A stretch of 64,000 bases of DNA from Pseudomonas denitrificans (nom. rej.) (GTDB taxonomy: Bacteria; Pseudomonadota; Gammaproteobacteria; Pseudomonadales; Pseudomonadaceae), in NCBI RefSeq assembly GCF_008807415.1, contig NZ_CP043626.1:2170001-2234000 (forward strand), written 5' to 3'. Position numbers and translations under genes: made by a program. Positions 1-64,000 of the stretch are shown in pieces. The notes beneath the pieces are model-generated. The model saw only the letters and a program-made list of their open reading frames with translations. It did no database searches and had not been told where the DNA came from. Every line of letters starts with the position of its first letter. Position 1 is the first letter of the stretch.

Positions 1-502
1 GGGCTGCTTCGTCCAGGCTTTTCAGCACATAGACGCGGGCGCGGGAGAGCAGCGCGTTATTCAGCTCGAAAGACGGGTTCTCGGTGGTCGCGCCAATGAA
101 GATCAGCGTGCCGTCTTCCACATAGGGCAGGAAGGCATCCTGCTGGCTCTTGTTGAAGCGATGCACTTCGTCGACGAAGAGGATGGTGCGGCGGCCGTAC
201 TGCGCAGCGTGCTGCTTGGCCACTTCCACCGACTGGCGGATTTCCTTCACACCAGAGAGCACCGCCGAGATGGTCTCGAAGTGCGCGTCGGTGACCTGGG
301 CCAGCAGCTTCGCCAGGGTCGTTTTGCCGACCCCAGGCGGACCCCAGAAGATCATCGAGTGCAGCGCGCCCTGCTCCAGCGCCTCGCGCAGCGGCTTGCC
401 GCGGGCGAGCAGGTGCTCCTGGCCGACGTACTCGTCCAGGCTGGTCGCGCGCAGGCGCGCGGCCAGGGGCTGGGAAACGGGGGCGGAGCGGAACAGATCC
501 AA
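1..502 (-). CDS. rarA: Replication-associated recombination protein A (AAA+ ATPase), 3' part missing
   Basis: This is the N-terminal ~167 residues of RarA/MgsA, a AAA+ ATPase of the clamp-loader family that acts at stalled replication forks. Reading leftward from a TTG at 502-500 gives [18 protein letters not shown], then the Walker [10 protein letters not shown] and the Walker B FVDEVHRF followed by [10 protein letters not shown] and a GATTENPSF sensor region. All are typical of RarA. The gene runs off the left edge of the window, so about 60% of it is not seen. The TTG start is chosen because the conserved N-terminus begins there and no ATG lies nearby. lolA ends 56 bp upstream and the two probably share a transcript with ftsK. 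Confidence 0.93.
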
Positions 503-558
503 GGTCTTACCTATTTATCACTCAAAGCTGGGGACTTGACGCAGGCGCGCAGTACCGG

Positions 559-1182
559 TCACTCCTGGATGACGTCGACGCCCTTGGGCACCTCGAAGAC
601 GAATTGCTTGGCGTCCATCGCCTCATTCATCTTCACGTCGAAGAACAGGATGTTGGTGCGCTGGCCGACGCTGTCGATCAGCTGCATGTCGTTCACCACG
701 CCACTGCGGAAGGAAATCCGCAGGCTGTCGAACAGGGTGTCCTTGGACTTCGGCTTGAGGGTGAAGTCAACCACGTTGCCGCCATCTTTGGCGGTGATGT
801 CGAAGCTCTGGCCGATCTTCGACACATCACCGGAGAGCAGCAACGCCGGGGTCTGGGTCAGGCGCTGGTCGAGCTTCTGGATGGTCACCTGTTCCAGGTC
901 CGGGTCGTACAGCCAGATTTTCTCGCCATTGGAGATCAACAGCTGCTCGTTCGGAGCATCGGTGTGCCAGCGGAACAGCCCCGGACGTTTCAGGCCCAGG
1001 GTGCCGGCGGTTTCCTGCAGGCGGGTGCCGCTGCCGTCCAGGGTCAACTGGGAAAAGCGCGCGGTCATTGTCTGTGCCTTGGTGAGCATCCCGCTCAGGC
1101 GCTGCGCAGCAGCCTCGTCGGCATGGGCCTGGACGCCGGCAACAGCCAGCGCAGCAACGAACAACAGGCGGATCAGACGCAT
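559..1182 (-). CDS. lolA: Outer-membrane lipoprotein carrier protein LolA
   Basis: LolA is the periplasmic chaperone that takes lipoproteins from LolCDE at the inner membrane to LolB at the outer membrane. The 207-residue product starts with a clear Sec signal peptide ([21 protein letters not shown], cut before DEAAAQ). The mature part has the usual LolA features, including [17 protein letters not shown] and [11 protein letters not shown] longer frame opens at 1209, but that start would overlap ftsK and put nine extra residues in front of the signal peptide, so the ATG at 1182 is preferred. It lies 19 bp after the ftsK stop, consistent with an ftsK-lolA-rarA operon. Confidence 0.95.
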
Positions 1183-1201
1183 CGAAATCCTCGAAGTCGA
1201 A

Positions 1202-3613
<2,412 letters not shown>

Positions 3614-3729
3614 AACGCTTCTATTCCTGCGCTATACGCGCGTCCGAGAGTCGTTGGGCCGCGAAACGGGCCTATTGTACGGCTTTGGCCGGCCGATGCC
3701 AGCGAACCCGGGTGTGCCTGACTGCGCTT

Positions 3730-4785
<1,056 letters not shown>

Positions 4786-4821
4786 TCGGCGCCAGGGGAG
4801 GCTCGCCCTCCCCTCCTCCCT

Positions 4822-5526
4822 ATGCTCAAGTGGCTTTCCCGCAGCAATTTCGACTTCCCGCCCCTCGACAAGGCCCTGCATGAGCCCAACGGCCTGCTTG
4901 CGGCCGGCGGGGACCTCGACCCGCAGCGCCTGATCCAGGCCTACCGCCATGGCTGCTTCCCCTGGTACCAGGACGGCCAGCCGATCCTCTGGTGGTCACC
5001 GGACCCGCGCACCGTTCTGTTTCCCGAAGAACTGCACGTCTCCCGCAGCCTGGCCAAGTTCATCCGCCAGCAGCAGTATCAGGTCACCATCGACCAGGCC
5101 TTCGAGCAGGTCATCCACGGCTGCGCCGGCCCGCGCGATTATGCGGACGGCACCTGGATCACCACACCAATGCAGGACGCCTACTGCCAGTTGCACCACA
5201 TGGGTGTCGCCCACTCGGCAGAGGCCTGGCAAGGCAATGAACTGGTCGGCGGGCTTTACGGACTGGCCATCGGCCGCCTGTTCTTCGGCGAATCCATGTT
5301 CAGCCGCGCCGACAATGCCTCCAAGGTCGCATTCGTCACTCTGGTACAGCGCCTGAAGGCCGCCGGCTTCGTGATGATCGACTGCCAGATGCCGACCCAG
5401 CACCTGCACAGTTTCGGCGCCCGCGCCATTTCCCGCCGCGAATTCGCCAGCTACCTGCGCCGTCATCTCGACGAAACACCATCGCAGGACTGGACTTCGC
5501 AGGCGGACCCGCTCAGCCTGTCTTAA
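4822..5526 (+). CDS. aat: Leucyl/phenylalanyl-tRNA--protein transferase
   Basis: Aat transfers Leu or Phe from aminoacyl-tRNA to N-terminal Lys/Arg of proteins, creating a primary N-degron read by ClpS. The 234-residue product has the family landmarks [25 protein letters not shown] and the Gly-rich core [19 protein letters not shown], ending in [14 protein letters not shown]. It is followed after 31 bp by bpt, with which it works in the same degradation pathway; clpA and clpS lie 1.4-4 kb downstream on the other strand. Confidence 0.97.
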
Positions 5527-5557
5527 ACTTGCCTGAGGGACCTCGCAGGGGTTGAAG

Positions 5558-6265
5558 ATGACCGAGCTCGCCCGCCTGAAGTTTTACGCCACGCAACCGC
5601 ATCCATGCAGCTATCTGCCCGAGGAGCAGGCCACCACCCTGTTCCTCGACCCCAGCCAGCCCATGGACGCGCAGTTGTACGCCTCGCTGTCCGAGGTGGG
5701 TTTCCGGCGCAGCGGTGAGCATCTCTACCGGCCGCACTGCCAGCACTGCACCGCGTGCATCCCGGCGCGCATTCCGGCCGCCGGCTTCCAACCAAATCGC
5801 CAGCAGAAGCGCATCATCAAGCGCAACGCCGACCTGGAAGTTGTCCGCAAGCGTCCCGCCTTCACCGAGGAGTACTACGCTCTCTACATGCGCTACATCG
5901 AGCAGCGCCATGCAGACGGCGACATGTACCCACCCAGCCGCGACCAGTTCGCCACCTTCCTGGTGCGTGACTTGCCGTTCAGCTGCTTCTTCGAGTTCCG
6001 CCTCCACGGCAGGCTGCTTGCCGTCGCGGTGACTGACGTTCTGCCCAACGGTCTCTCCGCGGTCTACACCTTCTACGACCCGGACGAAGAGCGCCGCAGC
6101 CTCGGCCGATTCGCCATCCTCTGGCAGGTCGCCGAGACCGAGCGCCTGAACCTGCACGCCGTCTACCTGGGCTACTGGATCAAGAATTGCCGGAAGATGA
6201 ACTACAAGACCCAGTACCGCCCGATCGAGCTTTTCGTGAACCAGCGCTGGGTAGCGCTGAACTGA
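5558..6265 (+). CDS. bpt: Aspartate/glutamate leucyltransferase (Bpt/Ate)
   Basis: Bpt attaches Leu to N-terminal Asp or Glu, converting secondary into primary N-degrons. The 235-residue protein carries the family's N-terminal motif [13 protein letters not shown], the Cys-rich segment [10 protein letters not shown] and the C-terminal GNAT-like core ([39 protein letters not shown]). The ATG at 5558 is preferred to a TTG two codons earlier because an AGGGG Shine-Dalgarno sequence sits just upstream. Older annotations call it arginyl-tRNA-protein transferase (ate). Confidence 0.95.
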
Positions 6266-6369
6266 AGCGAAAACAGCCATTGGCGTTGTGGGGCGATTTC
6301 AGGCACAATGTGTGCCTTTTTTAATGCCCTGAAACTTCAGGCAACCATAGATACCGAGGGTTCTACTGC

Positions 6370-6588
6370 ATGTCGAAAGAAGACAGCTTCGAAATGGAAG
6401 GCACTGTCGTCGACACCCTGCCCAACACCATGTTCCGCGTGGAGTTGGAGAACGGGCACGTCGTTACCGCGCACATCTCCGGGAAGATGCGCAAGAACTA
6501 CATCCGCATCCTGACCGGCGACAAAGTTCGCGTTGAACTGACGCCCTACGACCTGTCCAAGGGTCGCATCACCTACCGCGCTCGCTGA
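6370..6588 (+). CDS. infA: Translation initiation factor IF-1
   Basis: A 72-residue S1/OB-fold protein that occupies the ribosomal A site during initiation. The sequence [18 protein letters not shown], the central [19 protein letters not shown] and the C-terminal [12 protein letters not shown] are near-invariant in IF-1. It stands alone between bpt (104 bp upstream) and a convergent clpA, with a strong hairpin terminator 35 bp after its stop. Confidence 0.99.
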
Positions 6589-6622
6589 CAGACGGTAGGT
6601 GCCGGCAAAAGCCGGCACACAG

Positions 6623-6655
6623 AAAAACGCCCGGCATTGCCGGGCGTTTTCGTTT
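6623..6655. terminator. Bidirectional intrinsic terminator between infA and clpA
   Basis: A stem AACGCCCGGC / GCCGGGCGTT around ATT is flanked by an A-run on the left and TTTT on the right, so it can end both infA and clpA transcripts. A second perfect stem GTGCCGGC/GCCGGCAC lies just before it at 6599-6618. Confidence 0.88.
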
Positions 6656-6673
6656 AGGCCTGATTAATACTCG

Positions 6674-8947
6674 TCAGGCCGGCTCTGCGGCGATCACTTC
6701 GAACTCGAAGGCCAGCTCGCCATCCTTCAGGTCCACATGGGCCACACCGCCGTGCTCGGCCAGCTCGCCGAACAGGATCTCCTCGGCCAGCGGCCGCTTG
6801 ATCTTGTCCTGGATCAGCCGCGCCATTGGGCGAGCGCCCATCTGCGGATCGTAGCCCTTGTCGGCCAGCCAGCCGCGCGCCGAATCGCTGACCTCGATCT
6901 GCACGTGCTTGTCCTCCAGCTGCGCCTGCAGCTCGGTGAGGAACTTGTCGACGATGCTCTTGATGGTCTCGTGACTCAGACGGCCGAACTGGATGATGGT
7001 GTCCAGGCGGTTGCGGAACTCCGGTGTGAAGCTCTTCTTGATCACTTCCATCGCGTCGGTGGAGTGGTCCTGCTGCGTGAAGCCGATGGAGGCCCGCGCC
7101 GCAGTTTCCGCACCAGCGTTGGTGGTCATGATCAGGATGACATTGCGGAAGTCCGCCTTGCGCCCGTTGTTGTCGGTCAGGGTGCCGTGGTCCATCACCT
7201 GCAGCAGCAGGTTGAAGACTTCCGGGTGCGCCTTCTCGATCTCATCCAGCAGCAGCACGCAGTGCGGCGTCTTGGTGATCGCTTCGGTAAGCAGGCCGCC
7301 CTGGTCGAAACCGACATAACCCGGAGGCGCGCCGATCAGACGGGACACGGTATGCCGCTCCATGTACTCGGACATGTCGAAGCGCACCAGCTCCACACCC
7401 AACGCTTTGGCCAGCTGACGAGCCACCTCGGTCTTGCCCACCCCGGTCGGACCGGAGAACAGGAAGGAGCCGACAGGCTTGTCAGGCGACTTGAGGCCGG
7501 CGCGTGACAGCTTGATGGCCGTGGACAGCGACTCGATGGCCGCAGCTTGACCAAACACGGTCAGCTTCAGATCACGCTCAAGGTTGCGCAGCAGCTCTTT
7601 ATCGGAGCTGGACACATGCTTGGGCGGAATCCGCGCGATCTTCGCGACGATGTCCTCGACCTGCGGCACCTCGATGCGCTTCACGCGCTTCTCTTCCGGC
7701 TGCAGGCGCTGGTAGGCACCGGCCTCGTCGATCACATCGATGGCCTTGTCCGGCATGTGCCGGTCATTGATGTAGCGGGCGGCCAACTCGGCGGCGGCAC
7801 GCAGCGCTTCATCGCTGTACTCGATGTGGTGGTGCTGCTCGAAGCGTGGCTTCAGGCCTTTCAGGATGCCGAAGGTGTCTTCGACGGACGGTTCGGTGAC
7901 GTCGACCTTCTGGAAGCGACGAGCCAGCGCGCGATCCTTCTCGAAGATGCCGCGGAATTCCTGGAAGGTGGTCGAACCAATGCAGCGGATCTCACCGGAC
8001 GACAGCAGCGGCTTCAGCAGGTTGGAAGCATCCATCACCCCGCCCGATGCCGCACCGGCACCGATGATGGTGTGGATTTCGTCGATGAACAGCACCGCAT
8101 GCGGGCGCTTGCGCAGCTCGTTGAGCAGCGCCTTGAAGCGCTTCTCGAAGTCGCCGCGGTACTTGGTGCCCGCCAGTAGCGCGCCCAGGTCCAGGGAGTA
8201 GACGACGCTGTCGGACAGCAGGTCCGGCACCTGGCCATCGACGATGCGCTTGGCCAGGCCTTCGGCGATGGCGGTCTTGCCAACGCCAGCCTCACCCACC
8301 AGCAGCGGGTTGTTCTTGCGGCGACGAGCGAGGATCTGCGCGACGCGCTCGACTTCCGACTCACGACCGACCAGCGGGTCAATGCGACCCTGGCGCGCCA
8401 AATCGTTCAGGTTGCTGGCATAGGCATCCAGCGGATGGCTGGAAGTGGAAGACTCACCGCCCTCCTCGTCCTGCATCTCCTGCTCGCTGTCCTGATGCTC
8501 GGCATGGCCCGGCACCTTGGAGATGCCATGGGCGATGTAGTTGACCACGTCGATCCGCGCGACGCTCTGCTGCTTGAGCAGGAACACCGCCTGGCTCTCC
8601 TGCTCGCTGAAGATGGCGACCAGTACGTTGGCGCCGGTGACTTCGCGCTTGCCGGAACTCTGCACGTGGAATACGGCACGCTGCAGGACGCGCTGGAAGC
8701 CCAGGGTCGGCTGGGTTTCGCGATCCTCATCGTGCTGGGGGATCAGCGGCGTGGTGGAATCGATGAACTCCTGCAGGTCTCGCCGCAGCTTGTCCAGATT
8801 CGCACCGCACGCCTTCAGAACCGTTGCGGCAGCCTCATTATCCAGAAGCGCCAACAGCAAGTGCTCAACGGTCATGAACTCATGCCGCTTCGCCCGCGCC
8901 TCCTTGAAGGCGAGATTGAGGGTGACTTCGAGCTCTCGATTCAACAT
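6674..8947 (-). CDS. clpA: ATP-dependent Clp protease ATP-binding subunit ClpA
   Basis: ClpA is the hexameric AAA+ unfoldase that feeds substrates to ClpP and receives N-degron substrates from ClpS. The 757-residue protein has an N-terminal Clp repeat domain (about 1-140), then a first ATPase with Walker A GEAGVGKT and Walker [10 protein letters not shown] second ATPase has Walker A GPTGVGKT and Walker [11 protein letters not shown], followed by the C-terminal small domain. clpS lies 28 bp upstream on the same strand, the usual clpS-clpA operon. Confidence 0.98.
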
Positions 8948-8975
8948 GACTTCACCTCGCTCCCAAACATCCGCA

Positions 8976-9338
8976 TCAACCTTCTATCTCAATTTCGCAC
9001 AACAGTGGATGTTGGCTCTCCCTCGCATATTGATTGACCTGCATGGCTTTGGTTTCCGCGACATCGCGGGTAAAGGTCCCGCAGTGCGCCTTGCCCTGGG
9101 TATGCACAGTCAACATGACCTTGGTTGCCTGCTCGCGGTTCATGTTGAAGTACAGCTCGAGCACCTCAACCACGAAATCCATCGGGGTGTAATCATCGTT
9201 GAACATGATGACCCGATACATGGACGGCGCCTTCAGGGCAGGTTTGGCGTCTTCAACCGCCAGCCCCGTCCCGTCGTCTTCCATTGGATCCGGGCGGTCC
9301 TGATTGAATGTTAGTCGAATCTGGCTACTTGCATGCAT
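8976..9338 (-). CDS. clpS: ATP-dependent Clp protease adaptor protein ClpS
   Basis: ClpS binds N-terminal Leu, Phe, Tyr or Trp and hands these proteins to ClpA. The 120-residue product has a flexible N-terminal tail and the conserved core with [18 protein letters not shown] (Asn-Asp degron pocket) and [20 protein letters not shown]. The frame opens at 9434, but the conserved ClpS start [11 protein letters not shown] begins at 9338, which is chosen. It is transcribed with clpA and divergently from cspD. Confidence 0.95.
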
Positions 9339-9420
9339 GCTGGAATAAAAGCTTTGCGAGTGGGTGAATGAGTGGGCCGGCCGGAGTTTGAATCGCCTCT
9401 CAGGCCCAGACGACGCCGCC

Positions 9421-9448
9421 TTGACTAACGGCAAAAGGGTGTTACAAC
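9421..9448 (+). promoter_or_regulatory. Possible cspD promoter
   Basis: TTGACT at 9421-9426 and TACAAC at 9443-9448 are spaced 16 bp and lie ~120 bp before cspD. The long leader would fit a cold-shock-type gene. Just downstream (about 9453-9472) is a GATACCC/GGGTATC inverted repeat. The -10 match is weak. Confidence 0.3.
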
Positions 9449-9566
9449 CAAAGGATACCCCCCGGAGGGTATCAGGAGTTCCGGACGCCAGTCTTCAGAA
9501 AAAGGCATAGCGGAATAGTAGTGGATGATACTCCAGCGATGGAGTCCTTTGCAGAGGGATATCAGC

Positions 9567-9842
9567 ATGCTTAGCGGTAAGGTCAAGTGGTTCAACAACG
9601 CCAAGGGCTACGGTTTCATCCTGGCTGATGGCCGAGATGAGGACCTGTTTGCTCATTACTCGGCAATCCAGATGGATGGCTACAAGACTCTCAAGGCCGG
9701 CCAACCCGTCAGTTTCGAGATCCTGCAAGGTCCGAAGGGGTTGCACGCGGTGAACATCCAGCCCGTCAACGCCAATGCATCCACCCCGTCCGCGCAGACT
9801 GCCCCGAGCAGCGAGGTAGAGAACCTCACGGCGGAAGCCTGA
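9567..9842 (+). CDS. cspD: Cold shock domain protein CspD
   Basis: A 91-residue protein with an N-terminal cold-shock OB fold. RNP1 is KGYGFIL and RNP2-like DLFAHYSAI follows, with a 25-residue low-complexity tail rich in Ala, Ser and Thr. CspD-type proteins bind single-stranded nucleic acid and slow replication in stationary phase. The longer frame from 9525 adds a non-conserved leader, and the ATG at 9567 starts at the canonical [10 protein letters not shown]. Its position beside clpS-clpA is a common arrangement in gammaproteobacteria. Confidence 0.96.
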
Positions 9843-9865
9843 TTCGTCAAGGATCAGACGAAACG

Positions 9866-9896
9866 AAAAAGGCCGGCAGCAAGCCGGCCTTTTTCA
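9866..9896. terminator. Bidirectional terminator between cspD and icd
   Basis: The stem AAAAAGGCCGGC / GCCGGCCTTTTT with loop AGCAA lies between the convergent stops of cspD and icd, with the A- and T-runs inside the arms, so it can serve both strands. Confidence 0.9.
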
Positions 9897-9915
9897 TGGG
9901 CGAAGAATCACCCGG

Positions 9916-11169
9916 TTACATCTTGGCGATGATCGCGTCGCCGAACTCGGAGCACGACAGCAGCCTGGCACCGTCCATCAGTCGCTCGAAGTCGTAGGTC
10001 ACGGTCTTTGCGGCGATGGCGCCGTTCACACCGTCGATGATCAGGTCGGCCGCTTCCGGCCAGCCCATGTGGCGCAGCATCATCTCGGCGGAGAGGATCA
10101 CCGAACCCGGATTGACCTTGTCCAGGCCGGCGTACTTGGGGGCAGTACCGTGGGTTGCCTCGAACATGGCCACCGAGTCGGACAGGTTGGCACCCGGCGC
10201 AATGCCGATACCACCCACCTCCGCCGCCAGGGCGTCGGACAGGTAGTCGCCATTCAGGTTGAGGGTGGCGATCACGTCGTACTCGGCCGGACGCAGCAGG
10301 ATCTGCTGCAGCATGGCGTCGGCGATCACGTCCTTCACCACGATATTCTTGCCGGTAGTCGGGTTCTTGAACTGCATCCACGGGCCGCCATCGAGCAGCT
10401 GCGCACCGAACTCGTCACGGGCAAGCTCATAGCCCCAGTCCTTGAACGCACCCTCCGTGAATTTCATGATGTTGCCTTTATGGACGATGGTGACCGAGCT
10501 GCGGTCATTGTCCACGGCGTACTGCAGGGCCTTGCGCACCAGGCGCTTGGTGCCCTCCCGGGAAACCGGCTTGATGCCGATGCCGCAATCGTCGGTGAAG
10601 CGGATCTTCTTGACGCCCATTTCCTCGGTGAGGAACTTGATGACCTTCTGGGCTTCGGGAGTACCGGCCTTCCACTCGACGCCGGCATAGATGTCTTCGG
10701 AGTTCTCGCGGAAGATCACCATATCCACGTCACCGGGCTTCTTCACCGGGCTCGGCACACCTTCGAACCAGCGCACCGGGCGCAGGCAGACATAAAGGTC
10801 GAGTTGCTGGCGCAGCGCCACGTTCAGCGAGCGAATGCCGCCGCCCACCGGAGTGGTCAGCGGGCCCTTGATCGATACGACGTAGTCGCGAACGGCATCC
10901 AGGGTTTCCTGGGGCAGCCAGGTATCCTGGTCGTAGACCTGAGTGGCTTTCTCGCCGGCATAGACTTCCATCCACGCGATCTTGCGGTCGCCTTTGTAGG
11001 CTTTCTCGACGGCAGCGTCGACGACCTTGATCATGACCGGGCTGATATCGACGCCAATGCCATCACCCTCGATAAAGGGGATGATCGGGTTCTTCGGTAC
11101 ATTCAAGGACATATCGGCGTTGACGGTGATTTTGTCACCGGCCGGCACCTGGATCTTTTGGTATCCCAT
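9916..11169 (-). CDS. icd: Isocitrate dehydrogenase (NADP+), homodimeric type
   Basis: A TCA-cycle enzyme that oxidises isocitrate to 2-oxoglutarate. The 417-residue product matches the E. coli Icd type: [12 protein letters not shown], the substrate loop [14 protein letters not shown] (Ser at about 114, the residue that AceK phosphorylates in E. coli), [11 protein letters not shown] and the C-terminal NADP-binding [11 protein letters not shown]. The frame opens at 11223, but the conserved start MGYQKIQVP gives 11169. It is divergent from idh, the second, monomeric isocitrate dehydrogenase. icd, idh and aceA together set the TCA/glyoxylate split. Confidence 0.97.
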
Positions 11170-11526
11170 GCTGAACTCCGCTTTTTGATTGAAACCCTCT
11201 TGCAGCCACTGAGGGTAGCTCACAAGTCGGTAATCGAACTACATCATTCCTTAGTCTAAAAAAGGTGCACGCATCACCCTGCCTTTAGGGTGGTATACTG
11301 GCCGGCATGACTTAATGGTCATCGAGGTCCGAGCAGTCTGGGACCAGACTCTCTCCTCGCAGCGGCGCACGTCCTCACCAGGATCCCGCCGTACAACGCT
11401 CTACTGGCGCCCCAATATCCCCGCGGCAAATCTCGAAGGTCGGTCAACCACTTCGCTGACCGCAAGCGTGTACCAACGCGATTCGAGACTCTGTGCGCGC
11501 CCAGCAAAGAAGAGAGTTAGAACGAG
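11170..11526. other. Divergent icd/idh intergenic region
   Basis: These 357 bases between the two isocitrate dehydrogenase genes hold no convincing ORF. The clearest element is an extended -10 sequence TGGTATACT at 11291-11299 directed toward idh, with no good -35. An idh leader of ~220 nt would follow. Confidence 0.5.
11291..11299 (+). promoter_or_regulatory. Extended -10 element, candidate idh promoter
   Basis: TGGTATACT fits the TGnTATAAT extended -10 pattern and points toward idh. The hexamer at the proper -35 distance is not TTGACA-like, which extended -10 promoters tolerate. Confidence 0.35.
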
Positions 11527-13748
<2,222 letters not shown>

Positions 13749-13765
13749 GCCTTTTCGCGTGACAC

Positions 13766-13799
13766 CAGAACCCCCGGGCCTTCCCGGGGGTTCTGCTTT
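13766..13799 (+). terminator. Intrinsic terminator after idh
   Basis: A 12-bp stem AGAACCCCCGGG / CCCGGGGGTTCT with loop CCTT lies 18 bp after the idh stop, followed by GCTTTC. The stem is very strong and the T-run short. Confidence 0.75.
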
Positions 13800-13852
13800 C
13801 TGCACCCCGCCACGTTAAACTCGCGCGCTTTCGCCCCAACGAGATCATTACC

Positions 13853-14296
13853 ATGCGCTGGCTAGCACACGTCACCGTCGCCACCATCGTCGAAGACCAG
13901 GGCCGCTTCCTGCTGGTGGAGGAAATGTCCGCTGACAAAAAGCAGGTCTTCAATCAGCCCGCCGGCCACCTGGAAGCCAACGAGACCCTGCTCGAGGCCG
14001 CCGTGCGCGAAACCCTCGAGGAAACCGGCTGGGACGTGGAGCTGACCGCCGTCACCGGCATCTACCTGTATACCGCGCCGAGCAACGGCGTGACCTACCA
14101 GCGCGTCTGTTTCGCCGCGCGCCCCTTGCGCCATCATCCCGAGCGCGAGCTCGACGACGGCATCCTCGGCGCCCGCTGGATGACCCGCGAAGAGCTGGCC
14201 GCACAACCCGATCGCTGGCGCAGTCATCTGGTGCTGCGCTGCATCGACGATTACCTCGAAGGCGAGCGCTTCCCGCTGGCCCTGATCCGCGACTGA
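13853..14296 (+). CDS. nudJ: NUDIX hydrolase, NudJ-like phosphatase
   Basis: A 147-residue Nudix protein with the complete box GHLEANETLLEAAVRETLEETGW (Gx5Ex7REUxEExGU) at about 38-60. Its place directly before mnmA (83 bp) matches the NudJ family, which in E. coli hydrolyses nucleoside tri- and diphosphates and the thiamine precursor HMP-PP. Substrate is inferred from family and synteny only. Confidence 0.85.
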   Translation: MRWLAHVTVATIVEDQGRFLLVEEMSADKKQVFNQPAGHLEANETLLEAAVRETLEETGWDVELTAVTGIYLYTAPSNGVTYQRVCFAARPLRHHPERELDDGILGARWMTREELAAQPDRWRSHLVLRCIDDYLEGERFPLALIRD

Positions 14297-14379
14297 GCCA
14301 ACCTCAAGCCGGCAGCCGAGCCTCTGGCGCTCGGCTCTGGTAGAATCGTCCTCTTTACCTGCGCTCGTGACCCGCTGCC

Positions 14380-15503
14380 ATGTCTAGCTCACCCAAAGCC
14401 CCCCAGAACACCCGCGTCATCGTCGGCATGTCCGGCGGCGTGGATTCCTCCGTCTCCGCCCTCCTCCTCAAGGAGCAGGGTTATCAGGTGGAAGGACTGT
14501 TCATGAAGAACTGGGAAGAAGACGACGGCACCGAGTACTGCACCGCCATGACCGACCTCGCCGACGCCCAGGCCGTCTGCGACCGTATTGGCATCAAGCT
14601 GCACACCGCCAACTTTGCCGCAGAGTACTGGGACAACGTCTTCGAGCATTTCCTCGAGGAATACAAGGCCGGCCGCACGCCGAACCCGGACATCCTCTGC
14701 AACCGCGAAATCAAGTTCAAAGCCTTCCTCGATTACGCCGTCGCCCTGGGCGCCGACCTGATCGCCACCGGGCACTACGTGCGCCGCCGCGACATCGACG
14801 GCCGCAGCGAGCTGCTCAAGGGCCTGGACCCGAACAAGGACCAGAGCTACTTCCTGCACGCCGTGGGCGGCGAGCAGATCGGCAAGACCCTGTTCCCGGT
14901 CGGCGAACTGGAAAAGCCCGAGGTTCGTGCCATCGCCGAGAAATACGGCCTGGCCACCGCAAAGAAGAAGGACTCCACCGGCATCTGCTTCATCGGCGAA
15001 CGTCGTTTCAGCGACTTCCTCAAGCAGTACCTGCCAGCCCAGCCGGGCAATATCGAGACCACCGACGGCACGGTCATCGGCAAGCACGTCGGCCTGATGT
15101 ACCACACCATCGGCCAGCGCCAAGGTCTCGGCATCGGCGGCCTGAAGAATGCCGACGACAGCCCCTGGTACGTGCTGGAGAAGGACCTGGTACGCAACGT
15201 CCTGGTCGTCGGCCAGGGCAACGACCATCCATGGCTGTTTTCCCGAGCCCTGCACGCCTCGCACATCTATTGGGTCAACCCCATCGACCTGGACCAGCCC
15301 AAGGCCCTGCGCGCCAAGGTGCGCTACCGCCAGGCCGACCAGGACTGCGTGCTGGAACGTACCGAGAACGGCTACCGCGCCGTCTTCGACGAGCCGCAGC
15401 GCGCCGTCACCCCGGGCCAGTCCGTCGTCTTCTATGACGGCGAAGTCTGCCTCGGTGGCGGCGTCATCGAATCCGCTGAACCCGCGTTCGCTAAGGACAG
15501 TAA

Positions 15504-15507
<4 letters not shown>
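14380..15507 (+). CDS. mnmA: tRNA-specific 2-thiouridylase MnmA
   Basis: MnmA puts sulfur on C2 of U34 in tRNA-Lys, -Glu and -Gln. The 375-residue enzyme has the ATP-pyrophosphatase loop GMSGGVDSS (16-24), catalytic Cys at about 107 (PDILCNRE) and the second cysteine at about 203 ([10 protein letters not shown]). The MGGVDS-type fold and length are normal. Its stop overlaps the hflD start by four bases (ATGA), so the two are translationally coupled. Synonym trmU. Confidence 0.97.
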
Positions 15508-17590
<2,083 letters not shown>

Positions 17591-17608
17591 GATTCGCCCT
17601 GACTTTGC

Positions 17609-17637
17609 ACGCCCGGCTGTGCCGGGCGTTTTTGTTT
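17609..17637 (+). terminator. Intrinsic terminator after purB
   Basis: The stem ACGCCCGGC / GCCGGGCGT with loop TGT is followed by TTTTTGTTT, starting 19 bp after the purB stop. Confidence 0.9.
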
Positions 17638-17650
17638 CAAGGACTTAACC

Positions 17651-18826
17651 ATGAATCCTGCTATTCCTCTTCAGCTTTTGGGCGGCATCAGCGCCGAAGA
17701 ATTCCTCCGCGACTACTGGCAGAAAAAGCCCCTACTGGTGCGCCAGGCCATCCCCGATTTCAAGAGCCCGCTGGACCCTGACGAACTGGCCGGCCTCGCC
17801 CTGGAAGAGATGATCGAATCGCGCATCGTCCTCGAACACGGCGACAGCCCGTGGGAGCTGCGCCGCGGCCCGTTCCAGGAAGACACCTTCAGCCAGATGC
17901 CCGAGCGCGACTGGACCCTGCTGGTGCAGGCCGTCGACCAGTTCATCCCGGAAGTCGCCGAGCTGCTGGAACACTTCAAGTTCCTGCCCAGCTGGCGTAT
18001 CGATGACGTGATGATCAGCTACGCCGCACCGGGCGGCGGCGTTGGCCCGCACTTCGACAACTACGACGTATTCCTGCTGCAGGGCCACGGTCGCCGTCGC
18101 TGGAAAGTCGGCCAGACCTGCGACGCCAGCAGCCCGATGCTGCCCCACGCCGACCTGCGCATCCTTGCCGAATTCGAAGAAAGCGCCGACTGGGTGCTGG
18201 AACCCGGCGACATGCTCTACCTGCCGCCGCGCGTGGCTCACTACGGCATCGCCGAAGACGACTGCATGACCTACTCGGTCGGTTTCCGCGCACCCAGCGC
18301 CGCCGAAGTACTGACCCACTTCACCGACTTCCTCGCCCAGTTCCTCTCCGACGAGGAGCGCTACAGCGACGCCGGCATGGCGGCGATGAAAGGCGATTTC
18401 GACCAGCACCAGATTCAGCGCGACGCCCTCGATCGCCTGAAGAACCTGCTGCAGGAGCACATGAGCGACGAACGCCTGTTGCTCACCTGGTTCGGCCAGT
18501 TCATGACCGAGCCGCGCTACCCGGAACTGGTGGCCGGCGAGGAGATCGAGGAAGACGACCTGACCGCCGCCATCGAAGACGGCGAAGTGCTGATCCGCAA
18601 CCCCAGCGCCCGCATGGCCTGGAGCGAAGTGGACGTCGGCCTGCTGCTGTTCGCCAGCGGCCAGACCGTGGTCCTGCCGGAAAAACTGCGCGACCTGCTA
18701 AAGCTGGTGTGCTCGGCCCAGTCGCTGCACGAAGGGAATCTCGGCCAATGGCTGGCCGACGACGATGGGCGTAAGCTCATCGGAGAACTGATCAAACAGG
18801 GCAGTCTGGAGTTTGCCGATGAGTAG
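17651..18826 (+). CDS. roxA: Ribosomal protein uL16 3-hydroxylase (RoxA/YcfD, JmjC-type oxygenase)
   Basis: A 391-residue cupin_4/JmjC protein of the YcfD (RoxA) family, Fe(II)/2-oxoglutarate oxygenases that hydroxylate an arginine of ribosomal protein L16. The iron ligands are visible as HFD (H134, D136) in GGGVGPHFDNYDVFLLQGHG and a later His (about 197) in PPRVAHYG. The C-terminal winged-helix region is present. It lies directly after the purB terminator, and its TAG overlaps the next gene by eight bases. Substrate is inferred from the family. Confidence 0.9.
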   Translation: MNPAIPLQLLGGISAEEFLRDYWQKKPLLVRQAIPDFKSPLDPDELAGLALEEMIESRIVLEHGDSPWELRRGPFQEDTFSQMPERDWTLLVQAVDQFIPEVAELLEHFKFLPSWRIDDVMISYAAPGGGVGPHFDNYDVFLLQGHGRRRWKVGQTCDASSPMLPHADLRILAEFEESADWVLEPGDMLYLPPRVAHYGIAEDDCMTYSVGFRAPSAAEVLTHFTDFLAQFLSDEERYSDAGMAAMKGDFDQHQIQRDALDRLKNLLQEHMSDERLLLTWFGQFMTEPRYPELVAGEEIEEDDLTAAIEDGEVLIRNPSARMAWSEVDVGLLLFASGQTVVLPEKLRDLLKLVCSAQSLHEGNLGQWLADDDGRKLIGELIKQGSLEFADE

Positions 18827-19247
18827 CAAGATCAGGGTTCGCGTCGCGGACTGGCAGAAGGATAATGCCGATCTGCGGCGCATTCGCGAGGCGGTGTTCA
18901 TCGCTGAGCAATCGGTCCCGCCGGAACTCGAATGGGACGCCGAGGATGTCGAAGCCGTGCACTTCCTGGCCTTCGAAGGCGACTACGCCATCGGCACCGC
19001 CCGCCTCCTGCCGGACGGGCACATCGGCCGGGTGTCGGTCCTCAAGGACTGGCGCGGCCTGAAGGTCGGCGACCTGCTGATGCGCGCCGCCATCGAGCAG
19101 GCGGAAAGCCAGGGCCTGCAGCGCCAGCTGCTGACGGCGCAGGTCTACGCCATTCCCTTCTACGAACGGCTAGGCTTTCAGGTGGCCAGCGGCGAATTCC
19201 TCGACGCCGGCCTCCCCCACGTGGACATGGTGCGCGAGAGCGCCTGA
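18819..19247 (+). CDS. GNAT family N-acetyltransferase
   Basis: A 142-residue GNAT-fold acetyltransferase of the ElaA/YitI-like type. The acetyl-CoA site shows as GHIGRVSVLKDWRGLKVGDLLM, with AQVYAIPFYERLGFQ near the C-terminus. The ATG at 18819 is used because it overlaps the roxA stop; another ATG two codons earlier is possible. Its acceptor is unknown. It sits in a tight run roxA-GNAT-DUF7931-secretin-like. Confidence 0.85.
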   Translation: MSSKIRVRVADWQKDNADLRRIREAVFIAEQSVPPELEWDAEDVEAVHFLAFEGDYAIGTARLLPDGHIGRVSVLKDWRGLKVGDLLMRAAIEQAESQGLQRQLLTAQVYAIPFYERLGFQVASGEFLDAGLPHVDMVRESA

Positions 19248-19268
19248 GCAACGACTCAAAGGAGCGAC

Positions 19269-19895
19269 ATGGAAAACGCCCCGGACCAAGACGACCTCCC
19301 GGTAGAACTGCCGGACATCGAGTTTCAGTCACCGGGGCGTTTTGCCGTCCACAACCCGCCCAGCGAAGCGCTGACGCCCGAAGCCCTTGAGCCGGCGCCT
19401 TTTCGCCTCGGCGAGGGCGACCAGCTGCACCGCTTCAGCAAGCCGGATGACGCCCGCGCCCATGCGCTGGCGCTGATCCAGCAGGCGCGCCGCACCCTCT
19501 ACCTCTACACCCCCGACCTGGAGCCCTGGCTGTACCACCACAGCAGCATCCAGGAAGCCTGCACACAGTTGCTGCTGGGCAATCCGCGCAATCGCCTGAT
19601 GATCCTGGTGCGCGACAGCACCCGGGCCGTGAAGGAAGGCCATCGCCTGCTCAATCTCAGCCGGCGGCTGTCGAGCTACTGCCAGATCCGCCGGATCAAT
19701 CCGGACTACCCGAGCGAAGAGCATGCCTTCCTCCTCGCCGACGATTGCGGCCTGCTGCTGCGCCCGGAGCCGGGCGAGTACGCCGGTTACGCGCACTACA
19801 ACAACGCTGGCCGCGTCCGCCAACTGATCGCGCAATTCGAACAGACCTGGAACACCAGCGTTCTCGACCCGAACCTGCGGAGTTTCCTGATTTGA
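19269..19895 (+). CDS. Conserved protein, DUF7931-type, phospholipase-D-like fold suspected
   Basis: A 208-residue soluble protein without signal peptide or membrane segments. After a 50-residue acidic/Pro-rich lead it has ALALIQQARRTLYLYTPDLEPWLY and NRLMILVRDSTRAVKEGHRLLNLSRRLSSYCQIRRI. This pattern resembles the N-terminal strand-helix elements of PLD-like domains, but I see no HxK motif, so it is probably not an active phospholipase. Some databases describe such proteins as HPA2-like because the neighbour is a GNAT gene. It has a GGAG Shine-Dalgarno sequence (AAAGGAGCGAC), and the next gene starts in its stop codon. Confidence 0.65.
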   Translation: MENAPDQDDLPVELPDIEFQSPGRFAVHNPPSEALTPEALEPAPFRLGEGDQLHRFSKPDDARAHALALIQQARRTLYLYTPDLEPWLYHHSSIQEACTQLLLGNPRNRLMILVRDSTRAVKEGHRLLNLSRRLSSYCQIRRINPDYPSEEHAFLLADDCGLLLRPEPGEYAGYAHYNNAGRVRQLIAQFEQTWNTSVLDPNLRSFLI

Positions 19896-20707
19896 GCCGA
19901 CACCCTCTCGCCCTGATGCTCGCCTGCGCGATCAGCCTCACCGCTACCGCAGCGCCGCGTACCGAGATCATCCCGCTCAACTACCGCACCGCCGAAGACG
20001 TGCTGCCGGTGGCGCAGCAGGTGCTGGGCAACGAAGGCCGGGTCACCGCCTACGGCAACCAGTTGGTAGTCAACGCCGAACTGGCGAAGATCCGCGAACT
20101 GCAGCAGGTGCTCGAACAACTGGATACGCGCCCGCATCAGCTACTGATCAGCATCGATACACTCGATGGCAGCCAGGGCAGCCAGAGCGGCTACTCGGTG
20201 AATGGCTCGGTGAGCGCCGGCAATGTGGAAATCCAGGCGGGTCGCGGGGAAGTCAACGGCCGCGACCAGGTGCGCATCATCAATCGATCCACCAACAGTC
20301 GCGGAGGCGGCACCCAGCAGGTGCGCACCACCGAGGGCTCGCCCGCTTTCATCCAGGTGGGCCAGAGCCAGCCGGTGGCCAACGCCGGCATCGGCCCCTA
20401 CGGCCAGGTCTACAGCCAGACCGAATACCGCGACGCCAACCAGGGCATGTACGTGACCGCCAGCCTCACCGGCAACCTGGTGCACATCACCCTGAGCACC
20501 CGCAACGACCGCTTCAACGGCAATTACCAGGGTTCGATGAACACCAGTTCGGCCGATACCAGTGTCAGCGGCCCCATCGGCCAGTGGATCGAGGTCGGCG
20601 GCGTCAGCCAGAGCAACCAGAGCACGCAGACTGGCTACACCCGCCAATACAGCACCCAGGGGCGCAGCGACAGCAGCCTGCGGGTGAAGGTCGAAGTGCT
20701 CGACTAA
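19892..20707 (+). CDS. Secretin N-domain-like exported protein
   Basis: The frame starts with TTG at 19892, which shares bases with the stop of the preceding gene (TTGA). The 271-residue product has a Sec signal peptide (SRHPLALMLACAISLTATAA) and then IIPLNYRTAEDVLPVAQQVLGNEGRVTAYGNQLVVNA. This is the alpha/beta repeat fold of secretin N-domains as in PilQ/GspD, with RELQQVLEQLDTRPHQLLISI. The remainder is rich in Ser, Gln, Asn and Gly and lacks the membrane-spanning secretin barrel sequence. It probably acts in the periplasm or at the outer membrane. Function is not known. ATG at 19916 is an alternative start but would shorten the signal peptide. Confidence 0.7.
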   Translation: MSRHPLALMLACAISLTATAAPRTEIIPLNYRTAEDVLPVAQQVLGNEGRVTAYGNQLVVNAELAKIRELQQVLEQLDTRPHQLLISIDTLDGSQGSQSGYSVNGSVSAGNVEIQAGRGEVNGRDQVRIINRSTNSRGGGTQQVRTTEGSPAFIQVGQSQPVANAGIGPYGQVYSQTEYRDANQGMYVTASLTGNLVHITLSTRNDRFNGNYQGSMNTSSADTSVSGPIGQWIEVGGVSQSNQSTQTGYTRQYSTQGRSDSSLRVKVEVLD

Positions 20708-21216
20708 TCCTTCCGCAGGTGACCTGACAGTCCTCGTTAGACCTTCGTGTAGTAGTCCAAAAAAAACACTACAAAACGTTTGACGAACGCTCGTTTGAAA
20801 GTGCATGATGGCTTCGCTCCCGCTAACCAGAGGGTCTCAAAGCCCTCCGGACCGAGCCTGTGGCCCACCCGCCGCGCTGGTCCGTGTTGTTAAGCCCACA
20901 AGGCGGATCGACGAGGTTGCGACTGGCAAGAGGTTGTCCTGAGGGACGGGGAAGCAAGCCTTAGCAACAGTACGAAGTGACGGATTCAGCCGTCCACCAT
21001 CGCCCAACGGCTGCCACGAGCCGGCAAGCGATTCTGGATGTCACCGCTGCAGTCACCCGTCTGTACGCCGCTCTACCCCACTCCTCCAGCGTCATTCCTT
21101 CTTTCGGTCGCACCTTCGCCATCCCGCGGCGAGCAACCCGCAGTCAATTCCGTGTAGATACGGGTTTGAGTGGGTAAGTCGGTGCTCAACCACACACATA
21201 CTTTGAAGGATTGACC
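20708..21216. other. Long aceA upstream region
   Basis: 509 bases without a convincing gene. A possible promoter TTGACG (20780-20785) with CATGAT (20804-20809) and an inverted-repeat CGAAC-GCTC-GTTTG lie ~430 bp before aceA, implying a ~400-nt leader. A 45-codon ATG frame (20805-20942) has no good ribosome site. The last 40 bp contain the aceA Shine-Dalgarno sequence GAAGGA. Confidence 0.45.
20780..20809 (+). promoter_or_regulatory. Candidate distal aceA promoter with overlapping TetR-type operator
   Basis: TTGACG and CATGAT are 18 bp apart. The spacer carries CGAAC GCTC GTTTG (20785-20798), one mismatch from a CAAAC-N4-GTTTG palindrome of the type bound by TetR-family regulators such as PsrA. 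Assignment to any regulator is inference. Confidence 0.3.
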
Positions 21217-22812
21217 ATGTCCGCTTATCAAAACGACATCAAGGCCGTTGCCGCTCTGAAAGAGAAAACCGGTAACAGCTGGAGCGCTATCAACCCCGAG
21301 TCGGTTGCCCGCATGCGCGCTCAGAACCGCTTCAAGACTGGTCTGGACATCGCCAAGTACACTGCGGCCATCATGCGCAAGGACATGGCCGAGTATGACG
21401 CCGACACCTCCGTCTACACCCAGTCCCTGGGCTGCTGGCACGGCTTCATCGGTCAGCAGAAGCTGATCTCGATCAAGAAGCACCTGAAGACCACCAACAA
21501 GCGCTACCTCTACCTGTCCGGCTGGATGGTTGCCGCGCTGCGTTCCGACTTCGGCCCGCTGCCCGACCAGTCCATGCACGAGAAAACCGCCGTTTCCGGC
21601 CTGATCGAAGAGCTGTACACCTTCCTGCGCCAGGCTGACGCCCGCGAACTGGACCTGCTCTTCACCGCTCTGGACAGCGCTCGCGCTGCCGGCGACAAGG
21701 TCAAGCAGGACGAAATCCAGGCTCAGATCGACGGCTACGAAACCCACGTAGTACCGATCATCGCCGACATCGACGCCGGCTTCGGTAACCCGGAAGCGAC
21801 CTACCTGCTGGCCAAGAAAATGATCGAAGCCGGTGCCTGCTGCATCCAGATCGAGAACCAGGTTTCCGACGAGAAGCAGTGCGGCCACCAGGACGGCAAA
21901 GTGACCGTTCCGCACGAAGACTTCCTCGCCAAGATCAACGCCGTTCGCTATGCGTTCCTCGAACTGGGTGTTGACGACGGCGTGATCGTTGCCCGTACCG
22001 ACTCCCTGGGCGCCGGCCTGACCAAGCAGATCGCCGTGACCAAAGAGCCGGGCGACCTGGGCGACCAGTACAACTCCTTCCTGGACTGCGAAGAAGTTTC
22101 CGCTGCCGAGCTGCAGAACGGCGACGTGGTGATCAACCGCGGCGGCAAGCTGCTGCGTCCCAAGCGTCTGGCTTCCAACCTGTTCCAGTTCCGCAAGGGC
22201 ACCGGCGAAGACCGCTGCGTCCTGGACTGCATCACCTCGCTGCAGAACGGCGCCGACCTGCTGTGGATCGAAACCGAGAAGCCGCACGTTGGCCAGATCA
22301 AGGGCATGGTTGACCGCATCCGTCAGGTCATCCCGAACGCCAAGCTGGTTTACAACAACAGCCCGTCGTTCAACTGGACTCTGAACTTCCGCCAGCAGGT
22401 GTTCGATGCGTTCGTCGCCGAAGGCAAGGACGTTTCCGCCTACGACCGCGCCAAGCTGATGAGCGTCGAGTACGACGAGACCGAACTGGCCCAGGTTGCT
22501 GACGAGAAGATCCGCACCTTCCAGCGTGACGGCTCCGCCCACGCCGGCATCTTCCACCACCTGATCACCCTGCCGACCTACCACACCGCCGCTCTGTCCA
22601 CCGACAACCTGGCCAAGGGCTACTTCGCCGACCAGGGCATGCTGGCCTACGTGAAGGGTGTTCAGCGTCAGGAACTGCGCCAGGGCATCGCCTGCGTCAA
22701 GCACCAGAACATGGCCGGCTCGGACATCGGCGACAACCACAAAGAGTACTTCGCTGGCGAAGCCGCTCTGAAAGCCTCGGGTAAAGACAACACCATGAAC
22801 CAGTTCCACTAA
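21217..22812 (+). CDS. aceA: Isocitrate lyase
   Basis: The first enzyme of the glyoxylate shunt, splitting isocitrate to glyoxylate and succinate. The 531-residue product is of the longer Pseudomonas type (E. coli AceA is 434 residues). The catalytic signature KQCGH is at 220-224 (VSDEKQCGHQDGKV), and substrate-site motifs are LGCWHGFIGQQKL and YNNSPSFNW. The ATG at 21217 has GAAGGA seven bases upstream. It stands alone, competes with Icd and Idh for isocitrate, and ends in a strong terminator. Confidence 0.98.
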   Translation: MSAYQNDIKAVAALKEKTGNSWSAINPESVARMRAQNRFKTGLDIAKYTAAIMRKDMAEYDADTSVYTQSLGCWHGFIGQQKLISIKKHLKTTNKRYLYLSGWMVAALRSDFGPLPDQSMHEKTAVSGLIEELYTFLRQADARELDLLFTALDSARAAGDKVKQDEIQAQIDGYETHVVPIIADIDAGFGNPEATYLLAKKMIEAGACCIQIENQVSDEKQCGHQDGKVTVPHEDFLAKINAVRYAFLELGVDDGVIVARTDSLGAGLTKQIAVTKEPGDLGDQYNSFLDCEEVSAAELQNGDVVINRGGKLLRPKRLASNLFQFRKGTGEDRCVLDCITSLQNGADLLWIETEKPHVGQIKGMVDRIRQVIPNAKLVYNNSPSFNWTLNFRQQVFDAFVAEGKDVSAYDRAKLMSVEYDETELAQVADEKIRTFQRDGSAHAGIFHHLITLPTYHTAALSTDNLAKGYFADQGMLAYVKGVQRQELRQGIACVKHQNMAGSDIGDNHKEYFAGEAALKASGKDNTMNQFH

Positions 22813-22850
22813 GAACTGGCTCGACCAGCCCCTCGGGGCTGGGAGGCTCC

Positions 22851-22886
22851 GCAAGACCCCGGCCCCGGCCGGGGTCTTGCTTTTTG
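22851..22886 (+). terminator. Intrinsic terminator after aceA
   Basis: A 14-bp stem GCAAGACCCCGGCC / GGCCGGGGTCTTGC is followed by TTTTTG. A smaller CCAGCCCC/GGGGCTGG hairpin precedes it at 22825-22842. Confidence 0.92.
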
Positions 22887-22999
22887 TGCCTGGCCGAATC
22901 GCGCTTGGCCGAACCGCCAGCAACCCCTTCCCGCCCGCCAAGGGCAGAAGCGCTTCGACGTGCCAGCCTCGGGCTTCCTTTATATGAACGGAACGCCCC

Positions 23000-23500
23000 A
23001 TGAGCAATAAACCCAAGCGCAACCGCCTCGCCCTCGCCGCCCACCTCATCCAGCGCCTGCCCAGCCGCCTCCACGAGCCACTGCTGAGTCGCCTGTTCTG
23101 CTCCCAGGTACGCTTCGCCGGAACGGCCGGCGTGCGCATCCAGAAGCTCTCCAATGATGAAGTGCGAATGAGCCTGGCCAACCATCGCCGCGCCCGCAAT
23201 CACATCGGCGGCTTACATGCCGCAGCCATGGCGCTGCTGGCCGAGTCCGCCAGCGGCTGCATGGTCGGCATGAACCTGCCCGATCACAAGCTGCCGCTGA
23301 TCAAGACCCTCAAGGTCGACTACCTGCGCCGGGCCAGCGGCAGCCTGCGCGCCATCGCCACGCTGACGCCGGAACAGCGCCGCGCAATGCAGGACGATGA
23401 TCGCGGCGAGGCGCTGGTGCAGGTGACCCTTCTGGACGATTCCGGGGCCGAACCGGTGCGCTGCGAGATGCGCTGGGCGTGGATTCGGAAGGGAAATTGA
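23000..23500 (+). CDS. DUF4442 domain protein, hotdog-fold thioesterase-like
   Basis: A 166-residue protein with the DUF4442/YiiD-C-type hotdog arrangement: RRARNHIGGLHAAAMALLAESASG (a conserved N-H-x-G-x-x-H-A-A-A stretch like the catalytic helix of PaaI-type thioesterases), then LIKTLKVDYLRRASGSLRAIATL. No signal peptide. The family is thought to act on acyl-CoA, but no substrate can be named. It stands alone between aceA and nuoA; no terminator is obvious after it. Confidence 0.75.
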   Translation: MSNKPKRNRLALAAHLIQRLPSRLHEPLLSRLFCSQVRFAGTAGVRIQKLSNDEVRMSLANHRRARNHIGGLHAAAMALLAESASGCMVGMNLPDHKLPLIKTLKVDYLRRASGSLRAIATLTPEQRRAMQDDDRGEALVQVTLLDDSGAEPVRCEMRWAWIRKGN

Positions 23501-23618
23501 ACCACCCGGATGCGGGGGCGACCAACGAGTTCACAGAGGGATAATTCGAAGTCACATACCAGGCGAAATAAAAGCCGCGCCGCTTATATGTAGTAAAGTT
23601 ACGGATATACGACACTGC

Positions 23619-23639
23619 AAATGATAATATTTATCATTT
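23619..23639. promoter_or_regulatory. Fur-box-like palindrome
   Basis: Perfect 9-bp arms AAATGATAA / TTATCATTT around TAT. The core TGATAATATTTATCA has one mismatch to the 7-1-7 Fur pattern TGATAAT-N-ATTATCA. No iron gene is adjacent, so its target is unclear. Confidence 0.45.
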
Positions 23640-23799
23640 ATAGTCTGCCGATTTATTGCGGTCAAATACCTCGAAAGTACTATTCGACCAAAGCCGAAGT
23701 GCCGTCACACTAGGCATCCAGAGCCGCGCAAACAGGGCGCTACGGGAAATGCAAAAGCCTTTTGCCCGAAATAGAAGCATCTGTTTGTGTTGGAAAAAT

Positions 23800-23828
23800 T
23801 TACTTGCTGAAGGCTTTGGGCATAAAAT
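23800..23828 (+). promoter_or_regulatory. Candidate nuo operon promoter
   Basis: TTACTT at 23800-23805 and TAAAAT at 23823-23828 are spaced 17 bp, about 114 bp before nuoA. The -10 is good and the -35 poor. Confidence 0.35.
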
Positions 23829-23886
23829 TGGAAAGATGACCTGAACCCTTAGCTCACTATCCTTGAGTTGTCGGGTTCGCAGTAGT

Positions 23887-23901
23887 CGGGCGTTGCGCCC
23901 G
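23887..23901 (+). repeat. Hairpin in the nuoA leader
   Basis: CGGGCG-TTG-CGCCCG, 40 bp before nuoA. Almost the same sequence recurs between nuoF and nuoG (28737-28757). There is no T-run. Confidence 0.5.
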
Positions 23902-23941
23902 GAACCCAAGACAATCGTTATTTGTAGGAAGGAGTATCGGC

Positions 23942-24355
23942 ATGCCCAATCCAGCTGAACTTGCAGCTCAACACTGGGGACTCGCCGCCTTCCTTTTAGG
24001 AGTGCTGGGCCTGCTCGCCTTCATGCTAGGGGTTTCCAGCCTTCTTGGCAGTAAGGCATTTGGTCGCAGCAAGAACGAACCGTTCGAATCGGGGATCGTT
24101 CCTACCGGCAGCGCCCGCCTGCGTCTGTCGGCAAAATTCTATCTGGTCGCGATGCTCTTCGTGATCTTCGACGTCGAAGCCCTCTTCCTCTTCGCCTGGT
24201 CCGTGTCCGTCCGTGAAAGCGGTTGGGCAGGTCTGATCGAGGCAACCATTTTCATAGCAATTCTGTTGGCAGGTCTTGTCTACCTGTGGCGTATCGGCGC
24301 GCTCGATTGGGCGCCGGCGGCACGTCGCGCACGGCAGGCGAAGCTAAAACAATGA
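23942..24355 (+). CDS. nuoA: NADH-quinone oxidoreductase subunit A
   Basis: A small membrane subunit of complex I at the junction of the peripheral and membrane arms. 137 residues with three hydrophobic segments (about 14-36, 68-86, 96-116) and the conserved acidic loop [41 protein letters not shown]. It is the first gene of the nuo operon, with GGAAGGAG just upstream of the ATG. Confidence 0.98.
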
Positions 24356-24365
24356 GGCTTTGGCG

Positions 24366-25043
24366 ATGCAATACAAACTTACCCGGATCGATCCGGATGC
24401 GCCCAATGATCAATACCCGATCGGCGAACGCGAAACGGTAGAAGACCCGCTCATCGAAGGGCAGGTCCACAAGAACATCTTCATGGGCAAGCTCGAGGAT
24501 GTTCTCAACGGTGCAGTCAACTGGGGTCGCAAGAACTCCCTGTGGCCGTACAACTTCGGGCTGTCCTGCTGCTACGTGGAGATGACCACGGCGTTCACCG
24601 CGCCGCACGACATCGCCCGTTTCGGCGCCGAAGTGATCCGTGCATCGCCGCGCCAGGCTGACTTCATGGTCATCGCCGGCACCTGCTTCATCAAGATGGC
24701 TCCGGTCATCCAGCGCCTGTACGAGCAGATGCTGGAACCCAAGTGGGTGATCTCGATGGGGTCGTGCGCCAACTCCGGCGGCATGTACGACATCTACTCG
24801 GTCGTTCAGGGGGTCGACAAGTTCCTCCCCGTGGACGTGTACATCCCCGGCTGCCCGCCCCGTCCGGAGGCATTCCTGCAAGGCCTGATGCTGCTGCAGG
24901 AATCCATCGGCCAGGAGCGTCGTCCGTTGTCCTGGGTTGTAGGCGATCAAGGCGTCTATCGCGCCGACATGCCTGCCCAGAAGGATCTCAAGCGCGAACA
25001 GCGCATTGCGGTCACCAACCTGCGCAGCCCCGACGAAGTGTGA
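24366..25043 (+). CDS. nuoB: NADH-quinone oxidoreductase subunit B
   Basis: The subunit carrying cluster N2, the last FeS centre before quinone. In the 225-residue product the ligands are the tandem cysteines at 68-69 (GLSCCYVEM), C134 (MGSCANSGG) and C163 (PGCPPRPEA). The ATG at 24366 is chosen over a TTG two codons earlier. It lies 10 bp after nuoA. Confidence 0.98.
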
Positions 25044-25102
25044 TCCGGCCCTCCACGAGAGGCCCGTTTTCACTCCACCGTTGACCGAGTGACTTAAAGA
25101 CT

Positions 25103-26884
25103 ATGAATGCAGACTCCGCTCTGTACATCCCGCCTTACAAGGCAGACGACCAAGATATCGTCGTCGAACTGAATTCCCGCTTTGGCGCCGAGACCTTCAC
25201 CGTCCAGGCCACCCGCACCGGCATGCCGGTGCTCTGGGTTGCCCGTGAGCGCCTGATCGACGTCCTCACCTTCCTGCGCAATGTGCCCAAGCCGTACGTC
25301 ATGCTCTATGACCTGCACGGTGTCGACGAGCGCCTGCGCACTCATCGTCGCGGCCTGCCGGGCGCCGACTTCAGCGTGTTCTACCACCTGATGTCGCTCG
25401 AGCGTAATAGTGACGTGATGATCAAGGTGGCCTTGTCCGAAGGCGACCTCAACGTACCCACCGCCACCCGTATCTGGCCGAACGCCAACTGGTACGAGCG
25501 TGAGGTCTGGGACATGTACGGGATCACCTTCAATGGTCACCCGCACCTGACCCGCATGCTGATGCCGCCCACCTGGGAAGGTCACCCGCTGCGCAAGGAC
25601 TACCCGGCGCGCGCCACCGAGTTCGACCCTTACGCGCTGTCCGCCGCCAAGCAGGACCTCGAGCAGGAAGCCCTGCGCTTCAAGCCCGAAGACTGGGGCA
25701 TGAAGCGCCACGGCGAGAACGAGGACTTCATGTTCCTCAACCTCGGCCCGAACCACCCGTCCGCGCACGGTGCGTTCCGCATCATCCTGCAACTGGATGG
25801 TGAAGAGATCCTCGACTGCGTTCCGGAGATCGGCTACCACCACCGTGGCGCCGAGAAGATGGCCGAGCGTCAGTCCTGGCACAGCTTCATTCCGTACACC
25901 GACCGTATCGACTACCTCGGCGGCGTGATGAACAACCTGCCGTACGTGCTCTCGGTCGAGAAGCTCGCCGGCATCAAGGTGCCGCAGCGCGTCGACGTCA
26001 TCCGCATCATGATGTCGGAGTTCTTCCGCATCCTGAACCACCTCCTCTACCTGGGTACCTACATCCAGGACGTGGGCGCGATGACCCCGGTGTTCTTCAC
26101 CTTCACCGACCGCCAGCGCGCCTACAAGGTCGTCGAAGCCATTACCGGCTTCCGCCTGCACCCGGCCTGGTACCGCATCGGCGGCGTCGCCCACGACCTG
26201 CCGCGCGGCTGGGACAAGCTGGTCCGCGAGTTCCTCGACTGGATGCCCAAGCGCCTGGACGAGTACGAAACCGCCGCCCTGAAGAACAGCATCCTGCGTG
26301 GCCGTACCATCGGCGTTGCCCAGTACAACACCAAGGAAGCGCTGGAATGGGGCACCACCGGTGCCGGCCTGCGCGCCACCGGCTGTGATTTCGACCTGCG
26401 TAAAGCCCGCCCCTACTCCGGCTACGAGAACTTCGAGTTCGAAGTACCGCTGGCGGCCAACGGCGACGCCTACGACCGCTGCATGGTCAAGATGGGTGAG
26501 ATGCGCCAGAGCCTGCGCATCATCGAGCAGTGCCTGAAGAACATGCCCGAAGGCCCGTACAAGGCCGACCACCCGCTGACCACGCCGCCGCCCAAAGAGC
26601 GCACGCTGCAGCACATCGAAACCCTGATCACCCACTTCCTGCAGGTTTCCTGGGGCCCGGTCATGCCGGCCAACGAAGCCTTCCAGATGGTGGAAGCGAC
26701 CAAGGGCATCAACAGCTACTACCTGACGAGCGATGGCAGCACCATGAGCTACCGGACCCGCATCCGGACGCCCAGCTTCCCGCACCTGCAGCAGATTCCG
26801 TCGGTGATCAACGGCAGCATGATTGCTGACCTGATCGCCTATCTGGGCAGTATCGACTTCGTTATGGCCGACGTGGACCGCTGA
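25103..26884 (+). CDS. nuoC: NADH-quinone oxidoreductase fused subunit C/D
   Basis: A 593-residue fusion of NuoC (about 1-190, 30-kDa subunit, with [24 protein letters not shown]) and NuoD (about 200-593, 49-kDa subunit, with [41 protein letters not shown] and C-terminal [16 protein letters not shown]). NuoD forms much of the quinone pocket together with NuoB. The C-D fusion is normal for gammaproteobacteria including Pseudomonas (also written nuoCD or nuoD). Nothing is missing. Confidence 0.98.
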
Positions 26885-26886
26885 TC

Positions 26887-27381
26887 ATGAGTACCCTTAT
26901 CCAGACTGATCGTTTCGAACTCAGCGAAACCGAGCGCTCGGCCATCGAGCACGAAATGCATCACTACGAGGACTCCCGCGCGGCGTCCATCGAAGCCCTG
27001 AAGATCGTCCAGAAGCAGCGCGGCTGGGTGCCGGACGGCGCCATTCCGGCCATCGCCGACATCCTCGGCATTCCGGACAGCGACGTCGAAGGCGTGGCTA
27101 CCTTCTATAGCCAGATCTTCCGCCAGCCGGTCGGCCGCCACATCATCCGCGTCTGCGACAGCATGGTCTGCTACATCGGCGGCCACGAGTCCGTGGTTGG
27201 CGAGATTCAGAAGCAGCTGGGCATCGGCCTCGGCCAGACCACCGCCGACGGCCGCTTCACCCTGCTGCCGGTGTGCTGCCTGGGCAACTGCGACAAGGCC
27301 CCGGCAATGATGATCGACGACGACACCTTCGGCGACCTGCGTCCCGACGGCGTCGCCAAACTGCTGGAGGCCTACGCATGA
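26887..27381 (+). CDS. nuoE: NADH-quinone oxidoreductase subunit E
   Basis: The 24-kDa thioredoxin-fold subunit that holds 2Fe-2S cluster N1a. The four ligands are visible: C90 and C95 ([12 protein letters not shown]) and C131 and C135 ([10 protein letters not shown]). 164 residues. It begins two bases after nuoCD and overlaps nuoF by ATGA. Confidence 0.98.
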
Positions 27382-28727
27382 GTCGCCTCACCTCCTACGG
27401 CACGCCCAACCGCACTGCGCGCGCGGCCGAAACCCACCCGCTGACCTGGCGCCTGCGTGACGACGGCGCCCCGGTCTGGCTGGAGGAGTACCAGTCGAAG
27501 AACGGCTACGCTGCCGCGCGCAAGGCGCTGGCGCAGATGGCCACCGACGACATCGTCCAGACCGTCAAGGACTCCGGCCTCAAGGGCCGCGGCGGTGCGG
27601 GCTTCCCCACCGGCGTGAAGTGGGGCCTGATGCCCAAGGACGAATCCCTCAACATCCGCTACCTGCTGTGCAACGCGGACGAGATGGAGCCCAACACCTG
27701 GAAGGACCGCATGCTCATGGAGCAGCTGCCGCACCTGCTGGTGGAAGGCATGCTGATCTCCGCGCGCGCCCTCAAGGCCTACCGCGGCTACATCTTCCTG
27801 CGCGGTGAGTACGTCGACGCCGCCCGCAACCTGAATCGCGCCATCGATGAAGCCAAGGCCGCCGGCCTGCTGGGCAAGAACATCCTCGGCAGTGGATTCG
27901 ATTTCGAGCTGTTCGTGCACACCGGCGCCGGCCGCTACATCTGTGGCGAAGAGACCGCGCTGATCAACTCGCTGGAAGGCCGCCGCGCCAACCCGCGCTC
28001 CAAGCCGCCCTTCCCCGCCGCCGTTGGCGTCTGGGGCAAGCCGACCTGCGTGAACAACGTCGAGACCCTGTGCAACGTGCCGGCGATCGTCGAGCACGGC
28101 GTCGACTGGTACAAGGGCCTTGCCCGTCCGGGCAGCGAAGACATGGGCACCAAGCTCATGGGCTTTTCCGGCAAGGTGAAGAACCCCGGCATCTGGGAAC
28201 TGCCCTTCGGCCTTCCGGCCCGCGAGCTGTTCGAGGACTACGCCGGCGGCATGCGCGACGGCTACAAGCTCAAGGCCTGGCAGCCGGGCGGCGCCGGTAC
28301 CGGCTTCCTCCTGCCGGAACACCTGGACGCCCTGTTCTACGCTGGCGGCGTCGCCAAGGTCGGCACCCGTATGGGTACTGGTCTGGCCATGGCGGTGGAC
28401 GACAGCGTCAACATGGTTTCCCTGTTGCGCAACATGGAAGAGTTCTTCGCCCGCGAATCCTGCGGCTGGTGCACTCCGTGCCGCGACGGCCTGCCGTGGA
28501 GCGTGAAGGTCCTGCGCGCGCTGGAGAAAGGCGAAGGCGCCCAGGGCGACCTGGAGACCCTCGAGCAGCTCGTCAACTTCCTCGGCCCAGGCAAGACTTT
28601 CTGTGCCCACGCACCGGGTGCCGTCGAGCCGCTGGGCAGCGCACTGAAGTATTTCCGTCCCGAGTTCGAAGCGGGCATCTCCCGCCAGGCTCAGGCCGTA
28701 CAAGCACCGCAGACCGTCGGCGCTTGA
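27378..28727 (+). CDS. nuoF: NADH-quinone oxidoreductase subunit F
   Basis: The 51-kDa NADH-oxidising subunit with FMN and cluster N3. The 449-residue product has the NADH/FMN glycine-rich loop [14 protein letters not shown], the motif [21 protein letters not shown] and the 4Fe-4S ligands [12 protein letters not shown] plus a later Cys in TFCAHAPG. The open frame extends upstream into nuoE; the ATG at 27378, overlapping the nuoE stop, is the conserved start. Confidence 0.98.
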
Positions 28728-28736
28728 TGCTTTGAT

Positions 28737-28757
28737 CGCCGGGCGCTGCGCCCGGCG
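28737..28757 (+). repeat. Hairpin between nuoF and nuoG
   Basis: Perfect 9-bp stem CGCCGGGCG / CGCCCGGCG around CTG, followed by TTGTTTCG, in the only gap over 100 bp inside the nuo operon. It could weakly attenuate transcription or stabilise mRNA ends. It resembles the hairpin before nuoA. Confidence 0.55.
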
Positions 28758-28855
28758 TTGTTTCGTTGTAGTGCCGCGGCGTGCCGCCGGCCCGATGAAA
28801 CCGTGATTTCTATTAGCCACGCCCGCTGACAACGGGCCAACGAAGACTTAGACCC

Positions 28856-31570
28856 ATGGCCACGATCCACGTAGACGGCAAGACGTTAGAAGTCGACGGA
28901 GCGGACAACCTGTTGCAGGCCTGCCTCTCCCTCGGTCTCGACATCCCCTACTTCTGCTGGCACCCGGCGCTCGGTAGCGTCGGCGCCTGCCGCCAGTGTG
29001 CGGTCAAGCAGTACACCGACGAGAACGACACCCGCGGTCGCATCGTCATGTCCTGCATGACTCCCGCCACCGACAACACCTGGATTTCCATCGAAGACGA
29101 AGAATCCAAGGCATTCCGTGCCAGCGTCGTCGAATGGCTGATGACCAACCACCCGCACGACTGCCCGGTCTGCGAGGAAGGCGGTCACTGCCACCTGCAG
29201 GACATGACGGTGATGACCGGCCACAACCAGCGCCGGTACCGCTTCACCAAGCGCACCCACCAGAACCAGGAACTCGGCCCGTTCATCGCCCACGAGATGA
29301 ACCGCTGCATCGCCTGCTACCGCTGCGTCCGCTACTACAAGGACTACGCCGGCGGCACCGACCTGGGCGTCTATGGTGCGCACGACAATGTCTACTTCGG
29401 CCGTATCGAAGACGGTGTGCTCGAGAGCGAGTTCTCCGGCAACCTGACCGAGGTCTGCCCGACCGGCGTGTTCACCGACAAGACCCACTCCGAGCGCTAC
29501 AACCGCAAGTGGGACATGCAGTTCGCCCCGAGCATCTGCCATGGCTGCTCCAGCGGCTGCAACATCAGCCCCGGCGAGCGTTACGGTGAAATCCGCCGCA
29601 TCGAGAACCGCTACAACGGCTCGGTGAACCACTACTTCCTGTGCGACCGCGGCCGCTTCGGCTACGGCTACGTCAACCGCGAAGACCGCCCGCGCCAGCC
29701 GCAGCTGATGCTGAGCAAGCAGAAGCTCTCGCTGGACGGCGCCCTGGACCAGACCGCAGCGCTGCTCAAGGGCCGCAAGGTCATCGGCATCGGTTCGCCG
29801 CGCGCCAGCCTGGAAAGCAACTACGCCCTGTCCGCACTGGTCGGCGCGCAGAACTTCTACAGCGGCATCTCCGCTGACGAGCTGCAACGCCTGCAGCTGG
29901 TCCTGAAGGTGATGCAGGACGGCCCGCTGCCGGTGCCGACCATCCGTGACATCGAAGACCACGATGCGGTATTCGTGCTTGGCGAAGACCTGACCCAGAC
30001 CGCTGCCCGTATCGCTCTGGCCCTGCGTCAGTCGGTCAAGGGCAAGGGCGAGGACATGGCCGCCGCGATGAAGATCCAGCCCTGGCTCGACGCCGCGGTG
30101 AAGACCATCGCCCAGCATGAGATGAACCCGCTGTTCATCGCCAGCCTGGATGAAACCCGCCTCGACGACGTAGCCGCCGAGTGCGTGCACGCCGCTACCG
30201 AAGACCTGGCGCGCCTGGGCTTCGCCGTGGCACACGCGATCGACTCGAGCGCTCCGGCCGTCGCCGGCCTCGACGCCGAAGCCGCCGCCCTCGCCCAGCG
30301 CATCGCCGATGCCCTGGTCGCCGCCAAGCGTCCGCTGGTCATCTCCGGCACCTCGCTGGGCAGCAACGCCCTGATCGAAGCCGCGGCCAACATCGCCAGC
30401 GCGCTGAAGAACCGCGAGAAGAACGGCTCCCTGAGCCTGGTCGTTCCGGAAGCCAACAGCCTGGGCCTCACCCTGTTCGGTGGCGCCTCGGTTGAAGCCG
30501 CCCTGGAGCAGCTGACCTCCGGCGCCGCCGATGCCGTGGTGATCCTGGAGAACGACCTGTACCGCCGCGCCGACGCTGCTGCTGTCGATGCCGCCCTGGC
30601 CGCCGCGAAGATCGTCGTCGTCGCCGATCACCAGCAGACCGCCACCAGCGCCAAGGCCACCGTCCTGCTGCCGGCCGCCAGCTTCGCCGAAGGCGATGGC
30701 ACCCTGGTCAGCCAGGAAGGTCGCGCCCAGCGCTTCTTCCAGGTCTACGACCCGACCTACTACAACGCCGACATCCTGGTTCGCGAAGGCTGGCGCTGGC
30801 TGCATGCCCTGCACAGCACCCTTGAAGGCAAGCGTGTCGACTGGACCCAACTGGACCACGTGATCGACGCCGTCGTCGCTGCCAAGCCGCAACTGGCCGG
30901 CATCCGCGAAGCCGCACCGAACGCCGCGTTCCGCATCAAGGGTCTGAAGCTGGCGCGCGAGCCCCACCGCTACTCCGGCCGCACTGCCATGCGTGCCAAC
31001 ATCAATGTCAGCGAGCCGCGTCAGCCGCAGGACATCGACTCCGCGTTCGCCTTCTCCATGGAAGGCTACGCCGGCAGCGCCGAGCCGCGTCAGCAGATTC
31101 CGTTCGCCTGGTCCCCGGGCTGGAACTCCCCGCAGGCCTGGAACAAGTTCCAGGACGAAGTCGGTGGTCACCTGCGTGCCGGCGATCCGGGCGTACGCCT
31201 GATCGAGGCCAAGGGCGATGCCCTGTGGTTCAGCGAGATTCCTGCGCCGTTCCACACCGCCGCCAGCCAGTTCAAGGTGGTGCCCTTCTATCACCTGTTC
31301 GGCAGCGAGGAGAACTCCTCGAAAGCCGCCCCGGTGCAGGAGCGCATCCCGCAGACCTACGTCACCCTGGCCAAGGCCGAGGCTGACCGTCTGGGCGTGA
31401 ACGAAGGCGCGATCATCCGCCTGACCGTCAAGGGCCAGGAACTGCGCCTGCCGCTGCGCGTGAGCGAAGAGCTCGGCGCCGGCCTGGTTGCCCTGCCGAT
31501 CGGTCTGCAAGGCATTCCTGCCGGTGTCATCGGCGCTGTCGCTGAAGGTCTGCAGGAGGCTGCGCAATGA
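28856..31570 (+). CDS. nuoG: NADH-quinone oxidoreductase subunit G
   Basis: The largest peripheral subunit (904 residues), carrying several FeS clusters. The N-terminal 2Fe-2S domain has [20 protein letters not shown], the His/Cys cluster motif is [18 protein letters not shown], and the 4Fe-4S motifs are [13 protein letters not shown] and [18 protein letters not shown] molybdopterin-oxidoreductase-like domain without cofactor makes up the rest. It overlaps nuoH by ATGA and lies 128 bp after nuoF. Confidence 0.98.
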
Positions 31571-32556
31571 GTTGGCTGACACCCGCCATCGTCGACATCC
31601 TGATCGAGGTCATCAAGGCCATCGTCATCCTGCTCGCCGTGGTCGTCTGCGGCGCGCTGCTCAGCTGGGTCGAGCGTCGTCTGCTCGGCCTCTGGCAGGA
31701 CCGCTACGGTCCGAACCGGGTCGGCCCCTTCGGTGCCTTCCAGCTCGGCGCCGACATGCTGAAGATGTTCTTCAAGGAAGACTGGACCCCGCCGTTCGCC
31801 GACAAGATGATCTTCACCCTCGCCCCCATGATCGCCATGGGTGCGCTGCTGGTGGCCTTCGCGGTCATCCCGATCACCCCGAACTGGGGCGTGGCGGACC
31901 TGAACATCGGCATCCTGTTCTTCTTCGCCATGGCTGGCCTGACCGTGTACGCGGTGCTGTTCGCCGGCTGGTCGAGCAACAACAAGTTCGCCCTCCTCGG
32001 CAGCCTGCGCGCCTCGGCCCAGACCATCTCCTACGAGGTGTTCCTGGCCCTGTCGCTGATGGGTATCGTCGCCCAGGTCGGTTCGTTCAGCCTGCGCGAC
32101 ATCGTCGAATACCAGGCCCAGCACGTGTGGTTCATCATTCCGCAGTTCTTCGGCTTCATGACCTTCTTCGTCGCCGGCGTCGCCGTGACTCACCGTCACC
32201 CGTTCGACCAGCCCGAAGCCGAGCAGGAACTGGCCGACGGTTACCACATCGAGTACGCCGGCATGAAATGGGGCATGTTCTTCGTCGGCGAGTACATCGG
32301 CATCGTGCTGGTGTCCGCGCTGCTGGCGACCCTGTTCTTCGGCGGCTGGCACGGTCCCTTCGGCATCCTGCCGCAGATCCCGTTCTTCTGGTTCGCCCTG
32401 AAAACCGGCTTCTTCATCATGATGTTCATTTTGCTGCGGGCCTCCATCCCACGCCCGCGCTATGACCAGGTGATGGCCTTCAGCTGGAAGTTCTGCCTCC
32501 CGCTGACCCTGATCAACCTGCTGGTGACCGGCGCTGTCGTGCTGGCCAGCCAGTAA
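31567..32556 (+). CDS. nuoH: NADH-quinone oxidoreductase subunit H
   Basis: Membrane subunit (329 residues, about eight helices) that forms the quinone entry and couples quinone reduction to the pump. It has the conserved [24 protein letters not shown] loop and the acidic loop [29 protein letters not shown]. The start overlaps the nuoG stop. Confidence 0.98.
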
Positions 32557-32567
32557 GGAGTAGGACC

Positions 32568-33116
32568 ATGATCAAGTACATTTTCGACGTGGTGCACGGC
32601 ACCTACACACAGCTGCGCAGCCTGGTGATGATCTTCGGTCACGCCTTCCGCAAGCGTGACACCCTGCAGTATCCGGAAGAGCCCGTGTACCTGCCGCCGC
32701 GCTACCGTGGCCGCATCGTGCTCACCCGCGATCCCGACGGCGAGGAGCGCTGCGTTGCGTGCAACCTGTGCGCCGTGGCCTGCCCGGTCGGCTGCATCTC
32801 CCTGCAGAAGGCCGAGACGGACGACGGTCGCTGGTACCCCGAGTTCTTCCGCATCAACTTCTCCCGCTGCATCTTCTGCGGCCTGTGCGAAGAAGCCTGC
32901 CCGACCACCGCGATCCAGCTGACTCCGGATTTCGAGATGGGCGAGTTCAAGCGCCAGGACCTGGTCTACGAGAAGGAAGACCTGCTGATCTCCGGCCCCG
33001 GCAAGAATCCGGATTACAACTTCTACCGCGTTGCCGGCATGGCCATCGCCGGCAAGCCGAAAGGCGCCGCGCAGAACGAGGCCGAACCGATCAACGTCAA
33101 GAGCCTGCTGCCGTAA
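32568..33116 (+). CDS. nuoI: NADH-quinone oxidoreductase subunit I
   Basis: The 182-residue ferredoxin-like subunit with clusters N6a and N6b. Two CxxCxxCxxxC motifs are complete: C62-C65-C68-C72 ([12 protein letters not shown]) and C101-C104-C107-C111 ([12 protein letters not shown]). It is preceded by TAAGGAG and lies 11 bp after nuoH. Confidence 0.98.
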
Positions 33117-33127
33117 GGAGACGTCGC

Positions 33128-33628
33128 GTGGAATTCGCTTTCTACTTCGCCGCCGGCGTCGCCGTGCTGGCAACCTTCCGGGTCATCACCAACAGCAATC
33201 CGGTGCATGCCCTGCTCTACCTCATCATCTCGCTGCTCGCAGTCTCGATGACCTTCTTCAGCCTCGGTGCCCCGTTCGCCGGTGCCCTGGAAATCATCGT
33301 CTACGCCGGCGCGATCATGGTGCTGTTCGTCTTCGTGGTCATGATGCTCAACCTTGGCCCGGCGATTGCCGAGCAGGAGCGCAAGTGGCTCAAGCCCGGC
33401 GTCTGGATCGGCCCCGGCGCCCTGGCTGCCGTGCTGCTGGTCGAACTGCTGTGGATGCTCTCGCGCACTCCGAGCGGCATCGGCATCGGCCACACCACCG
33501 TGGACGCCAAGGCCGTGGGCATCAGCCTGTTCGGCCCGTACCTGCTGGTCGTCGAACTGGCCTCGATGCTGCTGCTGGCGGCACTGGTCGCCGCCTACCA
33601 CCTCGGCCGCCACGAAGCGAAGGACTAA
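33128..33628 (+). CDS. nuoJ: NADH-quinone oxidoreductase subunit J
   Basis: Membrane subunit of 166 residues with five hydrophobic segments. The conserved helix [25 protein letters not shown] is complete. It starts with GTG at 33128 ([13 protein letters not shown]), with a TAAGGAG site ten bases upstream. nuoK follows after four bases. Confidence 0.97.
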
Positions 33629-33632
33629 CACC

Positions 33633-33937
33633 ATGAATGCAATCCCTCTCGAACACGGACTGGCGCTCGCCGGTGTGCTGTTCTGCTTCGGCCTGGTGGG
33701 CCTGATGGTACGACGCAACATCCTGTTCGTACTGATGAGCCTGGAAGTGATGATGAACGCCGCCGCTCTGGCCTTCGTGGTCGGTGGCGCCCGCTGGGGC
33801 CAGCCTGACGGCCAGGTGATGTTCATCCTGGTGCTCAGCCTGGCTGCGGCCGAGGCCAGCATTGGCCTGGCGATCCTGCTCCAGCTGTATCGCCGCTTCC
33901 ATACCCTCGATATCGACGCTGCCAGCGAGATGCGCGG

Positions 33938-33941
<4 letters not shown>
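33633..33941 (+). CDS. nuoK: NADH-quinone oxidoreductase subunit K
   Basis: A 102-residue, three-helix membrane subunit. Key glutamates for proton transfer are in [13 protein letters not shown] and [12 protein letters not shown]. Its stop overlaps the nuoL start (ATGA at 33938). Confidence 0.98.
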
Positions 33942-35783
<1,842 letters not shown>

Positions 35784-35811
35784 TGAATTCACGAAAGAGA
35801 TTGAGCCCGAC

Positions 35812-37340
35812 ATGATTCTGCCCTGGCTAATCCTGATCCCCTTCATCGGCGGCTTCCTTTGCTGGATCGCCGAGTACACCAGCAAGACCCTGCCCGCTGG
35901 GTCGCCCTGGGATCGATGGTCCTCACCCTGGCGCTGAGCCTGTGGGTGTGGCACACCGGTGACTTCCAGCTCGCCCCGGCGCCCGGTGGCGAGCCGCAAT
36001 GGACCCTGCAGTTCCAGGTGCCCTGGATCGAGCGCTTCGGCATCAGCGTACACCTGGCAATGGACGGCCTGTCCCTGCTGATGGTCGCGCTGACCGGCCT
36101 GCTCGGCGTGCTGTCCGTCCTCTGCTCGTGGAACGAGATCCAGCGTCGCATCGGCTTCTTCCACCTGAACCTGCTGTGGATCCTGGGCGGTGTGATCGGC
36201 GTGTTCCTGGCCGTCGACCTGTTCCTGTTCTTCTTCTTCTGGGAAATGATGCTGGTGCCGATGTACTTCCTCATCGCGCTCTGGGGTCATAGCTCGGACG
36301 ATGGCAAGAAGACCCGCATCTACGCCGCCACCAAGTTCTTCATCTTCACCCAGGCCAGCGGCCTGGTGATGCTGGTGGCGATCCTGGGCCTGGTGTTCGT
36401 GCACTACAACAGCACCGGCGTCCTGACCTTCAATTACGCCGACCTGCTGAAGACCCAATTGCCGCCGCACACCGAATGGCTGCTGATGCTCGGCTTCTTC
36501 GTCGCCTTCGCGGTGAAGATGCCGGTCGTGCCGGTACACTCCTGGCTGCCGGACGCCCACGCCCAGGCGCCGACCGCCGGTTCCGTGGACCTGGCCGGCA
36601 TCCTGCTGAAGACCGCCGCCTACGGCCTGATCCGCTTCGCTCTGCCACTGTTCCCCAACGCCTCGGCCGAGTTCGCCCCGATTGCCATGACCCTGGGTCT
36701 GATCGGCATCTTCTACGGCGCCTTCCTGTCGTTCGCACAGACCGACATCAAGCGCCTGGTGGCCTACTCCTCTGTGTCGCACATGGGCTTCGTGATGATC
36801 GGCATCTACTCCGGCAGCCCCCAGGCGCTGCAGGGTGTCGTCGTGCAGATGATCGCCCACGGCCTCTCTGCTGCCGCGCTGTTCATCCTGTGTGGCCAGC
36901 TGTACGAGCGCCTGCACACCCGTGACATGCGCAAGATGGGCGGCCTGTGGTCGCGCATCCCGTACCTGCCGGCCGTGGCCCTGTTCTTCGCCACCGCGTC
37001 GCTGGGCCTGCCGGGCACCGGCAACTTCGTCGGCGAATTCCTGATCCTGCTGGGCAGCTTCAAGGTCGTTCCGGTGATCACCGTGATTGCCACCTTCGGC
37101 CTAGTGTTCGGTTCGGTCTACTCGCTGATCATGATCCACCGCGCCTACTTCGGCCCGGCCAAGTCCGACACCGCCATCGCCGGTCTGAACTTCCGCGAGC
37201 TCTCCATGGTGCTCGGCCTGGCGGTGCTGCTGATCGTGCTCGGCGTCTACCCGCAGCCGGTCCTCGACACCTCCGCGGCAACCATGCACGGCGTCCAGCA
37301 ATGGCTGGGTGCCGCCCTCTCCACTCTGGCAGCACGGTAA
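35812..37340 (+). pseudogene. nuoM: NADH-quinone oxidoreductase subunit M with a one-base frameshift
   Basis: NuoM is the middle antiporter-like pump subunit. The ATG at 35812 reads [28 protein letters not shown], then a C is missing near 35893-35896. The frame would otherwise end at 35937, while the next frame continues [24 protein letters not shown] to the TAA at 37340. Restoring one C gives 509 residues. Conserved features after the shift are intact ([38 protein letters not shown]). It lies 28 bp after nuoL and 7 bp before nuoN. Confidence 0.93.
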
Positions 37341-37347
37341 GCGCGAA

Positions 37348-38811
37348 ATGACCTTCACGATTCAACACTTCATCGCGCTCCTGCCACTGCTCATCACCAG
37401 CGCCACCCTGGTGGTGGTGATGCTCGCGGTAGCCTGGAAGCGTAACCACTCGATGGCCGCCACCCTCTCGGTGATCGGTCTGAACCTGGCCCTGCTGTCG
37501 ATCATCCCGGTGCTGAAAGTCACCCCGATCGAAGTCACCCCGCTCATGGTGGTCGACAACTTCGCCTGCTTCTACATGGCCCTGATCCTCATCGGCGCCC
37601 TGGCCTGCACTACCCTCGCCCACGCCTACATGGAAAGCTTCCCGGGCAACCGCGAGGAACTGTACCTGCTGCTCCTGCTTTCCACCGCAGGCGGCCTGGT
37701 ACTGGTCAGCGCGCAGAACCTGGCCGGTCTGTTCATCGGTCTGGAGCTGCTGTCGGTTCCGGTCTACGGCATGGTGGCCTATGCCTTCTTCAACAAGCGC
37801 ACCCTGGAAGCGGGCATCAAGTACACCGTACTGTCCGCCGCCGGCTCCGCGTTCCTGCTGTTCGGCATGGCCCTGCTCTACGCCGAGTCCGGCAACCTGG
37901 GCTTCTCCGCCATCGGTGCCTCGCTGGCCGAAGGCACCAGCCACGGTCCGCTGCTGGCCATCGGCGTCGGCATGATGGTCGTCGGCCTGGGCTTCAAGCT
38001 GTCCCTGGCGCCGTTCCACCTGTGGACTCCGGACGTCTACGAAGGCGCGCCGGCTCCGGTCGCCACCTTCCTGGCCACCACCGCCAAGGTCGCCGTGTTC
38101 GCCGTGCTGCTGCGCCTGTTCCAGATCGCTCCGGCGGCCCTGAACAACGGCCTGCTGCATGACGCCATCGCAGTAATCGCCGTCGCCTCGATCCTGATCG
38201 GCAACCTGCTGGCGCTGACCCAGAGCAACATCAAGCGCCTGCTGGGCTACTCGTCCATCGCCCACTTCGGCTATCTGCTGATCGCCCTGGTGGCGAGCAA
38301 GGGTCTGGCCGTGGAAGCGGTCGGCGTCTACCTGACCACTTACGTCGTCACTACCCTGGGCGCCTTCGGCGTGGTCACCCTGATGTCCACCCCGTACAGC
38401 GGCCGCGATGCCGACGCGCTGTTCGAGTACCGCGGCCTGTTCTGGCGCCGTCCGGTGCTGACCGCGGTAATGACCGTGATGATGCTGTCCCTGGCCGGCA
38501 TCCCGCTGACCGCCGGCTTCATCGGCAAGTTCTACATCGTCGCCACCGGTGTCGAGTCCCAGCACTGGTGGCTGGTCGGCGCCCTGGTACTGGGCAGCGC
38601 CATCGGCCTGTTCTACTACCTGCGTGTCATGGTGACCATGTTCCTGGTCGAGCCGAACATGAAGCGCCACGACGCTCCCCTGGACTGGGCCCAGCGCGCT
38701 GGCGGCATCATGCTGGTAGCCATCGCCCTGCTCGCCTTCTTCCTCGGCGTCTACCCGCAACCGCTGCTGGACATCCTCCAGCACAGCGGCCTGGTAGCCA
38801 TCGCCGGCTAA
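37348..38811 (+). CDS. nuoN: NADH-quinone oxidoreductase subunit N
   Basis: The third antiporter-like membrane subunit, 487 residues, about 14 helices. Motifs include [53 protein letters not shown] and [22 protein letters not shown]. The open frame starts at 37309, but the conserved start [15 protein letters not shown] is at 37348. Last gene of the operon, followed by a strong terminator. Confidence 0.98.
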
Positions 38812-38824
38812 GGTCGACAGGCAA

Positions 38825-38854
38825 CAAAAAACCCCGCTTCGGCGGGGTTTTTCA
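38825..38854. terminator. Terminator of the nuo operon
   Basis: The stem AAAAACCCCGC / GCGGGGTTTTT with loop TTCG lies 14 bp after the nuoN stop. The A- and T-runs in the arms mean it may also serve the convergent exporter gene at 38912. Confidence 0.92.
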
Positions 38855-38911
38855 TTCGGCGGATTTATTACCGTGAGGCGTTGCGGCTTTTCGTAGGATG
38901 GGTGCTCTGCC

Positions 38912-39991
38912 CTACTCTGCCGGCTTGGCTGCTTCGCCTTCACGACCGGTGAACAGATCCCACGAGGCCATGAACAGCGCCGCGATCAGCGGGCCGATGA
39001 CGAAGCCGTTGAGGCCGAACAGCGACATGCCGCCGAGGGTGGAGATCAGCACCACGTAGTCGGGCATCTTGGTGTCCTTGCCCACCAGGATAGGGCGCAG
39101 GATGTTGTCCACCAGGCCGATCACCACCACGCAGAACAGCGTCAGCACCACGCCCTGCCAGATCGCTCCGGTGAGCAGGAAGTAAGCCGCCACCGGCACC
39201 CAGATCAGCCCCGCGCCAATTGCCGGGAGCAGCGAGAGGAAGGCCATCAGCGTGCCCCAGAGCAACGAGCCCTGGATGCCGAGGAACCAGAAGATCAGCC
39301 CGCCCAGCGCGCCCTGGGTCGCAGCGACGGCGATGTTGCCCTTCACCGTGGCGCGGATCACCGTGGTGAACTTGGCGAACAGGTGCTGCTTGTGCTCCAC
39401 GCTCAGCGGCACCGCCTGCTTGATGCGACGTCCCAGCGTCGGGCCATCGCGCAGGAGGAAGAACAGCAGGTACAGCATGATGCCGAAGCTGATGACGAAT
39501 TCGAAGGTGTTCTGGCCGATGCTGAAGGCCTTGGTGGCCACCAGTTGGCTGGCCTGCATCGCGCCTGCCGAGAGCTTTTCCTGCAGGCTGGAGAGGTCCG
39601 CCAGGTCGAAGCGCTCCAGCAGCTGATGCGCCCAGCCCGGCAGCGCAGCGACTGCCTGCTGGTAGTAGGCGATGAAGTTCAGCTCACCGGACTTCAGCCG
39701 CTGGTAGACGGTCGCCCCCTCCTGCACCAGCGCGCCGGCGATGAAGGTCACCGGCAGGATCACGATCAGGAAGCAAACGGCGAGGGAAAGCAGCGCAGCG
39801 AGGTTGTTGCGCCCATTGAGCTTCACCCGCAGGCGGCGCTGCAGGGGCGCGAAGATGATCGCCAGGATGGTGCCCCAGAAGACCGCCCCGTAGAACGGCA
39901 GCAGGATCCAGCCGAAGGCGAGCGTCACCACCAGCAGCAGGGCGAGGAACGTCCGGTATTCCAGTTTCGATTCGAACATGAGCGGGTCCAT
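38912..39991 (-). CDS. AI-2E family transporter (PerM-like)
   Basis: A 359-residue inner-membrane protein with about eight hydrophobic segments and the family's central loop. Typical stretches are LLLVVTLAFGWILLPFYGAVFWGTILAI and VDNILRPILVGKDTKMPDYVVLISTLGGMSLFGLNGFVIGPLIAALF. Members range from autoinducer-2 exporter TqsA to Na+/H+ antiporters and uncharacterised permeases, so the substrate cannot be set. The frame opens at 40039; the ATG at 39991 (MDPLMFESKLEYRTF) is preferred, and 39979 is possible. Confidence 0.85.
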   Translation of the reverse strand: MDPLMFESKLEYRTFLALLLVVTLAFGWILLPFYGAVFWGTILAIIFAPLQRRLRVKLNGRNNLAALLSLAVCFLIVILPVTFIAGALVQEGATVYQRLKSGELNFIAYYQQAVAALPGWAHQLLERFDLADLSSLQEKLSAGAMQASQLVATKAFSIGQNTFEFVISFGIMLYLLFFLLRDGPTLGRRIKQAVPLSVEHKQHLFAKFTTVIRATVKGNIAVAATQGALGGLIFWFLGIQGSLLWGTLMAFLSLLPAIGAGLIWVPVAAYFLLTGAIWQGVVLTLFCVVVIGLVDNILRPILVGKDTKMPDYVVLISTLGGMSLFGLNGFVIGPLIAALFMASWDLFTGREGEAAKPAE

Positions 39992-40071
39992 GGATGGATA
40001 AACCTGCTCATTAGTCAGCAGTTGCCCCGCCAAGTGCAACTTTCAGCGCGCGTTCCGTGCGCGCGAGCGCT

Positions 40072-41391
40072 CTAGAGCACCATTGCGGCCACCCAGCCGA
40101 ATACCAGCAGCGGCAGGTTGTAGTGCAGGAAGGTCGGCACCACGGTGTCCCAGATATGGTTGTGCTGGCCGTCCACGTTCAGGCCCGAGGTCGGGCCGAG
40201 GGTGGAGTCCGACGCCGGCGAGCCCGCATCGCCCAATGCGCCCGCAGTCCCCACGATGCTGACGATGGCCAGCGGGCTGAAGCCCAGGTGCACCGCCAGC
40301 GGCACGAAGATCGCTGCAATGATCGGCACCGTGGAGAACGACGAACCGATGCCCATGGTCACCAGCAGGCCCACCAGCAGCATCATGAAGGCGCCCAGCG
40401 CCTTGCTGCTGCCGATCCAGCCGGCGGCGCTGTCCACCAGACTGGCGACCTGCCCGGTGGCAGTCATCACCGCGGCGAAGCCCTGGGCGGCGATCATGAT
40501 GAAGCCGATCATCGCCATCATCTTCATGCCCTCGGTGAACAGGTCGTCCGCTTCCTTCCAGCGCACCACGCCGGACAGCGAGAACACCAGGAAGCCCACC
40601 AGCGCGCCGAGGATCATCGAGTCCAGCAGCAGCTGCACGGCAAAGGCCGCCGCGACGGCAACGCCCGCCACGACCAGGCTCATCCTGCTGTAAGGGGTAT
40701 CGACCCGCTCGGCCTGCTCGATGCGTTCCAGGTCGTAGTCACGCTTGCGGCGGTAGCTGAACAGCACCGCGATCAGCAGGCCGCAGACCATGCCCAGAGC
40801 CGGAATCAGCATGGCGTGAGTAACGTTGATGCCCTGCACGTCGACGCCCGCTCGGGCCACGTTGGCCAGCAGGATCTGGTTCAGGAAGATGTTGCCAAAA
40901 CCCACCGGCAGGAACATGTAGGGGGTGATCAGGCCGAAGGTGATGACACAGGCGATCAGCCGGCGGTCGATCTGCAGGCGCGTCAGCACATAGAGCAACG
41001 GCGGCACCAGCAGCGGGATGAAGGCGATGTGGATCGGCAGGATGTTCTGCGAGGAGATCGCCACCACCAGCAGCAGGCCGACCATCATCCACTTGAAGCC
41101 ATTGGAGCCGTTCGCCTCGTGGCGACCGAGCATCGCCAGGGCGCGATCGGCCAGCGCGTGCGCCATTCCGGAGCGCGCGATGGCCACGGCAAAGGCGCCG
41201 AGCATGGCGTAAGACAGCGCCACCGTCGCACCGGCCCCCAGGCCTTCGTTGAAGGCCTTCAGCGTGCCGTCCATGCCCAGGCCGCCCAGCAAACCACCGG
41301 CCACCGCGCCGGCGATCAATGCGACCACCACATGCACGCGACACAGGCTCAGGATCAGCATCAGGCCAATGGCGATCAGCACCGCATTCAT
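40072..41391 (-). CDS. Na+/H+ antiporter / YuiF-type permease
   Basis: A 439-residue membrane protein with 11-12 hydrophobic segments of the COG2056 (YuiF) group within the ion transporter superfamily. It shows SSQNILPIHIAFIPLLVPPLLYVL, GIGSSFSTVPIIAAIFVPL and GDAGSPASDSTLGPTSGLNVDGQHNHIWDT. The group is annotated as Na+/H+ antiporter; a Bacillus member transports histidine. The ATG at 41391 has AGAGGAG eight bases upstream, so the 73 residues opened upstream are not used. It is divergent from a TlpQ-like chemoreceptor. Confidence 0.85.
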   Translation of the reverse strand: MNAVLIAIGLMLILSLCRVHVVVALIAGAVAGGLLGGLGMDGTLKAFNEGLGAGATVALSYAMLGAFAVAIARSGMAHALADRALAMLGRHEANGSNGFKWMMVGLLLVVAISSQNILPIHIAFIPLLVPPLLYVLTRLQIDRRLIACVITFGLITPYMFLPVGFGNIFLNQILLANVARAGVDVQGINVTHAMLIPALGMVCGLLIAVLFSYRRKRDYDLERIEQAERVDTPYSRMSLVVAGVAVAAAFAVQLLLDSMILGALVGFLVFSLSGVVRWKEADDLFTEGMKMMAMIGFIMIAAQGFAAVMTATGQVASLVDSAAGWIGSSKALGAFMMLLVGLLVTMGIGSSFSTVPIIAAIFVPLAVHLGFSPLAIVSIVGTAGALGDAGSPASDSTLGPTSGLNVDGQHNHIWDTVVPTFLHYNLPLLVFGWVAAMVL

Positions 41392-41528
41392 CTTCACCAC
41401 TCCTCTCGCGGATCGCCGCGCCTGGGCGCGGGCAAAAGGCGCGCACTCTGCCAAACCCCTGGCGGGTGTCAAAACCCGTGTCGAATCAAGACGTTTCCAG
41501 AGTCGCCAGGCGTGAATTTCACCGCCGC

Positions 41529-41543
41529 TTGCACGATTTTTGC
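41529..41543 (+). promoter_or_regulatory. Sigma-54-like sequence upstream of the chemoreceptor
   Basis: TTGCACG-ATTT-TTGC has the -24/-12 spacing of a sigma-54 promoter but the -24 GG is TG. It may be fortuitous, because a much better FliA promoter lies closer to the gene. Confidence 0.2.
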
Positions 41544-41613
41544 CTGAAAGTCGCCGCCCGTCGTCAGGGCGCGCCAGAATCGCCTGTTTTCCCGCGTTTC
41601 GCCCCGTCACGGG

Positions 41614-41640
41614 TCAAGAAGATTCGGGAAAGGCCGATAT
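41614..41640 (+). promoter_or_regulatory. FliA (sigma-28) promoter of the chemoreceptor gene
   Basis: TCAAGAA at 41614-41620, 12 bp, then GCCGATAT at 41633-41640. This is close to the flagellar sigma-28 pattern TCAAG-N~13-GCCGATA. Transcription would start ~36 bp before the ATG, so the gene is tied to late flagellar genes. Confidence 0.75.
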
Positions 41641-41682
41641 ATCAGGCATCCCAGCGCTTAGTTCAAACAAGGATTCCCCTCC

Positions 41683-43827
41683 ATGCTGCTGCGCCGTCTC
41701 TCCATCCAGTGGAAGATCACGTTGCTTGCCGGGCTGTGTCTGCTCGGCGTCGTCTCGCTGCTCTCCGGCCTGTCCGTCTACCGCACGCAAACCAGTACCG
41801 CGCTGGTCAAGCAATCGAGCACCGAAATGCTCGATGAAGCGGCCAAGGCCCGCCTGCAATCGCGCGGAGAAGTCCAGGCCATGCGTATCCAGCGCTACAT
41901 CATGGATGCCTACCAGTACGGCAAGGGCTTCTCGCGGCAGGTACTGTTCCTGCGCGACCAGGCGCAGAAGCGCTTCCTCGATGCCTATGACCTGCGCGAA
42001 GACCTGACCCGCCAGGTGAAGACCGCGCTGGAAGGCAACCCGGAACTGCTGGGCCTCTATGTCGCCTTCGAACCCGATGCGCTGGACGGCAAGGACAAGC
42101 TCTTCGCCGGCCAGGGCGAGCTGGGCAGTAACGACGCGGGCCGTTTCTCCATCTACTGGTCGCAGGCCACCCCGGGCCACCTGGAATCGGAAGCCATGGC
42201 CGAGTCGCTGCTGCAGGACACCAGCCCAGGCCCGAGCGGCAGCGCCTACAATGCCTGGTTCACCTGCCCCAAGACCACCGGCCAACCCTGCGTACTCGAC
42301 CCGTACTTCGACGACGTCGGCAACAAGCGCATGCTGATGACCAGCATCGCCTTCCCGCTGGAACTGGACGGCAAGGTCATCGGCGTCATGGGCCTGGACA
42401 TCAGCATGGAGAAGCTGCAGGAAATCAGCGTCGAGGGCAGCCAGGAGCTGTACGACGGCCAGGGTCGCGTCAGCATCGTCAGCGCCGCCGGCCTGCTCGC
42501 CGGGCACAGCGCGGATGCCTCCAAACTGAGCAAGAACCTCAAGGAGGTCTACCCCAACCAGGGCGCCGACCTGCTGCAGGCCATCGCCGCCAATCATGAG
42601 CAGGTATTCCGTCAGGACGATCAACTGCGCGTGGTCGAGCCGCTGCAACCGATCCCCGGCTCCAAGCCCTGGGGTGTGCTGCTGGAAGTCCCGCAGAACG
42701 TCCTGCTCGGCCCGGCCATCGAGTTGCAGAACGAACTGGACAACCAGCGCGTGCAGGGCACCGTCTCGCAACTCGGCTTCGGTTTGATCGCCATCCTGAT
42801 CGGCCTGTTCGCCATGTGGCTCACCGCCCGCGGGGTGACCCGGCCGATCCTCAACGTCGCCGCCATGCTGCGCAACATTGCCAGCGGCGAAGGCGACCTG
42901 ACCAAACGCCTGGACTACAGCGGCAAGGACGAGCTGGGAGAACTGGCCGGCTGGTTCAACCGCTTCCTCGACAAACTGCAGCCGATCATCCGCGACGTGA
43001 AGTCCTCGGTGCAGGACGCCCGCGCCACTGCCGACCAGTCCTCGGAAATCGCCAGCCAGACCAGCGCCGGCATGCAGCAGCAGTTCCGCGAAGTCGACCA
43101 GGTCGCCACAGCCTCCCAGGAAATGAGCGCCACCGCCCATGACGTCGCCAACAGCGCCGCCATGGCCGCCGATGCCGCCCGTGGCGCCGACGGCGCGACC
43201 CGCGATGGCTTGAGCGTGATCGACAACACCACCCGCCTGATCGACGAACTGGCCAGCGACATGAGCAGCGCCATGAGTCAGGTGGAAGGGCTGGCCGCGA
43301 GCAGCGAGCAGATCGGCTCGGTGCTGGAAGTCATCCGCGGCATCGCCGAGCAGACCAACCTGCTGGCGCTCAATGCCGCCATCGAAGCGGCCCGCGCCGG
43401 TGAAGCCGGGCGCGGCTTCGCGGTGGTCGCCGACGAGGTGCGCAACCTCGCCAAGCGCACCCAGGACTCGGTGGAGGAAATCCGCCAGGTCATCGAAGGC
43501 CTGCAGAACGGCACCCGCGACGTGGTCGGCGCCATGAACAACAGCCACCGCCAGGCGCAGGACAGCGTGAACCAGGTCGAACAGGCCGTGGCCGCGCTGA
43601 AGCGCATCGGCGACGCCGTGGGTGTGATCACCGACATGAACCTGCAGATCGCCAGCGCCGCCGAGGAACAGAGCGCGGTGGCCGAGGAGATCAACCGCAA
43701 CGTGGCGGGCATCCGTGACGTCACCGAATCGCTGTCCAGCCAGGCGCAGGAATCGGCGCAGGTCAGCCAGTCACTGAACAAGCTGGCGAACCATCAGCAG
43801 GGGCTGATGGATCAGTTCCGCGTCTGA
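41683..43827 (+). CDS. tlpQ: Methyl-accepting chemotaxis protein with dCache domain, TlpQ/McpU-like
   Basis: A 714-residue chemoreceptor: TM1 about 14-32, a ~330-residue periplasmic dCache domain (about 40-360), TM2 about 366-386, HAMP (about 388-440) and a methyl-accepting signalling domain. The highly conserved tip is [32 protein letters not shown]. Length, dCache type and position (transporter gene divergent upstream, bqsS downstream) match P. aeruginosa TlpQ (PA2654), which senses histamine and polyamines. The ligand is inferred from that. No C-terminal CheR-tethering pentapeptide is present. It has a FliA promoter and ends 41 bp before convergent bqsS. Confidence 0.85.
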
Positions 43828-43868
43828 GCCCCGCAGCAGGACCGGTCGCCGGCAAGGCCGGCGTCAGG

Positions 43869-45188
43869 TCAGACCGTGCGGCGCGGCAGCTCCACCACCA
43901 CCCGCAACCCGCCCAGCTCGCTGCTTTCCAGGGTCAGGCCACCACCGCAGGCCGCCGCGATATCCCGCGCGATACCCAAGCCCAGGCCGTGCCCGGCCAC
44001 CTGCTCATCCAGCCGCGTGCCACGCTCCAGCACGCTGTCACGCTGGTCCTCGGCAATGCCGGGGCCATCATCATCAACGCTCAACCGGTAGGCATCGGCG
44101 CCCTTCTCAACCGTCAGGCGAACCTGGGCATCGGCCCATTTGCAGGCGTTATCCAGCAGGTTGCCGAGCATCTCCAGCAGGTCCTCCCGGTCATACGGCA
44201 GGCGCGTCGCGGGCGGCGCCTGCCAGTCGATGGCGAGGTGGTCGCCATGGATGAGCTTGAGCATGTCGCACAGGCTTGGCAGCTCCGCATCGCAATCGAA
44301 ATGGGCGCCGGGCAATGCCTCACCCACCAGCCGCGCGCGCCCCAGCTCGCGGGCCAGGCGCTGCTCGATCTGCTCCAGCTGCTCCTGCAACACACGCCGT
44401 AGCTCGGGGTGCTCGCGCAGCTCCTCGCGGTCGGCCAGGCTGATCAGCACGGCCAGCGGCGTCTTCAAGGCATGGCCGAGATTGCCCAGCGCATTGCGTG
44501 AGCGGCGCAAAGTGTCCTCGGTGTGCTGCAGCAGATGGTTGGTCTGCTCCACCAGCGGCTCCAGCTCGCGCGGTACCTGGCGATCCAGCTGGCTGCGCTG
44601 ACCCTCCTGCAACTGCGCGATCTGCTGGCGCACGCGCTCCAGCGGGCGCAGCGCGCGGCGCACGGCGAAGCTCTGGAACACCAGGATCAGCAGCAACGCC
44701 AGCGCGCCAGCCCCCAGGCCGATATTGCGCAGGCGGTTGAAGCTTTTGAGGACGGGTGTGTAATCCTGCGCGACGACAATGTTGAGCTTCTTGCCGTAAC
44801 GCTTGTAGTCGCCGCGGAAGACCAGCAGGCGCTGACCCTCCGGGCCTTTTTCCAGCTTGCTGGCCAGGCCCTTGTGCGACGGCAGCTTCAGCTCGTTGTC
44901 CCACAGCGAGCGCGAACGCCAGGTCTGGTCATCGAAGCGGATCACGAAGTAGCGCCCGGAGAACAGCCGCTCATAGGTGGCGTCGACCCGCTGTCCGTCC
45001 AGCTGCAGCCCTGCCGGGCCACGGGTGATGCCCACCAGCAGGCTTTCCGCCTCGTCCTGCAGGCCGTTCACCAGGTAACGGCGCAAACCCTGGTCGAACA
45101 ACCAGAGACCCGCCTGGGCCAACGCCAGGCCGACCACCACCAGCACCACGCCAAGCCCGAGTCCGAGCCGGCGCTGGATCGACATCAA
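43869..45188 (-). CDS. bqsS: Sensor histidine kinase of the BqsS/CarS type
   Basis: A 439-residue membrane kinase. TM1 is about 10-30, then a ~120-residue periplasmic domain and TM2 about 157-172. A short linker precedes the HisKA domain with phospho-acceptor H239 ([13 protein letters not shown]), followed by a HATPase domain ([35 protein letters not shown]). Gene order with the regulator and two PepSY proteins matches bqsPQRS (PA2659-PA2656), reported to sense Fe(II) and also calcium. I find no RExxE sequence in the periplasmic part, only REHPE at 258-262 in the cytoplasm. It overlaps bqsR by four bases. Confidence 0.85.
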
Positions 45189-45859
45189 CGGCCGACTCCG
45201 TTGCCGGTGAAGCGGTAGCCCTGGCCACGACGGGTTTCGATGATCTCGCGGCCGAGCTTGCGCCGCAGGTGGTTGATATGCACCTCGATGACGTTGGAAT
45301 CGCGCTCGGTCTCGCCGTCATATAGGTGCTCGGCCAGGTGCGATTTCGATAGCAACTGGCCGGGGTGCAGCATGAAATAGCGCAACAGACGGAACTCGGC
45401 GGACGTCAGGTCGACCTCCTTGCCACCCTGCTGCACGCACTGGCGCGACTCGTCGAGGCTCAGGCCGGCGACTTCCAGCTGGCTCTGGTTGGCCAACCCA
45501 CGGGCACGACGCAGCAGTGCCTGGATGCGCAGCAACAGTTCCTCGGGATGGAACGGCTTGGTCAGGTAATCGTCGGCACCGGCCTTCAGGCCATCGATGC
45601 GCTCAGCCCAGGAGCCGCGAGCGGTGAGGATCAGCACCGGAATCGAAAGCCCCATGCCGCGCCACTCCTGCAGCACTTCCAGGCCGGGACGGCCCGGCAG
45701 GCCGAGGTCGAGGATCACCAGGTCGTAGGGCTCACTGGCACCCTGCACGGCGGCGTCGCGGCCGTCGGCCAGCCAGTCCACCGCATAGCCCTGGCGGGTC
45801 AGGGTCGCCAGCAGCTCATCGGCCAGGGGGACGTGGTCTTCCACCAGCAGCAGGCGCAT
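45185..45859 (-). CDS. bqsR: Response regulator of the BqsR/CarR type
   Basis: A 224-residue OmpR-family regulator: receiver domain with acidic pocket E7/D8 and phospho-acceptor D51 ([13 protein letters not shown]), conserved Thr in LILTARGS and Lys in [10 protein letters not shown], then a winged-helix DNA-binding domain ([29 protein letters not shown]). It overlaps bqsS (ATGA) and shares one base with the upstream PepSY gene, so the four genes are co-translated. A candidate BqsR site lies before the first gene of the operon. Confidence 0.88.
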
Positions 45860-46173
45860 CAGTCGTCTTCCTTATCCTTGAGGATGCGGCCGTCGCGGGC
45901 ATCCAGTTCCAGTTCGCGCACCACGCCTTCGGTGGTCAGCAGTTCCACCTCGTAGATGTAGGTGTCGTGCTCCTTCTCCAGCTCGGCTTCGAGCAGGCGC
46001 GAGCCGGGGTAGCGGCTCAGCGCGGCGGGGAGGATTTCCTCGAAGGGGCGGATCACCCCTTCCTTGCTCAGGCGCAGGGCTTCGTCCTGGCTCAGGTCAT
46101 GGGCCTGCGCGACGCCAGCAATGGCGGCAAGCGCCAGGCCGAGCAGCGCCACGCGCGGCAGAACGGTCTTCAT
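45859..46173 (-). CDS. bqsQ: PepSY domain periplasmic protein (BqsQ-like)
   Basis: A 104-residue exported protein with signal peptide [24 protein letters not shown] and one PepSY-like module ([55 protein letters not shown]). Its acidic C-terminus KDKEDD might bind metal. It resembles its upstream neighbour, so the pair looks like a duplication. Start and stop overlap the adjacent genes by one base. Which of bqsP and bqsQ it represents is set by gene order. Confidence 0.75.
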
Positions 46174-46481
46174 CAGTCATCCTGGTGATCGGTGAGGACT
46201 TCGCCGGTGACCGCATCCAGTTCGACATCCCACTTCACGCCCTGGGCGTCCTTGAGGTCGACCTTGTAGAGATAGCGGCCATGTTCCAGCTCGAGCTCGC
46301 TATCGTACACCGAACCACCGACATGCTTGGCCAGCGCAGTGCGGTTGAGCTCCTCGAAGTTGCGGATGGTGCCGGCATCGCGCAGGCGCAGCGCCTCGTC
46401 CGGGCCGATGTCGTGGGCCGTGGCAGCGCCCGCACCCAGCAGCAGGGCGGAGAGCGCGGTCAGGATCAGCAGCCATTTCAT
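46173..46481 (-). CDS. bqsP: PepSY domain periplasmic protein (BqsP-like)
   Basis: A 102-residue exported protein, first gene of the bqs operon. Signal peptide MKWLLILTALSALLLGAGAATA, then GPDEALRLRDAGTIRNFEELNRTAL and YLYKVDLKDAQGVKWDVELDAVTGEVLTDHQDD, a PepSY module. Such proteins often modulate periplasmic sensors or proteases, and a link to BqsS sensing is inferred from the operon. Start at ATG 46481; about 50 bp upstream is a BqsR-like box. Confidence 0.77.
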   Translation of the reverse strand: MKWLLILTALSALLLGAGAATAHDIGPDEALRLRDAGTIRNFEELNRTALAKHVGGSVYDSELELEHGRYLYKVDLKDAQGVKWDVELDAVTGEVLTDHQDD

Positions 46482-46528
46482 GAGCGTACCTCGTCAGAAT
46501 CTTCTTATCTCCAGACTAAGGCGAAGGA

Positions 46529-46544
46529 CTTAATTCAAGCTGAA
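46529..46544 (-). promoter_or_regulatory. Candidate BqsR/CarR binding box
   Basis: On the minus strand TTCAG-CTTGAA-TTAAG, one base off the reported BqsR tandem motif TTAAG-N6-TTAAG, ~50 bp before the bqs operon and facing it. It suggests autoregulation and may also affect the divergent patatin gene. Confidence 0.55.
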
Positions 46545-46576
46545 TCGGCAAGGATCATTCACCTGGTGAAGTATCC

Positions 46577-46603
46577 TTGCTCCCTGCGTACAGGCTCTAT
46601 AAT
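46577..46603 (+). promoter_or_regulatory. Candidate promoter of the patatin-like gene
   Basis: A perfect TATAAT at 46598-46603 lies 25 bp before the ATG, with TTGCTC 15 bp upstream. The -10 is convincing; the spacing to the -35 is short, and the leader would be only ~20 nt. Confidence 0.4.
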
Positions 46604-46628
46604 CGCGGCCTGCCAAAGCGAGGCCCGC

Positions 46629-47711
46629 ATGACCGCCATCCAGATCAAGACCCCCGCCCTCACCCTCAAGGCCGGAAACCGCGCGCTCCAGCGCATCCGC
46701 GAACAGGGGCTGGCCCCTGCCGATGTAGGCATCCTCCCCGGCGCCGCTGGCGGCCCGAAGGCGCTGGGCATCCAGGGCCTGGACCTCGCCCTGTTCGGTG
46801 AATGGCTGCCGCGCGCACCGCGTGAGCGCTCGCTGATCGGCGCCTCCATCGGTTCCTGGCGCTTCGCCAGCGCCTGCCTGCCCGACCCGGCCGCGGGCAT
46901 CCGCCGCCTCGGCGAGCTCTACACCCAGCAGCGTTTCGCCCGCAACGCGAGCATCAGCGACGTCTCGAAAAGCTGCGCGAAGATGCTCGACGACCTGCTC
47001 GATGGCCACGATGCCAGCGTGCTGGACAACCCCTGGTACCGCCTCAACGTCGTGGTGGTGAAGAGCCACGGTCGCCTCGCGCAGGACGGCAAGGCCAACC
47101 TCGGCCTGGGCCTGGGCGCGGTGATCCGCGACAACCTGGTCGGCCGCCGCCACCTGCACCGGCACTTCGAGCGTCTGATCATCCACGACGCCCGCCGCGC
47201 ACCACCGCTGGAGGCGCTGTCGGACTTCCCCTCGCGCTACCTGCACCTGGACCTGGCCAACCTGCGCCATGCCCTGCTCGCCTCCGGATCCATTCCCATG
47301 GTCATGGAAGGCGTGCGCGACATCCCCGGCGCCGGCCCCGGCACCTACCGCGACGGCGGGCTGCTGGACTACCACCTGGACCTGCCCTACCAACCCGAGG
47401 GCGTGGTGCTCTACCCGCACTTCACCGACAAGGTCATCCCCGGCTGGTTCGACAAGGGCCTGCCCTGGCGCCGCGGCGACGCCGGCCGCCTGCAGGACGT
47501 GCTGCTGCTGGCGCCGTCGAAGGACTACCTGGCACTCCTGCCGCACAACAAGCTGCCGGACCGCAAGGACTTCCACCGCTACCTGGGCGACGACGCGGGC
47601 CGCGAGCGCTACTGGCGCAAGGCAATGGATGAAAGCCGGCGGATGGGTGACGAGTTCCTTGAACTGGTAGACAGCGGGCGCCTCGGCGAACGGCTGCAGC
47701 CGCTGACATAA
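46629..47711 (+). CDS. Patatin-like phospholipase family protein
   Basis: A 360-residue protein with the patatin catalytic dyad. The nucleophile motif is GASIGSWRFASAC (GxSxG, about 77-81) and the aspartate motif is YRDGGLLDYH (DGG). The oxyanion-type loop is GILPGAAGGPKALGIQG. No signal peptide, so it is cytoplasmic or translocated otherwise. The open frame extends upstream to 46185 across the bqs promoter region; the ATG at 46629 is chosen because it follows a good -10 and starts the conserved part. Substrate unknown. Confidence 0.82.
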   Translation: MTAIQIKTPALTLKAGNRALQRIREQGLAPADVGILPGAAGGPKALGIQGLDLALFGEWLPRAPRERSLIGASIGSWRFASACLPDPAAGIRRLGELYTQQRFARNASISDVSKSCAKMLDDLLDGHDASVLDNPWYRLNVVVVKSHGRLAQDGKANLGLGLGAVIRDNLVGRRHLHRHFERLIIHDARRAPPLEALSDFPSRYLHLDLANLRHALLASGSIPMVMEGVRDIPGAGPGTYRDGGLLDYHLDLPYQPEGVVLYPHFTDKVIPGWFDKGLPWRRGDAGRLQDVLLLAPSKDYLALLPHNKLPDRKDFHRYLGDDAGRERYWRKAMDESRRMGDEFLELVDSGRLGERLQPLT

Positions 47712-47744
47712 TCAGCGGCTTCACGCCTACAGCAAGGAATCGCC

Positions 47745-48116
47745 ATGCCGCACTCTCGAAAGCTTCGCTCGCTTCTGGGCGCTCTCCTGCTCATCAGCAT
47801 GGGCGCGCAGGCCGCAGTCGATGAGAAGGCGCAGCGGGAAATCACCCAGTTGCTGGACTTCGTCGAGCACAGCGGCTGCCAGTTCATCCGTAACGGCAGC
47901 GAGTACCCGGCCGCCGAAGCACGCGCGCACCTGCAGAAGAAGTTGGATTACCTGGAAAACAAGAACATGGTGAGCAGCGCAGAAGACTTCATCGAGCGCG
48001 CCGCGACCAAGAGCAGCATGAGCGGCCAGCGCTATCAGGTGGATTGCCCGGCGGGCAAGCAGGACTCCAGCGCCTGGCTGAATGACGAGCTCAAGCGGCT
48101 ACGCCAGCCTCAGTGA
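47745..48116 (+). CDS. DUF5329 family exported protein
   Basis: A 123-residue small periplasmic protein: signal peptide to ISMGAQA, then AVDEKAQREITQLLDFVEHSGCQFIRNGSEYPAAEARAHLQKKLDYL and a second Cys in YQVDCPAGK, likely forming a disulfide. It matches DUF5329, which has no known function. It lies 33 bp after the patatin gene with AAGGAA upstream, so they may be co-transcribed. Confidence 0.8.
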   Translation: MPHSRKLRSLLGALLLISMGAQAAVDEKAQREITQLLDFVEHSGCQFIRNGSEYPAAEARAHLQKKLDYLENKNMVSSAEDFIERAATKSSMSGQRYQVDCPAGKQDSSAWLNDELKRLRQPQ

Positions 48117-48177
48117 AGCTTTCCCGCAAATGCGTAGCAGCGGACTGCGTCCACGGCGGCCCCAGGCCGCTCAGGTC

Positions 48178-48255
48178 CGTAGGGCGCATAACCCGGAACG
48201 GGTTATCCGCCGATGGGCCCGCGGCGGATAACGCTGGCGCGTTATCCGCCCTACG
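48178..48255. repeat. Large inverted repeat (REP/BIME-like)
   Basis: CGTAGGGCG at the left end mirrors CGCCCTACG at the right, with internal GGTTATCCGCC and GGCGGATAACG units, forming nested palindromes. This GTAGGGCGGATAACGC family is a common intergenic repeat in Pseudomonas. Confidence 0.75.
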
Positions 48256-48256
48256 A

Positions 48257-48285
48257 CCTATAGGAGCGAGCCATGCTCGCGAGCC
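48257..48285. repeat. REP-type sequence
   Basis: TATAGGAGCGAGCCATGCTC resembles the frequent Pseudomonas REP TGTAGGAGCGAGCTTGCTCGC. The core GCGAGC-CAT-GCTCGC is a hairpin. Confidence 0.7.
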
Positions 48286-48318
48286 GCCGCCGAAAACGGC
48301 GTTACCGCAACACTCCGA

Positions 48319-49509
48319 TCAGCCCGGCTGCCCATCCAGCCGCGGCTTCCAGAACATCGGGCCGTAGTGCCAGGCGAACATCAGGAACGCCACCACCCAG
48401 CACGCTGCCGCGATGCTCAGGCCTTCCAGCGGCCACCACATCACCAGCAGGACCCGCGCGACGACACCCAGGTTGAGCAGCGCGAAGGCCCAGGACATCA
48501 CCTTCGGCGGTTGCAGCGGGCGACCGGTGTGGCCAAGGCTCACCCGCGCGACCATCGCCAGGATCAGCCCGCCGACGCCACCCACGGTGAGCGCGTGGAT
48601 TGCCAGGCTCACGTTGAAGCTCGGCGAGAAGTTCCACAGCGCCATGCCTGCCGGGGCCAACATCATCCACAGATAGGCCAGGTGCAGCGACCAGAGCAGC
48701 GGCACGCCCCAGTAGTCCTTGTCGTACCAGCGCCACAGACGGACCAGGTGCCCCACCGCCAGCGCGGCGAACAGCAGGCCCACCATCGGGTACGGCGTCA
48801 GGCCGATGCCGACTGCGCTCAGCACCGCCACCAGCATGGTGCCGCCCAGCAGCGAATTGTCCAGCCAGTTCCAGGCCGGCACCTGGGCGGTGCGGCCCAG
48901 CCCGCGCTGGGTGAAGAAGGGAATCACGCGGCCGCCGATCAGGCCCATCAGCGCCGCCACCAGCCATAGCGCACCCAGCGCGCCACCGCGCTGCCAGGCA
49001 TCGTTACCGGTCCAGACGCCGGCCATCACCAGCACGTCGGCGAGTGTCAGCAGGCTCAGCACCGCGATGATCGGGTAGTTACGCTTCTGCCGGACCTGCC
49101 ACAGGCTGCGGCCAATGAAGAAGGCCAGCGCCGGCATGAACGCCAGCTCGAGCACGGTGACCAGCCACAGCGGCGCACCCACGAGCCAGCCCACCCGCGC
49201 CGAAAGCCAGACCAGCGACAACACCATCAGCGGCTTGCCACTGACGCCGGGGCGGCCGGTCCAGGTCTGCACCGCGGTCAGCAGGAAGCCGGCGATGATC
49301 GCCGCCGCGAAGCCGAAGAGCATTTCATGACGGTGCCAGGCCAGCCAGCCGCCCAGCGGTTGCCAGGTCGGCAGCACACCGAGCAGCACCGCCGCCCAGG
49401 CCGCGATGGCGATCAGCGCGAACACCGCGCCACCGAGGAAGAACGGGCGGAAACCCAGGCGCCACAGGGGCGGTATGGTCAACAGCGCTTTTCGATCAAC
49501 CAGTAACAC
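48319..49509 (-). CDS. nnrS: NnrS family haem-copper membrane protein
   Basis: A 396-residue protein with about 12 membrane segments and the NnrS features PPLWRLGFRPFFLGGAVFA, WHRHEMLFGFAAAIIAGFLLTAVQTWTG, GGRVIPFFTQRGL and SLAIHALTVGGVGGLILAMVARVSLGHTGRPL, with conserved His residues. NnrS proteins protect cells from nitric oxide stress. Start is GTG at 49509 with GGGAGG six bases upstream; this start overlaps the end of ppyR by 14 bases. It is the third gene of fhp-ppyR-nnrS. Confidence 0.92.
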   Translation of the reverse strand: MLLVDRKALLTIPPLWRLGFRPFFLGGAVFALIAIAAWAAVLLGVLPTWQPLGGWLAWHRHEMLFGFAAAIIAGFLLTAVQTWTGRPGVSGKPLMVLSLVWLSARVGWLVGAPLWLVTVLELAFMPALAFFIGRSLWQVRQKRNYPIIAVLSLLTLADVLVMAGVWTGNDAWQRGGALGALWLVAALMGLIGGRVIPFFTQRGLGRTAQVPAWNWLDNSLLGGTMLVAVLSAVGIGLTPYPMVGLLFAALAVGHLVRLWRWYDKDYWGVPLLWSLHLAYLWMMLAPAGMALWNFSPSFNVSLAIHALTVGGVGGLILAMVARVSLGHTGRPLQPPKVMSWAFALLNLGVVARVLLVMWWPLEGLSIAAACWVVAFLMFAWHYGPMFWKPRLDGQPG

Positions 49510-49753
49510 AGCAAGCCTCCCAGCCTTCCTTGCGCATCTGATGTTGGGCTACCAGCCGCAGCACATAGCCCAGCTTCAATAGTGTCGGGCCGAGGATGGT
49601 GAAGGCATGCGCTGCGACAATGCTTTGCAGGTTCAGATGGCCATCGACGAAATAGGCTCCCACGATTCCCAGCAGCAGTAATACGAGCCCGCCGGTCAGC
49701 AGTGACCAGGACATCGACAGATTGCGTTGCGGGCAGGCGAACAGACTTTCCAT
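49496..49753 (-). CDS. ppyR: Small membrane protein, PpyR-like
   Basis: An 85-residue protein with two hydrophobic segments (SWSLLTGGLVLLLLGIVGAYFV and IVAAHAFTILGPTLLKLGYVLRL). Position between fhp and nnrS matches P. aeruginosa PA2663 (ppyR, linked to psl and pyoverdine expression). ATG at 49753 is chosen because AGGAGG lies six bases upstream; MSWSLL at 49714 is an alternative. It overlaps nnrS by 14 bases. Confidence 0.75.
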   Translation of the reverse strand: MESLFACPQRNLSMSWSLLTGGLVLLLLGIVGAYFVDGHLNLQSIVAAHAFTILGPTLLKLGYVLRLVAQHQMRKEGWEACCVTG

Positions 49754-49772
49754 CACACACCTCCTCGGGTTG

Positions 49773-49798
49773 CGCCGGCCCGCCATCGGGCCGGCGCT
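49773..49798 (-). terminator. Strong hairpin between fhp and ppyR
   Basis: Perfect 11-bp stem GCGCCGGCCCG / CGGGCCGGCGC with loop ATGG on the minus strand, five bases after the fhp stop and ~20 before the ppyR start. There is no T-run, so it is more likely an attenuator or mRNA-end stabiliser than a full terminator. Confidence 0.55.
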
Positions 49799-49803
49799 CA
49801 GGT

Positions 49804-50985
49804 TCAGGCCTCCAGCGCGCTGGCCGGGCCGAAGAACTCGTAGTGGGACTGTTGCTCGGGCACGCCGATATCACGCAGGTGGCGCTTCACCTGGGCCATG
49901 AACGGCTTGGGACCGAGGAAGTAGGCGTCCAGGTCGCGGTCTTCCGGCAGCCAGTCCGCCAGCAGCTCGCGGCTGAGGAAGCCTTCGACGTGGGACGCGT
50001 CCTGCGCGCGCGGCTCGCTGTAGCAGAAGTAATGCTTGAGCTGCGGATGCTCGTCGGATTGCGCCTCGACCCATTCGCGGAACGCATGCACGCCACCGTG
50101 GCGGGCGCAGTGGATGAAGTGCACTTCACGCCCGGACTCCAGCGCCGGCTTGAGCATCGCCAGCGCCGGGGTGATGCCCACGCCGGCGGTGATCAGGGCC
50201 AGCGGCTTGTCGCCACCGCGCAGGACGAAATCGCCCGCCGGCGGGAACAGGTCCAGCTCGTCGCCCACGCTCAGGCGATCGTGCAGGTAGTTGGACGCCT
50301 TGCCTTCGGGTTCACGCTTCACGCTGATGCGGTACTCACGGCCGTTCGGCGCGTCGGACAGCGAGTAGGTGCGACGCACTTCCTCGCCATCGATCTCCAG
50401 GGACAGGCCGATGTACTGGCCGGGCTGGAAGTCCAGCAGCGGCTCGCCATCCAGCGCCTGGAAGTAGAAGGAGGTGATTTCCTCGCTCTCGGCTTCCTTG
50501 CGGGAAACGCGGAAGCGCCGCGCGCCACGCCAGCCGCCATGTTGCTCGGCGTTCTGCTGGTACACCGACTCTTCGGCGCCGATCAGGATGTCGGCCAGCT
50601 GGCCGTAGGCGGCGGCCCAGGCGTCGATCACGGCCTGGGTGGCGATCTCCTCGCCCAGGACTTCGCGGATCGCCCGCAGCAGGCAGCTGCCAACGATCGG
50701 GTAATGTTCCGGCTGGATCTGCAGGGCAACGTGCTTGTTGACGATCTTCGCCACCAGCGGGCCGAGCTGCTCCAGCTCATCAATGTGGCGGGCGTACATC
50801 AGCACGCCGTTGGCCAGCGCACGGGGCTGGTCGCCGGAAGCCTGGTGCGCCTGGTTGAACAGCGGACGAACTTCCGGGTACTCGCTGAGCATCATCTTGT
50901 AGAAGTGCTGGGTCAGGGTCTCTCCGCCGGTCTCCAGCAGCGGGACAGTGGCCTTGACCAGGGTACGGTGTTCGTTGGACAGCAT
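49804..50985 (-). CDS. fhp: Flavohemoprotein (nitric oxide dioxygenase)
   Basis: Converts NO and O2 to nitrate using NADPH. 393 residues: N-terminal globin with proximal His in KIVNKHVALQIQPEHYPIVG, FAD domain (RRTYSLSDAPNGREYRISVKRE) and NAD(P) domain (LITAGVGITPALAML, DAYFLGPKPFMAQVK, HYEFFGPA). The frame opens at 51012; the conserved start MLSNEHRTLVKATVPLL is at 50985, with a GGAG site. Divergent fhpR encodes its regulator and the promoter looks sigma-54 dependent. Synonym hmp. Confidence 0.97.
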   Translation of the reverse strand: MLSNEHRTLVKATVPLLETGGETLTQHFYKMMLSEYPEVRPLFNQAHQASGDQPRALANGVLMYARHIDELEQLGPLVAKIVNKHVALQIQPEHYPIVGSCLLRAIREVLGEEIATQAVIDAWAAAYGQLADILIGAEESVYQQNAEQHGGWRGARRFRVSRKEAESEEITSFYFQALDGEPLLDFQPGQYIGLSLEIDGEEVRRTYSLSDAPNGREYRISVKREPEGKASNYLHDRLSVGDELDLFPPAGDFVLRGGDKPLALITAGVGITPALAMLKPALESGREVHFIHCARHGGVHAFREWVEAQSDEHPQLKHYFCYSEPRAQDASHVEGFLSRELLADWLPEDRDLDAYFLGPKPFMAQVKRHLRDIGVPEQQSHYEFFGPASALEA

Positions 50986-51048
50986 GTGGATCTCCTCGGG
51001 TTGGCCAGGCAATGAGTGGGTGCGCCTGAGCTTTCTGACTAAGGTATT

Positions 51049-51064
51049 TCAGGAAGCGTGCCAA
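51049..51064 (-). promoter_or_regulatory. Sigma-54-type promoter of fhp
   Basis: Minus strand TTGGCACGCTTCCTGA: the -24 part TTGGCACG is perfect and the -12 part is CTGA instead of TTGC at the correct spacing. Predicted start ~50 bp before the fhp ATG. It fits control by the sigma-54 activator encoded next door. Confidence 0.55.
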
Positions 51065-51078
51065 TCCCGCAGGCCTCT

Positions 51079-51156
51079 GTTTCCGGGACTTTCGCCTGAA
51101 AATGAGTCATAATGACCACGCAAACACCAGGTCAAAACGACTCCAAAGAGGTCAAT

Positions 51157-51161
<5 letters not shown>
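51079..51161. promoter_or_regulatory. Array of four NorR-type GT-N7-AC sites
   Basis: Sites at 51079-51089, 51106-51116 (GTCATAATGAC, perfect palindrome), 51131-51141 and 51151-51161 (GTCAATATGAC). They lie upstream of the fhp sigma-54 promoter; the last covers the fhpR start codon, suggesting autorepression. The first has a GC-rich centre and is the weakest. Confidence 0.6.
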
Positions 51162-52716
<1,555 letters not shown>

Positions 52717-52823
52717 GCCGCTGGCCGGATCGGCCGGCCCGGAGGGTGCGATGGTGATAGACTGTGCGCCCATTTTCCGGCCGGCCCGTTCCAGGGCCGG
52801 CGATCGTCACAGAGCACGCTACT

Positions 52824-53180
52824 TTGGAACTGTTCAAGGAATTCACCTTCGAGTCCGCCCACCGCCTGCCCCATGTTCCCGCCGGGCACCAGTGCGGACG
52901 TCTGCATGGCCACTCCTTCCGGGCCGCCATCTACATCGAGGGCGAGGTCGATCCGCATACCGGCTGGATTCGTGATTTCGCCGAGATCAAGCAGATCTTC
53001 AAGCCGATCTACGACCAACTCGACCACAACTACCTGAACGACATCCCCGGCCTGGAAAACCCCACCAGCGAAAACCTCTGCCGCTGGATCTGGCAACAGC
53101 TCAAGCCGCTGCTGCCGGAGCTGTCCAAGGTGCGCGTGCACGAGACCTGCACCAGCGGTTGCGAATACCGCGGCGACTGA
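52824..53180 (+). CDS. queD: 6-carboxytetrahydropterin synthase QueD (PTPS family)
   Basis: Makes 6-carboxy-tetrahydropterin from dihydroneopterin triphosphate on the way to queuosine. 118 residues with zinc ligands H13, H28 and H30 ([22 protein letters not shown]), catalytic Cys24, and the substrate Glu in VHETCTSG. The conserved N-terminus [15 protein letters not shown] begins at a TTG (52824); no ATG matches it and the Shine-Dalgarno is weak. It follows fhpR but is probably expressed independently. Confidence 0.93.
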
Positions 53181-53196
53181 TGCGCCCCACGCCATG

Positions 53197-53227
53197 AAAA
53201 AGGGCCGGCCATTGCCGGCCTTTTTCA
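53197..53227. terminator. Bidirectional terminator between queD and polB
   Basis: The stem AAAAAGGGCCGGC / GCCGGCCTTTTT between the convergent queD and polB stops, with A- and T-runs. Confidence 0.9.
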
Positions 53228-53244
53228 TTTCGGCGCGCCAGGCC

Positions 53245-55605
53245 TCAGAACAAACCCATCTGGCGGTCGACCAGCGCGCTGAAGTCATCGTCCACGAAGG
53301 GCAGGATGGCGTCAGCGATGGGCTGAAGCTGCCGGCTGACGTAGTGGTCGTAATCGATCGGCGAGCTGAGCGTTTCCAGCGGCTCCGGGCCGTTGACCGT
53401 GATCACGTAGCTGATCCAGCCACCGCGCTGGTATTGGCGCGGGCGGCCCTGGCGCTCGTTGTAGTCGTCGGCGATACGCGCGGCGCGCACGTGGGGCGGC
53501 ACGTTGCGTTCGTAGTCGCCGAGCTGGCGACGCAGGCGCTTGCGGAAGATCAGCAGGTCATCCTGCTTGCCCGCCAGCGTGCGGTTCACGTAGTCGCGGA
53601 CGTAGTCCCGGTATGGCTGGCGCTGGAAGATGCGCAGGTACAGCTCCTGCTGGAACTGCTGGGCCAATGGCGACCAGTCGGTGCGCACCGTTTCCAGGCC
53701 CTTGAAGACCATCTCGTCGCTGCCGTCATCACGTCGCACCAGGCCCGCGTAGCGCTTCTTGCTGCCCTCTTCGGCGCCACGGATGGTCGGCATCAGGAAG
53801 CGTCGGAAGTGCCGTTCGAACTGGATTTCCAGCGCGCTCTCCAGCCCGTACTCCTCGCGCAGGTGGTCACCCCACCACTGGTTGACGTGACGCACCAGCG
53901 CGTGGCCGATCTCGGCGGAGGCTTCCTCGTCGTGGGCGCGACCCAGCCAGACGAAGGTGGAGTCGGTGTCGCCATAGATCACCCGGTGCCCCTGCCCTTC
54001 GATCAGCTCGCGGGTGCGCCGCATGATCTCGTGGCCGCGCATGGTGATGGACGACGCCAGGCGCGGGTCGAAGAAACGGCAACCGCTGGAGCCAAGCACG
54101 CCGTAGAAGGCGTTCATGATGATTTTCAATGCCTGGGACAATGGCGCATTGCCGTCGCGCTTGGCGGCGTCGCGACCCTGCCAGACGCGCTCGACAATGG
54201 CCGGCAGGCAGTGCTGCGTGCGCGAGAAACGCCCGCCACGGAAGCCGGGAATCGACGCCTCGTCCGAAGGGTCGCTCAGGCCCTCCACCAACCCCACCGG
54301 GTCGATCAGGAAGGTACGGATGATCGACGGGTACAGGCTCTTGTAGTCCAGCACCAGCACCGACTCGTAGAGCCCCGGGCGCGAATCCATGACGAAGCCG
54401 CCGGGGCTGGCTTCCGGCGCCTTGCCACCGAGGTTCGGCGCCACGTAGCCCAGCCGGTGCATCGGCGGCAGGTACAGGTGGGTGAAGGCCGCCACCGAGC
54501 CGCCGCTGCGGTCCGCCGGCAGCCCGGTGACGCTGGCGCGCTCGAGCAGGAAGTCGAGGATGCGGGTCTTGTCGAAGATGCGCGTGACCAGCTCGCAGTC
54601 CTTGAGGTTGTATTTCGCTAGTGCCGGCTTGTCCTCGGCGAAGCGGCGGTCGATCTCGGCCATGCGGTCGTAGGGGTTGTCGATGGACTTGCCCTCGCCC
54701 AACAGCTGCTGCGAGACGCTCTCCAGGCTGAACGACGGGAAGCTCCAGAACGCCGAACGCAGCGCCTCGATGCCGTCGATGATCAGCCGCCCCGCCGCCG
54801 CCGCGAAGTAGTGGTTGCTGGAGGCGTGCTGCCGCCAGCCCATCTCGTCGCCACCGCGCCCCAGGCGCAGGGGAATCTCCAGGCGCTTGGCGTGCTCCTG
54901 CAGCACCCGCAGGTCGAACTGCACCAGGTTCCAGCCGATGATCGCATCGGGGTCGTGCTCCGCCAGCCACTGGTTCAGGCGCTCCAGCAGCTGCGCGCGG
55001 CTGTCGCAGTACTCCAGCTCGAAATCGCGCTCGCCATCGACACCGTTGGCCGGGCCGAGCATGTACACCTGGCGCTGGCCGCAGCCTTCCACGGCGATGG
55101 AATAGAGGTCGCCACGGATGTTGGTTTCGATGTCCAGCGAGGCCAGCTTCAGCTTTGGCCGGTACTCCGGCGCCGGCCGCAGTTGGGCGGTGACGGTGCT
55201 GCCGCCCTCGCCCGGCTCGCCGCTGAAGGTGACCGGGGCGGTGATGAAGCGCTCCATCAGGTAGCGCTCGGGTGGGCGGATGTCCGCTTCGAACACCTCG
55301 ACGCCAGCCTCGCGCAGACGCTTTTCCAGGTTCATCAGCTGGCGATGCTGCTGGCAGTAAAGGCCCAGCACCGGGCGTTGCTGGAAGTCGCGCAGACCCA
55401 GCGGGCGCAGTTCGGCGCCGCGCTCGCCGGCCAGCAACTTCTCGGCTCGGGCGCGCTGTTCGGCCGGCACGAAGGCTACCGACGTCTGCGGCGGCAGCAG
55501 CACGTGCCGGGGCCCGTCATCGGTGGCCAGCCAGAAACCCACCTCGGCGCCTTCGGGCGTATCCCGCCAATGTCGCGTCAGGACGAAACCCTGCCTTGCC
55601 TCCAC
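53245..55605 (-). CDS. polB: DNA polymerase II
   Basis: A family B polymerase used in SOS-associated replication restart. 786 residues, full length. The 3'-5' exonuclease has SLDIETNIRGDLYSIAV (Asp-Ile-Glu) and IIGWNLVQFDL; the polymerase has VLDYKSLYPSIIRTF (motif A), KIIMNAFYGVLGSSGCRFF (motif B) and YGDTDSTFVWLG (motif C). It ends in GLF, close to a typical beta-clamp-binding tail (QMGLF). It is divergent from mltA. Synonym dinA; no clear LexA box was found upstream. Confidence 0.96.
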   Translation of the reverse strand: MEARQGFVLTRHWRDTPEGAEVGFWLATDDGPRHVLLPPQTSVAFVPAEQRARAEKLLAGERGAELRPLGLRDFQQRPVLGLYCQQHRQLMNLEKRLREAGVEVFEADIRPPERYLMERFITAPVTFSGEPGEGGSTVTAQLRPAPEYRPKLKLASLDIETNIRGDLYSIAVEGCGQRQVYMLGPANGVDGERDFELEYCDSRAQLLERLNQWLAEHDPDAIIGWNLVQFDLRVLQEHAKRLEIPLRLGRGGDEMGWRQHASSNHYFAAAAGRLIIDGIEALRSAFWSFPSFSLESVSQQLLGEGKSIDNPYDRMAEIDRRFAEDKPALAKYNLKDCELVTRIFDKTRILDFLLERASVTGLPADRSGGSVAAFTHLYLPPMHRLGYVAPNLGGKAPEASPGGFVMDSRPGLYESVLVLDYKSLYPSIIRTFLIDPVGLVEGLSDPSDEASIPGFRGGRFSRTQHCLPAIVERVWQGRDAAKRDGNAPLSQALKIIMNAFYGVLGSSGCRFFDPRLASSITMRGHEIMRRTRELIEGQGHRVIYGDTDSTFVWLGRAHDEEASAEIGHALVRHVNQWWGDHLREEYGLESALEIQFERHFRRFLMPTIRGAEEGSKKRYAGLVRRDDGSDEMVFKGLETVRTDWSPLAQQFQQELYLRIFQRQPYRDYVRDYVNRTLAGKQDDLLIFRKRLRRQLGDYERNVPPHVRAARIADDYNERQGRPRQYQRGGWISYVITVNGPEPLETLSSPIDYDHYVSRQLQPIADAILPFVDDDFSALVDRQMGLF

Positions 55606-55756
55606 GCTCTAACCACCCGTCTGTCGATTCATGCCGATATTCTACCGGTCCGCCTGAGGATTCGTTGCAAGGCATGTAAATCCGACCGATGCGTTTGACG
55701 CACGCCCCGCGTCTGCCCAAGCTAGCGGGCTTTCGTTTGCCTGCCAGGACTCGCCC

Positions 55757-56908
55757 GTGACCGATTCGTCCCGCCACTGGACCCGCCCTCTCCTCGCCAC
55801 CCTGTGTTTTGCCACCCTGCTCTCCGGCTGCGGCCTGTTCGGCGAAAAGCCCGAAGAAGCCCAGGCGCCCACCTATTCCAAGGCCGGCTGGTCGGACCTG
55901 CCGCAGACCGCCGACACCGACGTGCTGCAAGGTTTCAGCGCCTGGCGCTCGGCCTGCGCGGTGCGCCTGAAGAAGGATGACATCTGGGCCGCGACCTGCG
56001 CCGACGCCGCCAGCGTGCCGGCCTCCGCCCCGGCGATCCGCCAGTTCATGCAGGCGCACCTGCAGCCCTACCAGCTTCGTTCCGGTGAAGGCAGCAAGAA
56101 TGGCCTGATCACCGGCTACTACGAGCCCGTCTACCGCGGCAGCCAGCAGCGCGACGCCAAGCACACCGTGCCGGTCTACGGCGTACCGAAGGACCTGATC
56201 ACCGTGGCGCTGGACAGCGTCTACCCGGAACTCAAGGGCAAGCGCCTGCGCGGCAAACTCGAAGGCAACACCCTGGTGCCCTACGCCGACGCCGCCGGCA
56301 TCCGCCGCGATGGCGTCAATGCCCCCGTGCTCGCCTGGCTACCCGACCCGATGGACCTGCAGTTCCTGCAGATTCAGGGCTCCGGCCGCGTGGAGCTCGC
56401 CTCCGGACGCCAGCTGCGCCTGGGCTACGCGGACCAGAACGGTCGGCCGTACAAGCCGGTAGGCCGCTGGCTGGTGGAACAGGGGGAGCTGAGCAAGGAA
56501 GAGGTCAGCATGGCGCGCATCCGCGACTGGGCGCGCGCGCACCCGCAGCGCGTCGACGAGCTGCTGGCGAGCAACCCCAGCTACGTGTTCTTCAGCCAGC
56601 GCCCGGACAGTAACGAGGGCCCGCGCGGCTCGCTGAACGTGCCGTTGACGCCCGGCTACAGCGTGGCCATCGACCGCAAGGTCATCCCGCTGGGCAGCCT
56701 GATGTGGCTTTCCACCACTCGCCCGGACGGCGCGCCAGTCGTGCGCCCGGTAGCTGCCCAGGACACCGGCGGCGCCATCGTCGGCGAAGTGCGCGCGGAC
56801 CTGTTCTGGGGCACTGGCGACGCTGCCGGCGAGCTGGCCGGGCACATGAAGCAGGACGGCCAGCTGTGGCTGCTGTGGCCCAAGGACAAGGCGCTGCCGG
56901 GAGCCTGA
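55757..56908 (+). CDS. mltA: Membrane-bound lytic murein transglycosylase A
   Basis: An outer-membrane lipoprotein that cleaves peptidoglycan to 1,6-anhydro products. 383 residues; lipobox LLSGC with Cys25. MltA domain with GLITGYYEPVYRGS and LQFLQIQGSGRVELASG, and the 3D domain at the C-terminus containing VAAQDTGGAIVGEVRADLFWGTG with the catalytic-type aspartates. Start is GTG at 55757. Its neighbours do not suggest an operon. Confidence 0.94.
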   Translation: MTDSSRHWTRPLLATLCFATLLSGCGLFGEKPEEAQAPTYSKAGWSDLPQTADTDVLQGFSAWRSACAVRLKKDDIWAATCADAASVPASAPAIRQFMQAHLQPYQLRSGEGSKNGLITGYYEPVYRGSQQRDAKHTVPVYGVPKDLITVALDSVYPELKGKRLRGKLEGNTLVPYADAAGIRRDGVNAPVLAWLPDPMDLQFLQIQGSGRVELASGRQLRLGYADQNGRPYKPVGRWLVEQGELSKEEVSMARIRDWARAHPQRVDELLASNPSYVFFSQRPDSNEGPRGSLNVPLTPGYSVAIDRKVIPLGSLMWLSTTRPDGAPVVRPVAAQDTGGAIVGEVRADLFWGTGDAAGELAGHMKQDGQLWLLWPKDKALPGA

Positions 56909-57070
56909 ATCGAATTGCGCATGAAGGCATCAGACAATTCATTCAGAGGTAATTCCTACTCGTCCTACAGAGCTCTCTGAATCACCGGCAGCACCGCACA
57001 CCGGAAAATGGCCGGCGAATCCAGGCACTCCCTGGTTTCGCCGACTCTCTATCCGAACGCAGTGACCGCC

Positions 57071-57310
57071 ATGAAGAAAAACCAGCCTCCCCTTCGCTCG
57101 CAGCGCCAGCACCGTGGCTGGCCGCTGGACTACGACGTGCTCTGCTGGATCGGCGCCATCGCCCTGATCCTGCTGTTCTTCGGCGTCGATCAGTTCTTCG
57201 TGTCGAAGCTGCCGAGCACCGGTGTCATCGAGCACCAGCGCAGCGTTCCCCGGCGCCTGGACCTGCCCGCTGCCCAGGCGCTGGCAACGGTGAACCATAA
57301 CCGCCAGTAA
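57071..57310 (+). CDS. Small hypothetical membrane protein
   Basis: 79 residues: a basic N-terminus (MKKNQPPLRSQRQHRGW), one membrane helix (DVLCWIGAIALILLFFGVDQFFV) and a C-terminal periplasmic or cytoplasmic tail. No family recognised. No strong Shine-Dalgarno; GTG at 57062 or ATG at 57008 are alternative starts. It is convergent with the AraC regulator, six bases apart. Coding is supported by composition but is not certain. Confidence 0.5.
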   Translation: MKKNQPPLRSQRQHRGWPLDYDVLCWIGAIALILLFFGVDQFFVSKLPSTGVIEHQRSVPRRLDLPAAQALATVNHNRQ

Positions 57311-57315
57311 GCGCT

Positions 57316-58272
57316 TCAGTTGCCCTGGCGGAACTGCCCCGGCGTCATCCCGCTCCAGCGTCGGAAGGCCTTGGCGAAGGCGCTCTCGTCGGAGAAACCC
57401 AGGCGCTCGGCCACCTCGCCCAGCCGCGACGAATCGCGCAGCAGCTGCTCGGCCATGGTGTACAACACCTGCTCGCGCAGCAGCTTGAAGCTGGTGCCCT
57501 CGTCGGCCAGCTTGCGATTGAGATGACGGCCACTGAGTTCCAGCTGATCGGCCACCTTCTCCTTGCCCCAGCGCGGGTTCTGCCGCAGCAGTTGCTGCAC
57601 GCGCGCGGCGAGGCTCTGCGCGCCCAGGCGCTCCAGCTGCGCATCGGCCAGCGCACGCAGGTGCTCGCGCATCAGCGCATTGGCCTGGATCAGCGGCACG
57701 TCGAGATCGGCCAGGGCGAAGCTCAGCGCGTTCTCGGTGCAGGAAAAATCAACCGGGCACTCCAGCAACCCGACGTAACGTGAAGGCTCGCCCCGTGCGG
57801 CATGGCTCAAAGCCAGGCGCTGCGGCCTGACGCGGTCGCCAGTGATCCAGCGCGTCAGGTGCACCAGGCTGGCCAATGCGGCCTCCACCCGCTCCTCGCG
57901 GCGTACGCTGTAGCTGGGGCGATAGACCAGCCGCACCTGCGTAGCGTCCTGCTCACTCTGGAACTCGCTGCCCTCGGCAATGATCGGGTAGTACTCGAGC
58001 AAGGCGTCCAGCGCCTCGCCGTAATGCTCGCAGCTCATCAGCAGTGCGCCGACCATGTCCAGGTGCCCGACCTGCAGGGCGCTGCCCAGGTGCAGGCCCA
58101 GCAGCGGGTCGCCGGAGGCGGCGCAGAGGGCTTCCCAGAAGGCGTCCTGGCGCTGCAGGGGGATGCGCGGTTCGAGGCTGGCGGCCTGTAGATCGGCAGG
58201 CACCGGCAGCCCCAGGCGCTGGGCGGCCTGCAGGATGCCCTGGGCGTAATGGACGGTAATGGTGTGCGGCAT
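57316..58272 (-). CDS. AraC family transcriptional regulator
   Basis: A 318-residue regulator with the Arabinose_bd-type N-terminal domain (DAFWEALCAASGDPLLGLHLGSALQVGHLDMVGALLMSC, about 40-190) and a C-terminal double-HTH AraC domain (RWGKEKVADQLELSGRHLNRKLADEGTSF, SSRLGEVAERLGFSDESAFAKAFRRWSGMTPGQFR). It is divergent from the symporter-TauE-deacylase operon, which it probably controls. Direct repeats and a palindrome lie in the shared promoter region. Confidence 0.88.
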   Translation of the reverse strand: MPHTITVHYAQGILQAAQRLGLPVPADLQAASLEPRIPLQRQDAFWEALCAASGDPLLGLHLGSALQVGHLDMVGALLMSCEHYGEALDALLEYYPIIAEGSEFQSEQDATQVRLVYRPSYSVRREERVEAALASLVHLTRWITGDRVRPQRLALSHAARGEPSRYVGLLECPVDFSCTENALSFALADLDVPLIQANALMREHLRALADAQLERLGAQSLAARVQQLLRQNPRWGKEKVADQLELSGRHLNRKLADEGTSFKLLREQVLYTMAEQLLRDSSRLGEVAERLGFSDESAFAKAFRRWSGMTPGQFRQGN

Positions 58273-58302
58273 GGTCCCGAATTAACCGGCGAAGGTCCCG
58301 AT
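58273..58302. promoter_or_regulatory. Direct repeats, candidate AraC-type operator
   Basis: GGTCCCGA occurs at 58273-58280 and 58294-58301, 21 bp (two helical turns) apart and directly before the regulator start. This layout is typical for AraC-type binding. Confidence 0.45.
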
Positions 58303-58307
58303 TGAGC

Positions 58308-58325
58308 CGTTACCGGGCGGTAACG
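58308..58325. promoter_or_regulatory. Palindrome in the AraC/symporter promoter region
   Basis: CGTTACCG-GG-CGGTAACG is a perfect 8-bp inverted repeat between the divergent genes. Likely an operator, but the binding protein is unknown. Confidence 0.4.
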
Positions 58326-58462
58326 CTCCCCTATGCTTGCCAATTACAACGATAAATACAAACAAGAGTCGCCTTGCATGCTGATTGAAACCGGAGCCGC
58401 GCCCTTGCCGCCGGCTACTGCCCGTTCGCCATTCTCCGCCCTCCTGCTGCGGGAGAACGGCG

Positions 58463-59374
58463 ATGCCTGAAGTCCATCTCGAATTCTCCGGCGGTTCGAT
58501 GATCGCGCTGAACGCCATCATCGCCCTGATGATGTTCGGTGTATCGCTGGAACTGCGCCGCGACGACTTCGCCCGCATCCTGCGCCAGCCCAAGGCGCCG
58601 GTGATCGGCATGCTCGTGCAGTTCCTGCTGCTGCCCGCCGCCACCTGCCTGCTGACCATCGCCCTGCCGATCGACCCGGAACTGGCGCTGGGGATGATCC
58701 TGGTCGCCACCTGCCCCAGCGGCACCTTCTCCAACATCATGACCTGGATGGCCCGCGGCAACGTCGCGGTGTCGGCCAGCGTCACTGCCGTATCGGGGCT
58801 GAGCGCGGGCATCTTCACGCCGCTGAACTTCGCCCTCTACGCGGGGCTGAACCCAGCGACCCGCGACCGCCTCACGCAGATCCACATCGACCCGCTGGAA
58901 CTGGTGGGCGTCGTGGTGCTGGTGCTGATCCTGCCGATGCTGCTGGGCATGGCCCTGGGCCGGCACAAACCGCAGCTCGCACAGCGCCTGGAGAAGCCGC
59001 TGCGGCAGTTGTCGCTCCTGGTGATGCTCGGCTTCGTCGGCATGGCCTTCGCCAAGAACTTCCAGCAGTTCATGGGCTACTTCCACCTGTTCTTCTGGCT
59101 GGTGCTGCTACTCAACGGCACTGCATTGCTGCTGGGCTACACCTGCGCGCGGCTGTGGAAGCTGCCGGACGCCGACGTGCGTGCGGTGACCCTGGAAAGC
59201 GGCATCCACAACTCCGCGCTGGGCATGGCGCTGATCCTCACCTTCTTCCCGCAGGCCGGCGGCATGCTGCTGATCGCGGCGTTCTGGGGCTGCTGGCAGC
59301 TGTTCTCCGGGCTGGTACTGGCGCAACTCTGGGCGCGCCGCGAACCCCGCGCCGCCGCGGTGACGGCGTCATGA
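58463..59374 (+). CDS. Bile acid:sodium symporter family protein
   Basis: A 303-residue membrane protein of the BASS/SBF type with 9-10 helices: MIALNAIIALMMFGVSLELRRDDF, LALGMILVATCPSGTFSNIMTWMARGNVAVSASVTAVSG and TLESGIHNSALGMALIL. Such proteins move organic anions with Na+; the substrate is unknown. The ATG at 58463 has GGGAG upstream; the open frame from 58385 is not used. It overlaps the next gene by ATGA. Confidence 0.88.
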   Translation: MPEVHLEFSGGSMIALNAIIALMMFGVSLELRRDDFARILRQPKAPVIGMLVQFLLLPAATCLLTIALPIDPELALGMILVATCPSGTFSNIMTWMARGNVAVSASVTAVSGLSAGIFTPLNFALYAGLNPATRDRLTQIHIDPLELVGVVVLVLILPMLLGMALGRHKPQLAQRLEKPLRQLSLLVMLGFVGMAFAKNFQQFMGYFHLFFWLVLLLNGTALLLGYTCARLWKLPDADVRAVTLESGIHNSALGMALILTFFPQAGGMLLIAAFWGCWQLFSGLVLAQLWARREPRAAAVTAS

Positions 59375-60114
59375 ATGCGCCCGCCCTCGCCCTCGGCGGT
59401 TTCATCCTGCTGGCCTACACCCTGGAAGCCATCACCGGCTTCGGCAGCGTGGTGATCGCCCTGTCCCTCGGCGCGCTGCTGATGCCCATCGAGACACTGC
59501 TGCCGATCCTGGTGCCGCTGAACATCGGCATGACCGGCTACCTGTGCTGGCGCCACCGCCGCCTGATCGACACGCGCCTGCTGCTGCGCACCGTGCTGCC
59601 GGGGATGCTCATCGGCATGCTGATCGGCTACCTGCTGTTGCCGCACCTGGACCCGCAACCGCTCAAGCGCGGCCTTGGCGTGCTGATCCTCTGGTTCGCC
59701 GGCCGTGAGTTGTGGCGCCTGCGCGCCAGTGCCCCGGAGCGCGGCAGAACGCCCAACTGGGTGGTGCGCCTGGCCACCGGCGCCGCCGGGGTCTGCCACG
59801 GCCTGTTCGCTTCCGGCGGGCCACTGCTGGTCTACGCGCTCTCAACCCGCCCGCTGGACAAGACCCGCCTGCGCGCCACCCTGGTCTGCGTCTGGTTCAC
59901 CCTCAACGGCCTGCTGACCCTTGCCTTCCTCCTCGACGGTCGTCTACGCCCGGCGCTGCCCCAGGTACTCGCCTACGCGCCCCTGCTGCTGCTCGGCGTA
60001 TGGCTGGGCGAACGCCTGCACCACCGCTTCGAGGAACACCACTTCCGCCTCGCCATCCACTGCCTGCTGCTGGTCAGCGGCGTCCTGCTGCTGTCGCCCT
60101 GGAGCCTCCTGTGA
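59371..60114 (+). CDS. Sulfite exporter TauE/SafE family protein
   Basis: A 247-residue membrane protein with about eight hydrophobic segments. TauE-type features are EAITGFGSVVIALSLGALLMPIETLLPILVPLN and CHGLFASGGPLLVYALSTRPLDKTRLRATLVCVWF. Members export or import sulfonates, sulfite and other small anions. The start overlaps the symporter stop (ATGA), and its stop overlaps the GTG of the next gene. Confidence 0.88.
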   Translation: MNAPALALGGFILLAYTLEAITGFGSVVIALSLGALLMPIETLLPILVPLNIGMTGYLCWRHRRLIDTRLLLRTVLPGMLIGMLIGYLLLPHLDPQPLKRGLGVLILWFAGRELWRLRASAPERGRTPNWVVRLATGAAGVCHGLFASGGPLLVYALSTRPLDKTRLRATLVCVWFTLNGLLTLAFLLDGRLRPALPQVLAYAPLLLLGVWLGERLHHRFEEHHFRLAIHCLLLVSGVLLLSPWSLL

Positions 60115-61904
60115 GCTACGACATCATCATCAAGAACGGCCTGTACTTCGACGGCAGCGATGCCCCCGGCAGCCTGCGCCACGTCGGCATCAAGGATGGC
60201 CGCATCGACACCCTGAGCGTCAGTCCGCTGGACGAAAGCGGCTGCACGCAGATCATCGACGCCGCCGGCAAGTGGGTCACTCCCGGCTTCCTGGAAATCC
60301 ACTCGCACTACGATGCCGAAGCCATCGCGGCGCCGGCACTGAAGGAGTCGGTGCGCCATGGCGTGACCACCGTGTCGGTGGGCTCCTGCTCCATCAGCAT
60401 GGTGCTGGGCGAGGCCGAGGACTGTTCGGACCTGTTCACCCGTGTCGAAGCCGTGCCACGCGAGCAGGTGCTGCCGATCCTGCGTGACAAGCGCACCTGG
60501 AAGGACGCCAAAGGCTACCGCGCCTTCTACGACCAGCAGCCGCTGGGGCCCAACCTCTGCTCCTTCCTCGGCCACTCGGAGCTGCGCGTCACGGTAATGG
60601 GCCTGGAGCGCGCCATCAGCGGTGCCAAGCCTACCGAAGCGGAGCTTTCGCGCATGGAGGAACTGCTGGAACAGGCGCTGGATGCCGGCTGCTTCGGTCT
60701 CTCGGTGATGACCACGCGGCTCGACAAAATGGACGGCGACCGTGCCTGGTCCAGCCCGCTGCCCTCCACCTTTGCCAGCTGGAAGGAATTCTCCCGCCTG
60801 TTCGCGGTGTTGCGCCGGCGCAACGCGCTGATGCAGGGCGCACCCAACGCGGTCACCAAGATCAACGTGTTCGCCTTCCTCTACCAGGCTCACGGCTGGT
60901 TCCGCCGCCCGCTCAAGTGCTCGATGCTCACTGCGCTGGACTTGAAATCCCAGCCCTTCATGCACCGCATCACCCGCGCCTCCGGTTGGGTCGCCAACCG
61001 CCTGCTGCGCGGCCGCTACCGCTGGCAGACCCTGCCCGCGCCCTTCGTGGTACGCATCGAGGGGCTGAACATGAACGGCTTCGAGGAGTTCGGCGCCGGC
61101 GAGGTGCTGCGCGACATCAAGGACCCGGAAGAGCTCTACACGCGCATCCAGGACCCGGCCTTCCGCGAACGCTTCAAGAAAGACATCAAGGCCACCCTCA
61201 GCCTCGGCCTGTGGCACCGCAACCTGTCCGACTGCTGGGTGCGCGAATGCCCGGATGCCTCAATGGTCGGGCGCAACTTCGAGGACATCGGCCGCGAGCG
61301 CGGTCTGGACCCGGTGGACGCCTTCTTCGAGCTGGCCGGCCAGTACCGCAACGAGCTCAAGTGGACCACCTGCTACGGCAACCACCGCCCGGACATCATG
61401 GGCAAGCTGCTGGCCAGCCCCTGGACCCAGCCGGGCTTCGCCGACTCCGGCGCGCACCTGGCTTCCCACGCGCAGTACAACTTCCCGCTGCGCATGCTCA
61501 AGTACGTGCGCGATGCCGAACTGGCCGGACAGAGCTTCATGGACACCGGCCGCGCCATCCACCGCCTGACCGGCGAGCTGGCGGACTTCGCCGGGATCGA
61601 CGCCGGCTACATCCGCGTCGGCGACCGCGCCGATCTGGTGGTGGTCAACCCGGCCGGCCTGACCGATGAGCTGGATGACGTCTGCGAAGCGCCCATGGAG
61701 ATCATCGGCCTGACGCGGCTGGTGAAGCGCAACGACGATGCGGTGGACGCCACGCTGATCAACGGGCGCGTGGCCTATCGGCGCGAGAGCGGCTTCCCGG
61801 AGGCACTGGGCAAGGAGCGTGGGTTCGGGCGCTTCCTGCCGGGGCGCGATGTGCTGAGCCGCCCGCAGGAAGTGCCGGCCGGGGAACCGGCCTTCGGCCG
61901 GTAG
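60111..61904 (+). CDS. N-acyl-D-amino-acid deacylase family amidohydrolase
   Basis: A 597-residue amidohydrolase of the D-aminoacylase/dihydroorotase-like superfamily. It has IIIKNGLYFDGSDAPGSLRHVGIKDGRI, metal-binding HSHYDAEA (His-x-His), GHSELR, FADSGAHL (Asp ligand) and C-terminal VGDRADLVVVNPAGL. GTG start at 60111 within the TauE stop (GTGA). Tightly coupled with two transporters, it probably deacylates an imported N-acyl compound; the true substrate is unknown. Confidence 0.87.
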   Translation: MSYDIIIKNGLYFDGSDAPGSLRHVGIKDGRIDTLSVSPLDESGCTQIIDAAGKWVTPGFLEIHSHYDAEAIAAPALKESVRHGVTTVSVGSCSISMVLGEAEDCSDLFTRVEAVPREQVLPILRDKRTWKDAKGYRAFYDQQPLGPNLCSFLGHSELRVTVMGLERAISGAKPTEAELSRMEELLEQALDAGCFGLSVMTTRLDKMDGDRAWSSPLPSTFASWKEFSRLFAVLRRRNALMQGAPNAVTKINVFAFLYQAHGWFRRPLKCSMLTALDLKSQPFMHRITRASGWVANRLLRGRYRWQTLPAPFVVRIEGLNMNGFEEFGAGEVLRDIKDPEELYTRIQDPAFRERFKKDIKATLSLGLWHRNLSDCWVRECPDASMVGRNFEDIGRERGLDPVDAFFELAGQYRNELKWTTCYGNHRPDIMGKLLASPWTQPGFADSGAHLASHAQYNFPLRMLKYVRDAELAGQSFMDTGRAIHRLTGELADFAGIDAGYIRVGDRADLVVVNPAGLTDELDDVCEAPMEIIGLTRLVKRNDDAVDATLINGRVAYRRESGFPEALGKERGFGRFLPGRDVLSRPQEVPAGEPAFGR

Positions 61905-62010
61905 TTGCGGCGCACTCGATGGGCGCTGACGATGCCGGCGATCCGCAAGCAGGGCTTACGGTGCCGACGCTTGCCGCGATACCGTGCGGCTGGCCGAGAT
62001 TGACGCCCTG

Positions 62011-62034
62011 CCGCGCACTCACTAGAGTGCGCGG
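62011..62034. terminator. Palindromic hairpin after the deacylase operon
   Basis: CCGCGCACTC-ACTA-GAGTGCGCGG, a perfect 10-bp stem followed by TTTCCT. It may be a weak terminator or a regulator site for the MFS gene. Confidence 0.5.
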
Positions 62035-62063
62035 TTTCCTACATCCCCCGTAATACCTGCACC

Positions 62064-62204
62064 ATGACCCCGTTCTACCGCTTCGCCGACCCGAGCCTCG
62101 CCCTGCTGCGAGAGCCTCCGCGCGTACGCAAGATTGATACGGTGCTGCGCCGTCGCCGCAGCGTGCTGTTCGCCTTCACCTTCTCTCCGCCCGCCGGCTG
62201 CTGA
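62064..62204 (+). CDS. Possible 46-residue arginine-rich leader peptide
   Basis: An ATG frame encoding MTPFYRFADPSLALLREPPR followed by VRKIDTVLRRRRSVLFAFTF, ending in PPAGC and TGA, 123 bp before the MFS transporter. Four consecutive Arg codons and stem-forming sequence after the stop resemble an attenuator leader. There is no Shine-Dalgarno sequence, so it may not be translated. Confidence 0.25.
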   Translation: MTPFYRFADPSLALLREPPRVRKIDTVLRRRRSVLFAFTFSPPAGC

Positions 62205-62327
62205 GCCGGAAGCCGCGCGTTCGCGCCGGCATTTCCGCATTCCGATTCCGCCCTCCGGTAAGCGCCGGCGGGCTCGTTCGCATGTGTTCGCCCTACGGCC
62301 TGAGCGCCGGGGCAAGAGAAGGTTTCC

Positions 62328-63497
62328 ATGAATACCCCAAGCCCCCTCAACAAACCGCTTCTCGCGGTGCTGCTGTTCGCCGTCTCCATCGTCGGCCTGA
62401 GCCTGGGCGCGACTTTGCCGCTGGTAGCGCTGCGCCTGCTGGACAACGGCGCCAGCGCGCTGCAGATCGGCGTCCTGTCGGCGGTGCCAGCGGCCGGCAT
62501 GATCCTCGCCGCCACCCTGGTGGACCGCGCCTGCCAGCTGATGAGCCGGCGCCGCCTGTACCTGCTGTGCTTCGTGCTGTGTACCGCGAGCACCGCAGCC
62601 ATCGAATTCAGCAGCCACTCCCTCTGGCTGCTGGCGGCGGCACGCCTGGCACTGGGCGTCGGCATGGGCATCGCGATCATCCTCGGCGAAGCCTGGGTCA
62701 ACGAGCTGTGCGGCGAGAAGAACCGCGGCACCATCGTGGCCCTCTATGCCACCAGCTTCACCGCCTTCCAGCTGCTCGGCCCGACACTGGTGGCGCTGCT
62801 CGGCGCGCAGACGCCCTGGGTGGTGCTGCTGGTCAGCGCAGGGCACCTGATCGCCCTGGCCACCGTGGCCTTCGCCATGCCCGAGGAAGGCATTCACGAA
62901 CATGTCGAGGAGCCGCGCAGCTTCTCCCTGGCCGGTTTCCTGCGGGTGGCTCCTGCGCTGTGCATGGGCGTGCTGTTCTTCTCTTTCTTCGACAGCGTGG
63001 TGCTCTCGCTCTTCCCCGTTTACGCCTCCAGTCACGGCTACGCGGTGGGCATCGCTGCGTTCATGGCGACGGTGATCCTGCTCGGCGACATGCTCTGCCA
63101 GCTGCCGCTGGGCTGGCTGTCCGACCGCCTCGACCGACCCACCCTGCACCTTGCCTGCGGCGTCGCGGCAATGCTGATCGGCCTCGCCCTGCCCTGGCTG
63201 ATCAGCCAGCCGTCGCTGCTGTGGCCGGCGCTGATGCTGCTGGGCGCGGTGGCCGGTGGCGTCTACACCCTGGCGCTGGTGCTGATCGGCCAGCGCTTCC
63301 GCGGCCGCGACCTGGTCACCGCCAACGCCGCCGCCGGCATGCTGTGGGGCGTCGGCAGCCTGCTCGGGCCGCTGCTCAGCGGCAGCCTGATGGACCTCGG
63401 CCCGCAAGGCGTGCCGGTCGCACTGGCACTCGCCGCCGGGCTGTTCGTGGCCACGGCTGCCGCCTCGCTGCGGCGCACCGCCCTGCGCACCGCCTGA
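62328..63497 (+). CDS. MFS transporter
   Basis: A 389-residue major facilitator protein with 12 hydrophobic segments and the loop WLSDRLDRPTLH corresponding to the conserved motif A between helices. Other stretches are GLSLGATLPLVALRLLDNGASALQIGVLSAVPAAGMI, GVGMGIAIILGEAWVNELCGEKNRGTIVALYATSFTAFQLLGP and TANAAAGMLWGVGSLLGPLLSG. It resembles the YcaD-like subgroup of small-solute exporters; substrate unknown. ATG at 62328 has AGAAGG upstream. Confidence 0.87.
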   Translation: MNTPSPLNKPLLAVLLFAVSIVGLSLGATLPLVALRLLDNGASALQIGVLSAVPAAGMILAATLVDRACQLMSRRRLYLLCFVLCTASTAAIEFSSHSLWLLAAARLALGVGMGIAIILGEAWVNELCGEKNRGTIVALYATSFTAFQLLGPTLVALLGAQTPWVVLLVSAGHLIALATVAFAMPEEGIHEHVEEPRSFSLAGFLRVAPALCMGVLFFSFFDSVVLSLFPVYASSHGYAVGIAAFMATVILLGDMLCQLPLGWLSDRLDRPTLHLACGVAAMLIGLALPWLISQPSLLWPALMLLGAVAGGVYTLALVLIGQRFRGRDLVTANAAAGMLWGVGSLLGPLLSGSLMDLGPQGVPVALALAAGLFVATAAASLRRTALRTA

Positions 63498-63528
63498 TGC
63501 CTCAATAGAAGGCAAGGCGCATCGACTT

Positions 63529-63555
63529 GGTGCCGGCCATGGCCCGGCCGGCACC
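63529..63555. repeat. GC-rich hairpin after the MFS gene
   Basis: GGTGCCGGCC / GGCCGGCACC stem with a 7-nt loop and no T-run. It is probably part of MFS transcript ending or an upstream regulator site. Confidence 0.45.
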
Positions 63556-63562
63556 CACCCTG

Positions 63563-63606
63563 CACCGGGGATTTCCGCTAAGCGATTGAAATCCCCGGTG
63601 GTTTTT
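63563..63606 (+). terminator. Intrinsic terminator of the MFS gene
   Basis: The stem CACCGGGGATTTC / GAAATCCCCGGTG with loop CGCTAAGCGATT is followed by GTTTTTGG, 66 bp after the MFS stop. Confidence 0.85.
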
Positions 63607-63622
63607 GGGGTTTCGGAAAAGC

Positions 63623-63638
63623 TGGCATTTCAATTGCT
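63623..63638 (+). promoter_or_regulatory. Sigma-54 promoter before the guanidine riboswitch
   Basis: TGGCATTTCAATTGCT matches TGGCA-N6-TTGCW with GG and GC exactly 10 bases apart. Transcription would begin at about 63649 and cross the riboswitch. It suggests nitrogen control through an NtrC-type activator. Confidence 0.7.
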
Positions 63639-63726
63639 CTGTCCCCTGCAACGGGATGCATCACCCACGGCAAGGTAGCCACCGGGTGGGCGAACGCTGC
63701 AAGGCACACTGGAGTTGCACCACAGG

Positions 63727-63825
63727 CGAACTAGGGTTCCGGTCTTTCGCAAGAAAGGCGTCTGGTCCGAGAGTTTTCCGGCCCTAGGGACAGGGCTACA
63801 CGGCGGGAGAAAAGCCCGGGAGACG
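63727..63825 (+). ncRNA. Guanidine-I riboswitch (ykkC)
   Basis: The conserved ykkC blocks appear in order: CTAGGGTTCCG (63731-63741), CTGGTCCGAGAG (63762-63773), ACACGGCGGGA (about 63799-63809) and AAAAGCCCGGGAGAC (63810-63824), with variable stems between. Downstream is an ABC substrate-binding protein gene, a usual partner of the guanidine-sensing subtype. The ppGpp and PRPP variants of ykkC share much of the fold but control other pathways, so subtype I is favoured. Ligand binding would turn expression on. Confidence 0.9.
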
Positions 63826-63868
63826 TGATGTCATCCCGTGCCGATTTCCAACCGTTAGGAGCAATGCC

Positions 63869-64000
63869 ATGACCATGCCGCTTTCCCTGCGTTCCCTGCG
63901 CAAGACCCTGCTCGGTGCCTGTCTGCTTGCTGCCGCCGGGGTCGTGCCGCTGACGCTCCAGGCCGCCGAGAAGCTCAAGATCGGCACCGTCGTCTGGGCC
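63869..64000 (+). CDS. ABC transporter substrate-binding protein, 3' part missing
   Basis: The first 44 residues of an exported protein: MTMPLSLRSLRKTLLGACLL, AAAGVVPLTLQA, then AEKLKIGTVVWA at the window edge. The signal peptide and the K-I-G-T-V-V-W start are like NrtA/SsuA-type (nitrate, sulfonate, taurine) binding proteins. Behind a guanidine-I riboswitch this is probably the guanidine-uptake binding protein of an ABC system linked to urea carboxylase or guanidine hydrolase. AGGAG is eight bases upstream of the ATG. An ATG at 63864 stops at once. Confidence 0.82.
   Translation, partial: MTMPLSLRSLRKTLLGACLLAAAGVVPLTLQAAEKLKIGTVVWA

Follow-up and report, generated by a model that had tools for sequence, protein, structure and literature searches.

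What controls an operon whose guanidine-I riboswitch stands behind a promoter of the sigma54 type? The question is raised by the last few hundred nucleotides of a 64,000-nucleotide stretch of Pseudomonas denitrificans (nom. rej.) DNA (contig NZ_CP043626.1, positions 2,170,001 to 2,234,000; the whole stretch is called the window here, and positions refer to it). An earlier note on this DNA had proposed an AND gate, in which nitrogen limitation would start the transcript through RpoN and NtrC and guanidine would let it continue. After comparison with other loci, we consider it probable that this region controls a nitrogen-scavenging operon, and that in it a sigma54/NtrC gate and a guanidine-I gate act in series and share an RNA helix, P0, formed by the 5' end of the leader and the RNA behind the aptamer. 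The predicted features are collected in Table 1.

Table 1. Features predicted in the control region, in window coordinates.
Feature	Position	Strand	Basis
Weak NtrC-like dyad CGCATCGACTTGGTGCC, 105 bp 5' of the -24 element	63518..63534	+	10/14 consensus letters
Sigma54 -24/-12 promoter TGGCATTTCAATTGCT	63623..63638	+	Matrix score, pattern, conservation in relatives
P0 5' strand ACGGGATGCATCAC, +3 to +16 of the predicted transcript	63651..63664	+	Pairs with 63825-63839
Guanidine-I (ykkC subtype 1) riboswitch aptamer	63720..63824	+	RF00442, 78.6 bits, cut-off 63, E 2.5e-12
P0 3' strand GTGATGTCATCCCGT, directly 3' of the aptamer	63825..63839	+	Alignment A1, pairing energy, RNAalifold
CCCGTGCCGATTTCC, at the position of the terminator-like CCCGTGCCTTTTTTT of Halopseudomonas relatives but without the U-tract of the latter	63835..63849	+	Alignment A1
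Shine-Dalgarno sequence AGGAG	63857..63861	+	Sequence reading
Start of the NMT1-like ABC-transporter substrate-binding protein gene, operon gene 1; runs past the window end	63869..64000	+	

Both elements named in the earlier note are present. The match to RF00442 spans all positions of the model (1-107 of 107) and scores above the gathering cut-off, which bears out the claim of a complete ykkC riboswitch, and no other riboswitch family was listed over the aptamer region up to E 1. Judging from the family, the predicted aptamer would be expected to respond to guanidine. Upstream, TGGCA-N6-TTGCT places GG at 63624-63625 and GC at 63636-63637, that is, GG-N10-GC with the -24/-12 consensus at the canonical spacing, as had been described. 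When scored with a sigma54 weight matrix (approximate), TGGCATTTCAATTGCT ranks first among the 127,970 positions on both strands of the window. The T of TGGCA lies 97 nt before the aptamer model start, for which the previously given ~90 bp was a fair figure, and the predicted +1 is 63649, 71 nt 5' of the same point. Taken alone the short motif says little, because exact TGGCA-N6-TTGCW, found once in the window, is expected there 0.32 times and occurs at least once in 28 of 100 shuffles. Conservation at the same place in relatives, at 30/30 aptamers of the genus set and 42/43 operon relatives, carries the -24/-12 match far beyond chance. The combination of this match with the aptamer is real and conserved, and is most likely functional. 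Two hairpins can be recognized by eye at 63529-63605, in the interval from the upstream MFS gene to the promoter (GGTGCCGGCC/GGCCGGCACC, and CACCGGGGATTTC/GAAATCCCCGGTG with GTTTTTGGGG behind it); they could serve the operon as insulating terminators, and a simple scan gave no terminator there. Elsewhere in the window, 20826-21066 (+) matches RF02872, the family of the biofilm-regulating sRNA SrbA, with 149.1 bits.

The sets behind this statement were assembled in several ways. RF00442 was found in 18 of 25 genomes of the genus, with 30 aptamers, all of them preceded by a sigma54 site. The operon itself identified 49 loci in a species collection, from which L079-L081 (23-34 percent match) were dropped; the aptamer is present in 43 of the remaining 46 (L033-L078), and the exception among these 43, L054, has by eye a different sequence where the promoter would be. 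The inner letters of the promoter vary by group (GGCATTTCAATTGC, GGCACCGGACTTGC, GGCACGCAACCTGC, GGCACCAGAATTGC), and the -24/-12 core stays constant. Wider aptamer searches covered 248 family, 369 class and 398 phylum genomes, and the flanks were scored for part of the aptamer matches, namely the returned loci and 53 further stretches; a site was called at a score of at least 11.5 within the 160-200 nt upstream of the aptamer. By this measure, 185 of 203 Pseudomonadota guanidine-I loci, distinct by aptamer sequence, have a sigma54 site 31-113 nt before the aptamer core (162/172 in the first set and 23/31 in a further one), a fraction that is descriptive because the loci are related to one another. 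Among the 18 misses, L021 has a misplaced aptamer start and does carry the site, L144, L170 and L171 have degenerate TGGTCTG...TTGCT sites, and L248 lies just under the threshold. The eight of the 31 further loci under the threshold are mostly same-phylum loci from outside the class, and loci of this kind are probably alphaproteobacterial for the most part. All five aptamers on plasmid records, from B. pyrrocinia (2), Caballeronia, Pantoea ananatis and Rhizobium leguminosarum, have a sigma54 site as well (scores 11.8-18.8).

As background, about 1 percent of 100-nt windows score 12 or more, which is an overestimate as true sites are included. With the same scoring, a sigma54 site was found at none of 25 TPP riboswitches of the genus and at 5 of 30 guanidine-II riboswitches in the family, these five belonging to a single genus. 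The controls therefore indicate that, in this sample, the sigma54 site accompanies guanidine-I operons and not riboswitches generally. The five guanidine-II loci (L196, L199, L201, L202 and L203, genus g9) have a sigma54-like site (TGGCCCGC-N3-TTGCT) 75-79 nt upstream, and L200 and L208 of the same genus have no such site.

Promoter and aptamer look separable, since two operon relatives that gave no RF00442 match keep a sigma54 site (L069, 13.6; L075, 15.6); the third aptamer-less relative, L049, consists of the transporter gene only and has no good site (9.9). The L069 leader, from Tepidiphilus (L069:8468-8818), resembles by eye that of Stutzerimonas up to the expected aptamer start and is perhaps a natural riboswitch deletion. 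Two other arrangements were seen. Pairs of divergent guanidine-I aptamers, lying near one another on the two strands and each served by a separate sigma54-like site, occur on the B. pyrrocinia plasmid (L273) and at L126, L129, L134 and L263. At L252, L254, L257, L259, L260, L262, L265 (of the same phylum but another class) and L274 (Rhizobium), only about 25-27 nt separate the sigma54 site from the start of the aptamer model; transcription would thus begin at about the first aptamer base, with almost no leader.

The leader of the window locus begins with a sequence that can pair across the aptamer, a feature that the earlier note had not recognized. The two P0 strands form 14 bp with one bulge at -23.9 kcal/mol. 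In the window, 55 nt separate the 5' strand from the start of the aptamer model, and this distance differs at other loci. In alignment A1, which runs from the predicted start, ACGGGATG at the leader 5' end is invariant (23/23 sequences) and CATCCCGT just 3' of the aptamer varies little. Because the P0 letters hardly vary in the window-type group, the case for P0 rests on comparison between groups. Other loci have different letters with the same complementarity, as in the 15 consecutive pairs of L236, and a compensated change was found between L254 and L262. For a general test, the first 20 nt of each leader were paired with the post-aptamer segment of the same locus and with the segments of the other loci. 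This was done for 92 non-redundant loci out of 183 that were eligible, all Pseudomonadota. Matched combinations averaged -17.9 kcal/mol versus -13.6 for mismatched ones (z -14.6, 0/10,000 permutations); the signal lies in the means, with the matched partner first in 18 of 92 rows and at a median rank of 11. A 12-mer scan in 74 loci gave z of -10.1 at TSS+0 and -14.1 at TSS+5, and from TSS-40 to TSS-5 it gave +0.1 to -2.4 (-2.0 at TSS-5), a faint matched signal being left upstream. The partner is the stretch 14-30 nt beyond the aptamer end (z -13.2), and a weaker second leader contact appears at +25 to +30 (z -4.7 and -3.5). As the boundary of the pairing falls at the predicted start, the predicted +1 is supported independently of the promoter letters.

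The signal persists when only dissimilar leaders are compared: sets of 61, 42, 18 and 9 loci gave z of -13.5, -9.7, -7.5 and -3.3, with 0/5000 permutations for the 18 most different leaders, and in these sets the stretch from -21 to -2 of the start gave -0.6 to -1.1. P0-like pairing was also detected at 17 of the sigma54 misses (z -3.1, 16/5000); P0 is thus wider than sigma54 and not strictly tied to it. RNAalifold predicted 8 P0 pairs unaided on alignment A1 (23 sequences), and on the carboxylase-type group (42 sequences) it gave no P0 and preferred pairing of the aptamer 3' strand with the post-aptamer segment. Locus by locus, P0 was stronger than the latter pairing in 66 of 72 cases. P0 is part of the minimum free energy structure at 71/76 loci with the aptamer masked versus 22/76 unconstrained, which fits a P0 that forms with the ligand-bound aptamer. 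Swapping in the leader of another locus still gave P0 in 143 of 226 trials, so this masked-fold test is only mildly specific and the leaders are partly interchangeable.

A helix formed from both flanks of a ykkC aptamer has a precedent in the PRPP and ppGpp riboswitches (ykkC subtypes 2a and 2b), whose P0 is involved in the expression platform according to the relevant passages of PMC6031431; the same passages state that guanidine-I lacks the P0 of the PRPP riboswitch. The complementarity of the flanks in 92 loci, a predicted pairing, does not agree with that statement. Unlike in subtypes 2a and 2b, the 5' strand of the window P0 stands at the predicted transcript start, and the aptamer model and the downstream genes are of the guanidine type. 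The predicted P0 is a departure from the published description, not from the guanidine-I ligand class, and the complementarity at the leader 5' end is the new part of the findings.

How guanidine acts on this RNA has several candidate answers. Antitermination, the earlier note's reading of guanidine as letting the transcript continue, is unproven at the window locus; a termination mechanism is not evident there because there is no U-tract, and simple scans found no terminator with a U-tract between about 63400 and 64100. The riboswitch may act after transcription, on translation initiation or mRNA stability and perhaps through Rho, with P0 as a clamp on the 5' end rather than an antiterminator. 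This is a serious possibility, although we lean somewhat against it. It agrees with the missing U-tract or terminator at the window locus, with the count of loci that have one (at least 15 of 92), and with the geometry of P0, which would bury the RNA 5' end in a helix. Against it, a U-tract follows the same strand in close relatives (L067 and L078 in alignment A1), and the authors of the study on the Vreelandella boliviensis operon presume a terminator for guanidine-I in the passages concerned (PMC12508155). Nor was there any matched-over-mismatched signal between the leader or post-aptamer segment and the Shine-Dalgarno region; sequestration of that region, a candidate taken from the single-sequence fold of the window, was rejected on this ground. 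A general OFF hairpin of the aptamer 3' strand against the post-aptamer segment was likewise rejected, with no overall enrichment (mean z -0.15; below -1.5 in 8/76 loci); it fits a subset with clear terminators.

Another reading makes P0 itself the OFF structure, a long-range terminator stem beside a U-tract that guanidine binding would open. P0 does directly abut a U-tract in a few loci (L249, L250 and L237), and at L164, L237 and L117 a stable P0 (-20.4, -22.7 and -22.6) coexists with a terminator made from the aptamer 3' strand. The folding result points the other way, as P0 was favoured with the aptamer masked and much less often where the aptamer was free to misfold, and at L115, L124 and L140, which have terminators made from their own 3' strand, P0 is unspecific (row ranks 52, 56 and 57 of 92). 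We regard this reading as unlikely, and prefer a P0 that would form on the folded, guanidine-bound aptamer.

The activator of the sigma54 promoter is likely to be NtrC, as suggested by dyad enrichment over the whole set and by data from Burkholderia. With an approximate NtrC consensus (14 scored letters in a 17-mer), dyads of at least 11/14 were found upstream in 45 of 156 regions, which were not filtered for relatedness, versus 83 of 3000 random windows; this is an enrichment of about tenfold, and the dyads lie mostly 60-125 bp upstream. The dyad of the window itself reaches a level that is the best match in 366 of 3000 random 220-nt windows, and its letters recur in eight loci of the genus (L002, L023, L027-L032). 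In B. cenocepacia H111, the genes I35_7283-7286 ('urea carboxylase', transporter and associated genes) were lowered in an ntrC mutant by RNA-seq and were assigned to urea by the authors (PMC5491218, in the passages on this cluster). On the B. pyrrocinia plasmid, genes of the same types form a cluster with two guanidine-I aptamers in divergent orientation, whose sigma54 sites score 13.6 and 12.6. Of the earlier proposal that nitrogen limitation acts through RpoN and NtrC, the sigma54 start is upheld by the comparison, and the role of NtrC is likely on indirect grounds.

An enhancer-binding protein other than NtrC could take this place, in which case the first input would not be general nitrogen limitation. 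The genome offers 21 strong sigma54-activator domains (27 matches in total), one of the strong ones within the window at 51112-52716 (+), and the local NtrC-like dyad is weak. That activator was rejected as a candidate, being identified as the nitric-oxide regulator NorR by a curated model (762.3 bits vs 476), and no activator was found among nine operon frames scanned. Together with the enrichment of NtrC-like dyads and the lowered expression of the B. cenocepacia carboxylase-type cluster in the ntrC mutant, this leaves an activator other than NtrC improbable. A LysR protein has been proposed as the regulator of a guanidine-I/uca operon of Ectopseudomonas in part of a 2026 genome paper (PMC13296017).

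A coincidental -24/-12 match, with the operon driven from a sigma70 promoter at another place, is very improbable: the short exact pattern can arise by chance and a few guanidine-I loci (L138, L255, L258 and L268, among the misses) look sigma70-driven by eye, but the site persists in 42 of 43 relatives despite altered inner letters, simple scans found no sigma70-type promoter between about 63400 and 64100, and the RNA pairing boundary coincides with the sigma54 start.

The genes behind the control region give the gate its context. In P. nitroreducens (L033), the nearest named relative of the operon (97 percent over 270 aa of the substrate-binding protein), the gene order is substrate-binding protein, desaturase-like protein, two SDRs, EamA transporter, creatininase, biuretase-like cysteine hydrolase, a 260-aa protein that has no assigned function, permease and ATPase, and each gene is present in 41-46 of the 46 relatives. 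The P. nitroreducens creatininase scores 377.3 bits with TIGR04448, above the equivalog cut-off of 235, and residues 3-252 of the 254 of the creatininase of the window genome align to solved creatininases (2.5e-76). The cysteine hydrolase is nearest to biuret hydrolase at a score under the cut-off (248.1 vs 370). Among the nine operon frames scanned there was no carboxylase or DUF1989 protein, and on these frames the operon does not belong to the guanidine carboxylase operons. 'Guanidine uptake', as the earlier note had it, is too narrow: beside the importer there are the desaturase-like protein, the two SDRs, the EamA transporter, the creatininase and the biuretase-like hydrolase. The operon probably imports and degrades a guanidine-bearing compound, possibly a creatinine-like one, feeding the guanidine pathway; methylguanidine oxidation in the V. 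boliviensis guanidine-I operon, as described in passages of PMC12508155, is a published precedent.

At L003:2370-3381, 3427-4448 and 7609-8996, just beyond the window end, the substrate-binding and desaturase frames are broken in the assembly of the window genome, and no intact frame of the biuretase-like hydrolase was seen. The genes of relatives are intact, including a 335-aa substrate-binding protein in P. nitroreducens (L033:8809-9816). That a single operon has several breaks points to assembly indels or to recent decay.

The same genome holds a second guanidine-I operon (G000:C1:6803617-6803664 (-) and 6808149-6808247 (-), aptamers of both guanidine classes included; L001, L004, L207). 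Its guanidine-I aptamer, which also has a sigma54 site, TTGGCACGCCGCTCGCT, precedes genes for a substrate-binding protein and a permease, two DUF1989 genes and the gene for a carboxylase of 1365 aa; a guanidine-II aptamer of the same orientation follows after about 4.5 kb. Two guanidine-I aptamers, scoring 90.6-93.5 and 76.3-84.7 bits, are found in 12 of the 25 genus genomes; the higher-scoring kind occurs alone in 6, and 7 have none, including the one genome marked as the same species. Because its promoter letters place it there, the lower-scoring kind belongs with the window operon. It follows that, in this sample, the window-type aptamer occurs only together with the other kind.

The second operon resembles the guanidine carboxylase operon of V. 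boliviensis. The window operon shares with the latter the RF00442 aptamer, the downstream ABC importer genes and the presumed ON logic, and differs from it in showing no carboxylase and in the helix between leader and post-aptamer RNA found here; the natural promoter and nitrogen control are not discussed in the V. boliviensis passages (PMC12508155). The NtrC/sigma54 cluster of B. cenocepacia H111 is alike in the sigma54/NtrC control of guanidine carboxylase-type genes, and sigma54-dependent genes of COG3665 have been predicted in part of PMC12316311. The passages of both papers concern the carboxylase type, unlike the operon of the window. NtrC control of carboxylase genes is already in print (PMC5491218, same passages). 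A connection of promoter and riboswitch is found in neither text as searched: the word 'riboswitch' does not occur in that of PMC5491218 and stands only in a reference title in that of PMC12316311. Among the titles, abstract beginnings and passages covered, with subscription literature mostly outside, no paper was found that joins sigma54 to a guanidine riboswitch, and the literature search found none linking creatininase with guanidine and a riboswitch.

The model that we prefer can be put as follows. Sigma54 RNA polymerase would start at about 63649 once an enhancer-binding protein, most likely phosphorylated NtrC under nitrogen limitation, activates it, and the guanidine-I riboswitch in the 5' leader would permit expression in the presence of guanidine. 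Once the aptamer has folded with guanidine bound, the first ~15 nt of the transcript would pair with the RNA immediately 3' of it as P0, and P0 would keep the post-aptamer strand from OFF pairings; only RNA begun at the sigma54 start would carry the complete switch. The comparative sequence evidence strongly supports control by two inputs, with a guanidine RNA gate placed in series behind a sigma54 start. To this extent the AND gate of the earlier note stands, with the step controlled by guanidine unproven at the window locus.

As a more tentative and rather doubtful generalization, most Pseudomonadota guanidine-I leaders might be start-site-coupled riboswitches, in which the first ~15 nt fixed by sigma54 serve as a working strand of the switch. 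If so, RNA from upstream read-through or from other starts would have an incomplete switch, and a single RNA structure would join the two inputs, nitrogen and guanidine, instead of having them merely stacked. With P0 as part of the leader, constructs that begin close to the aptamer may miss part of the natural switch. The arrangement amounts to a two-input gate, recurring in nature, that combines an alternative sigma factor with an RNA aptamer. Guanidine-I riboswitches, on whose physiological purpose opinions have differed, are linked by it to promoters of the nitrogen-stress type across Pseudomonadota, and their operons seem to be built for nitrogen scavenging, with 25 of 30 guanidine-II loci having no sigma54 site.
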